Shown here: positions 1 through 64,000 of the stretch, one piece after another
Layout: each line of letters starts with the position of its first letter
Position numbering within the stretch: the first letter of the stretch is position 1
Origin: Lachnospiraceae bacterium
GTDB taxonomy: Bacteria; Bacillota_A; Clostridia; Lachnospirales; Lachnospiraceae
DNA length: 64,000 bases
Reading direction: 5' to 3'
NCBI GenBank assembly: GCA_017626435.1
Contig: JAGAIR010000010.1
Coordinates: forward strand, 1-64,000
Translations under genes and position numbers: made by a program
Notes under the pieces: generated by a model
What the model saw: the letters and a program-made list of their open reading frames with translations, nothing else
The model's database searches: none
What the model was told of the DNA's origin: nothing

Positions 1-61
1 TTAAAACAAAGCCAAGGGGGCTTTTGTAAGTAACTGATGTTGCGGTTGGTGAATTTTTCGA

Positions 62-135
62 TGAGTCTTTAGACTCAGGTGCCGGAAAAGAGGCCTTATA
101 GGCCGCAAAGCAAACCACCGGCTAAGCCGGTGGTT
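62..135. repeat. cluster of three hairpins at the window edge
   Basis: Three inverted repeats lie in a row: TGAGTC/GACTCA (62-77), GGCCT/AGGCC (92-104) and a perfect 10-bp stem AACCACCGGC-TAA-GCCGGTGGTT (113-135). The last stem has no T-run, so it is not a standard terminator. A short open frame without a start (30-101) ends inside the cluster. Stacked compact hairpins of this kind occur at the right end of IS200/IS605-type elements, where they can belong to an omega RNA, but no tnpA or tnpB is visible because the window begins here. The assignment is a guess. The rest of 136-246 shows nothing I can name. Confidence 0.4.
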
Positions 136-246
136 GTGATTGCTGCCGGGCTATTTATTACTTATATTTTACAGGGAAAGGATTTCAGATTTTACATATA
201 GATGTGATACTAAGAAAAAAAGGATGTTGTGTGGAGGGTTGCATGC

Positions 247-1053
247 ATGGAACATTGTGAGGACAAAAACGTGACGGAATTTTTTCAGATTTTAAATCAG
301 ACCAAAATAGCAACGGTATTTCAACCCATTATATCATTACAAAATGGGCAAGTTATGGCGTATGAAGCATTGAGCCGGATTACATTAGATGGTTGTAACA
401 TGTCAATCAGTGATATGTTTGATATAGCGGCACATCTAAAATGTCTGTGGAGACTCGAAAAAGTATGTAGGAGTAAGGCGGTAAAAAATGCCATAAAAAA
501 ACCCGATGGAGTAAAATTATTTTTGAATGTTGATCCGAATGTCATACAGGATCCCGAGTTTGTTTCTGGCTTTACAAAGGAATATTTAGATAAGTATAAG
601 TTAAGAACCAAGGATATTGTCTTTGAAATTACGGAGCGGTCTGATGTAGAAAACTATGAAATCCTCCAAAATGTCGTACATCACTATGAAGAGCAGGGGT
701 TTGAAATCGCTCTGGATGACATCGGAGCCGGGTATTCCGGATTAAATCGGATCAACTACCTAAATCCTAAATTTCTAAAAATTGATATGGAGTTGATCCA
801 CCATATTTATAACAGCAAATCTAAAAAATCTCTGGTGAGTATGCTGGTTAAATACTGTGAAAATATGAATGGCATTCTCATTGCCGAGGGAATCGAACAG
901 AAGGAAGAGCTGGAATGCCTGATTCAGCTTGGTGTGAAATACGGTCAGGGATACTACCTGGGGAAGCCAAATTCCGATTTTATTGATCTGGAAGAAAATA
1001 AGGTAAAGCAGATACAAACATATCAAAGGCAACAAAAAACGGTAATCGTGTAA
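247..1053 (+). CDS. EAL-domain cyclic-di-GMP phosphodiesterase
   Basis: A stand-alone EAL domain fills almost all of this 268-residue protein, predicted to hydrolyse c-di-GMP to pGpG in the cytoplasm. The catalytic signature is intact: EAL at residues 40-42, the metal-binding Asn 94 in LFLNVDP, Glu 127, the DDIGAG loop at 157-162, Lys 178 and Asp 180, Glu 214 in AEGIE, and Gln 234 near the end. There is no sensor, GGDEF or membrane segment. A GTG at 229 is also open, but GGAGGG at 233-238 is correctly spaced for the ATG at 247. The stop lies 9 bp before the chemoreceptor gene, so the two are probably cotranscribed and c-di-GMP breakdown may be linked to taxis. Activity is inferred from the residues only. 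Confidence 0.88.
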   Translation: MEHCEDKNVTEFFQILNQTKIATVFQPIISLQNGQVMAYEALSRITLDGCNMSISDMFDIAAHLKCLWRLEKVCRSKAVKNAIKKPDGVKLFLNVDPNVIQDPEFVSGFTKEYLDKYKLRTKDIVFEITERSDVENYEILQNVVHHYEEQGFEIALDDIGAGYSGLNRINYLNPKFLKIDMELIHHIYNSKSKKSLVSMLVKYCENMNGILIAEGIEQKEELECLIQLGVKYGQGYYLGKPNSDFIDLEENKVKQIQTYQRQQKTVIV

Positions 1054-1062
1054 GGAGGAAAT

Positions 1063-2352
1063 ATGACCCAACAAGAAATGAAATTTAAAAACAAGCAAAT
1101 CAAAGATAAAGTAAAACAGGTTTTTCGCATGATTATTTTTATGTATCTGGTGAGCGTTTTATTTGCAAGCTTAATGCTGATTGTTGTTCGGGAGATTCCG
1201 GATGGCTGGCAGGTTCCCTTTATCTGGCTGACCGTTGTGTTATTGACGATTGTTGTAGCGTTCTGTATAACATATACGGCGCGACAGGCGAAACTGCTCA
1301 TCAAGTATATTGCGAAGCCGACGGAAGAACTTAGTGTCGTGGCGGAGCAGATTTCGCATGGAAAGTTTGATGGTGAAATTTCCCATGAATCAGACGATGA
1401 GATAGGAGTTTTGGCGTGTAATTTCCGCAGGACAACGTCCACATTGCATAAAATCATGGGGGATTTGAACGGAATACTGGAAGAAATTGCGAAGGGGAAT
1501 TATACCGTGCATCTGGGATGTGAAGAGGCATATGTGGGGGAATTTAAGCTGCTGAGAAATAAACTCGAGGATACTGTTGCAAGGATAAGAGGCACGCTTC
1601 ATATAGTAAAGGATTCGTCGGATGAAGTGGCGGCAGGAGCAAGGCAGCTCGCGATAAGTTCACAGGAACTGGCAAAGGGGGCGGAGGAACAGTCCGATGC
1701 AGTGGAGACCTTATTGGGGAATGTATCCGATGTGGCGGCCCAGGTAGCTGCCAATACTACGTCCACCAATATTGTGCATGACAGGATAAAAGAAGTAGGT
1801 ATAGAAGCGGATATCAGCCAGAGGAAAATGCAGGAGCTGATTACTGCTATGGCCCGGATTTCAGAGACATCACAGGAAATTGAGAATGTCATTGTGGAGA
1901 TTGAAAATATTGCCTCACAGACCAATCTGTTAGCACTCAATGCGTCAATCGAGGCGGCAAGGGCGGGAGACGCGGGAAAAGGCTTTGCTGTGGTAGCAGA
2001 TCAGATCCGTGTGTTGTCAGAGAGCAGCGCCAATTCTGCAGAGGCCTCAAAAGCTCTGTTGAAGACGAATCAGGGAGAGGTAATGCATGGAAATGAAGTA
2101 ATGCGGGAAACCTCGGCTTCACTGAATAAAGTATTAGGGCACCTCGAACAAATTATTGGGGAGGTTGCCAATATTCGGTTTGCATCTGACCAGCAGACGG
2201 ATTCGGTAAAACAGATCGAAGACAGGGTGCGGCAGATCAGTAGTGTGATCCAGACCAATGCCGCTGCCTCGGAAGAGACATCTGCAACGAGCCAGCAGTT
2301 GTTGGCAGAAGCCGAATCTCTAGACGGACTTGTGAATCAGTTCCGATTATGA
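1063..2352 (+). CDS. methyl-accepting chemotaxis protein
   Basis: This is a 429-residue chemoreceptor. Two membrane segments (about 20-42 and 51-72) are joined by a loop of only about eight residues, so there is no extracellular ligand-binding domain. A HAMP linker follows (about 73-123), then a HAMP-like stretch (about 131-175), then the long signalling coiled coil. The hairpin tip that contacts CheA/CheW is clear at 284-302 ([18 protein letters not shown]). With no outside sensor, the signal is likely intramembrane, cytoplasmic or relayed by another protein. AGGAGG at 1053-1058 fixes the ATG at 1063. The gene sits directly behind the EAL gene and is followed by a terminator. Confidence 0.93.
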
Positions 2353-2378
2353 GTGGAAGACAATATAAGAGGTAAGGA

Positions 2379-2407
2379 AGGGTTCTTGTGTGAGAATCCC
2401 TTTTTTT
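2379..2407 (+). terminator. Rho-independent terminator after the chemoreceptor gene
   Basis: A stem of AGGG-TTCT pairing with AGAA-T-CCCT (one bulged T) is followed by seven T residues. It closes the EAL/chemoreceptor transcription unit. Confidence 0.75.
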
Positions 2408-2482
2408 ATGGGAAGGAATAGAAATAGACTTATTTTCCAGTTAGTGTATAATTTTTATTGGCAAAAGATAAGTAATTAAAAA

Positions 2483-2507
2483 GGGAAGAAGGAAATTCCC
2501 TCTTCCC
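2483..2507. repeat. hairpin upstream of the ISLre2-type transposase
   Basis: GGGAAGA and TCTTCCC form a 7-bp stem around an 11-nt loop that contains the palindrome GGAAATTCC. It lies 60 bp before the transposase start and could block read-through from outside or lie near the left end of the element. I could not identify matching terminal inverted repeats or a target-site duplication. The rest of 2408-2566 shows nothing I can name. Confidence 0.35.
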
Positions 2508-2566
2508 AATCATACAGTTTTTCTTTATGATGTTAGTTGTCTAGAAAAACAGATAAAGGAGACTGT

Positions 2567-3898
2567 ATGATGAAATTTATTGTAGACGAAAACTTAGTAT
2601 CTTTCAAGTTGTTGGAGCAAAAAATATTTGATTATGTTTGTGAACTGGGGCGTCTAATCACGCAGCAGGTGTTGGAAAACTACGACAAGGAGCTGGCACA
2701 AGGCCGAGACAAAAAACTTTATCGTGGAAAAGGAAGACGAAAGACCAGCATCAAAACCGTGTACGGGGAAGTAGAATACAATCGCACTGTGTACCGGATA
2801 AAGACAGAGCAAGGTGAGACGGCATATGTCTATCTGCTGGATGAAGCCATGCAGATGGATAAAATAGGTCTGATCTCCACGAATCTTGCAGAGAAGATAG
2901 CAATGACTGTAACAGAGGCACCCTATCGTGTAGCATCTGAAACAATCAGCAGTACCTGCGGACAGACCATCAGTAGCGGCGGAGTCTGGAACATGATGCA
3001 ACGTCTAGGGGAACGAATCAGTAAAGAAGAAAAGCATGCGGTAAAAGAGATGAATGCAGACCAAACCAAAGGTGAAAAAATCATACCGGTATTGTTTGAA
3101 GAAATGGATGGTGTATGGCTCCATATGCAGGACAGCAATCATAAGAAGATGAAGAAACAGGAAATGAAAGTATTTACCATGTACGAAGGCTGGGATGCAG
3201 AAAAAGAAAAGCAAGACCGAAGTACCCTTGTCGGAAAGACAATGCTGGCAGGGATGGAATCCAGTACTGAATTTCATGAGAAAAGGGAAACACTGATTGA
3301 AAGCAAATATAATGTGGAGGAAATCCAACAAAGGATACTGAACGGAGATGGAGGGAGCTGGATTAAAGAGCCATACGATCCGGATACAATCTTCCAGTTA
3401 GACCGCTATCATATCTATCAGGAAATCCTGCGAAAGATAGGCGATAAAGAAGCACAAAAAGAAGCAAGAGAACTATTTGAAGCAGAAAAGATCGAGGAAT
3501 TGCTGGAGTTTATTACCGTGTATGCAGACAGTGTGGAAAACCCGGATAAAACGGATAAAAGAAGCAAAAATGCGAGAGAACTGCACACATATTTAAAGAA
3601 CAACCGGGAAGGACTGTTGCCCTACCAGAAACAGGGGAAAAAGATACCTGAACCCCGGGAAGGTATCCTGTATAAAAATATGGGAGTATAGGAGTCCCAG
3701 AACTGTACTGTGATCACCATGAGAATGAAGCATCGTCGGATGAGATGGTCAAAAGAAGGCGCAAACAATCTGGCGAAAGTGTTGTACCGGAAGGAAAACA
3801 AAGAACTTTGCAGTACAATAGAGAGATATACAGACGGTCTGATATTTACTGCACAAATGAAAGAAATCGTAGAAACATTGAGTGCAGCAAAAACTCCG
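2567..3898 (+). pseudogene. ISLre2-family (UPF0236) transposase broken by an amber codon and lacking its C-terminus
   Basis: The protein matches ISLre2-family transposases throughout, including the family block around NMG..ESQNCTVITMRMKHRRMRW. The frame starts at ATG 2567 (AAGGAG at 2556-2561) and stops at a TAG at 3689-3691, then continues in the same frame to 4015. Family members usually have glutamine at the stop position, so a single CAG-to-TAG change is the simplest cause. After LSAAKTP (about 3898) the transposase C-terminus is absent, and the frame runs directly into the N-terminus of a phage-type integrase. The element is therefore dead twice over. No internal reinitiation site with a good ribosome site is seen. 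Confidence 0.85.
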
Positions 3899-5042
3899 AC
3901 AAAGAATCATAAAGGAAGGGAATTGGGTAAGGGGTTATATCAGCGGAAGGATGGGCGATATGAGGCGAGAGCAAAGGTAAATGGGAAAATATTGATATAT
4001 TTGGAAGAAATCTGAGGGAGCTAAAGAAAAGATTTGAGGAAGAAAAAGAGCTGGCAGCCAATCGTCTGGAGGCTAGAATCAACAGATTAACACTTAGTGA
4101 ATGGTTTGAAAATTATAAAGTACCTTATGTAAAAGAAACGAGCGTGTTTCCGATGCGGAGTAAATTTTATAATTCATTTGGAAAACGTCTTGGAGACATG
4201 CGTCTGGTGGATATCACTAATATAGATGTTCAGAATGTAATCACACAGATGAACAAAGAGGGAAAGGCAGCTTCCACTATGCGTGAGGCATTGGGAAGAA
4301 TGAGGGAATGTATGGAATCAGCAAAAAATAACAGGCTGATTCCTATTAATCCCTGTTTTGAAATTAATGTGCCGTGGGAGAACAGGCAGGTTAAAAGGAG
4401 GTTTCTTTCTCCGGAAGAACAGAATACATTTTTGAAAACAGTAGAACATAACTGGTATAAGGAGATGTTTTACATTATGTTCTTAACAGGGATGAGAATC
4501 GGAGAAGTGGGCGGTCTTATGTGGAGTGACATTGATTTTGATAATAAATGTATCCACATAAATCGCTCTTTGTCATGTCAATATGAGTATGGAAAGAAGA
4601 TGCTCCGTCTGACAGAGCCTAAAACTCATAATTCATATCGGAAGATTCCATTTTTTGGGGAGGCAGAGGAAATGTATTTGTCCCAGCAGAGAAAAGTGAA
4701 AGAGCTGAAAAAAGCACTTGGTTCAAGATGGAGAGGGGAAGAAGGATGTGAGGATTTAGTTTTTGTGACAGAGAGCCGGTTGTTTTTGAAGATATGTATC
4801 CTCACGCAATCCGACATACATTCTGCAGCCGATGTTTTGAGGCAGATATGCAGCCCAAAGTAGTACAGAGTATTATGGGGCATCAGCACTATAGTACAAC
4901 CATTGATATTTATACCCATGTTACTGATGCAAAGTTTGAGGAAGAAATAGAGAAATTCGGATTGGCATTGGAGGAAGAACCAACAGAAGAAGCGGAGGAT
5001 ATGGAGGAAGGGGAGGATACTGGTTTTGGCTTGATGATGTGA
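3899..5042 (+). pseudogene. Tn916-type tyrosine recombinase (integrase), frameshifted and internally deleted
   Basis: The N-terminal DNA-binding part (GRELGKGLYQRKDGRYEAR) is fused in frame to the dead transposase. A one-base loss in the A-run near 3986-3990 moves the gene to another frame, which carries the core-binding domain and the catalytic Arg (TGMRIGEVG) and Lys (EPKTHNSYRK) up to 4863. Around 4770 about 50 codons are missing and the frame changes again; the rest (4780-5042) holds HAIRHTFCSR, GHQHYSTT and the Tyr nucleophile in IDIYTHV. All catalytic residues survive but are spread over three frames, so the gene cannot make an active enzyme. It probably marks a former conjugative transposon of which nothing else remains here. 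Confidence 0.85.
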
Positions 5043-5165
5043 TGGGTGATTCCAATAAAAAAACATATATCTTTGAACATAAGAAAAGTATATATTCTAT
5101 CTGGTATAAAAGAGGCAGACAACAGGGATATTGCTTGTACTTTAAATAAAAAAGGGGACTGTGTC

Positions 5166-5228
5166 AATTATATCAGAAAATAAGTCTTTACTTCGCCACA
5201 AAGTGATAGTATAATTATATCAGAAAAT
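5166..5228 (+). promoter_or_regulatory. promoter of the Phd/ParE pair, bracketed by 16-bp direct repeats
   Basis: A TTTACT -35 box (5187-5192), a 17-bp spacer and a perfect TATAAT (5210-5215) form a good SigA-type promoter. Identical 16-bp repeats AATTATATCAGAAAAT lie at 5166-5181 and 5213-5228, 47 bp apart. The second overlaps the -10 box. Toxin-antitoxin operons are normally repressed by the antitoxin or the complex binding at the promoter, so these repeats are the likely operators. Confidence 0.55.
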
Positions 5229-5300
5229 TGATATGATAGTTTGCTGCCAGAAATGGCACATAAAAGGAAACTATAATGAAGAATGAAGGGAGAGAGGATT

Positions 5301-5567
5301 ATGCTGATAAAAGCATCTGCAGCACTGAGAAATGATTATGCAACGATATCTGCATTGGCAAAAGAAACAAAAGAGCCCATATATATAACCAAAAATGGGG
5401 AAGGTGACTTAGTATTAATGAGTATAGATGCCTTTGAAAAGCGGGAACAGATGTTGCAGTTAAGAGCAAGGGTACTGCAGGCGGAGCAGGAACGAATAGA
5501 TGGAGAGCCGACAATCAGCGTGTCAGAGGCGAGAAAGCGCTTAAGGGAGAGAGCAAGTGAAGTGTAA
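5301..5567 (+). CDS. Phd/YefM-type antitoxin
   Basis: This 88-residue protein has the Phd/YefM fold signature: an N-terminal DNA-binding part (RNDYATISALAKETKEPIYITKNGEGDLVLMS is the typical pattern, split here as residues about 10-41) and a charged C-terminal helix that wraps the toxin. It should neutralise the ParE-like protein encoded next and repress the operon. An in-frame ATG at 5283 exists, but GGAGAGAGG at 5289-5297 points to the ATG at 5301. The end overlaps the toxin gene by 11 bp, the usual layout for coupled translation. Confidence 0.85.
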   Translation: MLIKASAALRNDYATISALAKETKEPIYITKNGEGDLVLMSIDAFEKREQMLQLRARVLQAEQERIDGEPTISVSEARKRLRERASEV

Positions 5568-5865
5568 AGTGGAAATTCTGCCTTCCGCATGGGAGGATTT
5601 GAAAAAAATAGAAGATTATTATATCCTGCAGTTTGATGTGCAGACAGCATTGAAAGTCAGCGATCATATTTTAGACACCATTGAACGATTGGAACAGTTT
5701 CCAGATTCCGGTTCGGCTACACCGGATGATTGGCTCGATGATCAGGGATACCGGATGATAATCTGCAAAAAGCATGTTGCCATTTACCGGGTTATTCATG
5801 GAACAGTGTATATATATCATATCGCAGATACGCAGACGGAATACACAAAATTATTTTATCAGTAG
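5557..5865 (+). CDS. RelE/ParE-type toxin
   Basis: The 102-residue protein begins with the ParE-family pattern (VEILPSAWEDLKKIEDYY) and ends with the family's core strand motif (RMIICKKHVAIYRVI...YIYHI). Members inhibit DNA gyrase (ParE) or cleave mRNA (RelE); which applies cannot be told here. It starts at a GTG at 5557 inside the antitoxin's last codons, with AAGGGAGA upstream as ribosome site. The gene is full length and no disabling change is seen, so this pair may be active. It sits in a cluster of decayed mobile genes, a common place for such modules. Confidence 0.85.
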   Translation: MKCKVEILPSAWEDLKKIEDYYILQFDVQTALKVSDHILDTIERLEQFPDSGSATPDDWLDDQGYRMIICKKHVAIYRVIHGTVYIYHIADTQTEYTKLFYQ

Positions 5866-5906
5866 TCGCAACAAGCTTCTATGGGAGAAGAAAGGAGGGA
5901 ATATCC

Positions 5907-6134
5907 ATGATGTGTAAAACAGAAGATAATACCTTCTCATCCGATGAGGATATTTTGAGTATCTCAAAGAGATTGATTAGACAGAACAAAGAGGCTTATG
6001 AGATACTGGCAAAACTAGTGAATTCTCGTCAGAATCGGATAGATACAGCAGAATCAATGTTTGGAATTTTACCAAAGGATGCAGACGTAAGGGAATCTAG
6101 GGCAGAAAGATTAAGTAATGAAAGTTTTGCTTGA
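5907..6134 (+). CDS. small antitoxin-like protein left beside a PIN toxin remnant
   Basis: A 75-residue, charged, probably helical protein preceded by AAAGGAGGG (5891-5899) at good spacing. I do not recognise its family by sequence. Its 3' end overlaps the start codon of an 11-codon PIN-toxin stub, and a short gene overlapping a PIN gene is the classic antitoxin position, so it is most likely the antitoxin of a former VapBC-type pair. With the toxin lost it would be an orphan that can still be translated. Confidence 0.55.
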   Translation: MMCKTEDNTFSSDEDILSISKRLIRQNKEAYEILAKLVNSRQNRIDTAESMFGILPKDADVRESRAERLSNESFA

Positions 6135-6153
6135 CACCAATTTTTTTATGTAA
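6118..6153 (+). pseudogene. remnant of a PIN-domain toxin, first 10 codons
   Basis: From the ATG at 6118 the frame reads MKVLLDTNFFM and then meets a stop. MKVLLDTN is the standard opening of PIN ribonucleases, with the first metal-binding Asp in place. The rest of the gene is missing; the following sequence is unrelated. The start overlaps the preceding small gene by 17 bp. Confidence 0.6.
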
Positions 6154-6429
6154 GCAAACATATCAAGTTTTATCTGAAATTATCAAACTTTATCACAGTT
6201 TTTGGGATTGATTTGGGATTGTGGATTGGGACTTGGTTTTGAACATCTAAGCCGGATGGTTGCATGGTACTCAAGGAAACTGATTTGTAATCTTGTAGAA
6301 ATTGAAGATGAGTCTGAGTATAAGCCTGGGAAGAAATTCCACGTTGCAAATTCGGACACAATAATATACACGGATCTTTCTTTGTGTAAGAATTGTAATT
6401 ATGACTGCCAGAGAGTAAATAAAGATACG

Positions 6430-6775
6430 ATAGGTTCTTCGGTTGGTTTCTTCCTTTTTGAGATACTTGAAAAAACATTCACATACAGCATTATCAAAGG
6501 GATATCCCTTTTTAGAGAAAGACTGTACAACATGCAGAGAATCCAATAACTGCCGGAAAGAAAAGGCAGTATACTGGGAACTCCGGTCGGAGTGGAACAG
6601 GAGTTCATTGGGAGCATTGCGTTTTTGATAAGCCTTTTGAAAGGTTGTTATGACTAATCCGGCATCAGGCTTTCCTGCTTTGATATAGGTAAAGTCGCTT
6701 GCCCAGACCAGGTTTGGTGCTTTCTGGCTAAAATTCTGCTGCAGATAATTGGTGTATTCTTCATTATTTGTGTGT
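6430..6775 (-). pseudogene. IS3-family transposase (OrfB) remnant
   Basis: Read on the minus strand, this stretch encodes recognisable pieces of an IS3 OrfB integrase core: NYLQQNFSQKAPNLVWASDFTYIKAG, split here at an internal deletion, then FHSDRSSQYTAFSF with the second catalytic Asp region, then SFSKKGYPFDNAVCECFF with the catalytic Glu region. Both ends of the gene and the OrfA part are missing, and homology stops at ETNRRTY (about 6430). Roughly 40 codons between the first and second Asp blocks are also lost. Flanking 6154-6429 and 6776-6978 contain no gene I can support; TATAAT at 6934-6939 may be the LysR gene's -10 box. Confidence 0.75.
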
Positions 6776-6978
6776 TTTGTGTGCTACTTTGGTTTATCGG
6801 TAGACATCTTTGGGAGTTCTAAGTCACCACTTAGTTATTTCGATAAGGCATGAGAGGAGACAGGTGATTTTTTGTTACAGGGATACATTTGAGAAGTGAA
6901 ATATTTTTTAATGCCTTTTTGATTTGTAAATGTTATAATAATAAAAAAAGTGATCATAAAAATTAAGGTGGTGATTTT

Positions 6979-7872
6979 ATATACAATCCACAACTTGAAA
7001 CATTTATCCGGGTAGCAGACGCTGGAAGTTTTAATAAGGCAGCGGAAAAATCATTTATCACTCCAACCGCAGTGATCAAACAGATTAATCTGTTGGAGGA
7101 TGAACTTGGCGTAAAGTTATTTGAACGGACACACAGGGGAATTCATCTGACGAAGGCGGGCATTTCTCTATATCAGGATGCAAAGTATATTATTGGGTAT
7201 TGCAGGGATTCCGTGACACGGGCGAAGAATGCCATGCAGGAAGATGAGGATGTTATTCGTATTGGTACATCACCTATGACCCCGGCACAAATTCTTGTGG
7301 AGTTGTGGCCTAAAATTCATGAGTATAGTCCGGAAATTAAATTTCAGCTGGTACCCTTTGATAACACACCAGAAAATGCGAGAGAAATTTTAGCGAATCT
7401 GGGACAGAATATAGACGTTGTAGCGGGAATTTTTGATGAAACGATGCTGGATTTGCGGAAATGTGCAGGATTTGAGATATCCAGGGAACCGATTTGTTGC
7501 GCTGTTTCAATCCACCACCGTCTTGCAGCGAAAAATAAGCTTGCCGTGGAAGATATGTATGGAGAAAATCTCATGTTGATGCACAGGGGATGGAGCTATT
7601 ATGTGGATGAACTCAGGGATGATATCTGGCAGAACCATAACCGTATCCGCATTGTAGATTTTGATTTTTATAATGTAGATACTTTTAACCGTTGTGAAAA
7701 CAGCAATGATATACTGATGGCAACAAAAGCATGGACAAATGTACATCCATTGTTAAAGATTATTCCAGTTGAGTGGGAGCATACCATTCCATATGGTCTG
7801 CTTTATTCCACTGATCCGTCAGAGACAGTACAGCGTTTTCTCTCTGCTGTGCAGAGGGCAATAAAGGATTAA
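6979..7872 (+). CDS. LysR-family transcriptional regulator with an apparent ATA start
   Basis: A 297-residue LysR regulator: winged helix-turn-helix at about 1-60 (VADAGSFNKAAEKSFITPTA, then INLLEDELGVKLFER), followed by the periplasmic-binding-protein-like effector domain. Homologous proteins start M-Y-N-P-Q-L-E-T-F. Here the codon before YNPQ is ATA at 6979, correctly placed after GGTGG (6967-6971). A stop sits at 6964, and no ATG, GTG or TTG occurs in frame until the GTG at 7072, which would delete the DNA-binding helix. So either ATA is used as a weak start or the gene has lost its start codon. It precedes the redox genes and may control them. Confidence 0.75.
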   Translation: MYNPQLETFIRVADAGSFNKAAEKSFITPTAVIKQINLLEDELGVKLFERTHRGIHLTKAGISLYQDAKYIIGYCRDSVTRAKNAMQEDEDVIRIGTSPMTPAQILVELWPKIHEYSPEIKFQLVPFDNTPENAREILANLGQNIDVVAGIFDETMLDLRKCAGFEISREPICCAVSIHHRLAAKNKLAVEDMYGENLMLMHRGWSYYVDELRDDIWQNHNRIRIVDFDFYNVDTFNRCENSNDILMATKAWTNVHPLLKIIPVEWEHTIPYGLLYSTDPSETVQRFLSAVQRAIKD

Positions 7873-7912
7873 AAATATCTGTTATAACCTTTTGGTATAA
7901 ACCAATGAACAA

Positions 7913-7944
7913 AATGAGACTTCTGAATGAGTCTCATTTTTTTT
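7913..7944 (+). terminator. Rho-independent terminator after the LysR gene
   Basis: A perfect 9-bp stem AATGAGACT / AGTCTCATT with an 8-nt loop is followed by a run of eight T residues. Confidence 0.85.
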
Positions 7945-7993
7945 ATAATAAAAACCGAAGATAGGGATTGGATACAGGAAAGGAAGTAAGCCA

Positions 7994-9166
7994 ATGAACA
8001 ATTTCATTTTTGAAAATACGACAAAGGTTTATTTTGGAAAGGGTTGCGTGAAAGAATATCTAGCGTGCCTGATAGGAAAGTATGAGCGAAATATCATGCT
8101 CTGCTATGGGGAAGGTTCGATTAAGAAAAATGGAATCTATGAGGAAGTAATGGAAATTCTTGCTTCAACTGGGAAGGAGATTTATGAATTTTCTGGTATT
8201 ATGCCGAATCCTACATATCGGAAAGTGCTGGAGGGGGCAGAAGTGGCCAGAGAAAATCAAATTGGTTTGATTCTTGGGGTTGGTGGTGGTTCTGTGATGG
8301 ACTGCTGTAAGGCGATTTCCATTGCGGCAAGATATGACGGAAATGTATGGGAAGACTTTTGGGAAAGACCTGGCATCATTGACTTTGAACCATTGCCTTT
8401 AGGTGTCATTGTCACAGTATCAGGAACCGGAAGTGAGTGCAATGGTGGTGCGGTAATTACCAATGAGGAGAAAAAGGTAAAGGGTGGGCGGGATTATCCA
8501 CAGTGTAATCCGGAGTTTGCCCTTTTAGACCCATCATACACCTACAGTGTTCCAAAGTTCCAGATGGTTTCTGGTGGTTTCGATACGTTATCCCATATTA
8601 TGGAGACTTATTTTAGTGAGCCCGATGGGGATAATGTTTCCGATGATCTTGCAGAGGCACTTATGAAAAATGTCATTCGCAATCTGCGGGTAGCAATCCG
8701 TAATCCAGAGGACTATACTGCTAGGAGTAACCTGATGTGGGATGCTGCCATGGCGGAAAATAGATTGCTCAAATTGGGTAAGAGGACAGATTTTCAATGC
8801 CACCAGATGGAACACCAGTTGGGGGCATATACGGGCTGTAACCATGGTGCAGGTCTGGCAGTCTTGCATCCAGTTTATTATCGGCATATTTACAGAGATG
8901 GATTGGTAAAATTCAAACGTTTTGCCATAAACGTATGGGGAATCTCCGTTGAGGGAAAGAGCGAGGAAGAGATTGCCAGAGCCGGTGTAGAGGCATTGGC
9001 GGAGTTTATTCGGGAAATTGGTCTTCCTGTTACGTTGCGGGAACTGGGTGTGGATGAGTCCGTGGATTTGCGGGCGGTTGTGGATTCCTGTGTTTCCATG
9101 CAGGGGAGTTACAGGAAAATGACACAGGATGAAATTAATAAAATTTTTCAGGAGGTGCAAGATTAA
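7994..9166 (+). CDS. iron-containing alcohol dehydrogenase (BDH/YqhD type)
   Basis: A 390-residue group III alcohol dehydrogenase that reduces aldehydes with NAD(P)H. The N-terminal Rossmann-like half carries the nucleotide motif GVGGGSVMDCCKAI (about residues 95-108). The metal site is formed by Asp and His in FDTLSHIMETYFS, His in HQMEHQLG and His in GCNHGAGLAVLHP. Length and order match butanol dehydrogenase/YqhD proteins. GGAAAGGAAG precedes the ATG. Together with the flavodoxin and DkgA-like reductase downstream, the layout recalls the E. coli yqhD-dkgA aldehyde-detoxification pair, an inference from neighbourhood. Confidence 0.9.
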   Translation: MNNFIFENTTKVYFGKGCVKEYLACLIGKYERNIMLCYGEGSIKKNGIYEEVMEILASTGKEIYEFSGIMPNPTYRKVLEGAEVARENQIGLILGVGGGSVMDCCKAISIAARYDGNVWEDFWERPGIIDFEPLPLGVIVTVSGTGSECNGGAVITNEEKKVKGGRDYPQCNPEFALLDPSYTYSVPKFQMVSGGFDTLSHIMETYFSEPDGDNVSDDLAEALMKNVIRNLRVAIRNPEDYTARSNLMWDAAMAENRLLKLGKRTDFQCHQMEHQLGAYTGCNHGAGLAVLHPVYYRHIYRDGLVKFKRFAINVWGISVEGKSEEEIARAGVEALAEFIREIGLPVTLRELGVDESVDLRAVVDSCVSMQGSYRKMTQDEINKIFQEVQD

Positions 9167-9255
9167 AACAAGTTAAAAATCATATGTTATAGATGCTGCC
9201 GATATGGTGGCAGAATGGCTAAATAATATCCAAAAAGAAAGGTAAGGTGGTTTCA

Positions 9256-9888
9256 ATGAAAGAATGGAGGACAAAAGTATTTCGTGTCGTATCAGTTATC
9301 CTTATGTTTGCGATGGTGGTATCGGTTGTAAATGTAAACACAGTAAGTGCAAAGGTGAAGAAAAAGAAAAATATAGTGGTGCTTTATTTTTCTGCGACAG
9401 GAACGACAAAAGGTGCTGCGAAAAAAATTAAAAAGGCGACAAAAGGTAAGCTGGTTGCCATTAAGCCGGCTGAACCATATACAGAGGAAGATCTTGACTA
9501 TGGCAATGACGGTAGTCGTGTAACAAAGGAACATGAATCTGCAAAAACTCCTGCTGCGAGTAAGGTGCGCCCTGAAATTTCAAACTTAAATGCTATAAAG
9601 AAAGCTGTCAGAAAAGCAGATGTAGTCTATATCGGATATCCGATTTGGTGGGGAGAAGCACCGCATATTGTATATAGTTTTGTAGAAACGGTAAGCCTCA
9701 AGGGAAAAACAGTAGTTCCTTTTTCCACGTCAATCAGTAGTGGTCTGGGAAACAGTGGGAAACATTTGAAGACCAGGGCAAAGATATCATCTAAGACAAA
9801 ATGGCTCAAAGGGCGTAATTTTTATGAGATTCCTTCCCAGAAAAAGGTAAACAAATGGGTGAAAGGATTGATATCCGTCCACGGATAG
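9256..9888 (+). CDS. secreted or membrane-anchored flavodoxin-like protein
   Basis: This 210-residue protein starts with a signal-type segment (about residues 7-33, ending near VSAKVKKKK) and continues with a flavodoxin fold. The FMN phosphate loop is YFSATGTTKGAAKKI, and the second flavin loop is YIGYPIWWGEAPHIVYSF. It would carry FMN outside the membrane or at its outer face and act as an electron carrier or quinone/flavin reductase. A GTG at 9247 is in frame, but AAGGTGG at 9244-9250 suits the ATG at 9256. It lies between the alcohol dehydrogenase and the broken aldo-keto reductase in the redox cluster. Confidence 0.82.
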   Translation: MKEWRTKVFRVVSVILMFAMVVSVVNVNTVSAKVKKKKNIVVLYFSATGTTKGAAKKIKKATKGKLVAIKPAEPYTEEDLDYGNDGSRVTKEHESAKTPAASKVRPEISNLNAIKKAVRKADVVYIGYPIWWGEAPHIVYSFVETVSLKGKTVVPFSTSISSGLGNSGKHLKTRAKISSKTKWLKGRNFYEIPSQKKVNKWVKGLISVHG

Positions 9889-9930
9889 AACCAGACCAGG
9901 AAGAGAAAACGTTGAGAAATGGAGAAAACA

Positions 9931-10799
9931 ATGAAGGAGAGATTATTAGGGAAGGATTTGAAGGTATCTGCGGTGGGTCTTGGCTGCATGGGATTTTCCC
10001 ATGCCTATGGGGCACCGACAGAGCGAAAAGAGGCGATCGATAGGCTGCGGCAGGCAGCAGAGATGGGATACACTTTTTTGATACAGCAGAGGTATATGGG
10101 ACGATTAAGGACTCTCATCAAAATGAGATGCTGGTGGGGGAGGCATCCTTAAAGAGGTTGAACACGGATTATATTGATCTATATTATCAGCACCGTGTGG
10201 ACCCGGAGGTTCCCATTGAGGAAGTGGCAGGAGTTATGGCAGAGCTGATGCAGGAAGGAAAAATAGTTCATTGGGGGCTTTCTGAGGCAGATGAGGAAAC
10301 GATTCGTCATGCTCATGCCGTCTGTCCGGTAACAGCGATACAGAATCGCTATTCCATGATGGCGAGATGGTATGAAACATTATTTCCGGTATTGGAGGAA
10401 CTGAACATCGGCTATGTGGCATTCTCGCCTCTGGCAAATGGTTTTTTATCGGGCAAATATGGAAAAAATGCAGAGTTTGACAAGGTATATGGTTACCGGA
10501 GCATGATGCCGCAGTTCACCAGCGAGGGAGTGGATAAGAACCGGGAACTGCTGGCGTTACTTGACAGGATGGCTGAAGAAAAAAATGCAACTCCCGCACA
10601 GATTTCTCTTGCCTGGATATTGTGTAAAAAGCCGTATCTGGTGCCAATACCAGGCAGCAGGAAAGCAGAACGCTTGCAGGAAAATGCAGATGCAGCAGAT
10701 GTTATATTGTCGGCTGGTGAGGTGGCAGCACTGGATGAGGCACTGGATGCTATGGAAATGTCCGAGGTGTTTGGTGGTTCAAAGGTAAAACAGAGGTGA
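9931..10799 (+). pseudogene. aldo-keto reductase, frameshifted and internally deleted
   Basis: The N-terminal part (LGKDLKVSAVGLGCMGFSH) is a typical aldo-keto reductase start. In the T-run near 10074-10080 one base is missing; in the shifted frame the sequence reads DTAEVYG, which holds the catalytic Asp and Tyr, up to MLVGEA. Then about 60 codons that should carry the catalytic Lys are gone, and the frame rejoins at [20 protein letters not shown]. The C-terminal half to 10799 looks intact, including the [13 protein letters not shown] cofactor motif. Two independent lesions mean no active enzyme. The start was chosen by GGAG at 9921-9924. Confidence 0.85.
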
Positions 10800-10801
10800 A
10801 A

Positions 10802-10924
10802 AGGAGAGAGCAGCTTGTTGCTGGAGATTATACAGTGGGCAGGTATGCGGCTCTTTATGGAATGGATGATCAGGGAATGGCAACCAATAAAACGGAGGCA
10901 CAGGAACTGGCAAAGAAATTATGA
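10802..10924 (+). other. short open remnant, unidentified
   Basis: A frame that is open from just after the broken aldo-keto reductase ends at a stop at 10922-10924, with a C-terminus reading NKTEAQELAKKL. It has no start codon or ribosome site and resembles the tail of a larger deleted gene. I cannot assign it. Confidence 0.2.
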
Positions 10925-11001
10925 ATCGTTTGATGTGTTTCGGCGATGTTATAACAGGTGTCATGAAATAACAGATAAAAATAAGATAGGAGAGGTTTAA
11001 A

Positions 11002-11856
11002 ATGAGTAATCAAATGTATGTGAAATTAAATAATGGAGTGGAAATGCCGATGGTGGGAATCGGTACATTTATGCTAAGTCCGGATGAGGCAGAGACTTCT
11101 TGTGTAAGCGCATTGCAGGATGGATACCGGCTGATTGATACCGCAAACGCCTATGTCAACGAAAAAGCAGTAGGGCGTGCCATGAAAAAATCCGGGATTG
11201 CCAGAAAGGATATATTTCTGGAGACCAAGCTGTGGCCAGCTTTTTACAATCAGTCTGATGCAGTGGAAAAGACGTTGCAGCGACTTGACACAGATTATAT
11301 AGACCTTTTGCTGATTCATCAGCCGGCAGGCGACTATATCGCAGGATACCGCCGGATGGAAAAAGCGTATAAAGAGGGAAAAGTCAAGGCAATTGGCCTG
11401 TCTAATTTTAACGAGGAGCAGATTAGGGAAATATTAAGTGTCTGTGAAGTGAAACCGACGGTATTGCAGACAGAAACCCATCCGTATTCGCAGGAAAAGG
11501 GATTAAAGGATTTTCTGGAAAAAGAAGAGATTGTAATTCAGGCGTGGTATCCATTGGGACATGGCGATGCAGCATTGATTCAGGAACCTGCATTTTCAAA
11601 ATTGGCTGAGAAGTATGGCAAAAGCAATGCGCAGATTATCCTTCGCTGGCACGTGCAGACAGGAAACGTGGTAATTCCTGGTTCAAAAAATCCAGACCAC
11701 ATCCGTGACAATTTTGATCTGTTTGATTTTGAACTGACGGCAGAGGAGATGAAGGAGATACAGGCACTTAATCAGGATAAAAGATATTATACCAGTACAC
11801 CGGAACTGCTGAAAAGTTATGCAGAGATGGTACCGCCTGTGGACGAACAGAAATAA
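11002..11856 (+). CDS. aldo-keto reductase (2,5-diketo-D-gluconate reductase/DkgA type)
   Basis: A complete 284-residue AKR5-like reductase using NADPH on aldehydes, 2-oxoaldehydes or keto sugars. The catalytic tetrad is present: Asp and Tyr in LIDTANAY, Lys in ETKLWP, His in LLLIHQP. The C-terminal cofactor motif is VIPGSKNPDHIRDNFDLF. GGAGAGG precedes the ATG. Unlike its broken neighbour at 9931-10799, which belongs to a different AKR group, it is intact. With the Fe-alcohol dehydrogenase it suggests reduction of reactive aldehydes such as methylglyoxal, although the substrate is not shown by sequence. Confidence 0.9.
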   Translation: MSNQMYVKLNNGVEMPMVGIGTFMLSPDEAETSCVSALQDGYRLIDTANAYVNEKAVGRAMKKSGIARKDIFLETKLWPAFYNQSDAVEKTLQRLDTDYIDLLLIHQPAGDYIAGYRRMEKAYKEGKVKAIGLSNFNEEQIREILSVCEVKPTVLQTETHPYSQEKGLKDFLEKEEIVIQAWYPLGHGDAALIQEPAFSKLAEKYGKSNAQIILRWHVQTGNVVIPGSKNPDHIRDNFDLFDFELTAEEMKEIQALNQDKRYYTSTPELLKSYAEMVPPVDEQK

Positions 11857-12019
11857 ATTAATATATTGTTTGTGCTACAGGAAGGAGACCGGAGGATGGA
11901 TATTAGAAAACTCATCCGATGATGTCTATGTCTGGTACTCAGAGATTTAGCCAGAAAAGACAGTAGAGATTGTCAATCATCTGAAAGCGGGAATAGAGCA
12001 AAATAAGGAGGAAAATCCG

Positions 12020-12658
12020 ATGAAAGTTTTAATGGTCAATGGCGGACCACATGAGAAGGGATGTACCTATACAGCGTTGAAGGAAGTAGCAGATACCCTG
12101 GCAAAGGATGGGATTGATTCAGAGATTGTCTGGATTGGAAATAAGCCCGTTGGCGGTTGTATTGCCTGCAAAGCATGTGTAAAAAAGGGAGAGTGTGTGT
12201 TTGATGATATTGTCAATAAGGTTAGAGAAAAGGCATATCGGGCAGATGGTTTTATTTTCGGAACACCGGTTCATTATGGTGCTGCTTCCGGAAATATGAC
12301 CGCTTTTATGGACAGACTATTTTATTCCGAGCTGTGCGGTAATGGCAATAAGGCATTTTATATGAAACCGGCTGCGGCTGTGATTTCTGCCAGAAGGGCT
12401 GGGACAACGGCAACTTTTGACCAGATGAATAAGTATTTTACCATCCAGGAGATGCCGGTAGTGTCTTCCCGTTACTGGAATATGGTACATGGGGCATCGC
12501 CGGAAGATGTAAAGAAAGACTTAGAGGGTCTGTATACCATGCGTGTGCTGGGAAGAAATATGGCATATATGCTGAAGTGTAAAGAGGCTGCCGAGATGTC
12601 TGGGATATCTTTGCCGGAGCAGGAGCCAGCTGTTTTTACAAACTTTATCCATGATTAG
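12020..12658 (+). CDS. flavodoxin-fold NADPH-dependent FMN reductase
   Basis: A 212-residue cytoplasmic flavoprotein of the NADPH-dependent FMN reductase/iron-sulfur flavoprotein group. The FMN phosphate loop is NGGPHEKGCTYTALKE at the N-terminus. GGCIACKACVKKGECVFDD (about 49-67) is the cysteine-rich stretch found in this group, and FGTPVHYGAASGNMTAFMDR is the second flavin loop. AAGGAGG sits 8 bp before the ATG. It probably reduces quinones, azo- or nitro-compounds or passes electrons to a partner. The preceding 11857-12019 holds a start-less frame running into this gene, perhaps a gene tail, which I cannot identify. Confidence 0.85.
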   Translation: MKVLMVNGGPHEKGCTYTALKEVADTLAKDGIDSEIVWIGNKPVGGCIACKACVKKGECVFDDIVNKVREKAYRADGFIFGTPVHYGAASGNMTAFMDRLFYSELCGNGNKAFYMKPAAAVISARRAGTTATFDQMNKYFTIQEMPVVSSRYWNMVHGASPEDVKKDLEGLYTMRVLGRNMAYMLKCKEAAEMSGISLPEQEPAVFTNFIHD

Positions 12659-12790
12659 TATCATATCGGATTCCATTATGGCATGCTTAAGGGGATGGTA
12701 AAAAAGCCATCCCTATTCTGGATATAGAGAAAGATTCTGCAAAAGGAAATGTGGTCGGCATATGGGTTTGGCGCGGTGTAGCTGCCATGA

Positions 12791-12925
12791 TTGCCGGTCA
12801 TTGATTTCTTTTTGGATTATGCAGCTATCATGGGATTGGTGATATTTATTTTCTATTCCCTTCAAAAGTTTTTACAGGGACGAAAATTGTCTGTTAGTAA
12901 TGAAAAGCAGAGACATAAGGACTGA
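12791..12925 (+). pseudogene. membrane-protein C-terminal remnant
   Basis: A start-less frame encodes a hydrophobic helix (FFLDYAAIMGLVIFIFYSLQ) followed by a basic cytoplasmic tail ending at 12925. Hydrophobic fragments in another frame just upstream (about 12745-12790) suggest a frameshifted, mostly deleted membrane gene. The family is not recognisable. Confidence 0.3.
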
Positions 12926-12931
12926 TATACG

Positions 12932-13215
12932 ATGGAGACGAAGAAAAAGAACCTGGATAAAAAAGATTATTTGTATTGCTGGCTGTGCTTGCAGTTGTCA
13001 TAGTTGCAGCAGTATCTGCTCTCAACATGGGAGGAGTCAAGACAAGGCTGCAGGCCGATTCCCCTGCAGAAGTACCGGTACAAACTACAGATAGTAACAT
13101 TTTGATTGTCTATTTTGCAGAGGCTGAAAACAGTGAGGTAGATATGATAAGTTCTGCGTGACAGTCGTGGACAAAGTGGCAAAAGGAAGAATCAGGGCAC
13201 TGGCAGACATGATAG
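12932..13215 (+). pseudogene. exported flavodoxin, frameshifted and truncated
   Basis: The ATG at 12932 opens METKKKNLDKK; a frameshift near 12965 then gives a signal-type helix (LLAVLAVVIVAAVSAL) and the flavodoxin opening NILIVYFAEAENSEVD. A second shift near 13155 leads to SVTVVDKVAKGRIRALADM in a third frame, after which the gene ends. SASVTV...GRIRALADMIQ is a recurring stretch in secreted clostridial flavodoxins, so this is the first third of such a gene. It adds to the decayed genes of the redox region. 13216-13318 contains nothing I can name. Confidence 0.7.
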
Positions 13216-13318
13216 TTGTCTGCTTTTTAGGATGTTGATCTTTCTAACGCAAGATGATTAGTGATTTCGGTAAGAAAAAAAGGGGGTTTAGTAAATTATT
13301 ACTTTAAATATATAGTTT

Positions 13319-13900
13319 TTATAAGGCAGATGCAGAGGATAATATTTTTTCAAATTCTGAACAGATTTTTTCTTCGGAAACGGTATCTAAATTTGTCAAC
13401 CAGTATCGTAGCAACTGAATAATACCACCTGCAAGAAAGGCGGAAAGAACATGGGCATCTACTGGCTGGCAGATTTTATTTTTACTTTCGTCTTTGAGAT
13501 GCAGTAATATATTCCGTTGGATTTCCAAAGATAAAATGTCCAACAGGGTAGAAAATACGGAACTGTGTATAATATTGTTCACTAATTGAATATGGCTTGA
13601 TAAAAAGCGGATTGCCCCATGAAAAACAAAAAAATAGTACTCCGAAAAAGAACAAGGGGAATCTGATTGTGTGCTTGAATATTGTTTAATGATAGATTTC
13701 TGTATTTGCTGTACAAAAAAAGCAAAAAATTCATATTTATCTGCGAAATGTTTATAGAAAGTGGCACGCCGTATCATGGCATGGTCACATAATTCATTGA
13801 CGGTAATCTCTTCAAATTTTTTCTTTTCAATTAAGGCGGCAAAAGATTTGCAAAGAGCCTTATGTGTCTTAATAATTCTTAAATCTGTTTTTGCGCTCAT
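13319..13900 (-). CDS. TetR/AcrR-family regulator
   Basis: A 193-residue one-domain regulator. The helix-turn-helix is at about residues 25-50 (FEEITVNELCDHAMIRRATFYKHFADKYEFF), and the C-terminal helices form a ligand pocket of unknown specificity. The longer frame starting at 13930 lacks a ribosome site; GGAGG on the minus strand is placed correctly for the ATG at 13898-13900. It is divergent from the first MMPL transporter, 196 bp away, and most likely represses it, as is usual for TetR/transporter pairs. The closest relative in the window is the second TetR at 19189. Confidence 0.85.
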   Translation of the reverse strand: MSAKTDLRIIKTHKALCKSFAALIEKKKFEEITVNELCDHAMIRRATFYKHFADKYEFFAFFVQQIQKSIIKQYSSTQSDSPCSFSEYYFFVFHGAIRFLSSHIQLVNNIIHSSVFSTLLDILSLEIQRNILLHLKDESKNKICQPVDAHVLSAFLAGGIIQLLRYWLTNLDTVSEEKICSEFEKILSSASAL

Positions 13901-14019
13901 AAAAATCCTCCATTTTAGGAAACATTTCACGGATTATGTCAATTATCATACAGTTTTATTTAGTTTGTACGTTGCATATCTCAATTAATTTGTATATGAT
14001 TTCTTATAACAAAAAAAGT

Positions 14020-14047
14020 GACAAATGTCAAATAAATGTTCTTTGTC
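14020..14047. promoter_or_regulatory. candidate TetR operator before the first MMPL gene
   Basis: GACAAA (14020-14025) and TTTGTC (14042-14047) form an inverted repeat in the divergent region between the TetR gene and the MMPL gene, with a smaller GACA-AA-TGTC dyad inside. The position suits an operator; no clear -35/-10 pair was found to support it. Confidence 0.3.
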
Positions 14048-14096
14048 TATTAAATATAGCCGATAGAAAAAATTACTGGCGGAAAGGATGAACAAG

Positions 14097-16136
14097 ATGG
14101 AACATTTTTTTAGAGGTGTTATTCAGCATCGAAAGAAAATTCTGGCTGCTTTTGTTATTGTATTTGTGATATGCGTACTTTGCAGACCATTGATTGCGGT
14201 AAATTATGATATGAATGCATATCTGCCGGAAGATGTCCCCTCATCCGTGGCATTGGATGTGATGGAAGAAGAATTTGATGGAGGCATTCCTAATGTCAGA
14301 GTCATGATTCGGGATGTAAGCATTCCAGAAGCCTTACAATACAAAGATAAAATTTTACAGATTGACGGAGTGACAGAAGTTACCTGGCTGGATGATGCCG
14401 TAGATGTCAGGATTCCTCTGGAAATGGCAGATGCAGACATATCAGAAAATTATTATGTGGACGATACTGCCCTGTATTCTGTTACATTACAGGAAGAAAA
14501 AATTATTTCGGCGGTGGCAGATATCCGGGAATTGATTGGGGACAAAAATGCCATGACAGGTTCTGCAGTCAGTACGGCACTGGCAACAAACAGTACCGTT
14601 AGTGAGATTAGAAAGATTGCTGTTTTTGCCGTTTTTTTGGTATTCATTATTTTAACTCTTACCACAACTTCCTGGCTGGAACCGATAGTTGTATTAATCG
14701 GGCTGGGGGTAGCGGTGCTGATCAATGCAGGTTCCAATCTGATATTTGGAGAAATCTCATTTGTGACAAATGCAGCAGGGAATATTTTGCAGCTGGCGGT
14801 TTCCCTGGATTATTCCGTGTTTCTGATTCATCGTTTTGAGGAATGCCGTCAGGAAGAGAAAAACCCGGAGGCTGCTATGAGAAAAGCGTTGGTAAAATCA
14901 GTTTCTTCCATTATGTCCAGTGGCTTAACGACAGTGATTGGGTTTCTGGCACTAGCGTTTATGCGTTTTCGGATTGGACCCGATTTAGGATATGCGCTGG
15001 CGAAGGGAATTGCCATCAGTCTGATTGTAGTTTTTATCTTTATGCCAGGGCTGATTCTTATGGCTGCCCCTTATATGGATAAAACAAAACATAAACCATT
15101 TATGCCAGATTTTCACGGTTTTGGAAAAGTGGTTAGAAAGATGATGATACCGCTGGCAATCCTGTTTACTGTGATGATTGTACCGTCTTATCTTGCCAGT
15201 ATCCAAAATTCCTATTATTATGGCGCTTCCCACATTTTTGCGGAAGGAACGCAGATGGGAGATGATACCAAAGCCATTGAGAAAGTGTTTGGAAAAAATG
15301 ACACCTATGTCCTGATGGTGCCAAAGGGAGACACTGCAACGGAAACAGAGATGTTAGCTAATATAAAAAAATTGCCGGAAGTTTCTGGTGTCATTGCCTT
15401 TGTAGAACAGGCAGGAGCAGAAATTCCCTATGAATATCTTGATAAAGAAACGCTTGACAAACTGGAATCTGAAAACTATAGCAGGATGGTTTTATCAGTT
15501 GACGTAGATTATGAAGGTGATAAGACATTCCGGCTGATAGAAAATATTCGGAAAATTGCACAGGATTATTATCCGGACCAATACCTTTTAGCGGGACAGG
15601 GCATCAGTACCTATGATTTAATGGATACGGTTACGGCAGATATGATGAAGGTAAATTTTGTGGCCATCGCAGCCGTCTTTCTGGTGCTTCTGTTTACCAT
15701 GAAATCAGTTGTACTTCCTGTCATACTGGTACTTACCATTGAAACTGCCATATGGATGAATCTTTCCTTTCCTTATTATGCCGATTCACCGCTTTTTTAT
15801 ATCGCTTATCTGATTATCAGTTCGATTCAGCTGGGGGCTACGGTAGATTATGCGATTCTGCTTACCGGGCGGTATCAGGAAAACCGGTATTTGTATGGAA
15901 AGAAAGACAGTATTGTAGAGACATTGTCAAATGTGTCGGTTTCTATATTAACGTCTGGTATTGTTCTGACTATTGTCGGTTTTCTGCTGGGGGAAATTTC
16001 AACCCATGGTCTGCTATCCCAGTTGGGATTTTTGTTGGGCAGGGGAACGATATGCTCTCTTTGTGCTGTGTTATTGGTGCTGCCAGGCTTTTTATATCTG
16101 TTTGACCGATTGTTTATGAAAACGAATAAGGAATGA
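14097..16136 (+). CDS. MMPL-family RND transporter
   Basis: A 679-residue RND-superfamily membrane protein of the MMPL/hopanoid-exporter type, which moves lipids or other hydrophobic compounds outward. The layout is canonical: TM1 (about 16-34), an extracellular domain, five TMs (about 180-320) including the LDYSVFLIHRFEE motif, TM7, a second extracellular domain, and five more TMs with QLGATVDYAILLTGRYQEN. Each half thus holds the Asp-Tyr pair used for proton coupling. The ATG at 14088 abuts AAGG directly, so the ATG at 14097, nine bases after GGAAAGG, is taken as start. It is followed by a secreted heptad-repeat protein, probably its periplasm-side or wall-side partner. Confidence 0.88.
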   Translation: MEHFFRGVIQHRKKILAAFVIVFVICVLCRPLIAVNYDMNAYLPEDVPSSVALDVMEEEFDGGIPNVRVMIRDVSIPEALQYKDKILQIDGVTEVTWLDDAVDVRIPLEMADADISENYYVDDTALYSVTLQEEKIISAVADIRELIGDKNAMTGSAVSTALATNSTVSEIRKIAVFAVFLVFIILTLTTTSWLEPIVVLIGLGVAVLINAGSNLIFGEISFVTNAAGNILQLAVSLDYSVFLIHRFEECRQEEKNPEAAMRKALVKSVSSIMSSGLTTVIGFLALAFMRFRIGPDLGYALAKGIAISLIVVFIFMPGLILMAAPYMDKTKHKPFMPDFHGFGKVVRKMMIPLAILFTVMIVPSYLASIQNSYYYGASHIFAEGTQMGDDTKAIEKVFGKNDTYVLMVPKGDTATETEMLANIKKLPEVSGVIAFVEQAGAEIPYEYLDKETLDKLESENYSRMVLSVDVDYEGDKTFRLIENIRKIAQDYYPDQYLLAGQGISTYDLMDTVTADMMKVNFVAIAAVFLVLLFTMKSVVLPVILVLTIETAIWMNLSFPYYADSPLFYIAYLIISSIQLGATVDYAILLTGRYQENRYLYGKKDSIVETLSNVSVSILTSGIVLTIVGFLLGEISTHGLLSQLGFLLGRGTICSLCAVLLVLPGFLYLFDRLFMKTNKE

Positions 16137-16206
16137 TAGATGAATAATTTCCACAGCATAGTTTGTCTTAGTAATACTATAGTCAAAAGATCAGGAGGTT
16201 TTTATC

Positions 16207-18276
16207 ATGAATAAGAGAAGAATGAAAACGAAAATAGCCGTCTGTTTATCCGTTATGTTGGTGATCAGTCAGGGCGTTTCTGCTGTGAAGGCGGCAGAGA
16301 CAGGTAATATCAAGGAGAGTGGCAAGATTGCATTGCCCGGCACGGAAAAAGAAGAAGTAGTTTATGCTATGTTGTCTAGTAGTGGAACACTGGAGGGCGC
16401 ATACGTGGTAAATAGTTTTACGGATAAAGATATCACGGATTATGGAAATTATACGAAAGTAAAAAATCTGACTACAACAGATGAAATTCATTATGAAGAT
16501 GGTCAGATCCGTATTCAGACGGATGCGGACAAATTGTATTATCAGGGAGATTTGGATATAGAAAAAACGGAACTTCCATGGAATATAGGCATCCGGTATT
16601 TTATGGATGGAGAAGAATATTCTGCTGATGAAATTGCCGGCATGTCCGGTTCCCTGAAAATAATTCTTTCCATTACGCAGAATATGTCCTGTCAAAGTTC
16701 TTTTTGGGAAGGCTATGCTTTACAGACAACGATGTCGTTGGATTCTTCCCGTTGTCGGAACATTCAGGCAGACGGAGCAACCATTGTCAATGTCGGTTCA
16801 GATAAGCAGTTGTCCTATATCATTCTGCCGGGGAAGGGAGATAATCTGGAAATTACAGCAGATGTAAAGGATTTTGAGATGGGAGAGATTTCCATCAATG
16901 GCACAAGCCTGAATCTGAATATCAATCTGGATACTGCAGAATTAACGGATAAATTGCTGGAAATTAAGGATGCGGCAAAAGAATTGGATGACGGTGCAGG
17001 GGAATTAGAAGATGGAACAAAGAGACTGGAAGATGGTGCAGATGGACTAGAAGATGGAGCAAAGGAGTTAAAAAAGGGAGCAGATACTTTAAATGATGGA
17101 ATACGGGACGTAAAAAAAGCGTTGGGTAAACTGGATAATAAATCGGGAGATCTGACAGATGGCTCTGCGGCTGTGCTGAAAAGCCTCAATAAAATTAAGA
17201 AATCGCTGGATAAGGTAAACATGGACGCAGAAAGTTTGAAAAAGCTGAGTACAGCGTCTACCCAGATGCAGACAGGGATTGATTCTCTTGTTGCAGGTCT
17301 TCAGACAGTAGACGGAAGTATTGGCAGTTATTATCAGGTATTGTCACAGGCAGGGCTTAATGATATGGAATCCTTTGTCAGCCAGCATAATCAGGCAATT
17401 GCTGCTCTGGGAATTACCGATGCCGGAAAGGCATTGTACCAGGCATATGTGGATCGTGGAAATACGGGGATGTGGCAGAAGCTTGAGGAACTAGTAAAAC
17501 AGGAGGATGCAGATGCCATGAAGCTGTATCAGGAATATCAGGCATCCGGTGACAGTTCCGTACTGTCTTCCTATGTGGCACAGATGGGAAAACTGATTCA
17601 GATAGAAAGCCTGTTGAAAGCAGATGTCAGCTATATTCAGGGAAGCAATGCCCTCATTTCCGGAATGGATGCACAATTAGACAGGGAAACGGGAGCTTTA
17701 ATGAAAGGGGCATTATCTCTTCAGAGCAGTTACAAGGAATTTAATAAGAAGATACAAGGCCTAACTTCCACCTTACAGACGCTGGTAACAAATATGACCA
17801 GTCTGAAAACGGGAATCAATAAGCTGGTAAAAGAATACAAAAAACTGGATACTGGCATTAGTGAATATACAGATGGTGTAAATAAAATTGTAAAAGGGTA
17901 TCAAAAATTATCCAAGGGTTCCGGTCAATTAGTGAAGGGAACCTCCGAATTATATGATGGTACCAATGAGATGTTCGCGGGTATCTTAGAGCTCCGTGAT
18001 GGCACAGGGGAAATGCAGGAAGGAACAGGGGAATTTCAAGAGAAAACAAAAGATATTGATTCGGAAATGCAAAATAAGGTAGATGATAAGATTGAAGAAA
18101 TGACAGGTTCTGAAATCGAAACGGGTTCCTTTGTTTCTGAGAAAAATACAAAGGTGGATTCGGTATTGTTTGTCATGAAAATTCCGGCAATAGAGATACC
18201 AGAGTTAGAAGAAGTGGAGGAAGAAGAAAAGAGAGAAACCAATTTATTTCAGAAATTGTTAGATTTATTCTCATGA
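16207..18276 (+). CDS. secreted xxxLxxG heptad-repeat protein, MMPL partner
   Basis: A 689-residue exported protein with a signal peptide (about 1-31, ending VKAAE). After a globular N-terminal domain come heptad repeats of the LxxG type (LEDGAKELKKGADTL, about 255-300), a long helical middle, a second heptad block (about 550-615), and an acidic tail without a C-terminal membrane helix or sortase motif. Such repeats occur in YhgE/Pip and MMPL-associated proteins and form long coiled coils. CAGGAGG precedes the ATG and the MMPL gene ends 70 bp upstream, so they form one operon. The likely role is a tether or conduit for the transporter, an inference from this pairing and from the fused version at 19930. 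Confidence 0.75.
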   Translation: MNKRRMKTKIAVCLSVMLVISQGVSAVKAAETGNIKESGKIALPGTEKEEVVYAMLSSSGTLEGAYVVNSFTDKDITDYGNYTKVKNLTTTDEIHYEDGQIRIQTDADKLYYQGDLDIEKTELPWNIGIRYFMDGEEYSADEIAGMSGSLKIILSITQNMSCQSSFWEGYALQTTMSLDSSRCRNIQADGATIVNVGSDKQLSYIILPGKGDNLEITADVKDFEMGEISINGTSLNLNINLDTAELTDKLLEIKDAAKELDDGAGELEDGTKRLEDGADGLEDGAKELKKGADTLNDGIRDVKKALGKLDNKSGDLTDGSAAVLKSLNKIKKSLDKVNMDAESLKKLSTASTQMQTGIDSLVAGLQTVDGSIGSYYQVLSQAGLNDMESFVSQHNQAIAALGITDAGKALYQAYVDRGNTGMWQKLEELVKQEDADAMKLYQEYQASGDSSVLSSYVAQMGKLIQIESLLKADVSYIQGSNALISGMDAQLDRETGALMKGALSLQSSYKEFNKKIQGLTSTLQTLVTNMTSLKTGINKLVKEYKKLDTGISEYTDGVNKIVKGYQKLSKGSGQLVKGTSELYDGTNEMFAGILELRDGTGEMQEGTGEFQEKTKDIDSEMQNKVDDKIEEMTGSEIETGSFVSEKNTKVDSVLFVMKIPAIEIPELEEVEEEEKRETNLFQKLLDLFS

Positions 18277-18364
18277 AGGCAAAGCTCAGATGCGGGGGAT
18301 CTGGTTTCAGTAGATACGGTAGATTTTTTGAGGTAGAACGTTCAAGTGGTCTGGAAACATAATT

Positions 18365-19135
18365 TTACTTCAGATAGTTTACAAGCATAATGGCAGCACC
18401 CAGTACGGCAAGGACGACACCCGTTACCCGGTTTAATGTTTTAGGTGTTGCCTTATTTGCCAGTTTTGCTGCAACTCTCGCCCACAGCAGGGTGGAGATT
18501 ATGCAGAAAATAAGACACCATAAATCTGGCATGCCACCGATGGCAAAATGACTGACAGAGCCGGTAAAGGCGGTAAAGGTCATGATGAAAACACTTGTCC
18601 CCACGGCTGTTTTCAATTCATAGCCTAAGACACTGGTGAGAATCAAAAGCATCATCATACCGCCGCCTGCACCGATAAAACCGCAGACCAGTCCAATCAT
18701 GATGCCGCAGATAACAGATTGGAGCAGGCGTTTCTTCGGTTCCACTGCCTGCATGGTTTCTTTTGTCGTCATAACTGGTTTTAAAATGAACTTGATACCA
18801 AGGCAGAAAGTCATAAATACAGAAAAACTACCCATTGTGGTGTTTGGGACAAGACTTGCCAGAAAACTTCCCACTAAGGTAAAGGCTAAAACGGTCAACA
18901 TCATCACAAGACCATTTTTGATATCCAGATTTTTATTTTTTCCATAGGTATAGGCGCTGACAGCGCTTGCCAGGATATCGCTTGCCAGGGCAATTCCTAC
19001 GGCATCATATGCCGACATATTTAGAAATGTGATGAGGACTGGGCTGATGACAGCCGCAGCACTCATTCCTGCAAATCCTGTTCCCAGACCTGCACCAATT
19101 CCTGCAATAAAACAGATGATAAGTTTCAATAACAT
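18365..19135 (-). CDS. TauE/SafE-family sulfite/anion exporter-like permease
   Basis: A 256-residue polytopic membrane protein with the two-fold TauE/SafE pattern: a glycine-rich first helix (AGIGAGLGTGFAGMSAAAVISPVL) repeated in the second half as GLVCGFIGAGGGMMMLLIL. About eight membrane segments fill the chain. Family members export sulfite, sulfoacetate or other small anions; the substrate here is unknown. AAGGAGA precedes the start on the minus strand. It lies 53 bp behind the TetR gene at 19189 and is probably transcribed with it. Confidence 0.85.
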   Translation of the reverse strand: MLLKLIICFIAGIGAGLGTGFAGMSAAAVISPVLITFLNMSAYDAVGIALASDILASAVSAYTYGKNKNLDIKNGLVMMLTVLAFTLVGSFLASLVPNTTMGSFSVFMTFCLGIKFILKPVMTTKETMQAVEPKKRLLQSVICGIMIGLVCGFIGAGGGMMMLLILTSVLGYELKTAVGTSVFIMTFTAFTGSVSHFAIGGMPDLWCLIFCIISTLLWARVAAKLANKATPKTLNRVTGVVLAVLGAAIMLVNYLK

Positions 19136-19188
19136 GGTCGTTCTCCTTTTTAAACAATAAGTTGGTTTGCAAAGTGTGGCAGCGTTTG

Positions 19189-19755
19189 TTATAGTGCACT
19201 TTTCAAAACTGCAACGGAAGTGCGGTAAATCAATTCCGAAATTTCCATCGGGGATTCTTTCATTTCCCCGTTAATCCAGTTCTGGACTACACTGATACAT
19301 CCGGAGACCAAATACTGAAACAGATAGTCAGATTTTTCTTCTATGATATCCAGTGATTTTGCCGTGTCTCTCAAAAATTCTATGGTTTCCTGCATCATAT
19401 CTGAGGGAAAGCCGTCGTTGGCGCTGTTGTTCAAAAGCAGTTGATAGATTTCGCGGTTATTTTGCATATCGCAGAGAAGACGGTAAAGTGGTGCAATGTG
19501 GAAGTTATCTTCCCCTACTGCGATTTCCTGCATACATTGTTTGCTCTTTTGCAATGTTTCTTTTTCCAGTTCGGTCAGGATATCCCGGACATTTTCGTAA
19601 TATTTGTAAAATGTGGAACGGTTTAATTCGGCAGCATCACATAGTTCTGTGACAGAAATCTGATAAATGGTTTTTTTCTGCAAAAGAGTAATCAGAGCAT
19701 TTTTAAATAGTAATTTGGTTAAGCGCATGCGTTGGTTCTCTTTTTTGTTCATCAT
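19189..19755 (-). CDS. TetR/AcrR-family regulator
   Basis: A 188-residue regulator with a helix-turn-helix at about 25-55 (QISVTELCDAAELNRSTFYKYYENVRDIL) and an all-helical ligand domain. AGGAGG on the minus strand fixes the start at 19755 rather than 19776. It is divergent from the second MMPL gene and likely represses it through the inverted repeat around 19857-19885. It also heads the TauE/SafE gene. The arrangement mirrors the TetR/MMPL pair at 13319-16136. Confidence 0.85.
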   Translation of the reverse strand: MMNKKENQRMRLTKLLFKNALITLLQKKTIYQISVTELCDAAELNRSTFYKYYENVRDILTELEKETLQKSKQCMQEIAVGEDNFHIAPLYRLLCDMQNNREIYQLLLNNSANDGFPSDMMQETIEFLRDTAKSLDIIEEKSDYLFQYLVSGCISVVQNWINGEMKESPMEISELIYRTSVAVLKSAL

Positions 19756-19856
19756 GGTTCCTCCTGATATTGGCACAAGTTTGTGGCATATTTTATTTTT
19801 TACAACAGAATGTATCTAAAATGTTGTTTTCAAATCGTTTTCTTAAAAACTGTTTA

Positions 19857-19885
19857 TTGTAAAACCAACACTTCGTTGATACAAT
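19857..19885 (+). promoter_or_regulatory. promoter/operator of the second MMPL gene
   Basis: TTGTAA (19857-19862), a 17-bp spacer and TACAAT (19880-19885) form a SigA-type promoter. The same stretch is an imperfect dyad (TTGTA...CCAAC-acttc-GTTGA..TACAA), placed so that a bound TetR would cover the promoter. A second dyad ACAACA/TGTTGT lies at 19802-19827. Confidence 0.45.
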
Positions 19886-19929
19886 TGCATCATAGTATAT
19901 TTTTTAGGATTTGTCAAAGGAGATTAACC

Positions 19930-22900
19930 ATGAAAAAACTTGCAGATTATATTGTGGACAGAAGAGGGTTTATTTTCGTTTTCGTTGCAGTGCTTACTGT
20001 TGTGGCAGCGATTGGGATTTTTAAAGTCAATATCAACTATGATATGTCAAAGTATCTGCCATCGGATTCTTCCGTTAAGCGGGGCATGGAACTGATGGAG
20101 AAAGAATATGGCGAGATGTCTGCCATTACTGTTATGTTTGATGATTTGTCGGAGGAAGAACAGTTAGAGCGAAAGGCAGAACTGGAGGCTCTGGAGCATG
20201 TAAAGAGTGTTGTTTATCTTCAGGAGGATGAAACATATCAGAAGGATAACCATTCCAAATATATGCTGAATGTGTCTGCGAATACGTATTCTGAAGAGGC
20301 AAGGAATGTGTTAAAGCATATTGAGGATGCCTATGGAAATTCGGCATACCTGTGTGGGGCGGTTGTGGATAATGACATGATGGTAAACACGCTACTGGAG
20401 GAAATACCGATTATCGCAGTGATTGCTGTTGCTATTATATTTACTATTCTATTTTTACTCTGCAATTCATGGGTGGAACCTTTTTTGTATATGGGCTGCA
20501 TAGGAATTGCCATCGTTCTGAATATGGGCAGCAATGTGTTTCTTCCTTCAGTCTCGTTCATGACCTTTGCCGTTGGGGCATTGTTGCAGATGGGACTTTC
20601 TATGGATTATTCCATTATGCTGATGAACCGGTACAATCAGGAAAAACAGAAGCAGGCAAACCCGGCAATTGCCATGAAAAAGGCTTTGACCAATGCGTTC
20701 AGTGCCATTGCCAGCAGTTCTGTAACAACCATTGTGGGACTTTTGGTGCTGTTGTTCATGAGTTTTAAGATCGGCCAGGATATGGGAATTGTGCTGGCAA
20801 AGGGTGTGTTTATCAGCCTGCTCTGCATTTTTGCAATTCTTCCGGGATTGGTTGTGGTTTTTGATAAAGCAATGGCAAAGACACACAAGAAATCATTGGA
20901 GCTGAATATGAAGCCGGTCATGAAGTTTGCGGGGAAAATACGTTTTCTGTCGTTGCCGTTGATTATTCTTGTAACAATAGGGGCATTATTCCTGAAAAAT
21001 GGATTGGATATTACTTATATTAAAACATTTGATAATCCGGAGCAGGCTAAAATAGAGGAAGCTTTTGGATTGGATAACCAGACAGTGTTGCTGTACGATA
21101 AAGAGGAAAGTCCGGAACAAATTGCGGAGTATATTGCATGGCTGGAGCAGCGGAAAGATGTTAACTCGGTACAGGATTATTCCAATACCATTGGAAAATC
21201 TTATACATATAAAGAACTGACAGAGGATATGGACATTACTGCTGACCAGGCAAAGATGCTTTATCAGATGTATAGGGATAATCAGAATGATTCGGATTAT
21301 GAAAAGATTACCATGTATGATTTAATCTGCTATATAGATACGCATGTTGCTGGAAATCCTGCTTATACAGAATTTATGGATAAAGAGCAAATAGAGCAAA
21401 TCAAGGATGCCAGAAAGGAACTGGAGGATGGCAAAGACAAAATAAAGGATGGCAAAAAAGATTTAGAGGATGCCGAAAAGGAACTGACGGATGGAGAAAA
21501 AGAACTGACAGACGGTGAGAAAAAAATTGCGGACGGAAAAAATGAAATTGCCAAAAATCAAAAGAAAATCGAGGACAGTGAGAAAACTATTGCAAAAAAT
21601 GAGAAAAAACTTGCAGAGAGCGAAAAGAAAATAGTTGCAAACGAAAAGAAACTTGCAAAAAGTGAGAAGCAGATTGCTGCAGGAGAAAAACAGCTAGAGA
21701 AGGCAGAAAAGGAAATGGCTACCAATGAAAAAAAGATTGCAGCAGGAGAACAGCAGTTAGAAGCAGCAGAGGAACAGATGCGGCTTGCTGGAATGACAGA
21801 GGAGATGATTGCTTCACAGTTGGGGAACCAAAAAGCTGAACTTCAAACTGCAAGGCAGCAGTTGGAGGCAGGGAAGAAAAAACTTCAAACAGAAAAAACA
21901 AAGCTAGTGAAAGGCAGGAAACAGTTGGAGGCTGGAAAGAAAGAGCTGGTAAAAGGCAGGAAACAGTTGAAGGCTGGAAAGAAAAAACTGGCAAAGGGAA
22001 GAATGCAATTAGAGGCAGGCAAGAAAGAACTAGCGAAGGCAAAGAAACAGATAGAAGATGCAGAAAAGGGATTAAATGATGGGAAGGAGGAACTGGCAGA
22101 TGGACGGAAAAAATATAAAGATGGGAAGGAAGAACTGGATGATAGTTTGCGGATTTATGAAAAACCTATGACAGCAGAAGAACTGGCAGATGAGATGGAT
22201 GAAGATGTAGATCAGGTCAGGGATATGCTGAAAATCCGTAGGATGTCCATGCTGGATGTGGAACAAGACACCATGACATTAGAAGAATTTCTGCACTTTA
22301 TTACTGATGAGATTCTGCCAGATGAAACTTATTCTGCTGCGATTGATGGGGATATGCGCTCAGAGATTGAAGATGGTGAAACACAGATTCAGGAAAATCG
22401 GGAGTTGATGCTGGGGGATAAATACAACCGCATGATTATTTCCACAAAATATCCTTCTGAGGGAGCGGCTACTTTTGCCTGCTTAGGAGAATTATTGCAA
22501 AAGACCGGACAGTTTAAGAAAGAGGCTTATTTGATCGGGGATTCTGCTATGGGATATGAGATGGATGAAGGATTTACGGAGGAACTGAACTTTGTGACAA
22601 TCCTGACAGTAATCGCAATTTTAATCGTCGTGCTGTTTACTTTCCGTTCCTTTGTCAGTTCTGCTGTGCTGGTGGCAATTATTCAAGCGGCGGTATTTAT
22701 CACAACGGCTATTGTGGCGCTGCAGGGATATAGTACCAATTATATTGCTCTGATTCTGGTACAGTGTATCTTAATGGGCGCAACCATTGATTACGGAATC
22801 CTGCTGTTTGATAATTATAGGGAAATGCGGCAGAAACTGGAGAAAGAGCAGGCATTGGGAGAGGCAATGAACCGTTCCATTAAAACGGTACTGACTTCTT

Positions 22901-23085
22901 CCCTGATTCTGATTAGTACCTGCCTGACGGTCAGCGTGATTATGACACAGAAAATTATTGCACAGACCTGTCTTATGATCGCTTATGGGGCAATCTGTTC
23001 TGTACTGATGGTTGTATTTATTCTCCCGGCAGTTCTGCTATTGTTAGACAGGATTATCATCAAAAAAGAGAAAGGAGTACAGTGA
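19930..23085 (+). CDS. MMPL-family RND transporter with a built-in heptad-repeat coiled coil
   Basis: A 1,051-residue MMPL transporter, far longer than the 679-residue relative at 14097. The membrane plan is the same: TM1, first outside domain, TM2-6 with LSMDYSIMLMNRYNQE, TM7, second outside domain, TM8-12 with GATIDYGILLFDNYRE. The extra length is an insertion in the second outside domain (about residues 495-740): around 30 tandem heptads of the kind LEDGKKDLEDAEKEL / KLAKGRKQLEAGKKE, very rich in Lys, Glu and Ala, predicted to form one long coiled coil. The ATG at 19930 has AAAGGAG upstream; the frame is open further up to 19783 but without a start signal. The TGA overlaps the next gene's ATG. 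Confidence 0.87.
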   Translation: MKKLADYIVDRRGFIFVFVAVLTVVAAIGIFKVNINYDMSKYLPSDSSVKRGMELMEKEYGEMSAITVMFDDLSEEEQLERKAELEALEHVKSVVYLQEDETYQKDNHSKYMLNVSANTYSEEARNVLKHIEDAYGNSAYLCGAVVDNDMMVNTLLEEIPIIAVIAVAIIFTILFLLCNSWVEPFLYMGCIGIAIVLNMGSNVFLPSVSFMTFAVGALLQMGLSMDYSIMLMNRYNQEKQKQANPAIAMKKALTNAFSAIASSSVTTIVGLLVLLFMSFKIGQDMGIVLAKGVFISLLCIFAILPGLVVVFDKAMAKTHKKSLELNMKPVMKFAGKIRFLSLPLIILVTIGALFLKNGLDITYIKTFDNPEQAKIEEAFGLDNQTVLLYDKEESPEQIAEYIAWLEQRKDVNSVQDYSNTIGKSYTYKELTEDMDITADQAKMLYQMYRDNQNDSDYEKITMYDLICYIDTHVAGNPAYTEFMDKEQIEQIKDARKELEDGKDKIKDGKKDLEDAEKELTDGEKELTDGEKKIADGKNEIAKNQKKIEDSEKTIAKNEKKLAESEKKIVANEKKLAKSEKQIAAGEKQLEKAEKEMATNEKKIAAGEQQLEAAEEQMRLAGMTEEMIASQLGNQKAELQTARQQLEAGKKKLQTEKTKLVKGRKQLEAGKKELVKGRKQLKAGKKKLAKGRMQLEAGKKELAKAKKQIEDAEKGLNDGKEELADGRKKYKDGKEELDDSLRIYEKPMTAEELADEMDEDVDQVRDMLKIRRMSMLDVEQDTMTLEEFLHFITDEILPDETYSAAIDGDMRSEIEDGETQIQENRELMLGDKYNRMIISTKYPSEGAATFACLGELLQKTGQFKKEAYLIGDSAMGYEMDEGFTEELNFVTILTVIAILIVVLFTFRSFVSSAVLVAIIQAAVFITTAIVALQGYSTNYIALILVQCILMGATIDYGILLFDNYREMRQKLEKEQALGEAMNRSIKTVLTSSLILISTCLTVSVIMTQKIIAQTCLMIAYGAICSVLMVVFILPAVLLLLDRIIIKKEKGVQ

Positions 23086-23687
23086 TGAGAAAAATAATTT
23101 GTATCGGAAGACAGTTTGGGAGTGGAGGTCATAATCTGGCACATGCACTGGCAGAGCATCTTGCTATCCCCTATTATGATAAAAAGATATTGGAGGATGC
23201 TGTGGCAAAGAGTGGAATGAGGGAAGAAATTCTGAGGAAAGCGGAGGAACAGTTGCCAAACTCCTTATTGCATTCTATTTATTATGAGGGAAATTCCACA
23301 GAATACTATGGAAAAAGCGCTAATGAAATATTATATATGGTACAACGGCATGTTATTCTGGAATATGCCAAGGAAAGTGACTGTATTATTGTGGGAAGAT
23401 GTGCGGATGTGATTTTAAAAGAATATTCAGAGTATGCAGTAAAAAGTATCTTCGTGACGGCACCGATGGAATATCGGATCGCTGCAACGATGCAGAAGGA
23501 TAAACTGGAAGAAAAGGCAGCCGCAGCTCTTGTCAGAAAATCAGATAAAAGACGCAGCGCCTATTATACCTATCATACCGGAAAGGATTGGGGAAAGGCA
23601 TCGGATTATGATTTTTGTGTGAATACAGCGACAAATGAGATGGTGACATTGGTAGATTTGTTAGGAGAGATATATCAGAAAATGTGA
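23085..23687 (+). CDS. cytidylate kinase-like P-loop protein
   Basis: A 200-residue protein of the cytidylate kinase-like family. The N-terminus (IICIGRQFGSGGHNLAHALAEHL) is a modified P-loop and IPYYDKKILEDA is the following family signature; CIIVGRCADVIL lies in mid-protein. It is related to Cmk but differs in the P-loop and is usually found beside membrane transporters in Clostridia; its substrate is unknown. AAGGAG at 23072-23077 serves the ATG at 23085, which overlaps the MMPL stop (TGATG), so translation is coupled. Confidence 0.8.
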   Translation: MRKIICIGRQFGSGGHNLAHALAEHLAIPYYDKKILEDAVAKSGMREEILRKAEEQLPNSLLHSIYYEGNSTEYYGKSANEILYMVQRHVILEYAKESDCIIVGRCADVILKEYSEYAVKSIFVTAPMEYRIAATMQKDKLEEKAAAALVRKSDKRRSAYYTYHTGKDWGKASDYDFCVNTATNEMVTLVDLLGEIYQKM

Positions 23688-23797
23688 TATCTTTCCCTGG
23701 TCTGACTATTAAAGATTAAAAAGATAAAAAGAATTGTGCAAAAATGATAAAAAAGTAAACACACATATATGCAAAATGTAAAAAATAAATAATTCTA

Positions 23798-23852
23798 TTG
23801 ACATAGACAAAAAGATATTGTACATTATCTCTAGTTAATGAATACGTATTCA
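23798..23852 (+). promoter_or_regulatory. promoter with perfect palindromic operator for the LacI-type gene
   Basis: TTGACA (23798-23803), a 17-bp spacer and TACATT (23821-23826) form a strong SigA-type promoter. Just downstream is the perfect 14-bp palindrome TGAATACGTATTCA (23839-23852), with the central CG typical of LacI-family operators. It lies in the 5' leader of the LacI gene, so autoregulation is likely. The preceding 23688-23797 is AT-rich without a gene. Confidence 0.6.
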
Positions 23853-23879
23853 CGGACTTTGAAACGGAGAATTGGCAGT

Positions 23880-24326
23880 ATGATCACGATGACAGAATTA
23901 GCTAAAATGACAGGGGTATCCCAGGCGACAGTATCGAGAGTTTTGAATGGAAATACCTCTGTAAAACCGGAAGTAGCAGCGAAAGTATTGGACTATGCCA
24001 GAAAATATAATTATCAGCCCAATATGATAGCCAGAAGTTTGAATGGAAACAGGACATTTCTTCTTGCGGCAATTGTTCCGGACATCTCCAACCCTTTCTT
24101 TGCAGATATTATTAAAGAGATTGAAAAGGGAGCTGAGAAAGCTGGATACAGCATTTTGATCTTTAATTCTGATTACAGCCAGGAAAAAGAGCAAAAATAT
24201 CTTAATTTGCTTCAGCAGTATCGGGTGGATGGACTTCTTGTCGCTCCAGTCCACAACGATGAGAAAAGTATTCAGCCCTTTCGAAAATTAACGATTCCGT
24301 GGATGGTAATTACCAAGAAAAGGTAA
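23880..24326 (+). CDS. truncated LacI-family regulator (DNA-binding half)
   Basis: The 148-residue product has a complete LacI-type headpiece: helix-turn-helix MTELAKMTGVSQATVSRVLNG at the N-terminus and hinge helix near RSLNGNRTF, then the first part of the sugar-binding domain (VPDISNPFFADIIKEIEKGAEKAGYSILIFNSD...YRVDGLLVAPV). Full-length relatives have about 330 residues; this one ends at ITKKR, followed at once by a terminator. The effector-binding C-subdomain is missing, so it cannot respond to a ligand normally, though it might still bind its palindrome. An upstream ATG at 23838 is open but lies inside the operator; GGAGA at 23866-23870 favours ATG 23880. Confidence 0.7.
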   Translation: MITMTELAKMTGVSQATVSRVLNGNTSVKPEVAAKVLDYARKYNYQPNMIARSLNGNRTFLLAAIVPDISNPFFADIIKEIEKGAEKAGYSILIFNSDYSQEKEQKYLNLLQQYRVDGLLVAPVHNDEKSIQPFRKLTIPWMVITKKR

Positions 24327-24365
24327 AATAGACACTGTGGTCTTGGGCAACAGGTCTATTTTTTT
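24326..24365 (+). terminator. Rho-independent terminator after the truncated LacI gene
   Basis: AAATAGAC pairs with GTCTATTT and an inner CTGT/ACAG extends the stem; a T-run follows to 24365. The rest of the gap to 24574 is AT-rich, with no gene that I can support. Confidence 0.75.
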
Positions 24366-24574
24366 ACTTTATGGGAAATTTGCGAAGTCAAAAGTGAGAT
24401 TGTCTTCAAGAGATTCTTCCGCAGAATATAATAATGTGTAAAAAAATGAAAAAAATTACATGACATATGTGTCGTATCATGATAAGATATACTAAAAAAG
24501 TATCCGCAATAATACATACTGATAATCTGACCGGATATTCATTAAGACAAAAATAAGGAGGAGTTAAGTTAAAA

Positions 24575-25051
24575 ATGCGTGAAGGAAAGAGGTTTAAAAT
24601 ATTGGTAGATGCAGATGCATGCCCGGTGATATCCATTGTGGAACGAGTAGCAGAAAAGTATTCTATTCCCGTAATTCTGTTATGTGACACCAGCCATGTT
24701 CTCTATTCTGACTATAGTGAGATCAACATAATTGATGTTGGAATTGATGCGGTAGATTTTGCTTTGATAAAACGATGCAATAAAGGCGACATCGTTGTAA
24801 CACAGGATTATGGAGTGGCAAATATGATTCTGGGAAAAGGGGCATATGGGATTCATCAAAGCGGGAGATGGTACACCGATATCAATATTGGACCGATGAT
24901 GATGGAGCGGCACTATGCAAAGAGATCGAGAAGCAGAAAAAGCAGAGGCTATGTAAAAGGACATTCAAAAAGGACAGAGGCAGATAATAAGAGATTTGAG
25001 GAGTCGTTTGAACGGCTGATTTTATCCGTTGAAGCAGGAAAAAAACAATAA
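24575..25051 (+). CDS. YaiI/YqxD family protein (UPF0178, DUF188)
   Basis: A 158-residue cytoplasmic protein of the widespread UPF0178 family, which adopts a PIN/NYN-like nuclease-type fold. The N-terminal signature LVDADACPV carries conserved acidic residues, and GDIVVTQDYGVANMILGKGA is the second conserved block; a basic tail follows. Length is typical. AAGGAGGAG lies upstream of the ATG. The function of the family is not established; RNA processing is often suggested from the fold. It is a single-gene unit closed by a terminator. Confidence 0.88.
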   Translation: MREGKRFKILVDADACPVISIVERVAEKYSIPVILLCDTSHVLYSDYSEINIIDVGIDAVDFALIKRCNKGDIVVTQDYGVANMILGKGAYGIHQSGRWYTDINIGPMMMERHYAKRSRSRKSRGYVKGHSKRTEADNKRFEESFERLILSVEAGKKQ

Positions 25052-25086
25052 CGTTTTTAGAATGAGAAAAGAGGAAAGTGACAGAA

Positions 25087-25114
25087 AAGTCAAGTTGAGA
25101 AGCTTGGCTTTTTT
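25087..25114 (+). terminator. Rho-independent terminator after the YaiI/YqxD gene
   Basis: AAGTCAAG and CTTGGCTT form an 8-bp stem (one G-T pair) around an 8-nt loop, followed by four T residues after the paired TT. Confidence 0.75.
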
Positions 25115-25301
25115 GTTTTCTAGGAAATTTTCATTTTTTTTCGATGTTTGTGTTTCAAAAAGGAAAATGTTATAGTTTTCTTAAAGTTATAGCAAGAAAA
25201 GCAAATTAGTGTTAAAATGGTTCTGTGCCGGAGAGGGAAATCGGTCAGATGATCGGGGAAAGCTATCGCCTGACAAAAGGGAGGAAAAAGAAAGAAAAAA
25301 T

Positions 25302-25865
25302 ATGATAGAGGTTTTATCGGAGCTGGAGAGCGGAATTTTGTTATTTATTCAGGATTATGTCCGCAATCCTGTTTTTAATCCATTTTTTATAACAGTTACC
25401 AAATTGGGAAATGCAGGATTTATCTGGGTTGTTCTGTCTGTCTTTTTACTGATTCCGAGACGGACCAGGAGAATTGGTTTCATGAGCATCCTGGCATTGC
25501 TTGGTTCTCTGTTGCTGAACAATCTGATATTGAAAAATCTTGTGGAAAGAACCAGACCCTATGATATCATAAATCAATTGGAGCCTCTGATCCAGAAACA
25601 AAAGGACTATTCCTTTCCGTCCGGGCATACAGGAAGTTCCTTTGCAGCGGCTACCGTTTTATACCGGAACCTGCCGAAGAAAGAAGGTGTCTGGGCAATG
25701 CTTCTTGCTGCATTGATCGGGGTATCCCGGTTATATGTAGGGGTACATTATTTAAGCGATGTCCTATTTGGGATGATGACTGGGATAGGAGTTGGATACC
25801 TGGCTGAAAAGCTGGTAGTCTGGTGGAGTTTCAATCAAAAAAAGATACGAGGTGGAGAGATATGA
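25302..25865 (+). CDS. PAP2-family membrane phosphatase
   Basis: A 187-residue integral membrane phosphatase, probably acting on undecaprenyl pyrophosphate or a phosphatidic acid-type lipid at the outer face. The three PAP2 motifs are complete: KNLVERTRPYD, PSGHTGSSFAA and SRLYVGVHYLSDVLFG. About five to six membrane helices surround them. The ATG at 25302 is the natural start, although the best ribosome site (AAAAGGGAGG, 25275-25284) is 17 bp away, so initiation may be weak. Its stop overlaps the next gene's start (ATGA). Confidence 0.85.
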   Translation: MIEVLSELESGILLFIQDYVRNPVFNPFFITVTKLGNAGFIWVVLSVFLLIPRRTRRIGFMSILALLGSLLLNNLILKNLVERTRPYDIINQLEPLIQKQKDYSFPSGHTGSSFAAATVLYRNLPKKEGVWAMLLAALIGVSRLYVGVHYLSDVLFGMMTGIGVGYLAEKLVVWWSFNQKKIRGGEI

Positions 25866-26086
25866 ATCCAATGAATATAATGAAGATGAAGGGTATGTTT
25901 GAAAGATTTAATGAAAGTCACCCGAAAGTGCCTTTGTTTTTCCGGGATGCTGGTCAATGTATCGGGGAAGGCACGGTTGTTGAAATCAAGGTCACCACTG
26001 CAGAAGGAAAGAATCTGTGTACTAATATGAAAGTGACAGCGCAGGACATGGAAATGATCAAGCAGTTAAAGAGTCAGATGATGTAA
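25862..26086 (+). CDS. small conserved protein coupled to the PAP2 phosphatase
   Basis: A 74-residue protein beginning MNPMNIMKMKGMFERFNESHP. It overlaps the phosphatase stop by 4 bp (ATGA) and GGTGGAGAG precedes it, so it is translated with that gene. No membrane segment or known catalytic motif is visible; the middle (GEGTVVEIKVTTAEGKNLCTNMKV) looks like a small beta-rich domain. I recognise it only as a clostridial hypothetical protein. Confidence 0.65.
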   Translation: MNPMNIMKMKGMFERFNESHPKVPLFFRDAGQCIGEGTVVEIKVTTAEGKNLCTNMKVTAQDMEMIKQLKSQMM

Positions 26087-26158
26087 AGAAACAGGACAAA
26101 GATTTTGAATGACACAAAATTGATACAAAAGGATGTTAAAATCAAAAAGATATATCTT

Positions 26159-26179
26159 AAAACAGTTCATGCTGTTTTT
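26159..26179 (+). terminator. short terminator-like hairpin
   Basis: AAAACAG and CTGTTTT pair over a 6-nt loop with a T-run contained in the second arm. It lies between the PAP2 unit and the L,D-transpeptidase gene and is a weak candidate terminator. Confidence 0.45.
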
Positions 26180-26210
26180 AAACTAAAAGCATAAAAGGAA
26201 TGGGGAGAAC

Positions 26211-27803
26211 ATGAGAGGAAAAAGTAAGAAGATATTAATATCTGTAGTTGCAGGACTGGCAGTACTTTTGCTGGGGGGATATCTGGCAGGTGCTGTCTAC
26301 TACGGCAGTCATTTGATGAATGGAACGAAAATCAACGGTATCGCTGTTTCAGGAAAGACGCCGGCACAAGTGAAAAAAGCGATGGAGCAATATGAACTGA
26401 CTATTTACGAAAAAGCAGCAGATGGCTCTATACTGGAACAGAAGATAACTGGAGAGCAGCTTGGACTGGAGATGACTGATGAAGCTGCCATAAAAAATAT
26501 AATCCAAAAACAGGGTGGTTTTTCCTGGATCTTAAAAAAAGACAGGGAATATCAGGTAGGTGATCTGTTATCTTTGGACGAACAAAAATTGTCCCAAGCT
26601 GTCAATTCTCTGAAGGGGTTTGCAGCAGAAGAGGTACAGGAGGCAAAAGATGCTTATATTTCCGATTATGTATCCGGGAAGGGATATGAAATCGTCAAGG
26701 AGACAGAAGGCAATCAATTAAACCAGGAAGTAACCTTGCAAAAGGTAAAAGAAGCTGTTCTGACTTTGGCTCAGGAAATTGATTTATCGGAGGCAGGCTG
26801 CTATGAACAGCCTAAGGTAACCTCTGAGGATAAGACTTTGAACCGGATTCTGAAACAGCTCAATACTTATACCAGCACTCAGATTACCTATACATTTGGG
26901 GATGATCAGGAAGTGTTGGATGGCAATACGATACACAACTGGTTGAAGCTGAAGAAAAATAAAGCAGTCGTGCAAAAGGCTAAAGTTGAGGAATATGTAA
27001 CAGGGCTCAGGAGAAAATACGATACCATTTTTACAAACCGGACATTCCAGACCAGTTATGGAAAAAAGGTTTCCATCAGTGGTGGTGATTATGGCTGGTG
27101 GATGAATACAGCAAAAGAAACTGCAAAGATACAGAAACTGATAAAAAAAGGGAAAAAAGTGACACGGACTCCAGAATATATACAGGAAGCGGCGAGCTAT
27201 GGGGAAAATGATTATGGAGACAGCTATGTGGAAATTAACCTGACGGCACAGCACCTTTTCGTATACCAGAACGGAAAAAAAGTACTTGAATCGGATTTTG
27301 TTTCCGGCAACGTATCTGCTGGAAATGGAACTCCGGCAGGTGTTTATGCATTAACTTATAAAGAGGAGATTGCAGAGCTGGTAGGCGAAAATTATGCTAC
27401 TCCAGTATCCTACTGGATGCCGTTTAATGGGAATATCGGAATGCATGATGCTACCTGGCGCAGCCAGTTTGGCGCAAGTCTTTATAAAACGGGCGGTTCT
27501 CATGGTTGTGTCAACTTGCCGTATGCTGTAGCAAAAAAAATCTATAGTTATGTGGAGAAAGGCAGTCCGGTGATCTGTTATGAATTAAAAGGTACTGAAA
27601 GCAGCCATATTACAGGACAAAGCGATGAGCAGATTGCAACTGCTGTGATTGAGTCGATTAATAAGATTGGAAAGGTAACTTCTGCCAGCCGGAAGAGAAT
27701 TGAACATTCCCGTGCTATTTATAACAGGTTGAGCTATTCCCAGAGAAAGCTGGTGACCAATTATAACAAGCTGGTGGAGGCAGAGAGAAAGCTTCGTGGA
27801 TAA
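26211..27803 (+). CDS. L,D-transpeptidase (YkuD) with PG-binding-4 domains
   Basis: A 530-residue cell-wall enzyme that makes 3-3 cross-links in peptidoglycan. One N-terminal membrane helix (about 8-30) anchors it outside the cell. Two putative peptidoglycan-binding (PG_binding_4) regions follow, and the YkuD catalytic domain spans about 340-465 with the active site HGCVN at 431-435 (nucleophile Cys 433) and upstream GNIGMHD. After it comes a helical tail of about 65 residues that YkuD proteins do not normally need. A good ribosome site (GGGGAG) precedes the ATG. The end overlaps the LRR gene by 8 bp. Confidence 0.88.
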   Translation: MRGKSKKILISVVAGLAVLLLGGYLAGAVYYGSHLMNGTKINGIAVSGKTPAQVKKAMEQYELTIYEKAADGSILEQKITGEQLGLEMTDEAAIKNIIQKQGGFSWILKKDREYQVGDLLSLDEQKLSQAVNSLKGFAAEEVQEAKDAYISDYVSGKGYEIVKETEGNQLNQEVTLQKVKEAVLTLAQEIDLSEAGCYEQPKVTSEDKTLNRILKQLNTYTSTQITYTFGDDQEVLDGNTIHNWLKLKKNKAVVQKAKVEEYVTGLRRKYDTIFTNRTFQTSYGKKVSISGGDYGWWMNTAKETAKIQKLIKKGKKVTRTPEYIQEAASYGENDYGDSYVEINLTAQHLFVYQNGKKVLESDFVSGNVSAGNGTPAGVYALTYKEEIAELVGENYATPVSYWMPFNGNIGMHDATWRSQFGASLYKTGGSHGCVNLPYAVAKKIYSYVEKGSPVICYELKGTESSHITGQSDEQIATAVIESINKIGKVTSASRKRIEHSRAIYNRLSYSQRKLVTNYNKLVEAERKLRG

Positions 27804-28791
27804 CAGAGAATATGTTTTTCGATGGGAGTATACAAAGAGTGGTGGAGTCCGGATCCTTTGTGGGTATGGGGCTTCACCATATGTTATGATACCGGAACAG
27901 ATAGAGGGAATACCAGTAACAGAAATTGGTGCCTATTGCTTTTCTGATTCCTCAAAAAAGAATACGGAAAGTGAAATTGGAAGTTCTGATACAGCAGAAA
28001 ATATTTCGGGGATAAAAAAACCATGGATGCGGGAACTTTCCGGAAAATATATCCAGAAAGTAATATTGCCGGATTCCGTGGAAAAACTTGGGAATCTGGC
28101 TTTTTATAATTGTTCCGGACTGGAGGAGCTTCATTTTGGAAAGGGTTTAGTGGAGGTGGGCAGTGATGCTTTTATGAACTGTCTTCATCTAAAACTGCTG
28201 GTCTTGCAGTGTGGGATACAGGAAAACAGTGGACTGAAGCAGATTCTTAGCCAGCGTGCTTCCGATACACAGGTGATTTTTCAAAGGGAAGGAAGGACAG
28301 AAGGGGCATTATTTTACCCGGAATACTATGAAATGTATGATGAAGTAGGTCCGGCACATATTTTTGCACTGAACCTTACAGGAGAGGGCTTTCGTGCCAG
28401 ACAGTGTTTTCAGGATGGAATAGTGGATTTAGGAAAATATGATGGAATCTTCGAGCAGGCATGTGTAGAGGAAAGTCCTGAAACTCTTAGCAAAATGGCA
28501 CTTAATCGGCTGAGATATCCGGTTGGGTTAAGTGCGCAGGCAAGAATCCGTTATCAGAATTATGTACGGGGACAGGCAGAATGGATTATTACAGAACTGG
28601 TAAAAACGAAACAGCTGGACCTGCTTACGTTTTTGTTTCAGGAAAAAAATTTGTCCGGTCAATGGCTGGACCGCAGTATCCAGATTGCTTCCGGCCAGGG
28701 TTGGCCAGAGGGAGCAGCCAGCCTGCTGCGTTTAAAGCAGAATTTTTCGGGAGAATCTGGTAAGGAACGGTATTCCTTTGATTCGTTTTAG
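27796..28791 (+). CDS. BspA-like leucine-rich-repeat protein
   Basis: A 331-residue protein whose N-terminal half has BspA/LRR_5-type repeats (VMIPEQIEGIPVTEIGAYCF; KVILPDSVEKLGNLAFYNC; ELHFGKGLVEVGSDAFMNC). The C-terminal half is helical and unassigned. There is no signal peptide, so unlike surface BspA proteins it should be cytoplasmic. It begins at a GTG inside the last codons of the transpeptidase gene and is followed at 52 bp by the VWA and MoxR genes, so it probably works with them as a binding or adaptor subunit. That role is inferred only from position. Confidence 0.72.
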   Translation: MDNREYVFRWEYTKSGGVRILCGYGASPYVMIPEQIEGIPVTEIGAYCFSDSSKKNTESEIGSSDTAENISGIKKPWMRELSGKYIQKVILPDSVEKLGNLAFYNCSGLEELHFGKGLVEVGSDAFMNCLHLKLLVLQCGIQENSGLKQILSQRASDTQVIFQREGRTEGALFYPEYYEMYDEVGPAHIFALNLTGEGFRARQCFQDGIVDLGKYDGIFEQACVEESPETLSKMALNRLRYPVGLSAQARIRYQNYVRGQAEWIITELVKTKQLDLLTFLFQEKNLSGQWLDRSIQIASGQGWPEGAASLLRLKQNFSGESGKERYSFDSF

Positions 28792-28842
28792 CAACGAGTT
28801 TGCAGAGGCTTTTATTGTCAGACAATAGAAAGGAGGAAAACA

Positions 28843-30144
28843 GTGGCATCCAAACAACATATCCAAACCCAGACAGAATGGGAGGAGGCTATGTCCATCA
28901 AAGTGCTGGGCTTTGTAAAGGATGAGCTTTATCTGGACTTGCGTTTTCTGGGGATTGCGCTGTCAGCATTAACTCCGCAGGCTGATTCACAGATTACCAC
29001 CTGTGCCACCGATGGGACAGCCCTGTTTTTTTCTTCTGAACAGATACTCCGGGTGTTTCAGGATAACAGCAGTTATCTGAACCGTCTGTATCTCCATACG
29101 GTACTTCACTGCCTGTTCCATCATTTGTGGATTGGCGGGAACAGAAACCGCCAGATGTGGCATCTGGCATGTGATATTGCTGTAGAATATGTAATCGATG
29201 GAATGAAAAAGCCTTCCACCAGACGGATTTTGGGATGGATCCGGCAAAAAACTTATGAAGAACTGGAACAGCTTCAGCAGGGAATCTCTGCTGCGGTCAT
29301 TTACCGGGTTCTCAGAACAAAAGATGAAGAGGAAATAAATACTCTTCAGCAGGAGTTTTTTACCGATGATCACCGATATTGGCCGAAAGAGGAACAGAAA
29401 CAGGCAGTACCGCAGCAGGCAAGAAGACAGTGGAACAAGATTTCCAGACAGACACAGATGGAGCAGAAACGACGGGGAGTTGAGCCGGAAGAGGGGGAGG
29501 AGCTTATGGCTGCTCAGATGAAGGCAGCGAAAGGCAGACGCAGCTATCGGGAATTTTTGCAGAAATTTGCCGTTATGCGGGAAGAACTGTACTGTGATCC
29601 AGATGAATACGATCTGAATTTTTATTCCTATGGTCTTCGGGTGTATGGAAATATGCCCCTGATCGAGCCGTTGGAAAGCCGGGAAGTAAAAAAGATACAG
29701 GACTTTGTCGTTGTGGTAGATACCAGTTATTCCACCAGTGGTGAACTGGTACAGGGATTTTTAAAGGAGACCCTGGATATCCTGTCTAGGCAGAACAGCT
29801 TTTTTCATCATGCCAGGATACGTATTCTGCAATGTGACGAGAAGGTGCAGAAGGACGATATCATCAGTGATGAATCCAAGCTGGCAGAAATGTTTCAAAA
29901 TTTTCAGGTGCTTGGCGGAGGAGGTACGGATTTTCGTCCGGCATTTTCCTATGTCAATGAACTGATAGAACAGGGGGTTTTTGAAAATCTGTGTGGCCTG
30001 CTCTATTTTACGGATGGAAAAGGAATCTACCCAAAACAAAAACCATCGTATCAGACTGCTTTTCTTTTTTTGGAGGACTATGAGGAAGAGCAGATACCGG
30101 CATGGGCATTACGTCTCAGGCTGGAGAAAGAAGAGTTTGCGTGA
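28843..30144 (+). CDS. VWA-like/DUF2201 putative metallopeptidase-domain protein
   Basis: A 433-residue protein of the DUF2201/VWA-like group. The N-terminal domain contains HTVLHCLFHHLW (about 86-97), reminiscent of a zinc site but without a standard HExxH. The C-terminal part is a von Willebrand A-like fold beginning FVVVVDTSYSTSGEL with a degenerate MIDAS and GGGGTDFRPAF. Such proteins pair with MoxR-type AAA+ ATPases, as here: the ATPase gene starts 25 bp downstream. Known pairs act as chaperone-like machines for metal or complex assembly. Start is GTG, with AGGAGG upstream. Confidence 0.82.
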   Translation: MASKQHIQTQTEWEEAMSIKVLGFVKDELYLDLRFLGIALSALTPQADSQITTCATDGTALFFSSEQILRVFQDNSSYLNRLYLHTVLHCLFHHLWIGGNRNRQMWHLACDIAVEYVIDGMKKPSTRRILGWIRQKTYEELEQLQQGISAAVIYRVLRTKDEEEINTLQQEFFTDDHRYWPKEEQKQAVPQQARRQWNKISRQTQMEQKRRGVEPEEGEELMAAQMKAAKGRRSYREFLQKFAVMREELYCDPDEYDLNFYSYGLRVYGNMPLIEPLESREVKKIQDFVVVVDTSYSTSGELVQGFLKETLDILSRQNSFFHHARIRILQCDEKVQKDDIISDESKLAEMFQNFQVLGGGGTDFRPAFSYVNELIEQGVFENLCGLLYFTDGKGIYPKQKPSYQTAFLFLEDYEEEQIPAWALRLRLEKEEFA

Positions 30145-30168
30145 TAGACACGCGGAATGGAGAAAAGA

Positions 30169-31659
30169 ATGAATATCAAGGAAGCAAAACAGGAAATTAA
30201 AAATACAGTACAGGCATATCTGTGTCAGGATGAGAGAGGAAATTATCTGATCCCAAATCTCAGACAGCGTCCGGTTCTGTTGATGGGACCACCGGGAATC
30301 GGGAAGACCCAGATTATGGAACAGATTGCCAGAGAATGCCGGGTTGGGCTGGTGGCGTATACGATTACTCATCATACCAGACAGAGTGCAGTGGGACTTC
30401 CTTTTATCCGTAAAGCAGAGTATGGAGACAGAGAATATTCTGTTACGGAATATACTATGAGTGAGATTATTGCCAGTGTGTATGAAAAAATGAAGGAAAC
30501 AGGACTAAAAGAAGGAATTTTATTTATTGATGAAATTAACTGTGTTTCGGAGACACTGGCACCGACAATGCTTCAGTTTTTACAATGCAAAACTTTTGGA
30601 AACCAGAAGATACCGGATGGATGGATCATTGTGGCAGCAGGTAATCCTCCGGAATACAATAAATCAGTCAGGGATTTTGATATGGTTACACTGGATCGTG
30701 TCAGAAGAATCGATATTGAAGCAGACTATGGTGTGTGGAAGGAATATGCCAGAGAAAGAAAGATACATGGTGCTTTGTTAAGTTATTTGGAGCTGCATCC
30801 AAAGAATTTCTACCGGATAGAGACCGATGTGGATGGATTACAGTTTGTTACTGCCAGAGGCTGGGAAGATTTCAGCAGTCTGATGCAGGTATATGACTCG
30901 ATGGGGCTTACGGTATCAGAAGAAATTGTATATGAGTTTCTACGTCACAGAGATGTGGCAGAGGAAGTAGCAGCTTATATAGACCTTTATCGGAAGTATC
31001 AGGATGATTATGGGATTCCTCAGATCTTGCAGGGTAAGGTTAAAACCGAGATTTATACCCGTCTTTACCATGCTGCATTTGATGAGCGTATCAGTGTGGT
31101 CAATCTTCTTCTGGATGGGGTATTGCTGGAAATGAAAAAAGTACAGCAGGAAAAAAACATGATGGATGACTGGTATGGATTTTTAAAAGAATACCGACAT
31201 AGGCTGGATGATCTGTCCCAAACACCGGAGGAAATATATGAAGGTCTTCTGACGGAAAAGGAAGAGGAGATTGCAGCAGCTGGTAAAGCAGGATTTTATG
31301 GGAAAGAAGAAGCGCTATTTAGAGAGAGACTGCTGGGGCATTGGAAGAAAGCGGCACCGCAGGCGGGGCTTCCACCAGAGAAAGCCTTTGGACAGGCAAA
31401 GACGGAGTTTGACCAGCAGTGTGCCAAGCTGGAACAGAAAGAGGCAGAAGCCAAAAGTGCATTAGAATATGCCTTTGATTTTATGGAACATGCCTTTGAG
31501 ACTGGTCAGGAGATGATCGTCTTTGTAACAGAACTGACTGTATCCGCAGAAGCGGCGTCTTTTCTGGCAGAGCATACCTGTGACAGATATTTGCAATATA
31601 ACCAGGAACTGTTGATCGGTACCAGAAAACGGGAGTTGCTGTCAGAAATTAATTGTTAA
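30169..31659 (+). CDS. MoxR-like AAA+ ATPase
   Basis: A 496-residue ATPase. Walker A is GPPGIGKT (about 42-49), Walker B is GILFIDEINC, sensor 1 is VAAGNPPEYN and the arginine region is MVTLDRVRRIDIE. A long helical C-terminal region (about 250-496) follows. It is expected to act with the VWA-like protein encoded just before it as an ATP-driven remodelling machine; the target is unknown. ATG 30157 also exists, but GGAG at 30159-30162 lies correctly before ATG 30169. It ends 4 bp inside the convergent dtd gene. Confidence 0.85.
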   Translation: MNIKEAKQEIKNTVQAYLCQDERGNYLIPNLRQRPVLLMGPPGIGKTQIMEQIARECRVGLVAYTITHHTRQSAVGLPFIRKAEYGDREYSVTEYTMSEIIASVYEKMKETGLKEGILFIDEINCVSETLAPTMLQFLQCKTFGNQKIPDGWIIVAAGNPPEYNKSVRDFDMVTLDRVRRIDIEADYGVWKEYARERKIHGALLSYLELHPKNFYRIETDVDGLQFVTARGWEDFSSLMQVYDSMGLTVSEEIVYEFLRHRDVAEEVAAYIDLYRKYQDDYGIPQILQGKVKTEIYTRLYHAAFDERISVVNLLLDGVLLEMKKVQQEKNMMDDWYGFLKEYRHRLDDLSQTPEEIYEGLLTEKEEEIAAAGKAGFYGKEEALFRERLLGHWKKAAPQAGLPPEKAFGQAKTEFDQQCAKLEQKEAEAKSALEYAFDFMEHAFETGQEMIVFVTELTVSAEAASFLAEHTCDRYLQYNQELLIGTRKRELLSEINC

Positions 31660-32105
31660 AAGAGTTCATCAGAGTCAAGTACAATAGTAAAGGGACCGTC
31701 GTTGATCAGTTCGACTTTCATATCAGCTCCGAAAATACCAGACTGAACTACATCACAGTAATGATGTGACTGCTTTAATAGATATTCGTAGAGCGTGTTG
31801 GCATGTTCCGGGTCTCCTGCATTAAAAAAGGAAGGGCGGTTTCCTTTTTTACAGTTGGCATACAGTGTAAACTGGGAGACCAGAAGGAGCTGTCCGCTGA
31901 CATCTTGGAGAGAGCAGTTTGTTTTTCCTTCTCTATCTGGAAAGATGCGCAGGTTCAATGCTTTTTTCAGCATCTTATCTGCAATTTCTTCTGTATCTTC
32001 GTTGTTGATCCCCACCAGAATGAAAAAGCCCTGGCCGATGGATCCTGTAATTTTCTGGTCTACAGTGACAGATGCTTTCTGCACTCTTTGAATTACAAAT
32101 TTCAT
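31656..32105 (-). CDS. dtd: D-aminoacyl-tRNA deacylase
   Basis: A 149-residue DTD that removes D-amino acids (and glycine mischarged on tRNA-Ala) from tRNA, a cytoplasmic proofreading step. The two signature motifs are present: SQFTLYA with the active-site Thr, and NDGPFTI, which holds the cross-subunit Gly-Pro motif enforcing chirality. Length is normal. AGGAAATG-type ribosome site precedes the start. It is convergent with the MoxR gene and lies 30 bp downstream of the HD gene on the same strand. Confidence 0.93.
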   Translation of the reverse strand: MKFVIQRVQKASVTVDQKITGSIGQGFFILVGINNEDTEEIADKMLKKALNLRIFPDREGKTNCSLQDVSGQLLLVSQFTLYANCKKGNRPSFFNAGDPEHANTLYEYLLKQSHHYCDVVQSGIFGADMKVELINDGPFTIVLDSDELF

Positions 32106-32135
32106 AGCACATTTCCTTTCTTGCTTATATACGAA

Positions 32136-32642
32136 TCAAGCAGGTTTTTCTAAATCTTCTTCCGAGATAAAAGGTTCCCATTCCGGAAAAAGTGTTTCCA
32201 GTGTGGACAGATATTTGTCTGCCAGGCAGACGATCCATGCCTCCAGACAGGTGGGAGGCATCAAGGTCAGTGGGAACATATGACGCTTGATGATATTGAT
32301 TTCTTTGAGTGACAGAGTAAAGTCCCTGGAGGCATTTTCATAAGCAGCCTGAGGGTGGGTCAAGCCGTGGGGGCGGGGATGATCATGACTTTTGTCATGC
32401 CAGTCGTACAGAAAATAGTCATGAAGCAGTGCTCCCCGGATCAAATCATGCCAATCTACAAAAAGGGACAGATTTTCTGCTATCAGGCAACTGAGATAAG
32501 CAACAGAGAGACTATGCTGGTAAACACTGGTCTGTCCATGCTGGATATTCTGTTTGCTCTGCATGAAGCGGGAATGGTCACAGATTTCCTGGAACAATTT
32601 CAGGAAGTAGTGTTCCCGTGCTGGTGATAACCTTTTTTTCAT
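32136..32642 (-). CDS. HD-domain phosphohydrolase
   Basis: A 168-residue HD-domain protein. The metal-binding residues are His in YQHSLSVAYL, His-Asp in GALLHDYFLYDWHD and Asp in CLADKYLS. It is a single-domain cytoplasmic hydrolase, probably for a nucleotide or related phosphoester; the substrate cannot be read from the sequence. Two start codons are possible (32654 or 32642); the second has the better spacing from the GA-rich ribosome site. Probably transcribed with dtd, 30 bp downstream. Confidence 0.78.
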   Translation of the reverse strand: MKKRLSPAREHYFLKLFQEICDHSRFMQSKQNIQHGQTSVYQHSLSVAYLSCLIAENLSLFVDWHDLIRGALLHDYFLYDWHDKSHDHPRPHGLTHPQAAYENASRDFTLSLKEINIIKRHMFPLTLMPPTCLEAWIVCLADKYLSTLETLFPEWEPFISEEDLEKPA

Positions 32643-32713
32643 AGAAATTCCCATCCTTTCAAGGTTATTATAGCGCAGTGATTTTACAGATTCAATCATT
32701 TCTTGCTGGAATG

Positions 32714-32742
32714 TAGACGAAAATGAAAAAGAGTGTTATAAT
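32714..32742 (+). promoter_or_regulatory. promoter of the polysaccharide deacetylase gene
   Basis: TAGACG (32714-32719), a 17-bp spacer and a perfect TATAAT (32737-32742), 62 bp before the ATG at 32804. Confidence 0.5.
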
Positions 32743-32803
32743 TGGTCAGTATGGGTATTGTTTGCAATGAATAAGATGATAAGAAAACGGAAAGGGTGAA
32801 AAA

Positions 32804-33745
32804 ATGACACGGAATGAGATGGTAAGACGTGCCAGGGCCCGTGAACAGCGTCGGCGGATAGTGCGTGCCAGACGGATCGTATTTTCTGTGATAGTTGCAA
32901 TCATACTAATTCCACTGGTGTACAGCTGTTACAGTCATTTTAAGATGAAGAAGCTGAAACAAGATATTTCTTCGCTGGAAAAGCAGCTGAAGGACAGTGA
33001 GACCAATCAAAAAAGTCTTCAGGAACAGCTGGAGCAGATAGAAAAAGAGCTGAAAAAAAAGGAGTCCCAGCTGAAAAAACAGGCTGAGGCAACGACAGAT
33101 CATCCGGAAAAACCGAATGTTTATCTGACTTTTGATGATGGTCCCAGTCAAAATACAGACCATATTTTAGACACATTGAAAGAGTATAATGTTCGTGCCA
33201 CTTTTTTTTGCCTGGCCAGGGAGGGAGAAGAAAATACCGCCCGGTATCAGAGAATCGTGCAGGAGGGCCATACTTTGGCAATGCACTCCTATAGCCATAT
33301 TTACAGTACGATTTATGCAAATCTGGATGCATTTAAAGAAGATGTCAATAAAATCAGTGATTTTTTGTATGATGCAGCTGGAGTCCGGCCTGAATTTTAT
33401 CGCTTTCCAGGTGGAAGCAGTAACACAGTCAGTGAAGTACCTATGAGTAAATGTATTCAATATGTGAACAAAAAGGGGATTACCTATTTTGACTGGAATG
33501 CACAGAATGACGATGCCACGGGAAAAACATACACACCGTCCCAACTGACTTCCCGCGCAATGAGGAGCGTGAAGGCAGCAGGAGAAAATGTAGTGTTGCT
33601 GATGCACGATGAGAAGACAAAAACAGCGACAGCGGAATCTTTGCCGGAGTTGATTCGGAGGTTGAAAAGTGCAGATTATGATATTTTGCCAATTACGACC
33701 AGGACACAGCCGGTACAGCATGTAAAATTCAATCCTGCCGGCTGA
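32804..33745 (+). CDS. polysaccharide deacetylase (NodB/CE4), membrane-anchored
   Basis: A 313-residue CE4 esterase that should deacetylate cell-wall glycans, for instance peptidoglycan GlcNAc, outside the membrane. A basic N-terminus and one membrane helix (about 25-45) lead to a Lys/Glu-rich coiled coil (about 50-97). The NodB domain follows, with TFDDGPS (motif 1), HSYSH (motif 2, metal His residues), RFPGGS (motif 3), FDWN and LLMHD. All catalytic residues are present. A short acidic ORF and the bactofilin gene come next and may share its transcript. Confidence 0.88.
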   Translation: MTRNEMVRRARAREQRRRIVRARRIVFSVIVAIILIPLVYSCYSHFKMKKLKQDISSLEKQLKDSETNQKSLQEQLEQIEKELKKKESQLKKQAEATTDHPEKPNVYLTFDDGPSQNTDHILDTLKEYNVRATFFCLAREGEENTARYQRIVQEGHTLAMHSYSHIYSTIYANLDAFKEDVNKISDFLYDAAGVRPEFYRFPGGSSNTVSEVPMSKCIQYVNKKGITYFDWNAQNDDATGKTYTPSQLTSRAMRSVKAAGENVVLLMHDEKTKTATAESLPELIRRLKSADYDILPITTRTQPVQHVKFNPAG

Positions 33746-33763
33746 TGATAAGGAAGAACAGGT

Positions 33764-33859
33764 ATGGACTTCTTTAGGGACTTTAAGGATGACATGATGT
33801 TGGATGATGATTCTGACATAAAAAAGAGCCAAAACGAGGAAACTGCTACTGTAGAATAA
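33764..33859 (+). CDS. 31-residue acidic small protein
   Basis: A short frame, MDFFRDFKDDMML followed by an acidic tail, has AAGGAAG upstream and lies between the deacetylase and the bactofilin gene. The first 13 residues can form an amphipathic helix with Phe on one face, similar to N-terminal membrane-targeting segments of bactofilin-type proteins. It could be a real small protein or the detached N-terminus of an ancestral longer bactofilin. No homology can be verified here. Confidence 0.4.
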   Translation: MDFFRDFKDDMMLDDDSDIKKSQNEETATVE

Positions 33860-33874
33860 GAGGAGGAAGAGACA

Positions 33875-34681
33875 ATGAGTGATTTTGAAGATGCAAATGT
33901 GGATAAAGATTTATTAAGTCAGATTTTTGCGGAGGATAATTCCGGAGAGAGCAGCCTGATAAAGGATGATTTGTTTGCTGACAGTTCTGTGGATAGCGCG
34001 GAAGAATTTGTACAGGAAGAGATCCCTGATTTTATTCTGCCAAAAGAGGCTCCAGAATTGGAAACACCGGAGGATGCACCAGAGGAAATACCAGAAGAAA
34101 ATGTTGGACAGGAAATAGAACTTCCTTCTCTGGAAGAGCTGGAGAAAGAGACAGTAGAGGAGAAAGAGGAAACGATAGAAATGGTAAACGAAGGAAATAC
34201 AGAGATGGTAAAGAAGCCTGAAACTGCAGCAGATAATGATACTACGATTATTACCAAGGGAACCACTATTAATGGTGGGATTTCTTCTGAGGGTTCATTG
34301 GAAATCATGGGTACGATTACCGGTGATGTAGATTGTTTAGGGAAGCTTTCTGTTTACGGACAGATTTCAGGAAATGTTTCCGCTGCTGATATTGTGGTAA
34401 AAACAAAGCGTCTGGAAGGAAATGTTGCAAGTGAGGGCAGTGTTGAGATTGCATTAGGAACTGTTATCATTGGTGATATTACCGGAACTTCTGCTTCAAT
34501 CGCAGGTGCTGTAAAAGGTAATATCGATGTGAATGGACCAGTTATTGTTGATTCCACTGCAATTGTGAAGGGAAGCATCAAGGCAAAATCCATTCAGGTC
34601 AACAATAGTGCAGTAGTAGATGGATATTGTTCCTTGAATTATGCAGGTGTGGATCTGGAAGAATTTTTTGAGGAAAAATAA
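33875..34681 (+). CDS. bactofilin-type polymer-forming cytoskeletal protein
   Basis: A 268-residue protein: an acidic, Pro/Glu-rich, disordered N-terminus (1-125), then the bactofilin beta-helix (about 126-255), seen as regular repeats such as TTINGGISSEGSLEIMGTITG and SASIAGAVKGNIDVNGPVIV. Bactofilins polymerise without nucleotides and position cell-wall or morphogenesis factors. AGGAGGAAGAG precedes the ATG. Following a wall deacetylase and preceding pyrH by 18 bp, it may be involved in envelope shaping; the partner is not known. Confidence 0.85.
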   Translation: MSDFEDANVDKDLLSQIFAEDNSGESSLIKDDLFADSSVDSAEEFVQEEIPDFILPKEAPELETPEDAPEEIPEENVGQEIELPSLEELEKETVEEKEETIEMVNEGNTEMVKKPETAADNDTTIITKGTTINGGISSEGSLEIMGTITGDVDCLGKLSVYGQISGNVSAADIVVKTKRLEGNVASEGSVEIALGTVIIGDITGTSASIAGAVKGNIDVNGPVIVDSTAIVKGSIKAKSIQVNNSAVVDGYCSLNYAGVDLEEFFEEK

Positions 34682-34699
34682 CAGGAGGTTCGATGCGTT

Positions 34700-35404
34700 A
34701 TGGCAAAGTATAAGCGAGTATTATTGAAGCTCAGTGGAGAAGCGCTTGCTGGTCCCAACAAAACAGGCTTTGATGAGGCAACCTGCATAGAGATTGCCAA
34801 ACAGGTAAAGCAGCTGGTGGATGATGGGATTCAGATTGGAGTGGTAACTGGTGGCGGAAATTTCTGGAGAGGCCGTACCAGTAAAAATATTGACCGGACA
34901 AAGGCTGACCAGATTGGTACTCTCGCAACAGTAATGAATTGCATCTATGTGTCTGAAATTTTTCGTTCAGTGGGAATCAAGACAAGCGTATTGACACCAT
35001 TTGAGTGCAGTTCTTTTACTGAGGTGTTTTCCAAAGACAAGGCGAACCAATATATGGAAAATGGAATTGTTACTTTCTTTGCCGGCGGAACTGGTCATCC
35101 TTATTTTTCTACAGATACAGCCATTGTGTTGAGGGCTGTGGAGATGGAGGCAGATGTGATTTTGTCTGGTAAATCCATTGACGGTGTCTATGACTCTGAT
35201 CCGGCAGTCAATCCAGATGCCCAAAAGTATGATGAGATTGATATCAATGAAGTGATCAATCAGCGCCTGGGCGTTATTGATCTGGCAGCTGCAGTACTTT
35301 GTATGGAAAATCATATGCCTATGATGATATTTGGACTCAATGAAGAGAACAGCATCGTAAACACAGTAAATGGCGTAACAAAGGGCACCCTGGTTACTGC
35401 ATAA
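34700..35404 (+). CDS. pyrH: UMP kinase
   Basis: A 234-residue bacterial-type UMP kinase (amino-acid-kinase fold) that phosphorylates UMP to UDP. The N-terminus KRVLLKLSGEAL, the glycine-rich VTGGGNFWRGR, the FAGGTGHPYFSTDTA block and GVYDSDP are all family signatures. The gene is followed by frr at 28 bp, the normal order in Firmicutes. The usual rpsB-tsf genes are not upstream; a bactofilin gene is instead. Confidence 0.95.
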   Translation: MAKYKRVLLKLSGEALAGPNKTGFDEATCIEIAKQVKQLVDDGIQIGVVTGGGNFWRGRTSKNIDRTKADQIGTLATVMNCIYVSEIFRSVGIKTSVLTPFECSSFTEVFSKDKANQYMENGIVTFFAGGTGHPYFSTDTAIVLRAVEMEADVILSGKSIDGVYDSDPAVNPDAQKYDEIDINEVINQRLGVIDLAAAVLCMENHMPMMIFGLNEENSIVNTVNGVTKGTLVTA

Positions 35405-35432
35405 ATAATACAGTATAGAAAAGGAGAAAAAC

Positions 35433-35987
35433 ATGAGCGTAGAATTAAATCAGTTTAAAGAGAAAATGGAAAAATCGCTGGACAGTTTGGCAAATGAATA
35501 TACAACCATTCGTGCTGGAAGAGCAAATCCGCATGTTCTGGACCGTATTACAGTAGATTACTATGGTCAGCCATCTAATCTGCAGTCTGTGGCAAACATT
35601 TCTGTATCAGAGGCACGTACCCTGGTGATTCAGCCATGGGAAGCCAGTCTGATCAAAGAGATTGAGAAGGCAATTCTGACTTCTGATTTAGGTCTTACTC
35701 CGAACAATGACGGCAAGGCAATCCGCCTGACATTTCCAGAGCTTACCGAGGAACGTCGTAAGGAGCTGGTTAAGGATGTAAAGAAGAAGGGTGAGAATGC
35801 AAAAGTTGCAGTACGCAATATCCGTAGAGATGCTAACGATGCAATCAAAAAAGAGCAGAAGGCAAATGAGATTTCTGAGGACGAGCAGAAGAGTCTGGAA
35901 AATGACATTCAGAAGATGACCGATGAATATATTAAAAAGGTAGATACGATGATTGACGATAAGTCAAAGGAAATCATGACAGTATAG
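35433..35987 (+). CDS. frr: ribosome recycling factor
   Basis: A 184-residue RRF, which with EF-G splits the post-termination ribosome. The two-domain signature is clear: IRAGRANPHVLDRITVDYYG near the N-terminus (hinge and domain II) and the long helices with RVxIRNIRRDAND-like VAVRNIRRDANDAIKK in the second half. AAGGAG precedes the ATG. It lies between pyrH and uppS. Confidence 0.95.
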   Translation: MSVELNQFKEKMEKSLDSLANEYTTIRAGRANPHVLDRITVDYYGQPSNLQSVANISVSEARTLVIQPWEASLIKEIEKAILTSDLGLTPNNDGKAIRLTFPELTEERRKELVKDVKKKGENAKVAVRNIRRDANDAIKKEQKANEISEDEQKSLENDIQKMTDEYIKKVDTMIDDKSKEIMTV

Positions 35988-36008
35988 TCATCATAGATAA
36001 AAGAAAAG

Positions 36009-36034
36009 GGATGGGCAATACTGCCTGTCCCTAT
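36009..36034 (+). terminator. hairpin between frr and uppS
   Basis: AGGGATGGGC pairs with GCCTGTCCCT (two wobble pairs) over a 6-nt loop. Only a short T-rich stretch follows, so it is at most a weak terminator or an attenuating/processing hairpin within the operon. Confidence 0.45.
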
Positions 36035-36056
36035 CGTTTTCGCAAAGAGGTAACTT

Positions 36057-36773
36057 ATGGAGAAAAAAGAAAAAACAGTACCACGTCATGTTGCGATCAT
36101 TCTGGATGGCAACGGAAGATGGGCAAAAAAAAGAATGCTTCCGCGCAACGCAGGACATGCGGCAGGTAGTAAAAACGTGGAGAAAATCTGTGAGGCTGCC
36201 TGGAATATGGGGATTGAGTATGTCACCATGTATGCATTTTCTACAGAAAACTGGTCCAGACCAAAGGAAGAAGTGGATGCTCTGATGAAGCTCCTTCATA
36301 GTTATTTAAAAGACTGCTTGAAAACAAGTCAAAAGAACAATATGCAGGTTCGGGTGGTTGGTGATATCAGCAGGCTGGAGCCGGAACTTCAGGAAAGAAT
36401 CCGGGAGCTGGAAAAGGTATCGGCGCAGAATACCGGTCTGCACTTCCAGGTGGCACTTAACTATGGAAGCCGGGACGAAATAACAAGAGCCGTGCGGAAT
36501 CTGGCACAGGATATCAAGGAAGAAAAAATAGAGCCGTCTGATGTGACAGAGGATGTGATCGCGGGATATCTGGATACCAAAGGAATTCCTGACCCGGATT
36601 TGATGATCCGTACCAGTGGTGAACAGAGACTTTCCAATTATCTGTTATGGCAGCTGGCATACGCTGAATTTTATTTTACTGATGTACTCTGGCCAGACTT
36701 TGATAAAAAGGAGCTGGAAAAGGCAGTAGAATTTTATCAGTCAAGAGACCGGCGTTTTGGCGGAGTGAAATAA
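36057..36773 (+). CDS. uppS: undecaprenyl pyrophosphate synthase
   Basis: A 238-residue cis-prenyltransferase that extends farnesyl pyrophosphate to the C55 carrier for wall synthesis. The catalytic Asp 17 lies in ILDGNGRWAK; the substrate motifs YAFSTENWSRP and LMIRTSGEQRLSNYLLWQ are intact. It begins the lipid-carrier and isoprenoid part of the block. The ATG follows AAAGAGG. Confidence 0.95.
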   Translation: MEKKEKTVPRHVAIILDGNGRWAKKRMLPRNAGHAAGSKNVEKICEAAWNMGIEYVTMYAFSTENWSRPKEEVDALMKLLHSYLKDCLKTSQKNNMQVRVVGDISRLEPELQERIRELEKVSAQNTGLHFQVALNYGSRDEITRAVRNLAQDIKEEKIEPSDVTEDVIAGYLDTKGIPDPDLMIRTSGEQRLSNYLLWQLAYAEFYFTDVLWPDFDKKELEKAVEFYQSRDRRFGGVK

Positions 36774-36783
36774 GGGGATAGAT

Positions 36784-37572
36784 ATGTTTTGGACAAGACT
36801 TACTAGTGGAATAATATTGATGGCTGTCACCATTGCCCTGTTGGTGTATGGAAGTTACCCGCTTTTTTGGGTGATTACAGTCATTTCATTGATTGGATTA
36901 TATGAATTATATCGGGCAGTGAAGATGGAAAAATCTTTTCCTGCTGTAATTGGTTATATTTCCAGTATCGTGTTGGATATACTGATTTTAGATAATGCTT
37001 ATGAATATATGGTACTCTGGATGATAGTGACATTGATGGTCATGATGGCATGTTACGTGATTGCCTATCCTGCGTACAATTCAGAACAGATGACGATGCT
37101 TTTTTTTGGACTATTTTATGTGACTTTGATGCTCTCCTTTGTATTTAAAGTACGCTTTCTGGAAAAAGGAATCCTGTCAGTATGGCTGATCTTTATTGGG
37201 GCATGGGGATCTGACACCTGTGCTTATTGTGTGGGAAAGCTTGCCGGGAAACATAAGCTTCCATCAAAGCTCAGTCCGAATAAAACCATTGAGGGATGTC
37301 TGGGGGGCATTTTCGGAGCAGCATTGATTGGCTTTCTGTATGCTCTGGCATTTTATAAAGATACAAACTATTGGTGGCAGTTTGCATTGATTGGCGGAGT
37401 TTCTTCTATTATTTCACAGATAGGAGATTTAACAGCATCTGCTATAAAAAGAAATCATGATATTAAGGATTATGGTCATCTGATTCCGGGTCATGGGGGA
37501 ATACTGGACCGTTTTGACAGTATTATTTTTACTGCACCGATTGTTTATATACTGGTGGTATTTCTGGCATAG
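36784..37572 (+). CDS. cdsA: phosphatidate cytidylyltransferase
   Basis: A 262-residue membrane enzyme making CDP-diacylglycerol from phosphatidic acid and CTP. About seven to eight membrane segments are visible, and the C-terminal CDS signature SAIKRNHDIKDYGHLIPGHGG...DRFDS is complete with its acidic residues. It begins 11 bp after uppS. Apparently cotranscribed. Confidence 0.94.
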   Translation: MFWTRLTSGIILMAVTIALLVYGSYPLFWVITVISLIGLYELYRAVKMEKSFPAVIGYISSIVLDILILDNAYEYMVLWMIVTLMVMMACYVIAYPAYNSEQMTMLFFGLFYVTLMLSFVFKVRFLEKGILSVWLIFIGAWGSDTCAYCVGKLAGKHKLPSKLSPNKTIEGCLGGIFGAALIGFLYALAFYKDTNYWWQFALIGGVSSIISQIGDLTASAIKRNHDIKDYGHLIPGHGGILDRFDSIIFTAPIVYILVVFLA

Positions 37573-37603
37573 TCAGAAATAGAGTGAGAAATGAGGGGAA
37601 AGT

Positions 37604-38752
37604 GTGAAACATATTGCGATATTAGGTTCGACAGGTTCTATTGGAACACAGACTCTGGAGGTAATCCGTGGCAATGAGGATATGAAAGTGGTTGCTCTGG
37701 CAGCAGGCAGCAATATTGATCTGGTGGAACAGCAGATTCAGGAGTTTCATCCGGAACTGGTCTGCATTTATGACGAGAAAAAAGCAAGAGAGCTGGCAAT
37801 CCGTGTGCAGTCGAAGGATGTTTCTGTCTTGTATGGAATGGAAGGACTGATTGCCTGTGCTACCGTGTCTTCTGCTGATGTGGTGGTAGCCGCTGTGGTG
37901 GGGATGATAGGGATCCAGCCGGTAGTAGAGGCAATCCGTGCAGGAAAGGATATCGCCTTTGCCAATAAAGAAACCTTGGTGACGGCAGGGCACATTATCA
38001 TGCCGATGATACAAAAGCACCGGGTACTTTTGATGCCGGTGGACAGTGAACACGCAGCTGTTTTTCAATGTCTGAACGGAGAGCATCACAGGGAGATCAG
38101 CAGAATTTTATTGACTGCCTCCGGCGGTCCATTTCGTGGAAAAAAGAAGGAGGATTTGAAAAACATCCAGGTGGAGGATGCACTGAAACATCCAAACTGG
38201 TCTATGGGCAGAAAGATTACCATTGATTCATCTACTATGGTAAACAAGGGTCTGGAAGTAATTGAAGCGAAATGGCTTTTTGATGTGGACTTTGATCAGA
38301 TTGATGTAGTATTGCAGCCGCAAAGCGTGATTCATTCTATGGTGGAATTTGTAGATGGTGCCGTGATGGCACAACTTGGTACACCAGATATGAAGCTGCC
38401 GATCCAGTATGCTTTAACATATCCACAGCGCAGGAATCTGCCAGGAGAGAGGCTGGATTTTTCAAAACTGGCAGGGATTGTTTTTGAACAGCCTGACAGA
38501 GAGACTTTTCGTGGGTTGGAGCTGGCATATCAGGCAGGAAGAGAAGGTGGCAGCATGCCAACGGTATTTAATGCTGCCAATGAAAAGGCGGTGGCATTGT
38601 TTTTGGACAGAAAGATTGCTTATCTGGATATACCACAGATTATTGAGGAATGTATGGAGGAACATACCAATATTGCCAATCCATCCCTGGATGAGATACT
38701 GCAGGTGGAAGCTGAGGTATATCAGCGGATAGCCGGAAGATATCCTGCATAG
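37604..38752 (+). CDS. dxr: 1-deoxy-D-xylulose 5-phosphate reductoisomerase
   Basis: A 382-residue enzyme for the second step of the MEP isoprenoid pathway, forming MEP with NADPH. GSTGSIGTQTL is the nucleotide-binding motif; the metal and substrate residues are in VDSEHAAVFQ (Asp and Glu), LTASGGPFRG and HPNWSMGRKITIDSSTMVNKG. Start is GTG, with GAGGGGAAA before it. Together with ispG downstream it shows that the organism uses the MEP pathway. Confidence 0.95.
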   Translation: MKHIAILGSTGSIGTQTLEVIRGNEDMKVVALAAGSNIDLVEQQIQEFHPELVCIYDEKKARELAIRVQSKDVSVLYGMEGLIACATVSSADVVVAAVVGMIGIQPVVEAIRAGKDIAFANKETLVTAGHIIMPMIQKHRVLLMPVDSEHAAVFQCLNGEHHREISRILLTASGGPFRGKKKEDLKNIQVEDALKHPNWSMGRKITIDSSTMVNKGLEVIEAKWLFDVDFDQIDVVLQPQSVIHSMVEFVDGAVMAQLGTPDMKLPIQYALTYPQRRNLPGERLDFSKLAGIVFEQPDRETFRGLELAYQAGREGGSMPTVFNAANEKAVALFLDRKIAYLDIPQIIEECMEEHTNIANPSLDEILQVEAEVYQRIAGRYPA

Positions 38753-38821
38753 TTAATTAAAAAGAGGACAGTATGTTCTCTGTAGGTAAAGTTATGAGAA
38801 AAGAAAGGCTGGTTATTTTAG

Positions 38822-40177
38822 ATGAATATCATCGCTGCATTATTGATTTTTACGATTATAGTAGTAGTTCATGAATTTGGTCATTTTCTTCTGGCAAAGA
38901 AAAATGGCGTAGAGGTAACGGAATTTTCTATAGGGATGGGACCAAGGCTGGTTACCATTGCAAAGACAGCAGAAGGCTTTCAATGCAAATTTCTGTGTAA
39001 TCAGAAGAAATTTGAAGAACGAGTGGAATGGCAGGGAGTCACGAAATACTCCTGGAAACTGTTTCCACTTGGTGGTTCCTGTGCTATGGTAGGAGAGGAT
39101 ACGGATGATGTTTCAGAGGGCTCTTTTAACAGCAAAGGAGTCTGGGCACGTTTTTCCGTTATTTTTGCCGGACCATTTTTCAACTTTATTTTGGCATTTG
39201 TTTTTTCTATCATTATTCTGGGTAATGCGGGAATCGATCTTCCAGAGGTTGTTCAGGTGTATAGTGGACAACCGGGAGAAACTGCCGGAGTCGAAGTGGG
39301 AGACAGGGTAAAGAGCATTAATGGACACAAGATTTCGATTGGACGTGAAATTGATACGTACCAGCAGCTTCATCCATTGACAGGGGAGGATGTAAAACTG
39401 GTTGTGGAACGGAATGGTAAGGAGGAAACTCTCAGCATTGATCCAGATTATAAAACGTTTTTATTTGGCTTCAATTATGCTCAGGAGGCTTCTTCCAATG
39501 CAGAAATTCTGGGAATCAGTGAAGATGGAGCTTTTGAAAAGGCGGGAATCCAGACAGGGGATAAGATTATCCGTGTGAATGGAAATACAGTAAAAAATTC
39601 TGGTGAACTGAGCCGGCTCATGAATGAGGTGAAAAATGATGGCAAGGCAGTAGATTTTGTCGTAGAACGAAAAGGACAGGAAAAAAATTATACGGTAACA
39701 CCAAAGCCGTATGAGGGAAAGACATTGGGCTTTCTAGCTTCCAAAAATGTAATGATGGGAGCAGGTGGAGTTTTAAAATACAGCTTTATAGAGGTGAAAT
39801 ACTGGATTGAGACTACAGTGGCAAGCTTAGGACAATTGATAGGTGGTAAGTTGTCCAAGGATGATATCTCCGGTCCGGTCGGTATTGTGGATGCCGTAGG
39901 CGGTGTGATTGACCAGAGTGTGGATTATGGTATCAAGATGGTAATTATAAATATACTATATATGTCAGTTCTTTTGAGTGCCAATCTGGGAGTTATGAAT
40001 TTACTTCCTTTACCGGCATTAGATGGGGGAAGACTGGTATTTATTCTTATTGAGGCAGTTCGCGGAAAGCCAATCGATAGAGAGAAGGAAGGGTTTGTTC
40101 ATATTATAGGCTTTTTCCTATTAATGATATTTATGGTATTTATTATGTTTAATGATATTTTGAGAATTATCAGATAA
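38822..40177 (+). CDS. rseP: RIP metalloprotease RseP (site-2 protease)
   Basis: A 451-residue intramembrane zinc protease. HEFGH at residues 17-21 is the active site in the first membrane helix, and the third metal ligand lies in NLLPLPALDGGR near the C-terminus. Two PDZ-like domains sit between (about 140-200 and 225-290), compared with one in many Firmicutes. It cleaves membrane-bound regulators such as anti-sigma factors. It keeps its usual place between dxr and ispG. Confidence 0.94.
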   Translation: MNIIAALLIFTIIVVVHEFGHFLLAKKNGVEVTEFSIGMGPRLVTIAKTAEGFQCKFLCNQKKFEERVEWQGVTKYSWKLFPLGGSCAMVGEDTDDVSEGSFNSKGVWARFSVIFAGPFFNFILAFVFSIIILGNAGIDLPEVVQVYSGQPGETAGVEVGDRVKSINGHKISIGREIDTYQQLHPLTGEDVKLVVERNGKEETLSIDPDYKTFLFGFNYAQEASSNAEILGISEDGAFEKAGIQTGDKIIRVNGNTVKNSGELSRLMNEVKNDGKAVDFVVERKGQEKNYTVTPKPYEGKTLGFLASKNVMMGAGGVLKYSFIEVKYWIETTVASLGQLIGGKLSKDDISGPVGIVDAVGGVIDQSVDYGIKMVIINILYMSVLLSANLGVMNLLPLPALDGGRLVFILIEAVRGKPIDREKEGFVHIIGFFLLMIFMVFIMFNDILRIIR

Positions 40178-40192
40178 TATAAGGAGATGAAT

Positions 40193-41254
40193 ATGTATCG
40201 GGAAAATACAAGGGTGATTCAGATCGGGAACAGAGCCATTGGCGGTGGCAATCCCATTGCAATCCAGTCTATGACAAATACCAAGACAGAGGATGTCAAC
40301 GCAACAGTGGAGCAGATACACAGTCTGGAGGAGGCTGGATGTGATATTATCCGCTGTGCAGTGCCTACGATGGAAGCGGCCCAGGCATTGGGGCAGATAA
40401 AAAAGCAGATTTCGATCCCGTTGGTAGCAGATATTCATTTTGACTATCGTCTGGCCATTGCCGCCATGGAAAACGGAGCGGATAAAATACGGATCAATCC
40501 GGGAAATATTGGGGAGGAAGAAAGGGTACGGGCTGTGGTCAATGCAGCAAGATCGAGAAATATCCCAATCCGTATCGGTGTCAACAGTGGTTCGCTGGAA
40601 AAGGAATATATTGAAGAGTATGGTGGTGTGACTGCAGAAGGCATTGTCCGCAGTGCTCTGGGCAAAGTACAACTCATTGAACAGATGGGATATGACAATC
40701 TGGTGATCAGTATTAAATCTTCCGATGTTCTGATGTGTATCAAAGCACATGAACTGATTGCAAAGCAGACGGATTATCCGCTTCATGTGGGAATTACAGA
40801 GTCGGGGACGATTTTATCCGGCAACATTAAGTCAGCAATCGGTCTGGGAAACATTTTATATCAGGGAATCGGTGATACCATTCGTGTTTCACTGACAGGT
40901 GATCCGGTAGAAGAGGTTCGTTCTGCTAAATTGATTCTGCGTACCCTGGGCTTACGCAAGGGTGGAGTGACAGTAGTATCCTGTCCTACCTGTGGACGGA
41001 CGCAGATCGATCTGATTGGTCTGGCAGGTCAGGTGGAGGAACTGGTCAAGGATATGGACCTGGATATTAAGGTTGCTGTAATGGGGTGTGTGGTCAACGG
41101 TCCGGGAGAAGCAAGAGAAGCTGATCTGGGAATTGCTGGAGGGAAAGGCGAAGGTCTGTTGATCAAAAAAGGTGAAGTGATAAAAAAGGTTCCGGAAGAG
41201 CAGCTGCTTTTCGCATTGAAGGAGGAATTATTGAAGCTGGAAAGCGGAACGTAG
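40193..41254 (+). CDS. ispG: 4-hydroxy-3-methylbut-2-enyl diphosphate synthase (GcpE)
   Basis: A 353-residue 4Fe-4S enzyme of the MEP pathway that forms HMBPP from the cyclic diphosphate. The TIM-barrel start (VIQIGNRAIGGGNPIAIQSMTNT) and the cluster ligands (SCPTCGRTQ and VMGCVVNGPGEA) are intact. An ATG at 40187 abuts the ribosome site; AAGGAG at 40181-40186 is 6 bp from the ATG at 40193, which is used here. It lies directly behind rseP. Confidence 0.94.
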   Translation: MYRENTRVIQIGNRAIGGGNPIAIQSMTNTKTEDVNATVEQIHSLEEAGCDIIRCAVPTMEAAQALGQIKKQISIPLVADIHFDYRLAIAAMENGADKIRINPGNIGEEERVRAVVNAARSRNIPIRIGVNSGSLEKEYIEEYGGVTAEGIVRSALGKVQLIEQMGYDNLVISIKSSDVLMCIKAHELIAKQTDYPLHVGITESGTILSGNIKSAIGLGNILYQGIGDTIRVSLTGDPVEEVRSAKLILRTLGLRKGGVTVVSCPTCGRTQIDLIGLAGQVEELVKDMDLDIKVAVMGCVVNGPGEAREADLGIAGGKGEGLLIKKGEVIKKVPEEQLLFALKEELLKLESGT

Positions 41255-41269
41255 TTTTGTGACAGAAAT

Positions 41270-41295
41270 AAGCTGTCCTGTTAACAGGGCAGCTT
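41270..41295 (+). repeat. hairpin between ispG and polC
   Basis: AAGCTGTCCTG and CAGGGCAGCTT form an 11-bp stem (one G-T pair) around TTAA. No T-run follows, so it is not a standard terminator; it may stabilise or process the transcript. It ends 40 bp before the polC start. Confidence 0.5.
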
Positions 41296-41334
41296 ATGTG
41301 GTTTACGCGAGTTGAAAGAGAGGAGTGACAAAGG

Positions 41335-44300
41335 ATGGACCAGACATTATTGGAGACATTTGAAGGCTTGAAGATGACGGACCGCCAAAAGAGGCTTTTT
41401 TCCGATGTTCTGGTAGAACGTATCCGAATCTTTCAGGACAGGCATCTGGTTGTAGTCCGGCTGAAAAGCACCCATGTAATTCCCTACCGTGAGATTTGTC
41501 TGCTCCGTTATAACCTGGAACTGATACTGGGTCCTGCAGGATTTGAAGTACAGGTGGATGACTATTATCAGCTTTCCAGCCAGTATCAGCCGGCAAATTT
41601 CTGGCAGGAGTATGAGGAGAGTGTTCTACAGATCCTAAAGGAAGAAAATATCCTGGATTTTAATATGCTGTATAGCGGAAAGACCGTTTTGGAGAAGGAT
41701 ATACTTACATTGAGCTGTGAGGATGACAGTATGTACCGTGCCAGAGAAAAGCATCTGGTAGAGAAGATCCAGACGATTTTTAAAGAAAAGGCCGGAATGG
41801 AAGTAACCATGAAGCTGGAGTATACAGAGCCTGTTAAACGGGAAGAACCAAAGGGCTATGAAATATATCATCTGGAGAGAAGGACACAAAAGGCACCAGA
41901 GGATGGCAAAGCAGTTTCTGATAAAAAGGGAACGGTTAATACTGCTGGAAAAGAAACAGCAGACTCTGTCAGTGATGAAGTTCCGTGGGAGCTGACTCCG
42001 GATGCAGAAGCTGCAGCAGCTGCAGTAAATGCGGCTGCCATGGAGGAAGAAGTGAAAAAAACGGCAGATGTCAACAGGCAGTCTGCCGGAAAGAAAACTG
42101 CCGGAGGGCAGCCTGCATCAAAGACAGCCTCCAGCTATGGACAGGGGGCTTCCAGACGGTTTGAAAAAAGCGGTTGGAAATCCAAAGGCAGTTTTGGAAG
42201 AGGAAATATAGATGAGGAATGCTTTTATGGCAGAAATTGTGAAGGCGGGCATGTTAAAATTGCAGATATCCAGGGCGAGATTGATGAGGTAGTCATTGAA
42301 GGGCAGATTATCAGTGCTGAGGAAAAAGAGCTGCGAAGTGGAAAAATTCTTTATTCCTTTCATGTAACTGACTTTACAGATACCATTGCAGTCAAACTGT
42401 TTTTACAGCCGGAACAGGCAGAAGAGATTAAAGAGCATGCCTCTAAGGGGAAGTTTGTAATCGTAAAGGGGATGCCTCTGTATGACAATTTCAGCCGTGA
42501 AATCAGTATCTCCTCTGTCCGGGGAATGAAGCCGGGAAAGGATACCAGAATTACCCGTATGGACAATTACCAGGGAAGAAAGAGGGTCGAACTTCATGCC
42601 CATACACAGATGAGCGAGATGGATTCTGTTATGGATGTGGGGGCTTATGTAAAGACTGCTTTAAAATGGGGGCATAAGTCCATTGCCATTACGGACCACG
42701 GCGTAGTACAGTCTTTCCCGGATGCTGACCATGCGTTAAAGCCGGATGATGATTTAAAGGTAATATATGGCGTTGAAGCATACCTGGTAGATGATCTGCT
42801 GGAAACTGTCAGAAATGAGAGAGGACAGACGCTGGATGATTCCTTTGTGGTATTTGATCTGGAAACCACAGGAATCGGTCCGAAGAGTAACCAGATTATT
42901 GAAATCGGTGCAGTGAAGGTGGAAAACCAGACTATTACGGAGCAGTTCAGTACCTTTGTCAATCCACGTATGCCGATTCCATATCACATTGAACAGCTGA
43001 CCAGTATCAATGACAGTATGGTGGCAGATGCACCGGTCATAGAGGAAATTCTGCCGAAATTTCTGGAATTTTGTGAAGGCTGTGTTATGGTAGCACACAA
43101 TGCCGATTTCGATATCGGCTTTATCAACCAGAAAGCAAAAGAGCAAGGGCTGGAAGCAGATTTTACTGTAATTGACACCGTAGCCATGTCACGGGCATTG
43201 CTGCCGCAACTGAAGCGGTATAAACTGGACAGGGTTGCCAAGGAGTTGGGAGTTTCTCTGGAGAATCATCACCGTGCAGTGGACGATGCCGGTGCTACGG
43301 CGGAAATTTTTCTGCGTCTGTGTAAGCGTCTGGAGGAAAAAGGAATTACCACACTGGCACAGCTCAATGAGTTTGGCAGACCGAATGAGGAGACCATTCA
43401 GAAAATGCCGGCATATCATGCCATTATCCTGGCAAAAAACGAAATCGGCAGGGTCAATCTGTACCGTCTGGTATCGGAGTCCCATTTGAAATATTTTAAC
43501 CGTCGTCCAAAGCTTCCGAAAAGCTTATATCTCCAATGGAAGGAAGGTTTGATGATGGGGTCTGCCTGTGAGGCTGGAGAACTGTATCAGGCTATCCTGG
43601 AGGAAAAACCGGATGAAGAGATTGACCGTCTGGTGCGGTTCTATGACTATCTGGAGATACAGCCCTTGGGAAATGATGAATTTATGATACGGGAAAAGGA
43701 CAGATATCCCCAGATACAGGATGAAAATGATCTGATGGAGATTAACCGGAAGATTGTTGCCTTGGGAGAGGCCTATCATAAGCCGGTAGTTGCTACCTGC
43801 GATGTGCATTTCCTGAATCCGGAGGATGAAGTATACCGCCGTATTATCATGGCGGGAAAGGGATTTTCCGATGCGGACCAGCAGGCACCTCTGTATTTCC
43901 GAACCACAGAAGAGATGTTGTCAGAGTTTCAGTATCTGGGGGCTGCCAAGGCGGAGGAGGTTGTTATCACCAATACGAATCTTATTGCAGATATGATTGA
44001 CTATATCCATCCCTGCAGTCCGAGAAAATGTCCTCCCGAGATTGAAAATTCTGACCAGGATCTGAGAGATATCTGCTATAATAAAGCACACTCCATGTAT
44101 GGAGAGAATCTGCCGGAAATTGTTACGGAACGACTGGAGAGAGAGTTGAATTCTATTATCAGCAATGGATATGCTGTTATGTATATCATTGCACAGAAGC
44201 TGGTATGGAAATCGGTAGAGGATGGATACCTGGTAGGTTCCAGAGGCTCTGTTGGTTCTTCCTTTGTAGCTACGATGGCAGGAATCAGTGAGATCAATCC

Positions 44301-45924
44301 GCTTCCGGCACATTACTACTGTCCGAACTGTCATTACTATGATTTTGATTCGGATGAGGTTAAGGCATATTCCGGTTCATCTGCCTGTGATATGCCGGAT
44401 AAGCCGTGTCCTGTCTGTGGAGAGATGCTGGCAAAGGATGGACATGATATTCCGTTTGAGACCTTCCTGGGTTTTAAGGGAAATAAAGAGCCGGATATCG
44501 ATTTAAATTTCTCCAGCGAGTATCAGAGTAATGCCCATGATTATACAGAAGTCATCTTTGGTGCCGGACAGACTTTCCGTGCTGGGACAGTTGGCACTAT
44601 GGCAGAAAAAACAGCCTATGGTTATGTGAAAAAATATTTTGAGGAGAAGGAAATTACCAAGAGGAGTGCAGAGATAGAGCGGATTGCCGGCGGGTGCGTC
44701 GGCGTGCGGCGTTCTACCGGACAGCATCCGGGTGGTATCGTTGTTCTTCCGATCGGTGAGGAGATTTATACCTTTACGCCGGTACAGCATCCGGCAAACG
44801 ATATGACAACTAAAATCATTACGACACATTTTGATTACCATAAGATTGATGCCAATCTGCTGAAGCTGGATATTCTGGGTCATCAGGATCCAACCATGAT
44901 ACGTATGCTGGAGGATCTGACGAAGGTGAATGCAGCCGAAATCCGGATGGACGACAAGAAGGTACTTTCTCTGTTTGAGAGTACAGAGGCACTGGGAATC
45001 CAACCGGAGGATATTGGAGGATGCACTCTGGGAAGTCTGGGATTGCCGGAGCTTGGTACCCATTTCGTTATGAACATGCTGGTGGCAACCAAACCGAAAA
45101 ATTTCTCGGATCTGGTCCGCATTTCCGGATTGTCCCACGGAACTAATGTATGGCAGGATAATGCAGAATATTTCATTGCCAACGGTTATTGTACCCTGTC
45201 AACGGCAATCTGTACCCGTGATGATATTATGACCTATTTAATTCGGATGGGTGTGGAAAATGAGCGTTCATTTAAGATCATGGAAAGTGTCCGTAAGGGC
45301 AAGGGATTGGATGACAGCATGATAGCCGATATGAAAGCGTGTAATGTACCGGACTGGTATATTGAATCCTGCCAGCGTATCAAATACATGTTCCCGAAGG
45401 CACATGCGGCGGCTTATATCATGATGGCTATGCGTGTGGCATGGTTTAAGGTACATAAGCCGCTGGCATATTATGCTGCCTATTTCAGTATCCGTGCTAC
45501 TGCATTTAATTATGAGCTGATGTGTCTCGGAAAGGAACGTCTGGAATATTATATGGCAGATTACAATAAACGGAGCGATTCCCTGTCAGATAAAGAGAAG
45601 TCCACTTTGGAAGATATGAAGATTGTCCAGGAGATGTATGCCAGAGGTTTTGAATTTGTAAAGCTGGATATCTACCGGGCAAAAGCAACCCGTTTTCAGA
45701 TCGTGGATGGAAAACTGATGCCATCATTTTCTACGATAGATGGTCTGGGAGGCAAAGCGGCAGAGCTGATCGAGGCTGAGGCAAGAAAAGGAAAATTCCT
45801 GTCCAGAGAGGATTTTAAGAACCGTTGTAAGGTTAGTGCCAATACGGTAGAGACTATGGGAGATCTGGGATTGATGAGAGATCTGCCGCACAGCAACCAA
45901 ATGTCAATATTAGATTTTCTGTGA
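41335..45924 (+). CDS. polC: DNA polymerase III alpha subunit, PolC type
   Basis: The replicative polymerase of low-GC Gram-positives, 1,529 residues. Order of domains: N-terminal domain (1-180); an Ala/Lys/Ser-rich linker (about 185-290) that makes it longer than the usual 1,440 or so; OB fold (about 320-400); PHP domain around HAHTQMSEMD with TDHG; a 3'-5' exonuclease inserted in PHP from about 500 (FDLETTG, HNADFDIGF, HHRAVDDA); zinc-ribbon Cys pairs CPNC and CPVC near 1000; the catalytic PDIDLNFS near 1052; and the fingers with HPGGIVVLP. AGGAG at 41321-41325 serves the ATG. Confidence 0.96.
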   Translation: MDQTLLETFEGLKMTDRQKRLFSDVLVERIRIFQDRHLVVVRLKSTHVIPYREICLLRYNLELILGPAGFEVQVDDYYQLSSQYQPANFWQEYEESVLQILKEENILDFNMLYSGKTVLEKDILTLSCEDDSMYRAREKHLVEKIQTIFKEKAGMEVTMKLEYTEPVKREEPKGYEIYHLERRTQKAPEDGKAVSDKKGTVNTAGKETADSVSDEVPWELTPDAEAAAAAVNAAAMEEEVKKTADVNRQSAGKKTAGGQPASKTASSYGQGASRRFEKSGWKSKGSFGRGNIDEECFYGRNCEGGHVKIADIQGEIDEVVIEGQIISAEEKELRSGKILYSFHVTDFTDTIAVKLFLQPEQAEEIKEHASKGKFVIVKGMPLYDNFSREISISSVRGMKPGKDTRITRMDNYQGRKRVELHAHTQMSEMDSVMDVGAYVKTALKWGHKSIAITDHGVVQSFPDADHALKPDDDLKVIYGVEAYLVDDLLETVRNERGQTLDDSFVVFDLETTGIGPKSNQIIEIGAVKVENQTITEQFSTFVNPRMPIPYHIEQLTSINDSMVADAPVIEEILPKFLEFCEGCVMVAHNADFDIGFINQKAKEQGLEADFTVIDTVAMSRALLPQLKRYKLDRVAKELGVSLENHHRAVDDAGATAEIFLRLCKRLEEKGITTLAQLNEFGRPNEETIQKMPAYHAIILAKNEIGRVNLYRLVSESHLKYFNRRPKLPKSLYLQWKEGLMMGSACEAGELYQAILEEKPDEEIDRLVRFYDYLEIQPLGNDEFMIREKDRYPQIQDENDLMEINRKIVALGEAYHKPVVATCDVHFLNPEDEVYRRIIMAGKGFSDADQQAPLYFRTTEEMLSEFQYLGAAKAEEVVITNTNLIADMIDYIHPCSPRKCPPEIENSDQDLRDICYNKAHSMYGENLPEIVTERLERELNSIISNGYAVMYIIAQKLVWKSVEDGYLVGSRGSVGSSFVATMAGISEINPLPAHYYCPNCHYYDFDSDEVKAYSGSSACDMPDKPCPVCGEMLAKDGHDIPFETFLGFKGNKEPDIDLNFSSEYQSNAHDYTEVIFGAGQTFRAGTVGTMAEKTAYGYVKKYFEEKEITKRSAEIERIAGGCVGVRRSTGQHPGGIVVLPIGEEIYTFTPVQHPANDMTTKIITTHFDYHKIDANLLKLDILGHQDPTMIRMLEDLTKVNAAEIRMDDKKVLSLFESTEALGIQPEDIGGCTLGSLGLPELGTHFVMNMLVATKPKNFSDLVRISGLSHGTNVWQDNAEYFIANGYCTLSTAICTRDDIMTYLIRMGVENERSFKIMESVRKGKGLDDSMIADMKACNVPDWYIESCQRIKYMFPKAHAAAYIMMAMRVAWFKVHKPLAYYAAYFSIRATAFNYELMCLGKERLEYYMADYNKRSDSLSDKEKSTLEDMKIVQEMYARGFEFVKLDIYRAKATRFQIVDGKLMPSFSTIDGLGGKAAELIEAEARKGKFLSREDFKNRCKVSANTVETMGDLGLMRDLPHSNQMSILDFL

Positions 45925-45939
45925 TTAGGGGGATTGAGG

Positions 45940-46656
45940 ATGACACAGGAAGAAATCAGATTGCAGTTATCGGAATATCAGGAGGAGGGATACCAGAAAT
46001 TTTCCTCCAGTCTGATTCCTGGTGTAGAAAATATGCTGGGAATCCGTATACCGGTCCTGCGAAAACTGGCAAAGGAACTTGTCAGGAAAGATGCAGAAGG
46101 CGGAAACAGCCTAAGAGAGTGTTTGGAATGGAAGGAACCGCTCTATTTTGAGGAGAAGCTGCTGCAGGCATTTGTAATTGGGTATTCCAAAGCGGGGATT
46201 GAGGAAATTAAGGATGCTCTGCGAAAGTTTATACCGACAGTAAATAATTGGTCGGTCAATGATGCTCTGTGCAGTTCCTTGAAAATTGCCAGGAAATATC
46301 CAGAGGAAATCTGGAATCTGTTGATGGAATACAAAGACAGTGAGTCGGAATTTGAAGTGCGTGTGGTGGCAGTAACATTGATGGCACAGTATCTGGTCCC
46401 AGAGTATATCGACAGGGTACTTGCGGTGCTTGGCAGTCTGCCGGTACGTGGATATTATACCAGCATGGGGATTGCATGGGCATTTGCCACAGCATGGGCA
46501 AAATTTCCGGAAAAAACCAGGGACTATCTGAAAGAGCATCCAATCGAACAGGAGACCTACCGTAAGACATTGCAAAAATGTATCGAATCTTATCGGATCA
46601 GAGACACAGATAAGGAGTGGATGCGGCAGGAGAGAGAACGTATTCAAAGAATTTGA
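45940..46656 (+). CDS. AlkD-like DNA alkylation repair protein
   Basis: A 238-residue HEAT-repeat DNA glycosylase-like protein of the AlkD family, expected to remove alkylated bases. The repeats run through the chain, with family residues in NWSVNDALCSSLKIARKYPEE and GYYTSMGIAWAFATAWAKFPE. AGGGGG at 45927-45932 favours the ATG at 45940 over the TTG at 45934. It lies 15 bp after polC, probably cotranscribed, and is closed by a terminator. Confidence 0.87.
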   Translation: MTQEEIRLQLSEYQEEGYQKFSSSLIPGVENMLGIRIPVLRKLAKELVRKDAEGGNSLRECLEWKEPLYFEEKLLQAFVIGYSKAGIEEIKDALRKFIPTVNNWSVNDALCSSLKIARKYPEEIWNLLMEYKDSESEFEVRVVAVTLMAQYLVPEYIDRVLAVLGSLPVRGYYTSMGIAWAFATAWAKFPEKTRDYLKEHPIEQETYRKTLQKCIESYRIRDTDKEWMRQERERIQRI

Positions 46657-46675
46657 CAGTCTGCTGATAGAATAG

Positions 46676-46715
46676 AAAAAAACAGGAGAATTGTTTTTGG
46701 GTTCTCCTGTTTTTT
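46676..46715. terminator. bidirectional terminator between the AlkD-like gene and ppk
   Basis: A perfect 10-bp stem AACAGGAGAA / TTCTCCTGTT has A residues before and T residues after it, so it can end transcription from both converging genes. Confidence 0.85.
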
Positions 46716-46719
46716 GATT

Positions 46720-48930
46720 TTAGATTTCTGTTGGTTCATGTTTTAATGGTTCAAAGGTCCGGTTACTGCGCTGTTCTTTTTTGTGGTTTGCAGCGTTTTT
46801 AATGGCAGCCTTACAGAAGTATTCCTGGGAATTCAACTTTTCTTTTCCGTGGCGGGACGGTTTTTTATAGGTACCGTCTGGCTGCATCACATGGGCTTTT
46901 ACATTATCTGCCAGTTGAATATCCAAAATATGGATTACTTCTGCCTTTAGTGCTTCGTCTTCTACCGGAAACATGATTTCCACACGTTTATCCAGATTTC
47001 TCGGCATCCAGTCGGCACTTCCCATATAGACTTCTTCAAATCCATTATTGTGGAAATAAAAGATACGGCTGTGCTCCAGAAAATCGCCAACAATGGAGCG
47101 GACATGAATGTTTTTTCCAATTTCAGGAAGCCCTGTTTTGATACAGCAGATTCCACGGACTACCAGTTCTATTTTGACTCCGGCGGCGGCAGCTTCGTAA
47201 AGAGAGGCAATGATACCACGGTCGCACAGGGAGTTCATCTTTGCCTTGATAAAAGCAGGTTTGCCCGCCTTAGCATATTCAGTTTCTCTCTTGATGAGCT
47301 GGGTAAAACGGTCTCTCAGCCAGAGAGGAGCAATGGCAAGCTTATTCCAGCCTGCTGGCTCAGAGTAGCCGGACAGCATATTAAAAACAGCGGTGGCATC
47401 CTCACCGATGGCTTTCTGACAGGTAAGAAGACCCATATCCGTATACAGCTTTGCAGTGCTGTCGTTGTAGTTACCTGTGCCCAGATGAACGTAACGCCGG
47501 ATGCCGTCCTCTTCCCTGCGGACTACCAGAGTAATCTTACTGTGGGTTTTCAGTCCCACCAGACCATAAATAACATGGCATCCTGCCTGTTCCAGCTTTC
47601 GCGCCCATATGATGTTGTTTTCTTCGTCAAAACGAGCTTTCAGCTCTACCAGTACAGTAACCTGTTTTCCATTCTCTGCGGCGGCGGCGAGGGAGGCGAT
47701 AATAGGAGAGTGGCTGCTGACACGGTATAGAGTCTGCTTGATTGCGAGTACGTCAGGGTCCTTGGAAGCCTGGCGGACAAAGTCTACTACCGGGTCAAAA
47801 GTTTCATAGGGATGATGGAGAAGGATATCATGATTTCTGATCTGTTCGAATAGATTTTCCTCTCCATGCAGCCATTTTGCAGGCTGTGGCGTATATTTTT
47901 TCCCTTTTAGATGTTCATAGCCTTCCATGCCGGATAATTTCATCAGAAAGGTCAGATCCAAAGGACCATTGATCTGAAAAATATCTTCTTCCCTGATATT
48001 TAATTCTTTTTTCAGAGTTTTCAGAAGACGGCGGTCAATTCCGTCCTCTACCTGGAGACGGATTGCCTCTCCCCATTGGCGTTTCTTGATCTGCTTTTCG
48101 ATTTCCATTAACAGGTCGGCAGCCTCGTCTTCCTCAATCGTTAAGTCAGCATTACGCATGACACGGTATGGAAAAGCACAGAGGACTTCGTAATTCATGA
48201 AAAGACGGTGGATATTGCGTTCGATGATCTGTTCCAGAAGAATGTAAGTACGTTCTTCTGGAGAAGCGGAAGGAATTTCCACTGTACGGGGCAGGCCGGA
48301 AGGAACCTGGACTGTTGCAAAATCTGTATCAGAGGAATCACTTTTCTTTTTGCCGTTATGCGTGATATAAAGTTCACGAAAATGTCCGTTATTCTCATCT
48401 GTTTTGCCGGAGGTCTTCATTTTTAAAATAGCTCCGATATTAAGAGACTTATTCCTGATGAGAGGGAAAGGACGGGAGGAATCTACTGCCATTGGCGTTA
48501 ATACAGGATATACCTCCGAGAGGAAATAATCATCTACATATTTTGCCTGTGAGGGAGTCAGCCCTTCATGATGGGACAAAATGTGGATACCATTCTGTTT
48601 GAGAGCCGGAATCAGACTGCTGTTGTAGGTCTTATACTGATCTTGCACCAGCTGATGGGTTTTCTCACTGATTGCAGTGAGCTGTTGTGCCGGGGTCATA
48701 CCGGCGATGTCTTTTTTTGTATAATTTACCTGAACCATATCCTTTAATGATGCTACACGGATCATATAAAATTCATCCAGATTAGACGCAGTAATACTCA
48801 GGAATTTTAATCGGTCCAGTAAAGGGATGTCTTTATCCTGTGCTTCGCCAAGAACACGGTAATTAAAGGAAATCCAGCTAAGTTCCCGGTTATAAAAATA
48901 TTCAGGTTTTAAATAAGGTGATTTACTCAT
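46720..48930 (-). CDS. ppk: polyphosphate kinase
   Basis: A 736-residue PPK1 that builds inorganic polyphosphate from ATP. The N-terminal helical domain (YFNRELSW-like YFYNRELSWISFNYRVL), the head domain, and the two phospholipase-D-like catalytic domains are present, including the LAIKQTLYRVS block, VLVELKARFDEENNI and the phosphorylated His region LKTHSKITLVVR. It is downstream of ppx by 25 bp on the same strand, so synthesis and breakdown enzymes are cotranscribed. Confidence 0.95.
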   Translation of the reverse strand: MSKSPYLKPEYFYNRELSWISFNYRVLGEAQDKDIPLLDRLKFLSITASNLDEFYMIRVASLKDMVQVNYTKKDIAGMTPAQQLTAISEKTHQLVQDQYKTYNSSLIPALKQNGIHILSHHEGLTPSQAKYVDDYFLSEVYPVLTPMAVDSSRPFPLIRNKSLNIGAILKMKTSGKTDENNGHFRELYITHNGKKKSDSSDTDFATVQVPSGLPRTVEIPSASPEERTYILLEQIIERNIHRLFMNYEVLCAFPYRVMRNADLTIEEDEAADLLMEIEKQIKKRQWGEAIRLQVEDGIDRRLLKTLKKELNIREEDIFQINGPLDLTFLMKLSGMEGYEHLKGKKYTPQPAKWLHGEENLFEQIRNHDILLHHPYETFDPVVDFVRQASKDPDVLAIKQTLYRVSSHSPIIASLAAAAENGKQVTVLVELKARFDEENNIIWARKLEQAGCHVIYGLVGLKTHSKITLVVRREEDGIRRYVHLGTGNYNDSTAKLYTDMGLLTCQKAIGEDATAVFNMLSGYSEPAGWNKLAIAPLWLRDRFTQLIKRETEYAKAGKPAFIKAKMNSLCDRGIIASLYEAAAAGVKIELVVRGICCIKTGLPEIGKNIHVRSIVGDFLEHSRIFYFHNNGFEEVYMGSADWMPRNLDKRVEIMFPVEDEALKAEVIHILDIQLADNVKAHVMQPDGTYKKPSRHGKEKLNSQEYFCKAAIKNAANHKKEQRSNRTFEPLKHEPTEI

Positions 48931-48955
48931 AGGATACCTCTTTTCTATTGATAGG

Positions 48956-50527
48956 TTAAAAAGTTTTTTTCTGTTTTAAAACGGGTTTTATGCCGTATAC
49001 TTCTTCAAAAAAGGAGGAATGCAGCTCGAAGATACCTTGTTCCAGTGTGATATCGTACAGGGTATCTCCGGTTATGACCAGCTGACGGTTTCGCAGGGCG
49101 GTAGTCAGATGTTTGAATTTCTGCTTGTGACTCCGGTCCATGGCATCTGCCAGACGGAGAATCGCATTTAATTTTGCTATTTTTACGTAATCCTCCCGGT
49201 CGAAAACATCCTGTATTTCCTGAAACTCGGGGAAATATTCCTGCAGGTATCTTACAACAGATGCCACGATCATGCGTTCTTTATGGGAGATTCCGATTAA
49301 CTCAGTAGACATAACAATTTTATATGAATTTTCCCCCACATCATTTAGATTTATATAACTGCCACAATTGTGCAGGATTACCGCAATCTGTAAAAGCAGG
49401 CGGTCATGCTTTGTCATATTTTGCTGCCGTTTTAGAGCATCAAATATTTTCAGTGCTGCCTGTTCCACGCTTTCACAATGTTCAGAACTGCATTCATAAC
49501 GCATAGCAAGACTTCTGGCAGCGTGGACGATATCTTCCACAAAATTATGATCGGGAACAAATTTTTCTTTCTTTTCGGCAAAGTCTGCTGCCATGCCTTC
49601 GCAGAGGGTAATCCCAGAGAGCCACATCTGTTCGGCACCTGTTTCCTCAAAGATATTGTGGTAGATCATAGCAGTGGGAAGCAGGAGAGATGCCTGTTCC
49701 AGAGAAGTATCCAGTTCTCTGGCAAGCTCTTCCGGATGCTGGGAAGAAATTGACTGATAAAATTCTTCATATTCCTGACGGCTGACAGAATCCTTTTTCT
49801 TTCCTTTGCTGTCTGTAGGCTGTATATGTCCGAAATTATGGACACTTAAATATTTAACAAAAATACGTAGCTGGTTTCCTACCGCAATGATATTTTTTAT
49901 TTTGTACTTTTTTAGATACAGTTCAGAAAATGTATGCAGATCATTAGATATATATTCGTATACCAGATTCTGGTAATTGTCGGTCTGGTTTTTCATATTC
50001 TGAAGAATTTCCTGGATTCGGAGAGAACCAAGAAGTATATTCTGGGTGGTGACCAGTGAACTTTTGTCAAAAAGAGAAAGCTGCATACTGCCTCCCCCTA
50101 CGTCTACCAGCAGAGCACCCTTCTGGATCAGTTTATGAAAGGCGTTTTCTGTCAGAGCAATGGATTTATAGCAGAGATAGCGTTGCTCTGAATTGCTCAG
50201 TATTTTTATTTTAAAGCCGGTACGCTGACGCACCTGGTCCAGAACAATCAGATTATTATCCGCTTCACGCAAAGCGCTGGTGGCGGCGATCATATAATCT
50301 GTGATCTGATATTCTTTCATTTTATCTTTAAAACCATTGAGAATGGTACAAAGCTTGTCAATAGAATGATAGCTGATGTGTTTGGTGGAATATGTTTCAT
50401 ATCCAAGCCGGGCAGAATGATGCACATAGTCTAGTTCATGAATGCCGATTTTTTTGGAAATTTCATATATACGAAGTGATGTTTCATGGGAACCGACATC
50501 AATTGCTGCGAAAGTAGTGACCGCCAT
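48956..50527 (-). CDS. ppx: exopolyphosphatase / pppGpp phosphohydrolase (Ppx/GppA)
   Basis: A 523-residue protein with the ASKHA ATPase-type fold (FAAIDVGSHETSLRIYEIS near the N-terminus, LLVDVGGGSMQLSLF as phosphate loop 2) and a C-terminal HD-type helical domain (from about residue 310). Such enzymes release phosphate from polyphosphate or from pppGpp. GAGGAGG lies before the start on the minus strand. The upstream gap to queA (50528-50833) is AT-rich, and a TATAAT at 50728-50733 points towards queA with only a weak -35. Confidence 0.9.
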   Translation of the reverse strand: MAVTTFAAIDVGSHETSLRIYEISKKIGIHELDYVHHSARLGYETYSTKHISYHSIDKLCTILNGFKDKMKEYQITDYMIAATSALREADNNLIVLDQVRQRTGFKIKILSNSEQRYLCYKSIALTENAFHKLIQKGALLVDVGGGSMQLSLFDKSSLVTTQNILLGSLRIQEILQNMKNQTDNYQNLVYEYISNDLHTFSELYLKKYKIKNIIAVGNQLRIFVKYLSVHNFGHIQPTDSKGKKKDSVSRQEYEEFYQSISSQHPEELARELDTSLEQASLLLPTAMIYHNIFEETGAEQMWLSGITLCEGMAADFAEKKEKFVPDHNFVEDIVHAARSLAMRYECSSEHCESVEQAALKIFDALKRQQNMTKHDRLLLQIAVILHNCGSYINLNDVGENSYKIVMSTELIGISHKERMIVASVVRYLQEYFPEFQEIQDVFDREDYVKIAKLNAILRLADAMDRSHKQKFKHLTTALRNRQLVITGDTLYDITLEQGIFELHSSFFEEVYGIKPVLKQKKTF

Positions 50528-50833
50528 CGGAAAACCTCCTCTAATAATATATTATCATAATTCGCAATGGAATACGAAAAATAGATAGACAGATTCTTAC
50601 AATAGTATTTTACGTTATTCTGTGAAAAATAACTAGTATTTTGGAGATATTTTTGAAGAATTTACTTGGCTTACATGCAAATTTACCTATTATTTACAAA
50701 GGGCTGGATTTTTTATTGAAATAAACGTATAATATCTCAAGTATAGATTTCCTTTGACTGGATGGGAATAGCTTTTTTTGCCAGTAAAGAAATGTACAAA
50801 AGAACAGAGTGATATATAAGAATGAGGAATAAT

Positions 50834-51886
50834 ATGAAAACATCAGATTTTGATTACGAATTGCCACAGGAATTGATTGCACAGGATCCTATAGAGGACC
50901 GTGCTGCTTCCCGGCTGCTTATACTGGACAAAGAGACCGGAGAAAGGAAACATAAGGTTTTCCATGAAATTATTGACTTTTTGCATCCGGGAGATTGTCT
51001 GGTCATCAATAATACGAAAGTAATTCCTGCCAGGTTGATTGGGGAGAGGGAGGAAACAGGAGGAAAGGTAGAAGTCCTTCTATTGAAGCGAAAAGAAAAA
51101 AATATATGGGAAACACTTGTAAAACCAGGGAAAAAAGCACGCCCGGGAACACATCTTTCCTTTGGCAACGGACTGCTTAAGGCTGTGGTGCAGGAAGTAG
51201 TGGAGGAAGGAAACAGGCTGATACAGTTCGAATATGATGGGATTTTTGAGGAGATACTGGATCAGTTGGGACAAATGCCGTTACCACCATATATTACACA
51301 TCAGCTGAAAGATAAAAACAGATACCAGACAGTATATGCAAAATATGAAGGCTCTGCGGCAGCGCCTACAGCAGGGCTTCATTTTACCAGCGAGCTGTTG
51401 GAACGGATTCAGCAAAAGGGAGTCAGGATAGCAAATGTAACATTGCATGTCGGTCTGGGAACATTCCGTCCAGTGAAGGTAGAGGATGTCACACAACATC
51501 ATATGCATACAGAGTATTTCCAGGTGCCAGAGGAAGCTGCTAAGATGATCAACGAGACGAAGAAGCAGGGAGGCAGAGTGATCTGTGTGGGAACTACAAG
51601 CTGCCGAACCGTGGAATCAGCAGCAGATGAGAATGGCATGGTACGGGCAATGGAGGGAGATACAAGCATTTTTATCTATCCGGGGTATCATTTTAAGGTA
51701 CTGGACTGCCTGATCACCAATTTTCACCTGCCGGAATCGACTCTTTTAATGCTTGTTTCGGCGTTGGCAGGAAAGGAACAGATTATGGAGGCATATCAGG
51801 AGGCAGTAGAAAAGAAATACCGGTTCTTTTCTTTTGGAGATGCGATGTTTATTACAGATGATTTGGAGGTGGATGTCGATGAGTGA
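50834..51886 (+). CDS. queA: S-adenosylmethionine:tRNA ribosyltransferase-isomerase
   Basis: A 350-residue enzyme that transfers ribose from SAM to preQ1 in tRNA during queuosine synthesis. The N-terminal block [14 protein letters not shown], the [14 protein letters not shown] strand, [13 protein letters not shown] and [10 protein letters not shown] are hallmark motifs. An upstream ATG at 50822 also exists, but GAGG at 50825-50828 is positioned for ATG 50834. The stop overlaps the lipid kinase gene by 8 bp. Confidence 0.94.
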
Positions 51887-52841
51887 TGTTTATGAATGGG
51901 AAGGTAAAATAAAAAGAAAAAAGATGTTGTTCGTTTATAATCCCATGGCAGGAAAGGAACAGATTAAAAATAAATTGTCAGATATCATACAGATATTCTG
52001 CCAGTCAGATTTTCTGGTGACTGTGGTAGCTACCCAGAAAAAAGAGGATGCCAAGAATATTGTCATCGAGCAGGGAGCAAAATATGATTATATTGTATGT
52101 TCCGGTGGGGATGGTACCATGAATGAAGTGGCAACCGGGTTGATGCATCTGGAGAAAAGGCCTGTCTGTGGATATATTCCTGCAGGTACTGTGAATGATT
52201 TTGCTTCCAGCCTGAAAATTCCTAAAATTATGAAGAGAGCAGCACAACTGGTTACAGAGGGAACGGTTTTTCACTGTGACATGGGTGGCTTCAATGACAA
52301 ATTTTTTACATATGTAGCCGGATTTGGAGCTTTTACGGAGGTTTCCTACCAGACGCCGCAGGAGCTGAAAAATGCGTTGGGAAAGACGGCATATTTTGTA
52401 GAGGGAATCAAACATGTGGCGGAAATCAAACCACATCACATGCGGATCGAATATGATGACCAGGTGATAGAAGATGATTTTATACTGGGACTGGTAAGCA
52501 ATTCCGTATCCGTAGCAGGCTTTCAGGCATACCGGAAAAAGAATATTAAGATGGATGATGGATTGTTTGAGGGATTGTTTATCCGTGATTTAAAGAACCT
52601 GCTTCAGATGCAGGAGGCTCTCAATGCTTTGCTCACAAAGAAACTGGATGCTCCTGAAATTTTCAAATTCAGCAGCAATAAAATACACATTATCAGTGAT
52701 GACGAAGTCCAGTGGACATTGGACGGAGAAGATGGGGGATTTTGCCGGGAGGTTCTTATGCAGAATTATCAACAGGCTCTTCCGATCATCTGTGCAAAGA
52801 AGGTACAGGAAAGTATTTCCATGCTTCCGAAAAAAAGCTGA
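51879..52841 (+). CDS. diacylglycerol/lipid kinase (YegS/BmrU family)
   Basis: A 320-residue DAGK-catalytic-domain protein. The nucleotide motif [13 protein letters not shown] lies near residue 75, preceded by [10 protein letters not shown], with [10 protein letters not shown] and the C-terminal DGLFEGLFI and WTLDGEDGG blocks. It phosphorylates a lipid such as diacylglycerol at the membrane. GGAGGT at 51865-51870 fixes the ATG, inside the queA end. A terminator follows. Confidence 0.9.
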
Positions 52842-52864
52842 AATTTCGGATAGATATAATTACG

Positions 52865-52906
52865 AACCCGGACATCCTGCGGTGCATGGTGTCCGGGTTG
52901 GTTTTT
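52865..52906 (+). terminator. Rho-independent terminator after the lipid kinase gene
   Basis: A perfect 10-bp stem AACCCGGACA / TGTCCGGGTT with a 15-nt loop is followed by GG and five T residues. It separates the plus-strand operon from the converging 3' end of sleC. Confidence 0.85.
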
Positions 52907-52922
52907 AGTTATACAGATTTTT

Positions 52923-53696
52923 CTAAGCCAGTTCTGCGATACGGCTTACGCCAACGAAAATTTCAGAAATCCGATACCAGGTTGGAAAATCTACAACACC
53001 GGTCTGAGGCAGATTAAATATTTTTTGGAAGGTTCTTACTGCATCGGCTGTTTTTTCTCCATAAATGCCATCCTCTGCTACTTTTGGAATGAGAGGATAT
53101 CCTTTGGAAATTACATTTAACTGATGCTGCATCTGACGTACTTTATCGCCGATAGAGCCAACAGTCAGATCATATCCCGGCCAGGAGGAAGGAATACCCG
53201 AGATTTCATCAGAAGAATTAATATAAACAGAATCTCCGTAGAAGGTGCGGAGAATTTCAATTGCGGAGTATCCCTGGTCTCCCAGATATTTAGAATCCCA
53301 CTGCCGCATCCAGTTCGGACAGGAAACCTGTCTGCCATCACAGTATTGTGTAAAAAGCGGCTGGGTAATATTTGGTCTGGAGATGAAATTGGCAAAAATG
53401 GTATCTACTGCTTCCGAAATACTTGCATAGATATTACGTCCGGAAATCCATTTCTGGTCGTAAGCAGTTGAACTGGTAATGGTAAAATCGTAGCCCTTAT
53501 TGCGATACCATTCTGTGTAGACGCGGTTTAAGGTAATGGACTGAATGGCAAGAATATTTGCATAAAGTGTTGCTTCAGGCCAGGTAGCATAGATTTCGCT
53601 GGATGCTACATTTTTGATGTAGTCTTTGTATTTTACATAATAGTTTTTTGCCCTGGAGTCAGAAGGTGGTCCGTCATGGACGATTACATATTCGGG
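52923..53696 (-). pseudogene. sleC: 3' half of the split sleC gene (SpoIID-like catalytic and PG-binding domains)
   Basis: On the minus strand the sequence from codon GAA (53691-53693) to the stop at 52923 encodes the C-terminal 256 residues of spore cortex-lytic enzyme SleC. It begins EYVIVHDGPP, continues with the SpoIID-like lytic transglycosylase domain (DYIKNVASSEIYATWPEA, containing the probable catalytic Glu; TAYDQKW; LFTQYCDG) and ends with a PG_binding_1 domain (VGSIGDKVRQMQHQLN...IFNLPQTGVVDF). No start codon exists: a TAA lies at 53727-53729 and no ATG, GTG or TTG occurs before homology begins. The Met at 53309 is internal. The missing N-terminal half is at 58890-59399. Confidence 0.9.
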
Positions 53697-53708
53697 GGCT
53701 GGTGTACG
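53694..53708. repeat. left attachment site of the sleC element (attL)
   Basis: The core GGGG (53694-53697) is followed by G and then CTGGTGTACG (53699-53708). The last ten bases are an inverted copy (9 of 10) of CGCACACCAG at the right end. Sequence to the left is sleC; to the right is element. Confidence 0.75.
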
Positions 53709-53815
53709 TTTAGTTTGAGTTAAATATTATATTGAGGTGGAAATCTCCCTTATAGTCTGCTAGAATAGTTTTGAAAAAGGGATGCGCATATGTGTGCGCA
53801 GGAATGGAGAGAAGC

Positions 53816-55102
53816 ATGAAAGAACGAACCAAAAGAAAGGAAATCCGCTGGGCAAAGCTTGATAACACAGCAAATCTGTTTCCTGTGATCGCCACAGAGA
53901 GCATGACGAATGTGTATCGGATTTCAGTGACTCTGACAGAGGAAATTGATAAGGAATTGCTGCAGGAGGCTTTGGTTCGGATTCTCCCTTGGTTTGATTC
54001 GATGAATGTGCGGATGCGCACGGGAGTATTCTGGTATTATTTTGAGACCAACCGGAAGGGTGCTCCGCTGGTGACAGAGGAGAATGATTATCCCTGCCGT
54101 TATATAGAACCCCATACCAACCGAAATTATCTGTTCCGGGTGACTTATTATAAATGTCGTATCAATTTGGAGGTGTTTCATGTACTGGCGGATGGGATGG
54201 GCGGAGTAACTTTTTTGAAAGAGCTGACTTACCAGTATCTTCGTCTGAAATATCCTTCACTCTGCAAGGTGACAGGAGATGAACTATCAGATACCACTTC
54301 TCTGAATACGGAGGACAGTTATCTGAAAAATTATAAAAAGAGCCAGCCCAGGGGGTATAAATCGGAACCGGCAGTGCATATCAAAGGGGAAAAACTGCGG
54401 ACAGGAGCTCTTGGAGTGATTCATGGTTATATGTCTGTGGAACAACTCAGGCAGGTTTCCAGAGAGAGAGGAATCAGCATCAACGAATACCTGGCAAGTG
54501 TATATACCTACAGTATTTACAAAGAATATTTACATGGAGCGGTTTCCAAGAAGCCTGTTGTTACCTGTATTCCGGTAAACCTGCGACCCTATTTTGAATC
54601 TCTCACCACGAGGAATTTTTTTGCTATGGTCAGTGCTGTTTTTCATCCTGAGAAAGAGGAGTATACTCTGGAAGAGGTGACAGAGATCGTAGTAAAAAGC
54701 CTTAGGGAACAGATTAACAAGGAGCATCTGGAAAAATTGTTTTCCTATAATGTCTCTAATCAAAAAAATCTGGTTTTGCGTGCGGTACCGCTGCTTATCA
54801 AAAAAATTGCCATGCGCTGGGTTTATTATTCCAGTGCAAAGGCAACTACCACTACCATGACCAATATTGGAGCAATGCAGGTGGACGAGCCATATCAGCC
54901 GTATATCAGACGATTTTGTGCTATGCTTTCGGTATCAGCGGGACAAAATGTAAAAGGAACCATCTGTTCCTATAAAGATGAACTGGTATTTACCTTTAGT
55001 TCCATACTGCGGGACGCTTCCATACAAAGGAGGTTTTTTAAAACACTGGTGCAGGATGGAATTGATGTAACAATAGAGAGTAACGGAGTGTATTATGAAT
55101 AA
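53816..55102 (+). CDS. condensation/alcohol acetyltransferase-like protein
   Basis: A 428-residue protein with the fold of CoA-dependent acyltransferases and NRPS condensation domains. The active-site motif HxxxDG is seen as FHVLADGMGG (about residue 120-130), with a single leading His rather than HH. There is no carrier-protein partner here, so a small-molecule or lipid acyltransferase (PapA/alcohol acetyltransferase group) is likelier than peptide synthesis. An ATG at 53804 is possible; GGAGAG at 53806-53811 favours 53816. A weak promoter (TGGAAA, 17 bp, TAGAAT at 53761-53766) lies inside the element. The end overlaps the next gene by 8 bp. Confidence 0.75.
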   Translation: MKERTKRKEIRWAKLDNTANLFPVIATESMTNVYRISVTLTEEIDKELLQEALVRILPWFDSMNVRMRTGVFWYYFETNRKGAPLVTEENDYPCRYIEPHTNRNYLFRVTYYKCRINLEVFHVLADGMGGVTFLKELTYQYLRLKYPSLCKVTGDELSDTTSLNTEDSYLKNYKKSQPRGYKSEPAVHIKGEKLRTGALGVIHGYMSVEQLRQVSRERGISINEYLASVYTYSIYKEYLHGAVSKKPVVTCIPVNLRPYFESLTTRNFFAMVSAVFHPEKEEYTLEEVTEIVVKSLREQINKEHLEKLFSYNVSNQKNLVLRAVPLLIKKIAMRWVYYSSAKATTTTMTNIGAMQVDEPYQPYIRRFCAMLSVSAGQNVKGTICSYKDELVFTFSSILRDASIQRRFFKTLVQDGIDVTIESNGVYYE

Positions 55103-55775
55103 ATGTAAAAGATGCGGGGTTTCTGTTGCAGATGATATAGCGGTCTGTCCCCTGTGTGATATGGTACTGCAGGAAAGAAGAGGATTATCAGAAGAAACAG
55201 CGGACGAATACCCTGATGTGGGTTTAAAGACAAGAAAGCTCAAACAGATCAGCAGGATTTGTATGTATTTTGCTTTGCTGATAGAGGCGGTACTGGTGAT
55301 AATTAATTATTACACCTATTCATATTCCTGTACCTGGTGGTCAGCCATCAGTGGAGGAGCAATCATTTATTTGATTTTAACAGTACGGGGGATTCTGAAT
55401 AAAAGAACCGGGCATATCCGTAAGATTTATCTTCAGGTGATTGGTCTGATTGCTTTGATCATCTGCATTGATATCACTCTGGGATTCAGCGGCTGGTCAT
55501 TGGAAGTTGGACTGCCCTGCGTGATTTTTGGAATTGATCTGACCATTGTCCTCTGTATGATCATCAATTATGCAAACTGGCAAAACTATGTGATCATGCA
55601 GTTATTTACGGTATTGTTAAGTGTTCTGGATTTGATATTTTATCTGTCAGGAATTGTTCAGGGTATGATTCTGCCATGGGTTGTACTAGGAATATCGGTT
55701 TTTCTCTGGACGGGAACTCTGATTATTGGAGACAGGAAGGCGGCCAATGAATTAAAGCGAAAATTTCACGTATAA
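55095..55775 (+). CDS. zinc-ribbon polytopic membrane protein (DUF6320-like)
   Basis: A 226-residue protein opening with a zinc ribbon (CKRCGVSVADDIAVCPLC, residues 3-20) and followed by about six membrane segments (from about 50 to 215). I recall such proteins beside acetyltransferase/esterase gene pairs in Firmicutes, sometimes annotated DUF6320, but the function is unknown. It overlaps the acyltransferase gene by 8 bp with GGAG upstream, so the two are translated together. It is likely the membrane anchor or partner for that enzyme. Confidence 0.7.
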   Translation: MNKCKRCGVSVADDIAVCPLCDMVLQERRGLSEETADEYPDVGLKTRKLKQISRICMYFALLIEAVLVIINYYTYSYSCTWWSAISGGAIIYLILTVRGILNKRTGHIRKIYLQVIGLIALIICIDITLGFSGWSLEVGLPCVIFGIDLTIVLCMIINYANWQNYVIMQLFTVLLSVLDLIFYLSGIVQGMILPWVVLGISVFLWTGTLIIGDRKAANELKRKFHV

Positions 55776-55826
55776 TCTTATAGCATAGAAATGTCCAGAA
55801 AGGATGGGGAATGAAAGAGGGTACAG

Positions 55827-56774
55827 ATGAAAGAAAAGATTAGCTTAAAGGCAAAAATAGTCCGGGATGTGATTAAATTTTCTACTTCCCAGCATATTAT
55901 CGGACCGAAGATACAGGACGGAACCTTTCGGAAAAAGCTGGTGGAACCTGCCTGGCACTGTCCGGATGGATATTTGTGTATGCCCATCCAGATGCATCAT
56001 TTCGAAATGGAACTGCTGACACCTCCCCAGGAGGATTGTGGGGAAGTGGTTTTACAGCTTCACGGCGGCGGTTATATTGGAAAAATGAGGAATGTATACC
56101 GTGATTTTGCCGTTCTTTACAGTCAGATGAAAGGATACCGGAAAGTTCTTTCTGTTGATTACCGTGTGGCACCGGGAAATCCCTATCCGGCAGCACTGGT
56201 GGATGCGCTGGCGGCATATCAGTGGCTTTTGGATGTGGGTTATCGGGGAAATCAGATCATTTTGGCAGGTGATTCCGCAGGAGGTGGACTGGCATTGGCG
56301 TTAAGCCTTTATCTGCGGGATAACAGGCTGCCTCTTCCAAAATGTCTGGTCATGATGTCACCATGGACAGATCTGACTGCCTCTGGTGATTCTTATACGG
56401 AGAATTATGAGAAAGACCCTCTCTTTGGAAATACCAGAGAGAGTATGATATATAATGGGGAATATGTGGCAGACCATGATCCAAAGGATCCATATATGTC
56501 TCCTCTGTTTGGAGATTATACAGGGCTTCCTCCGATGCTGTTTCAGGTTGGCAGTATAGAAATGCTGTTGAGTGATACACTTTCTGCGGCGGAGAAAGCA
56601 AAGAAGGCCGGATGCGAAGTGAGACAGACAGTTTATGAAGGAATGTTTCATGTGTTCCAGATGGGACTGATGCGGATGCCGGAATCGGAAGAAGCATGGA
56701 AAGAAGTGGAGGAATTTATCAGCCAGCATACGTCCCTGACTGCAAAAGGTTCTGAATCAGCAAATAAAGAATAA
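55827..56774 (+). CDS. alpha/beta hydrolase, hormone-sensitive-lipase type esterase
   Basis: A 315-residue HSL-family esterase. The oxyanion motif is LHGGGYIGK, the nucleophile elbow is GDSAGGGLALAL, the acid is probably in the DTLSAAEKAKKAG region, and the His is in YEGMFHVFQMG. No signal peptide, so it is cytoplasmic. It is the third gene of the cargo operon; an acyltransferase and an esterase together suggest making and removing an acyl ester on a shared, unknown substrate. A perfect palindromic terminator follows. Confidence 0.85.
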   Translation: MKEKISLKAKIVRDVIKFSTSQHIIGPKIQDGTFRKKLVEPAWHCPDGYLCMPIQMHHFEMELLTPPQEDCGEVVLQLHGGGYIGKMRNVYRDFAVLYSQMKGYRKVLSVDYRVAPGNPYPAALVDALAAYQWLLDVGYRGNQIILAGDSAGGGLALALSLYLRDNRLPLPKCLVMMSPWTDLTASGDSYTENYEKDPLFGNTRESMIYNGEYVADHDPKDPYMSPLFGDYTGLPPMLFQVGSIEMLLSDTLSAAEKAKKAGCEVRQTVYEGMFHVFQMGLMRMPESEEAWKEVEEFISQHTSLTAKGSESANKE

Positions 56775-56779
56775 GATAG

Positions 56780-56817
56780 AAATAAAAAACACATTAAGCT
56801 TAATGTGTTTTTTATTT
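56780..56817. terminator. 38-bp perfect palindrome between cargo and recombinase genes
   Basis: The two 19-base arms meet at 56798/56799 (centre TTAAGCTTAA) and are perfectly complementary, with A-rich left and T-rich right ends, so it should end transcription in both directions. It lies only 9 bp before the ATG of the small recombinase-operon ORF, leaving no room for a separate promoter. Recombinase expression therefore needs read-through, antitermination, or a promoter overlapping the palindrome. Confidence 0.75.
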
Positions 56818-56826
56818 GAGGATTTT

Positions 56827-57009
56827 ATGGAAGAAGAAAGATGGAAAGAGGATTTTGAAGCGGCAGGAATGCTAAACGGTTATCAGATTTATGTAAGCTA
56901 TGCTAAGGAGGGGCCGGACTGGGAAGAGGCGATGGCATTATATCAGGAAGCAAAAAATAGTGTGCTGTATCAAAATCTGGCTGCAATGGGAAAGGAGGAG
57001 GAAGAGTGA
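56827..57009 (+). CDS. small acidic protein preceding the recombinases
   Basis: A 60-residue charged protein (MEEERWKEDFEAAG at the start, a run of Glu at the end), probably helical. GAGG at 56818-56821 lies 5 bp before the ATG. Its TGA overlaps the GTG of the first recombinase (GTGA), so it is translationally coupled to it. I do not recognise the family. From position it may be a recombination directionality factor or a regulator of the recombinases, which is inference only. Confidence 0.55.
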   Translation: MEEERWKEDFEAAGMLNGYQIYVSYAKEGPDWEEAMALYQEAKNSVLYQNLAAMGKEEEE

Positions 57010-58160
57010 TCCGGTGTGGAATGTATCTCCGGCTTTCTCGGGAAGACGGGGGAGAAGAGAGTAATAGTATACAAAACCAGCGTCTTTTGATCCAGCAGTT
57101 TATCCGGCAAAAACCGGATATGTTTCTGACTGGAGAGTGGGTGGATGATGGATGGTCCGGAAGCCGTTTTGACCGTCCCGGTTTTCAAAAGATGATGCAT
57201 GCAGCTTATGATGGACAGATTGATTGTATTTTAGTGAAGGATCTATCCCGGTTGGGAAGGGAGTATATACAAACCGGATATTATCTTCAGGAAATTTTTC
57301 CAAAGCTGGGAATCCGTTTGATTGCCATTTCAGACCAATATGACAGCATACAGAGTGAGTTTATGGAACAATCTCTTTTAATGCCGGTATTAAATCTGAT
57401 GAATGATGCATATTGCCGGGATATTTCCCAAAAGGTAAGATGGCAGCAGCAGACAAAACGGCAGATGGGAGAATATATCGGTGCATTTGCAGGATATGGA
57501 TATCAGAAGGCGGAGGATAATGTCCACCGTCTGGTTATTGATGAGCAGGTGGCAGAGATTGTAAAAGGAATTTACTGGCTTCGTCTGGGAGGCATGGCGG
57601 CAGAACGGATAGCACAGGTTCTGAACCGGCAAAAAATCCCTTGTCCCAGAGAATATAAGAGACAGATGGGCAGCCAGTACCAGTCTGGATTTGACAGAGC
57701 AGAGGAGGCGCGCTGGTCGCCACTCTCCGTAAGACGTATCCTGCACAACAGGATGTATACCGGAGCTATGCAACAGGGAAAGGATAGAAAGATCAGCTAT
57801 AAATTAAATGTCAGGAGAAAGCTGCCGGAGAAGGAATGGATCTGTGTGGAGGACAGGGTGCCGGTTTTGATACCGAAATGGGTATTTAAAAGAGTAGAAC
57901 TGCTGGAAGAGCAGCGGATTCGATGCCGGAAAGGAAAGGTATTCTGCAATCTGTGGTCAGGAATCGGAAATCATCTGACAGAGCAGGTGGAATGGGGAGA
58001 AGAATATTTATTTTCTTATCTTTGCCGGTATTACCTGAAGGAGAAGGAACCTGTGGAGGAATGGATGAGACGGTTGTTTCTGGTGCTGTTTTTTCAGAAA
58101 ATTGAGGTGTGTCCAGAGAGAAAGTCCATTCTGATAAAGACGGTCTGGAGGAAGTACTGA
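57006..58160 (+). CDS. serine recombinase 1 (lacks zinc ribbon)
   Basis: A 384-residue site-specific recombinase. The catalytic resolvase domain (1-150) opens CGMYLRLSREDG with nucleophile Ser 11 and Arg 9, and contains VDDGWSGSRFDRPGFQKM and KDLSRLGREY. The Recombinase DNA-binding domain follows (about 165-275: GYGYQKAED...ERIAQVLNRQKIPCP). Large serine integrases normally continue with a Cys4 zinc ribbon and coiled coil, to over 450 residues; here the C-terminus lacks the Cys pairs. The GTG start has AAAGGAGGAGG upstream. Its TGA overlaps the second recombinase's ATG, so both are made together. Confidence 0.88.
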   Translation: MIRCGMYLRLSREDGGEESNSIQNQRLLIQQFIRQKPDMFLTGEWVDDGWSGSRFDRPGFQKMMHAAYDGQIDCILVKDLSRLGREYIQTGYYLQEIFPKLGIRLIAISDQYDSIQSEFMEQSLLMPVLNLMNDAYCRDISQKVRWQQQTKRQMGEYIGAFAGYGYQKAEDNVHRLVIDEQVAEIVKGIYWLRLGGMAAERIAQVLNRQKIPCPREYKRQMGSQYQSGFDRAEEARWSPLSVRRILHNRMYTGAMQQGKDRKISYKLNVRRKLPEKEWICVEDRVPVLIPKWVFKRVELLEEQRIRCRKGKVFCNLWSGIGNHLTEQVEWGEEYLFSYLCRYYLKEKEPVEEWMRRLFLVLFFQKIEVCPERKSILIKTVWRKY

Positions 58161-58924
58161 TGCAGCAGGTGGGAATTTATGCAAGGATTTCGGTTGAGCA
58201 TGGCAATGAGAAAGATAACAGCATTGAAAATCAGATCTTATTGGCAAGAACCTGGATGCAGAGGCATTCTCAACAGGGAACAGAGCTGGAGGAATACCGG
58301 TGTTATATTGACCAGGGTTATAGTGGGACCGGCTTTACACGTCCGGGATTTCTACAGATGATAAAGGACGCCGAGGAGCATAGAATCCAGTGTATTGTCT
58401 GTAAGGACTATTCCAGACTGGGCAGGGACTATCTGAAAACGGGAGAATATATAGAAAAGCTGTTTCCTCTATGGGGAATCCGTCTGGTATGTATCAGTGA
58501 TGGTTATGATAGTTTGACTGGACTTCCGGGAAGTCTGGAGGGAAGCATGAGAAATCTGATGAATGAGTGGTATGCAAAGGATATCGGACGAAAAGTACAT
58601 CTGGTCAAACAGCAGAAGAAGAAGGAAGGAAATTATCTGGGGAGTGTTGCACCATATGGATATGAAATAATATGGCAGAATGGAAAAAGATTGCTTATAG
58701 AGGAGAAAAAAACCATGGCAGTTGTCCGATGGATCTGTAAGAGGAAACAGCAGGGGCACAGTTTAGAGGAAATCCAGGTACAATTGCAGGAGCGGGGAAT
58801 CAATCCGCCGGGAGAGTATCGGAAAAGTGGAGAGATGTTTCAGAATCCAGACAAGGTAAAAAAATGGGATACGTCCACCTTGCGCCATTTTATCGCACAC
58901 CAGAGGGGATTACCACACGGCTAA
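58160..58924 (+). CDS. serine recombinase 2, 3' end overlaps attR
   Basis: A 254-residue recombinase with a complete catalytic domain (VGIYARISVEHG with Ser 11; YIDQGYSGTGFTRPGF; KDYSRLGRDY) and most of the Recombinase domain, ending abruptly after TLRHFIAHQ. The stop lies 16 bp beyond the GGGG core, so the last codons are host sleC DNA read on the opposite strand. In the excised circle the same frame would cross the joined core and end at a TAG about 16 bp further, with a different tail. The zinc ribbon and coiled coil are absent. GGAGGAAG precedes ATG 58160, which overlaps the first recombinase's stop. Confidence 0.85.
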   Translation: MQQVGIYARISVEHGNEKDNSIENQILLARTWMQRHSQQGTELEEYRCYIDQGYSGTGFTRPGFLQMIKDAEEHRIQCIVCKDYSRLGRDYLKTGEYIEKLFPLWGIRLVCISDGYDSLTGLPGSLEGSMRNLMNEWYAKDIGRKVHLVKQQKKKEGNYLGSVAPYGYEIIWQNGKRLLIEEKKTMAVVRWICKRKQQGHSLEEIQVQLQERGINPPGEYRKSGEMFQNPDKVKKWDTSTLRHFIAHQRGLPHG

Positions 58925-59399
58925 GTACGATCTCACCGGTTTCACTAACGGTTTTGATTTCATTTTCTGCTATTTTGGGAGGATAATCTCCATATAGCGT
59001 ATGAGGTGGGATGACAAACAGTTCTTCACTGGTTCCCAGTGCATCTTTCATCGGCATTAATACTATATTTTGCAGTGCCGTTTGACCGGAGAGGATTTCC
59101 GCACCGGATATTTCAACCGATTCATAACCGGGAGCCGTAATCCTGATATTAAATACAGAATATGGCTGCTGGGCACTTGGCTCCATACTGTATTCCAGTG
59201 GCGGTGCCGGCAGGGAGATCTCTTCGCTTTGGCCGTTTACATCGGTAGTGACTTCTTCCAGTATATCTTCTGGCTGGCTGTTATCGAAAATTTGTATCGT
59301 TGCTCCGGCAATGGCACGGGAACCAAGGATAGAATTGACATTGACCTGTAACAGACCGGTATCCGGGCGGTCCTGCTGCATAGAAAGTGGATTTGACAT
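58890..59399 (-). CDS. sleC: 5' half of the split sleC gene (pro-region)
   Basis: The 169-codon frame encodes the N-terminal part of SleC: the pro-region, a transthyretin/carboxypeptidase-regulatory-like beta domain (LLQVNVNSILGSRAIAGATI to SGQTALQNIVLMP), and the linker with LYGDYPPKI, which is conserved in clostridial SleC. It ends ...SRVVIP at the GGGG core (58905-58908) and then adds SGVR and a stop from element DNA. So the integrated locus makes only an inert pro-fragment without the catalytic domain. AAAGGATTTTCT precedes ATG 59399; a longer frame to 59426 lacks a ribosome site. The last 35 bp overlap recombinase 2 in antisense. Confidence 0.88.
   Translation of the reverse strand: MSNPLSMQQDRPDTGLLQVNVNSILGSRAIAGATIQIFDNSQPEDILEEVTTDVNGQSEEISLPAPPLEYSMEPSAQQPYSVFNIRITAPGYESVEISGAEILSGQTALQNIVLMPMKDALGTSEELFVIPPHTLYGDYPPKIAENEIKTVSETGEIVLSRVVIPSGVR
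58894..58908. repeat. right attachment site of the sleC element (attR)
   Basis: CGCACACCAG (58894-58903), A, and the core GGGG (58905-58908). Joined to the left end, the excised circle would carry CACACCAG-AGGGGG-CTGGTGT, a nearly symmetric attP. Sequence to the right is sleC. Confidence 0.75.
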
Positions 59400-59438
59400 A
59401 GAAAATCCTTTCTGTTTGGGAAACAATATATTTCATAT

Positions 59439-59465
59439 TATAGTATGAGGACAGAGAGGATGTGT
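59439..59465 (-). promoter_or_regulatory. SigK-like sporulation promoter upstream of sleC
   Basis: On the minus strand, AC (59465-59464), a 16-bp spacer and CATACTATA (59447-59439) match the mother-cell SigK pattern AC-N16/17-CATANNNTA; the -10 also resembles SigE boxes. It would start RNA about 30 bp before the sleC ATG. The motif is short, so chance is possible. No other feature was seen in 59466-59615 except a small TTGTGCC/GGCACAA hairpin at 59549-59570 before dut. Confidence 0.35.
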
Positions 59466-59615
59466 GAATGATTTCTGATTGGATAATTTCCATGAGTATG
59501 ATATGATGGATGATAAGAAATCTGGGTTAGCTTTGCTTCTCAGAGGGTTTGTGCCTGTGCTGCGGCACAAGCAATATTCTGTTCAACAAGGCAGTGCAAG
59601 AAATGAGGGAAAAAA

Positions 59616-60050
59616 ATGGAAATGATTAAAATTAAATATTTTACTGACCAGATCGATAAACTGGAGTATATTGACGGAAAGTCTGACTGGATCGATCTGA
59701 GAGCATCTGAGGAGATTACGCTGAAGCAGGGAGAATTTAAGCTGATTCCCCTTGGCGTTGCCATGGAACTGCCGGAGGGATATGAGGCACATATTGTGCC
59801 GCGGAGCAGTACATACAAAAATTTTGGTATCATACAGGCAAATCACTGTGGCATAGTGGATGGTTCGTATTGTGGAGACAACGATATGTGGAGAATGCCC
59901 GTTATTGCCATGAGAGATACAACCATTCATGTGAATGACCGTATCTGCCAGTTTCGAATTATGAAAAATCAGCCCCGCATCCAGTTTGATATTGTTGAGA
60001 AGCTGGAGGGGGCTGACAGAGGTGGCTTTGGAAGCACCGGAAAGCAGTGA
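59616..60050 (+). CDS. dut: deoxyuridine 5'-triphosphate nucleotidohydrolase
   Basis: A 144-residue trimeric-type dUTPase that hydrolyses dUTP to dUMP. All five motifs appear: WIDLRASEE (1), [11 protein letters not shown] (2), [17 protein letters not shown] (3), DRICQFRI (4) and [10 protein letters not shown] (5). GAGGGAAA precedes the ATG. It lies between sleC and the SPFH operon and is transcribed alone, facing the latter. Confidence 0.92.
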
Positions 60051-60054
60051 TTGC

Positions 60055-60816
60055 TTACCGGATTTCTTCTACATTGCTAAAGGACCAGGCATGGATATTG
60101 ATTTCGATTACCGGTGTGCCACAGTATTCGCATTTTTTTGCACCAAGAGAAGAAAGAGGGGCTCCGCAGTTGGGGCAGTTGACACCTAGTGCGTTATCCA
60201 GCTCATTTTCTACCAGATTCCGGTCCTGAATATAGATTAGATCCGTATTGTATTTTGTTTGATATTTGTAATCCCTGGAGCCTTCCTTTATTGCCGAGGA
60301 AGGCTCTGTGATGTAATGGTAACATTCTAAAGCGGACTGGAAGGTGATAATACATCTTCCATCAGTTTTTCGGTACTGGTTGATCTCTGTACGGTGTATT
60401 TTAATCTGGTCAAAATGTTCCTGCAGGTCCTGAACAGAAAGCATTTGGATATGATTATCCAGCTGCTGTTTCAGCTCTGTATTTCCGTCTGTTAAAATGG
60501 CAGCATTTCTCTGTGTCACTGCCCGCAGATACTGTGTTAATAGATTTTCTGCCCGCTCTTTCATCTCGTCATACTGGAAATCCGGGAAGTCAGATACAAT
60601 TTTAGGGAGAAGCAGACTTGTCATGGCGGAGACTGATTTTGGAGTTGTGGCGTATTCCCGTTTCATCTGCTGGGCACCGGCAGAAAGACTTTCTGTACCA
60701 AAAATGGTACGGGATAATTCTTTTGTCTTGTGTTTTACATAGCTTATACCACAAAAAATGGCAAGAATGATAGTCAGAAGCAGTACTAAAATAATAATGA
60801 CAGGTATGTAATTCAT
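60055..60816 (-). CDS. membrane-anchored zinc-ribbon protein (YdjH/Tim44-like)
   Basis: A 253-residue protein with one N-terminal membrane helix (about 4-26), a Tim44-like domain (about 75-200) and a C-terminal zinc ribbon (CPNCGAPLSSLGAKKCEYCG). It is the last gene of a three-gene minus-strand operon whose other members resemble B. subtilis YdjI (SPFH) and YdjG (zinc ribbon); there the YdjGHI proteins form a membrane complex that works with PspA. Equivalence is inferred from order and domain make-up. Part of the start region follows an AT-rich hairpin. Confidence 0.72.
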   Translation of the reverse strand: MNYIPVIIILVLLLTIILAIFCGISYVKHKTKELSRTIFGTESLSAGAQQMKREYATTPKSVSAMTSLLLPKIVSDFPDFQYDEMKERAENLLTQYLRAVTQRNAAILTDGNTELKQQLDNHIQMLSVQDLQEHFDQIKIHRTEINQYRKTDGRCIITFQSALECYHYITEPSSAIKEGSRDYKYQTKYNTDLIYIQDRNLVENELDNALGVNCPNCGAPLSSLGAKKCEYCGTPVIEINIHAWSFSNVEEIR

Positions 60817-60840
60817 AATGCCTCCATATAGTTCCTGATG

Positions 60841-60861
60841 AGGATTTTTTGAAAAAATCCT
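60841..60861 (-). terminator. AT-rich hairpin between the second and third gene of the SPFH operon
   Basis: AGGATTTTTT and AAAAAATCCT are perfectly complementary around a single base. On the minus strand it could act as an internal attenuating terminator that lowers expression of the last gene. Confidence 0.5.
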
Positions 60862-61977
60862 TTAATAAAACATATCAAAATTTAAAATGTCAAGATAATA
60901 CAGAATTGCGATAATTGCAATGATTCCGATTACAGTAATAACAACCTTTGGAATAGAGACAGGTGTCTTTCCTGCAACCTTACCGGTTTGTCCATTTACC
61001 ATAAACTGATATACCTTGTCATTGTATTTAAAATTGGATATCCAGATGGGCAGCAGCAGGTATTTATAGGTGATGTCACTGTAATCGGTTCTGAGATTTA
61101 CATTGCGGACATGGTCTGCATGATGCTCTCTTTGGATCTTATCGGATATATGATGTTTTAATTTTGCCCTGATGGATATCATGGCAGTATTCCATGCATC
61201 TTTCAGACCGAGAGAATACCGTTCTGCAACGAAGCCGGCAATATATTCGGGTTTGTATGCCTTGTTATTTTCAGTATCAAATGGCTCCAGCTTGTGAAGT
61301 ATGGACATGTCGTGGTTTGAGGAGGCAAGTACCAGTTCATCGTTGATAAATTCTCTGTATGAACCGGAGGTTCTGTGCCAATCTGTCTCAATATGGATAT
61401 TGCCCTCCCGATCTTTTCTTTTATGGTCAATGCCGTAATCACCATGATAAGAGGAGTAGGTGTCTGCATCGAAGGTCCAATATGGCAGGTAAATCCCGTT
61501 AAAACGCTTTGGCTTTGCACTGTCCTTGGCAAGTTTCGGACAAAACCATCTCCTTTTGATCCATTTTTTAAATAATTCAGAAGCTTCTTTGTCGCTAATA
61601 CGGAATGGGACGACACCACCGGGAGCAATCGTATCCTGGCTGTTAGCATCCATAACCTGATTGGAGCCACAGAATGGGCAAACTGCAGAGGTCTGTAATG
61701 CATCATAAATGGACTGGGCACCGCATGCATTACAGAGGACGGTTTTTGTTTCCGTCCCCCAGTTCTTATTGGCAGTATGCTCTGCTGCATAAAAATCTAA
61801 TTCCTCTGCTTTCTTTGGCTCCTCCTTCTGTATCTGAATAATTTCTTCATAATCACAATAGGGGCACTTCAGATTACCTGTGGCAGGATTAAAGTCCATC
61901 ACGCCACCGCACTGAGGACATTTTTTGTCGGTTTCTTCGTTGGTTTCTACGATGTTCTTGTCATTTATATCGTCCAT
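60862..61977 (-). CDS. zinc-ribbon membrane protein (YdjG-like)
   Basis: A 371-residue protein. Two zinc ribbons lie at the N-terminus (CPQCGGVMDF...CPYCDYEE; CNACGAQSI...CPFCGSNQ), then a large soluble domain (FRISDKEASELFKKWIKRRWFCP...YLPYWTFDADTYSSYHGD) and a single C-terminal membrane helix (about 343-362) with almost nothing after it, a tail-anchored layout. B. subtilis YdjG has the same plan. It lies 11 bp behind the SPFH gene and is cotranscribed. Confidence 0.75.
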   Translation of the reverse strand: MDDINDKNIVETNEETDKKCPQCGGVMDFNPATGNLKCPYCDYEEIIQIQKEEPKKAEELDFYAAEHTANKNWGTETKTVLCNACGAQSIYDALQTSAVCPFCGSNQVMDANSQDTIAPGGVVPFRISDKEASELFKKWIKRRWFCPKLAKDSAKPKRFNGIYLPYWTFDADTYSSYHGDYGIDHKRKDREGNIHIETDWHRTSGSYREFINDELVLASSNHDMSILHKLEPFDTENNKAYKPEYIAGFVAERYSLGLKDAWNTAMISIRAKLKHHISDKIQREHHADHVRNVNLRTDYSDITYKYLLLPIWISNFKYNDKVYQFMVNGQTGKVAGKTPVSIPKVVITVIGIIAIIAILYYLDILNFDMFY

Positions 61978-61988
61978 AAAGCTTCTCC

Positions 61989-63341
61989 TTACTGTATATC
62001 ATTTTCATCGAAGATATCGCCACATTCCGGGCAGAATTTCGGTGGCTTGTGTGGGTCCTCTGGCTGCCATCCACACTTGTCACATTTATATAAAGGTGCA
62101 CCGGCAGGTTTTTTCGCACCACATTCCGGACAGAATTTACCCTGGTTTACAGCACCGCAGGAGCATGTCCAGCCAGCTTGTGGAACGAGTTTTGGAGTAC
62201 CGCATTCTACACAGAATTTGCCATGATTGACCTTGCCGCAGGAACAGGTCCAGGAGTCAGCTGCAGGAGCTGGTGATGGGGCAGGATTTGGAGCTGCAGG
62301 AGCAGGAGCTACTGGTGGAGTATTCTGCTGCTGACCCATTGTAAATAAAGAATTGGCATCCATACCGCCTGCATTATTTGCCATATTCATGCCGGCAAAT
62401 GCCATCATTGGACCTGTGGAGGTGTTGGAAGCAGCAGCCTTCATAGCCTCAGCCTGTGCACCCACCAGGGTAGCAGCTGCCATGTTTGGATTGCGCATTA
62501 CAGCAGTTTTTTGCAGCTCCTTGATCATTTCTTCGTCTTCTTCGGATGCTTTAATAGTGTTTACACCGAAAGAAACAATCCTGATACCGCGAAGCTGTCC
62601 CCATTTTTCAGACAATATTTTATTTAATGCATCTGCAACCTCCATAGTGTGGGCAGGTACTGCGCTGTAACGAATTCCCATAGCGGAAATTTGTGCAAAG
62701 GCTGGCTGTAAAGCAGTCATCAACTCAGATTTTAGCTGACTGTCAATATTGTCTCTTGTATATTCATCTGTAATATTTCCGCAGACATTGGTATAGAAAA
62801 GAATCGGGTCAAAAATCTGGTAGGAATACTCTCCATTGCAACGGACAGAAATATCTACATCTAAGCCAATATTGGTATCTACGACACGGAAAGGAACCGG
62901 ATTGGCAGTGCCGTATTTATTCCCCATGATTTCCTTTGTATTGAAGAAATAAACTCTCTGGTCCTTGCCGGTATCACCACCAAAAGTAAAACGCTTGCCA
63001 ATGGCTGTGAAGGTCTTTCCGATATTTTCGCCCAAATCACCATACAACAGACTTGGTTCGGTAGAGGTATCGTACATGAATTCTCCTGCCTCAGCACAGA
63101 ATTCAACAACTTTACCCTGGTCAACGATGATCATACACTGGCCTTCATTGACGGCTATAACAGAACCATTGCTGATGATATTATCATTTCCTTTGTTGCT
63201 TGTTCCAAATTTACTGTTGTTTCTTCTACGTCCTTTGGTTACCAATACATCTGCTTCCAATGAGTCACAATAAAAATATTCTTTCCACTGGTCGGCGGTA
63301 ACCCCTTTGATTGCGCCTGAAATTGCTTTGATTAATCCCAT
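61989..63341 (-). CDS. SPFH-domain protein with three zinc ribbons (YdjI-like)
   Basis: A 450-residue protein. The SPFH/virion-core-type domain covers about 1-310 (opening MGLIKAISGAIKGVTADQW; VRCNGEYSYQIFDPILFY in the middle). A Pro/Ala linker (about 340-365) leads to three zinc ribbons (CSCGKVNHGKFCVECG, CSCGAVNQGKFCPECG, CDKCGW...CPECG). It heads the operon, as YdjI-like genes do in other Firmicutes. Such SPFH proteins organise membrane complexes during envelope stress; no pspA gene is in the window. Confidence 0.82.
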   Translation of the reverse strand: MGLIKAISGAIKGVTADQWKEYFYCDSLEADVLVTKGRRRNNSKFGTSNKGNDNIISNGSVIAVNEGQCMIIVDQGKVVEFCAEAGEFMYDTSTEPSLLYGDLGENIGKTFTAIGKRFTFGGDTGKDQRVYFFNTKEIMGNKYGTANPVPFRVVDTNIGLDVDISVRCNGEYSYQIFDPILFYTNVCGNITDEYTRDNIDSQLKSELMTALQPAFAQISAMGIRYSAVPAHTMEVADALNKILSEKWGQLRGIRIVSFGVNTIKASEEDEEMIKELQKTAVMRNPNMAAATLVGAQAEAMKAAASNTSTGPMMAFAGMNMANNAGGMDANSLFTMGQQQNTPPVAPAPAAPNPAPSPAPAADSWTCSCGKVNHGKFCVECGTPKLVPQAGWTCSCGAVNQGKFCPECGAKKPAGAPLYKCDKCGWQPEDPHKPPKFCPECGDIFDENDIQ

Positions 63342-63376
63342 AATATTCTCCTTATCGTATTTTATATGTTAGTATA

Positions 63377-63405
63377 ATTATACTTTCTTTGTCAGAAAAA
63401 GTCTA
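63377..63405 (-). promoter_or_regulatory. promoter of the SPFH operon
   Basis: On the minus strand TAGACT (63405-63400), a 17-bp spacer and a perfect TATAAT (63382-63377). The -10 box is part of the 14-bp palindrome AGTATAATTATACT (63371-63384), which may also serve the divergent subtilase gene or bind a regulator. Confidence 0.5.
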
Positions 63406-63476
63406 TTGATATAAAGTGATTTCTTTTAACAGAGAGTCATAGAATAGAAGACAAGACATAAGGAAGGGTGAATGTT

Positions 63477-64000
63477 ATGGAGAATAATCAAAAGCTGGAT
63501 TCTACACTGAATCTGGCAATTGACATACCAGTGGAGGAAAGGGAACAGAGCAGGGAACTGGGAACGGGGTATGACGCACAGGAAAAAACATGGAGGGTTA
63601 TTGTAAAATATACCGGAGAACTGGAAGCGGTGGAGGAAGCTGTCACTGGAAGCCAGGCAATTCCGTTGTTTAACCAGTATGGTATTATCCGTGTTCCGGA
63701 AGGCAGCGTTGATCAGCTTGCTGCGCTTCCACAGATCCAGTATGTGGAAAAGCCAAAACAGCTCTATTTTTCTCTGGATGTGGGACGTAGTGTATCCTGC
63801 ATTACTTCTGTTCAGGGAAGTGGAGGCAGCCAGGCAGGAATGGCAGGTCAAAGAACAGGATTGACTGGGCAGGGAATCCTGGTAGGTATTGTTGATTCCG
63901 GCATCGATATTTCCCATCCATCTTTCTTAAATCCAGATGGCAGTACACGTATTTTATATTTGTGGGATCAGACAGGAACGGCAAGTGAGGACAGTATTCT
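63477..64000 (+). CDS. Csp-type subtilisin-like protease (3' end outside window)
   Basis: The first 174 residues of an S8 peptidase of the kind common in Lachnospiraceae and related to the clostridial germination proteases CspA/B/C. An N-terminal prodomain (about 1-105, with WRVIVKYTGELEAVEEAV and IPLFNQYGIIRVPEGSVDQLAALPQIQYVEKPK) leads to the catalytic domain, with Asp in GIVDSGIDISHPSFLNPDG; the His and Ser lie beyond the window. There is no signal peptide. AAGGAAGGG precedes the ATG. CspB activates pro-SleC in spores, so closeness to split sleC is notable, but the family has many paralogues. Confidence 0.82.
   Translation, partial: MENNQKLDSTLNLAIDIPVEEREQSRELGTGYDAQEKTWRVIVKYTGELEAVEEAVTGSQAIPLFNQYGIIRVPEGSVDQLAALPQIQYVEKPKQLYFSLDVGRSVSCITSVQGSGGSQAGMAGQRTGLTGQGILVGIVDSGIDISHPSFLNPDGSTRILYLWDQTGTASEDSI

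Follow-up and report, generated by a model that had tools for sequence, protein, structure and literature searches.

The sporulation genes that the literature consulted here describes as interrupted are sigK, spsM, spoVFB, spoVR, gerE and yabG; all act in building the spore, with an indirect bearing on germination in the case of gerE and yabG. The skin element of sigK, known from B. subtilis and C. difficile, is prophage-like, has one active recombinase, of the serine type, and leaves an exact in-frame join; its excision in C. difficile is limited to the mother cell by a small directionality factor (PMC5025042, PMC4191935). SPbeta, an active prophage, interrupts the mother-cell enzyme gene spsM of B. 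subtilis, which is restored at sporulation (PMC4191935). The 28.6-kb gin element in the late mother-cell gene gerE of Bacillus cereus ATCC10987 is described as not prophage-derived and has an inverted repeat around a short core; its three serine recombinases are 22-26% alike, GirC and the 42-aa factor GirX are active, and GirX is required for the rearrangement (PMC5595907). The yin element in yabG of Clostridium botulinum is prophage-like, with one zinc-ribbon recombinase, a 14-bp repeat and demonstrated excision; since pre-pro-SleC of C. difficile is a substrate of YabG, yin touches the same germination pathway as the locus reported here (PMC10747680).

We analysed a stretch of 64,000 nucleotides from a Lachnospiraceae contig (the window), in which sleC, the gene of the spore cortex-lytic enzyme, is split by a 5.2-kb segment, at a position called site A below. 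The site-A element shares with skin a serine recombinase and an exact in-frame join, but its target is a germination enzyme and not a regulator, and it differs from the prophage-like skin with its one active recombinase. The spsM case is comparable in its mother-cell enzyme gene and unlike in that SPbeta is an active prophage. With gin the element has in common that it is not prophage-derived, that it carries more than one serine recombinase, that a late mother-cell gene is split, that an inverted repeat surrounds a short core, and that a small extra factor may take part, for which a 68-aa protein is the candidate here; it differs in its size, gene and host group, and in its recombinases, which are about 38% alike and shortened. 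The likeness to yin lies in the interruption of a clostridial sporulation gene, whereas the prophage-like character, single zinc-ribbon recombinase and 14-bp repeat of yin are not those of the site-A element. The sequence-only reading of this DNA had stated that it knew of no described skin-type element in sleC, and our literature searches likewise gave no report of an interrupted sleC.

Structure of the split sleC locus

The two minus-strand half-frames that had been taken for the N and C parts of one SleC were confirmed at their positions (Table 1), and the proposed sum of 164 + 1 + 256 = 421 residues fits both frames without a frame change. Joining across the core neither adds nor drops a residue: the resulting protein, ...SRVVI-P-EYVIVHDG..., keeps the register of L105, a relative with an intact gene, and the predicted join-spanning peptide of the window organism is VVIPEYVIVHDG. 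A shared GGGG core had been noted, and there is a G-run at both ends, which on the plus strand reads GGGGG in the left copy and GGGG in the right one; the core-to-core spacing of 5,211 bp (from 53694 to 58905) is the element length, and SPbeta is far larger. End cores whose recombination would restore the sleC frame are thus present. The C part matched a pre-pro SleC of known structure, 9h68, across residues 1-256 of 257 (E 1.1e-102), and the domain scan found PG_binding_1 and SpoIID domains. By the SleC matches to 9h68 and to intact relatives, the interrupted gene is one that belongs to the sporulation programme, and in their alignment the cut falls within a continuous conserved stretch. Upstream of sleC, a CATANNNT box was absent at -36 to -55 in intact relatives (n = 4), of which L107 has one at -60, but this promoter comparison is a poor one because the start codons of the relatives are ill placed.

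Table 1 Features of the split sleC locus in the window
Feature	Position	Strand	Remarks
sleC 3' part	52923..53696	-	SpoIID-like domain and PG_binding_1
Left core	53694..53698		GGGGG on plus strand; Pro codon CCC on sleC strand
Left element arm	53699..53708		CTGGTGTACG, near-complement of right arm
Cargo, acyltransferase-like protein	53816..55102	+	Open frame from TTG 53771; NCBIfam acyl_WS_DGAT well under cut-off; no Pfam match
Cargo, DUF6320 protein	55095..55775	+	
Cargo, alpha/beta hydrolase	55827..56774	+	Abhydrolase_3
68-aa ORF	56803..57009	+	Overlaps R1 start; candidate directionality factor
R1, serine recombinase	57006..58160	+	384 aa; Resolvase and Recombinase domains; zinc-ribbon match absent
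R2, serine recombinase	58109..58924	+	At most 271 aa; Resolvase and about half of Recombinase domain; frame crosses right core into sleC
sleC 5' part	58890..59399	-	Residues 1-164 and shared Pro; frame then SGVR-stop inside element end
Right element arm	58894..58903		CGCACACCAG
Right core	58905..58908		GGGG
Putative -10 box	59440..59447	-	CATACTAT, resembles CATANNNT, which we take to be the sigmaE/K consensus; 48 bases before sleC ATG

The element holds two shortened serine recombinases and three cargo genes. R1 and R2 adjoin a junction, so the element encodes site-specific recombinases beside one of its ends, and the domain pair of large serine recombinases is present, complete in R1. Both proteins retain the serine and the KD.SR.GR motif, which are taken here in their usual meaning for recombinases, and the zinc ribbon (PF13408) was found in none of the five site-A recombinases scanned (two at E 0.001, three at E 0.01). 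Apart from the recombinases, a Pfam and NCBIfam scan of the six element ORFs found no phage genes, and R1 had nine relatives in viral contigs at 44-47%. The 68-aa ORF was clear in three of six elements looked at, and the acyltransferase cargo protein showed 62-74% identity. The circle junction was found in none of 397 genomes and in no viral contig, but this search is weak, because few split-A genomes are in the sample and the pattern, which fits the ends of the window, L101 and L106, misses those of G331, L098 and L104.

A second sleC in the assembly

The sequence-only reading had held that a second intact sleC would speak against it. Such a copy does exist in the assembly, on contig C19, but mixing of the assembly accounts for it best. 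The C19 sleC was 95-96% identical to the genes of two same-genus genomes, G002 and G006, and 79-86% identical to those of five further ones; against all seven, the window sleC reached 66-70%. queA is also doubled: compared with six same-genus genomes, its C65 copy is 84-89% identical and its window copy 72-74%. These two genes, together with the reported contamination of 8.77%, point to a different genus as the most likely source of the window contig. The C19 copy was rejected as evidence against the split gene, since by its sequence it belongs to another organism.

The same cut in related genomes

Identical cutting of the same codon was found in eight further genomes, among them Butyribacter intestini TF01-11 (L104). 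A 4-bp core by itself could be chance in one genome, but the junction is the same on the C side in nine of nine split-A loci and on the N side in all six where the contig reaches. The core Pro codon was CCC in 9/9 split and 11/70 intact loci. Cores were placed individually for L098, L101 and L153, and G237, G055, G036 and G140 are not counted among the loci with a placed core. As far as contigs reach, the gene order N part, R2, R1, hydrolase, DUF6320, acyltransferase, C part is common to the window and the eight genomes, with the exception of L104, which has one recombinase only. In L101, R1 is shortened (304 aa) and the sleC C part ends early (below), which may or may not be the decay of the element in a still split sleC that the sequence-only reading had named as speaking against it. 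In the intact relatives L103, L105 and L108, the three cargo genes adjoin sleC directly downstream, and no R1 or R2 remnants were found in intact relatives carrying them. For cargo that lies inside the element in split genomes and outside it in intact ones, we considered tandem duplication with loss, or excision with reinsertion. The tree allows one origin of the element with losses, or several gains.

Divergence of R1 and R2 was correlated (r 0.84, 7 genomes), and that of the sleC C part followed R1 (r 0.47) and the cargo (r 0.54-0.62; 13 genomes). Joint vertical descent of sleC and the element is nevertheless not firmly established, because the correlation of sleC with R2 was weak (r 0.34, P 0.14) and sleC was uncorrelated with the neighbouring housekeeping gene for dUTPase (r -0.12 in 7 genomes; 0.44, P 0.14, in the 5 split ones).

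Cuts of sleC at other sites

In all, sleC was found cut at five sites (A-E), with recombinases that resemble one another at any given site but not from one site to the next, and at least 16 of the 131 genomes with a SleC match had a cut copy with an adjoining serine recombinase. The serine-recombinase lineages of sites A, B and D have several members each, a fourth lineage was seen once, at site C, and site E holds tyrosine-integrase or phage elements. In the domain scans at the cut sites, which took in chosen proteins, the zinc ribbon PF13408 was found at E 0.01 in six of six recombinases from sites B, C and D, two of them under the Pfam cut-off.

Probable excision and its alternatives

That a skin-like element sits in sleC and would, if removed exactly, restore the gene has good support from comparison, namely from the recurring junction, the sole sleC match in eight split relatives, purifying selection, and the conserved recombinases and ends. 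In our view the inserted 5.2 kb are likely to be a gene-intervening element of the skin type, in which R1 would recombine the two G-run cores, free a circle and restore sleC exactly; R2 would probably assist, and the 68-aa protein may serve as directionality factor. Excision itself, when and in which cell it would happen, and what R2 and the 68-aa protein do are inferred. Sigma-K dependence of sleC is known from C. difficile only (PMC3738446), and the likeness to sigK, spsM, gerE and yabG points the same way: SleC being made late and by the mother cell, excision would most likely take place there, in a cell that dies, and the forespore would retain the element.

It could be argued that lineages which no longer sporulate, or which use another enzyme, have sleC only as a pseudogene, and that the insert is incidental. 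Sporulation genes are reported as missing in rumen and oral Lachnospiraceae, and spo0A as lost in some gut ones (PMC11170972); L101 has a stop about 12 codons ahead of the SleC C-part end; and no clear sigK was listed in G331 and G442, with only a partial one in G441 and G445. However, purifying selection on the C part of split genomes equals that on intact copies: pN/pS was 0.04-0.17 among split pairs (7 usable) and 0.16-0.18 among intact ones (2 pairs), with synonymous change near saturation, and the N part is also constrained (0.20-0.52 split, 0.24-0.31 intact). SpoIVA is present in seven of eight split relatives, and in each of the eight the C part is the sole sleC match at E 1e-5, some assemblies being incomplete (16 handles were searched, with two genomes entered twice). 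The sole match and the purifying selection speak for excision rather than for a dead gene, and we hold the pseudogene explanation to be quite improbable. Fainter still is the prospect of a two-piece protein, with separately made parts that work without excision. Both parts are open frames, a start codon lies ahead of or within six codons of the C-part beginning in four of nine split loci (G331, L102, L104 and L106), and in one genome, G331, a ribosome-site-like stretch is found there. But the frame upstream of the C part is closed by a stop at a distance of 4-85 codons in 9/9 loci, ATG, GTG and TTG are absent before codon 30 in 5/9, two of which (the window and L100) have none before codon 130, the start positions are not conserved, and a cut within a continuous conserved stretch also speaks against two pieces.

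Unregulated low-frequency excision, as in an ordinary mobile element, with only chance losers yielding germinable spores as a form of bet-hedging, fits the sequence data equally well, and we judge it unlikely. R1 relatives elsewhere in Lachnospiraceae are mostly full-size and often paired, no mother-cell promoter was recognised ahead of the 68-aa, R1 and R2 genes, and in a clade of 19 rows three are cut elsewhere and seven, three of them with the cargo genes close by, show no cut, a pattern that losses could explain. If growing cells often lost the element, however, one would expect the split-A group to be broken up, but its seven rows form one supported clade within which no uncut row was found.

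We put forward only tentatively, and with more doubt than belief, that making SleC by excision arose repeatedly, in the lineages of sites A-E listed above, and that the site-A element is an inherited host control device that is no longer mobile, with excision-only recombinases, neighbouring host genes inside it and a recombinase deciding whether a spore can germinate. Five sites with unlike recombinases in one gene suggest either a benefit of excision-controlled SleC or an unusually safe harbour, since an insertion is cheap where the gene serves only a dying cell, provided that it is removed in time. Gut Lachnospiraceae spread as spores, and here the target is the spore-opening enzyme itself. 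The strain B. intestini TF01-11 is cultured and has the same cut, so it is open to a direct test, and annotation may report a missing or damaged sleC in Lachnospiraceae whose spores germinate well.

sleC is interrupted by a recombinase element

Both frames, and the alignment of the C part with the solved pre-pro SleC structure 9h68 from residue 1 of the C part (E 1.1e-102), bore out the sequence-only reading that one sleC gene is split into two minus-strand frames sharing a Pro codon. Domain scanning found SpoIID and PG_binding_1 in the C part. The two parts lie 5,211 bp apart, and the proposed recombinase element of about 5.2 kb is indeed there, with two serine recombinases (R1 and R2) among its six main ORFs, all forward. 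Short arms at the element ends (in the window, CGTACACCAG ... CTGGTGTGCG) flank the core as an inverted repeat; the core is a run of G (CCC on the sleC strand). Because the R2 frame stops inside sleC beyond the core, the last R2 residues would differ after excision.

Coordinates of sleC, its element and related features (G, Lachnospiraceae genomes; L, fetched sleC loci; C, contigs)
Feature	Position	Strand	Remarks
sleC N part	start 59399, leaves gene at 58890	-	164 residues to ...SRVVI, Pro codon CCC, then SGVR-stop
sleC C part	53696-52923	-	resumes from the same Pro codon
Cargo genes	53816-56774	+	acyltransferase-like, DUF6320, alpha/beta hydrolase
68-aa ORF		+	overlaps R1 start
R1		+	384 aa
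R2	58109-58924	+	up to 271 aa; frame terminates within sleC, past the core
Cargo beside uncut sleC	L103:8880-11810; L105:9121-12200; L108:2992-5887		counterparts of window cargo
Phage-like DNA cutting sleC	L166:4450-8001; L146:6577-8001		a further site
SleC-like paralogue	G032:C29:23935-25146		full length, 42% to L105; sleC of G032 is cut at site D
Partial sigK-like gene	G441:C2:50252; G445:C30:1315		first-half piece only; accompanies split sleC
sigK-like gene in two pieces	G451:C23:4354-11758		about 7 kb apart, as in skin

The Resolvase domain is retained in both recombinases; the Recombinase domain is nearly whole in R1 and about half present in R2. The zinc ribbon had no match in R1, R2 or the proteins cutting at the same codon (site A) in G331 and L104, and was matched in each of the six proteins scanned for sites B, C and D, two of them below the Pfam cut-off. 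Among the matches listed from 397 family genomes, the nearest relatives of the recombinase were in G331 (59%) and G237 (52%), and the other best relatives were about 42-48% identical, mostly in frames of 530-610 residues. Among those retrieved together with about 1.5 kb of flanking DNA at either end, many have a second recombinase as neighbour, and sleC lies beside the recombinase only in the window and G331. The site-A pair seems to descend from such pairs by shortening. In large serine recombinases the C-terminal part lost here helps select between integration and excision, so an excision-only function is a fair guess for the pair.

The same split in relatives, and the origin of the contig

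One genome per species was scanned, and the best 80 (L098-L177) of at least 558 relatives were taken; a second scan covered the three genomes of the genus of G331, in each of which the frame with the C part is just 269-293 residues long. Eight further genomes from these scans share the codon at which the gene is cut: G331, L098 (G442/G443), L099 (G441/G444), L100, L101, L102, L104 (Butyribacter intestini TF01-11) and L106. They share the order N part, R2-R1-hydrolase-DUF6320-acyltransferase, C part as far as their contigs extend (those of L099, L100 and L102 stop short of the N part), and L104 has a single recombinase. The element measured 4,905-5,213 bp in the six loci with both ends in view. 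The C-side junction was CCC-GAR-TAY in 9/9 loci and the N-side junction ATC-CCC in 6/6, and the end arms were still recognisable in elements whose R1 was only 48-60% identical to that of the window. In G331 and L101 a change at one element end is mirrored at the opposite end, across 5 kb, and in L098 and L104 some end changes lack such a counterpart. The Pro codon at the cut was CCC in all nine split loci versus 11 of 70 intact ones, counts for which no p-value is given because the loci are related.

The assembly (3.4 Mb, 66 contigs, 8.77% contamination) carries both genes tested, sleC and queA, twice. The copies outside the window's contig, C4, are near genomes of the same genus and the C4 copies of both are not, so that this contig seems foreign to the rest of the assembly. 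The order dUTPase, sleC, diacylglycerol-kinase-like gene, queA, ppx, ppk (putative labels) is shared with L098 and G331, and we take C4 to belong to another genus of the Lachnospiraceae, close to L098, G331 and Butyribacter. A second intact sleC, proposed as a finding against the reading, does exist on contig C19, but as C4 is assigned to another genus this copy would not come from the window organism and would not count as a refutation. The uninterrupted sleC looked for in relatives was also found, for example in L103, L105 and L108.

History of the gene and the element

A tree built from 83 C parts places the rows split at site A in a 19-row clade (98/89) together with three rows cut at another site and seven with no cut seen. 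Seven of the split rows form their own clade (99/93), with L106 apart from it and L102 beside the uncut L108 (97/86). The sleC C part and the cargo genes diverged together (r 0.54-0.62 across 13 genomes), and so, at r 0.47 (P 0.03, 7 genomes), did the C part and R1. Correlation of the C part was weak with R2 (r 0.34, P 0.14) and absent with dUTPase (r -0.12, 7 genomes); R1 and R2 correlated with each other at r 0.84 (7 genomes). From the tree and these correlations, the element and the gene have probably shared a long history, yet the distribution of the split would require repeated gain or several losses.

The position of the cargo trio differs between genomes: it lies within the element in split genomes and directly downstream of uncut sleC in L103, L105 and L108, and also downstream in L146 and L153. 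In the rows that do not belong to the 19-row clade, the stretches fetched showed none of these genes near sleC.

Other cut sites in sleC

We searched the C part against 98 genomes (own and relatives) and intact SleC against 200 family genomes that are at least 90% complete, at least 131 of which had a match at E 1e-15, and the cut copies from both were fetched and examined as 36 sets. A serine recombinase ORF lay within the fetched stretch in 25 of these: site A 7/7, B (around TEWYRN) 5/5, C 1/1, D (around CPNWMTQWG) 12/15, E 0/3, and 0/5 unplaceable fragments ending at or near contig ends. A recombinase sits at the cut or close by in at least 16 cut genomes among the 131 listed with a SleC match (the window's, G237, G040, G050, G149, G188, G233, G032, G036, G055, G100, G103, G140, G239, G262 and G273), with one side only visible in G050, G188, G239 and G273. 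A script seeking cores that keep the register and give back the SleC consensus found them at site A in 4/7 sets, B in 3/3 (11-12 bp), C in 1/1 (11 bp), D in 7/10 (5-8 bp) and E in 0/1. At site E, L153 has a core of 11 bp whose two sides are both in frame, and a phage-integrase-family gene adjoins the cut. Phage portal, head or packaging genes lie close to the cut in L166 and L146, and CdiA_C also matched at the end of the L166 head-like protein.

For 31 recombinases, mean identity within a site was 54% for B, 45% for D and 37% for A (R1 and R2 mixed, including one unlike 525-aa ORF of G237), versus 20-22% between sites. Cargo at site D, judged from 10 chosen ORFs of four elements, was metabolic, transport or regulatory and not phage. 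In a class-wide sample SleC matched in 27 of 157 genomes, and these showed no evident additional cut with a cut-off of E 1e-20, which could miss short pieces.

The split gene appears to be maintained

In the eight split relatives the C part had itself as sole match at E 1e-5, a result whose scope includes genome completeness of 80% (G441), 90% (G331) and 93% (G442). Because synonymous change is near saturation, we quote only the ratio of observed proportions: pN/pS was 0.04-0.17 for the C part in seven usable split pairs (window/L101 being left out for an early stop in L101) versus 0.16-0.18 in two intact pairs, and 0.20-0.52 for the N part in six split pairs versus 0.24-0.31 in two intact pairs. 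In all nine loci an in-frame stop precedes the C part by 4-85 codons. After that stop, G331, L102 and L106 have their first ATG/GTG/TTG ahead of the C part; elsewhere it comes within the C part, at codon 6 for L104, 30 for L101, 59 for L098 and L099, and 130 for the window and L100. SpoIVA was found in seven of eight split relatives, G441 being the exception. By these sequence measures the split sleC is not a dead gene. A sigmaK model, which also matches in 11 of 14 control genomes, passed its cut-off in three of 12 genomes (G449, G450 and G452, of which only G449 is split), came close in G446, G447 and G448, and gave no clear sigK in G331 and G442.

A possible working of the element

In C. 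difficile sigmaK is required for sleC (PMC3738446). A CATANNNT box lies 36-55 bases upstream of the start in five of six split genomes examined (background 1.6 per kb in the window), and it argues only slightly for mother-cell control of sleC because intact relatives gave no clear box at that position. Sporulation genes reported as interrupted include sigK, spsM, spoVFB, spoVR, gerE and yabG (PMC4191935, PMC5595907, PMC10747680, PMC5025042, PMC5553647). As the sequence-only reading had it, no skin-type element in sleC seems to have been described: we found no paper on an interrupted sleC in the open-licence literature.

For the C. difficile skin element, the recombinase is reported to be always present, and a small sigmaE-dependent directionality factor restricts excision to the mother cell (PMC5025042). 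In the window element the 68-aa ORF is a candidate that could play the same part. SPbeta is described as kept in the spore while leaving in the mother cell (PMC4191935), and exit from sleC in the mother cell only would likewise leave the present element in place in the spore.
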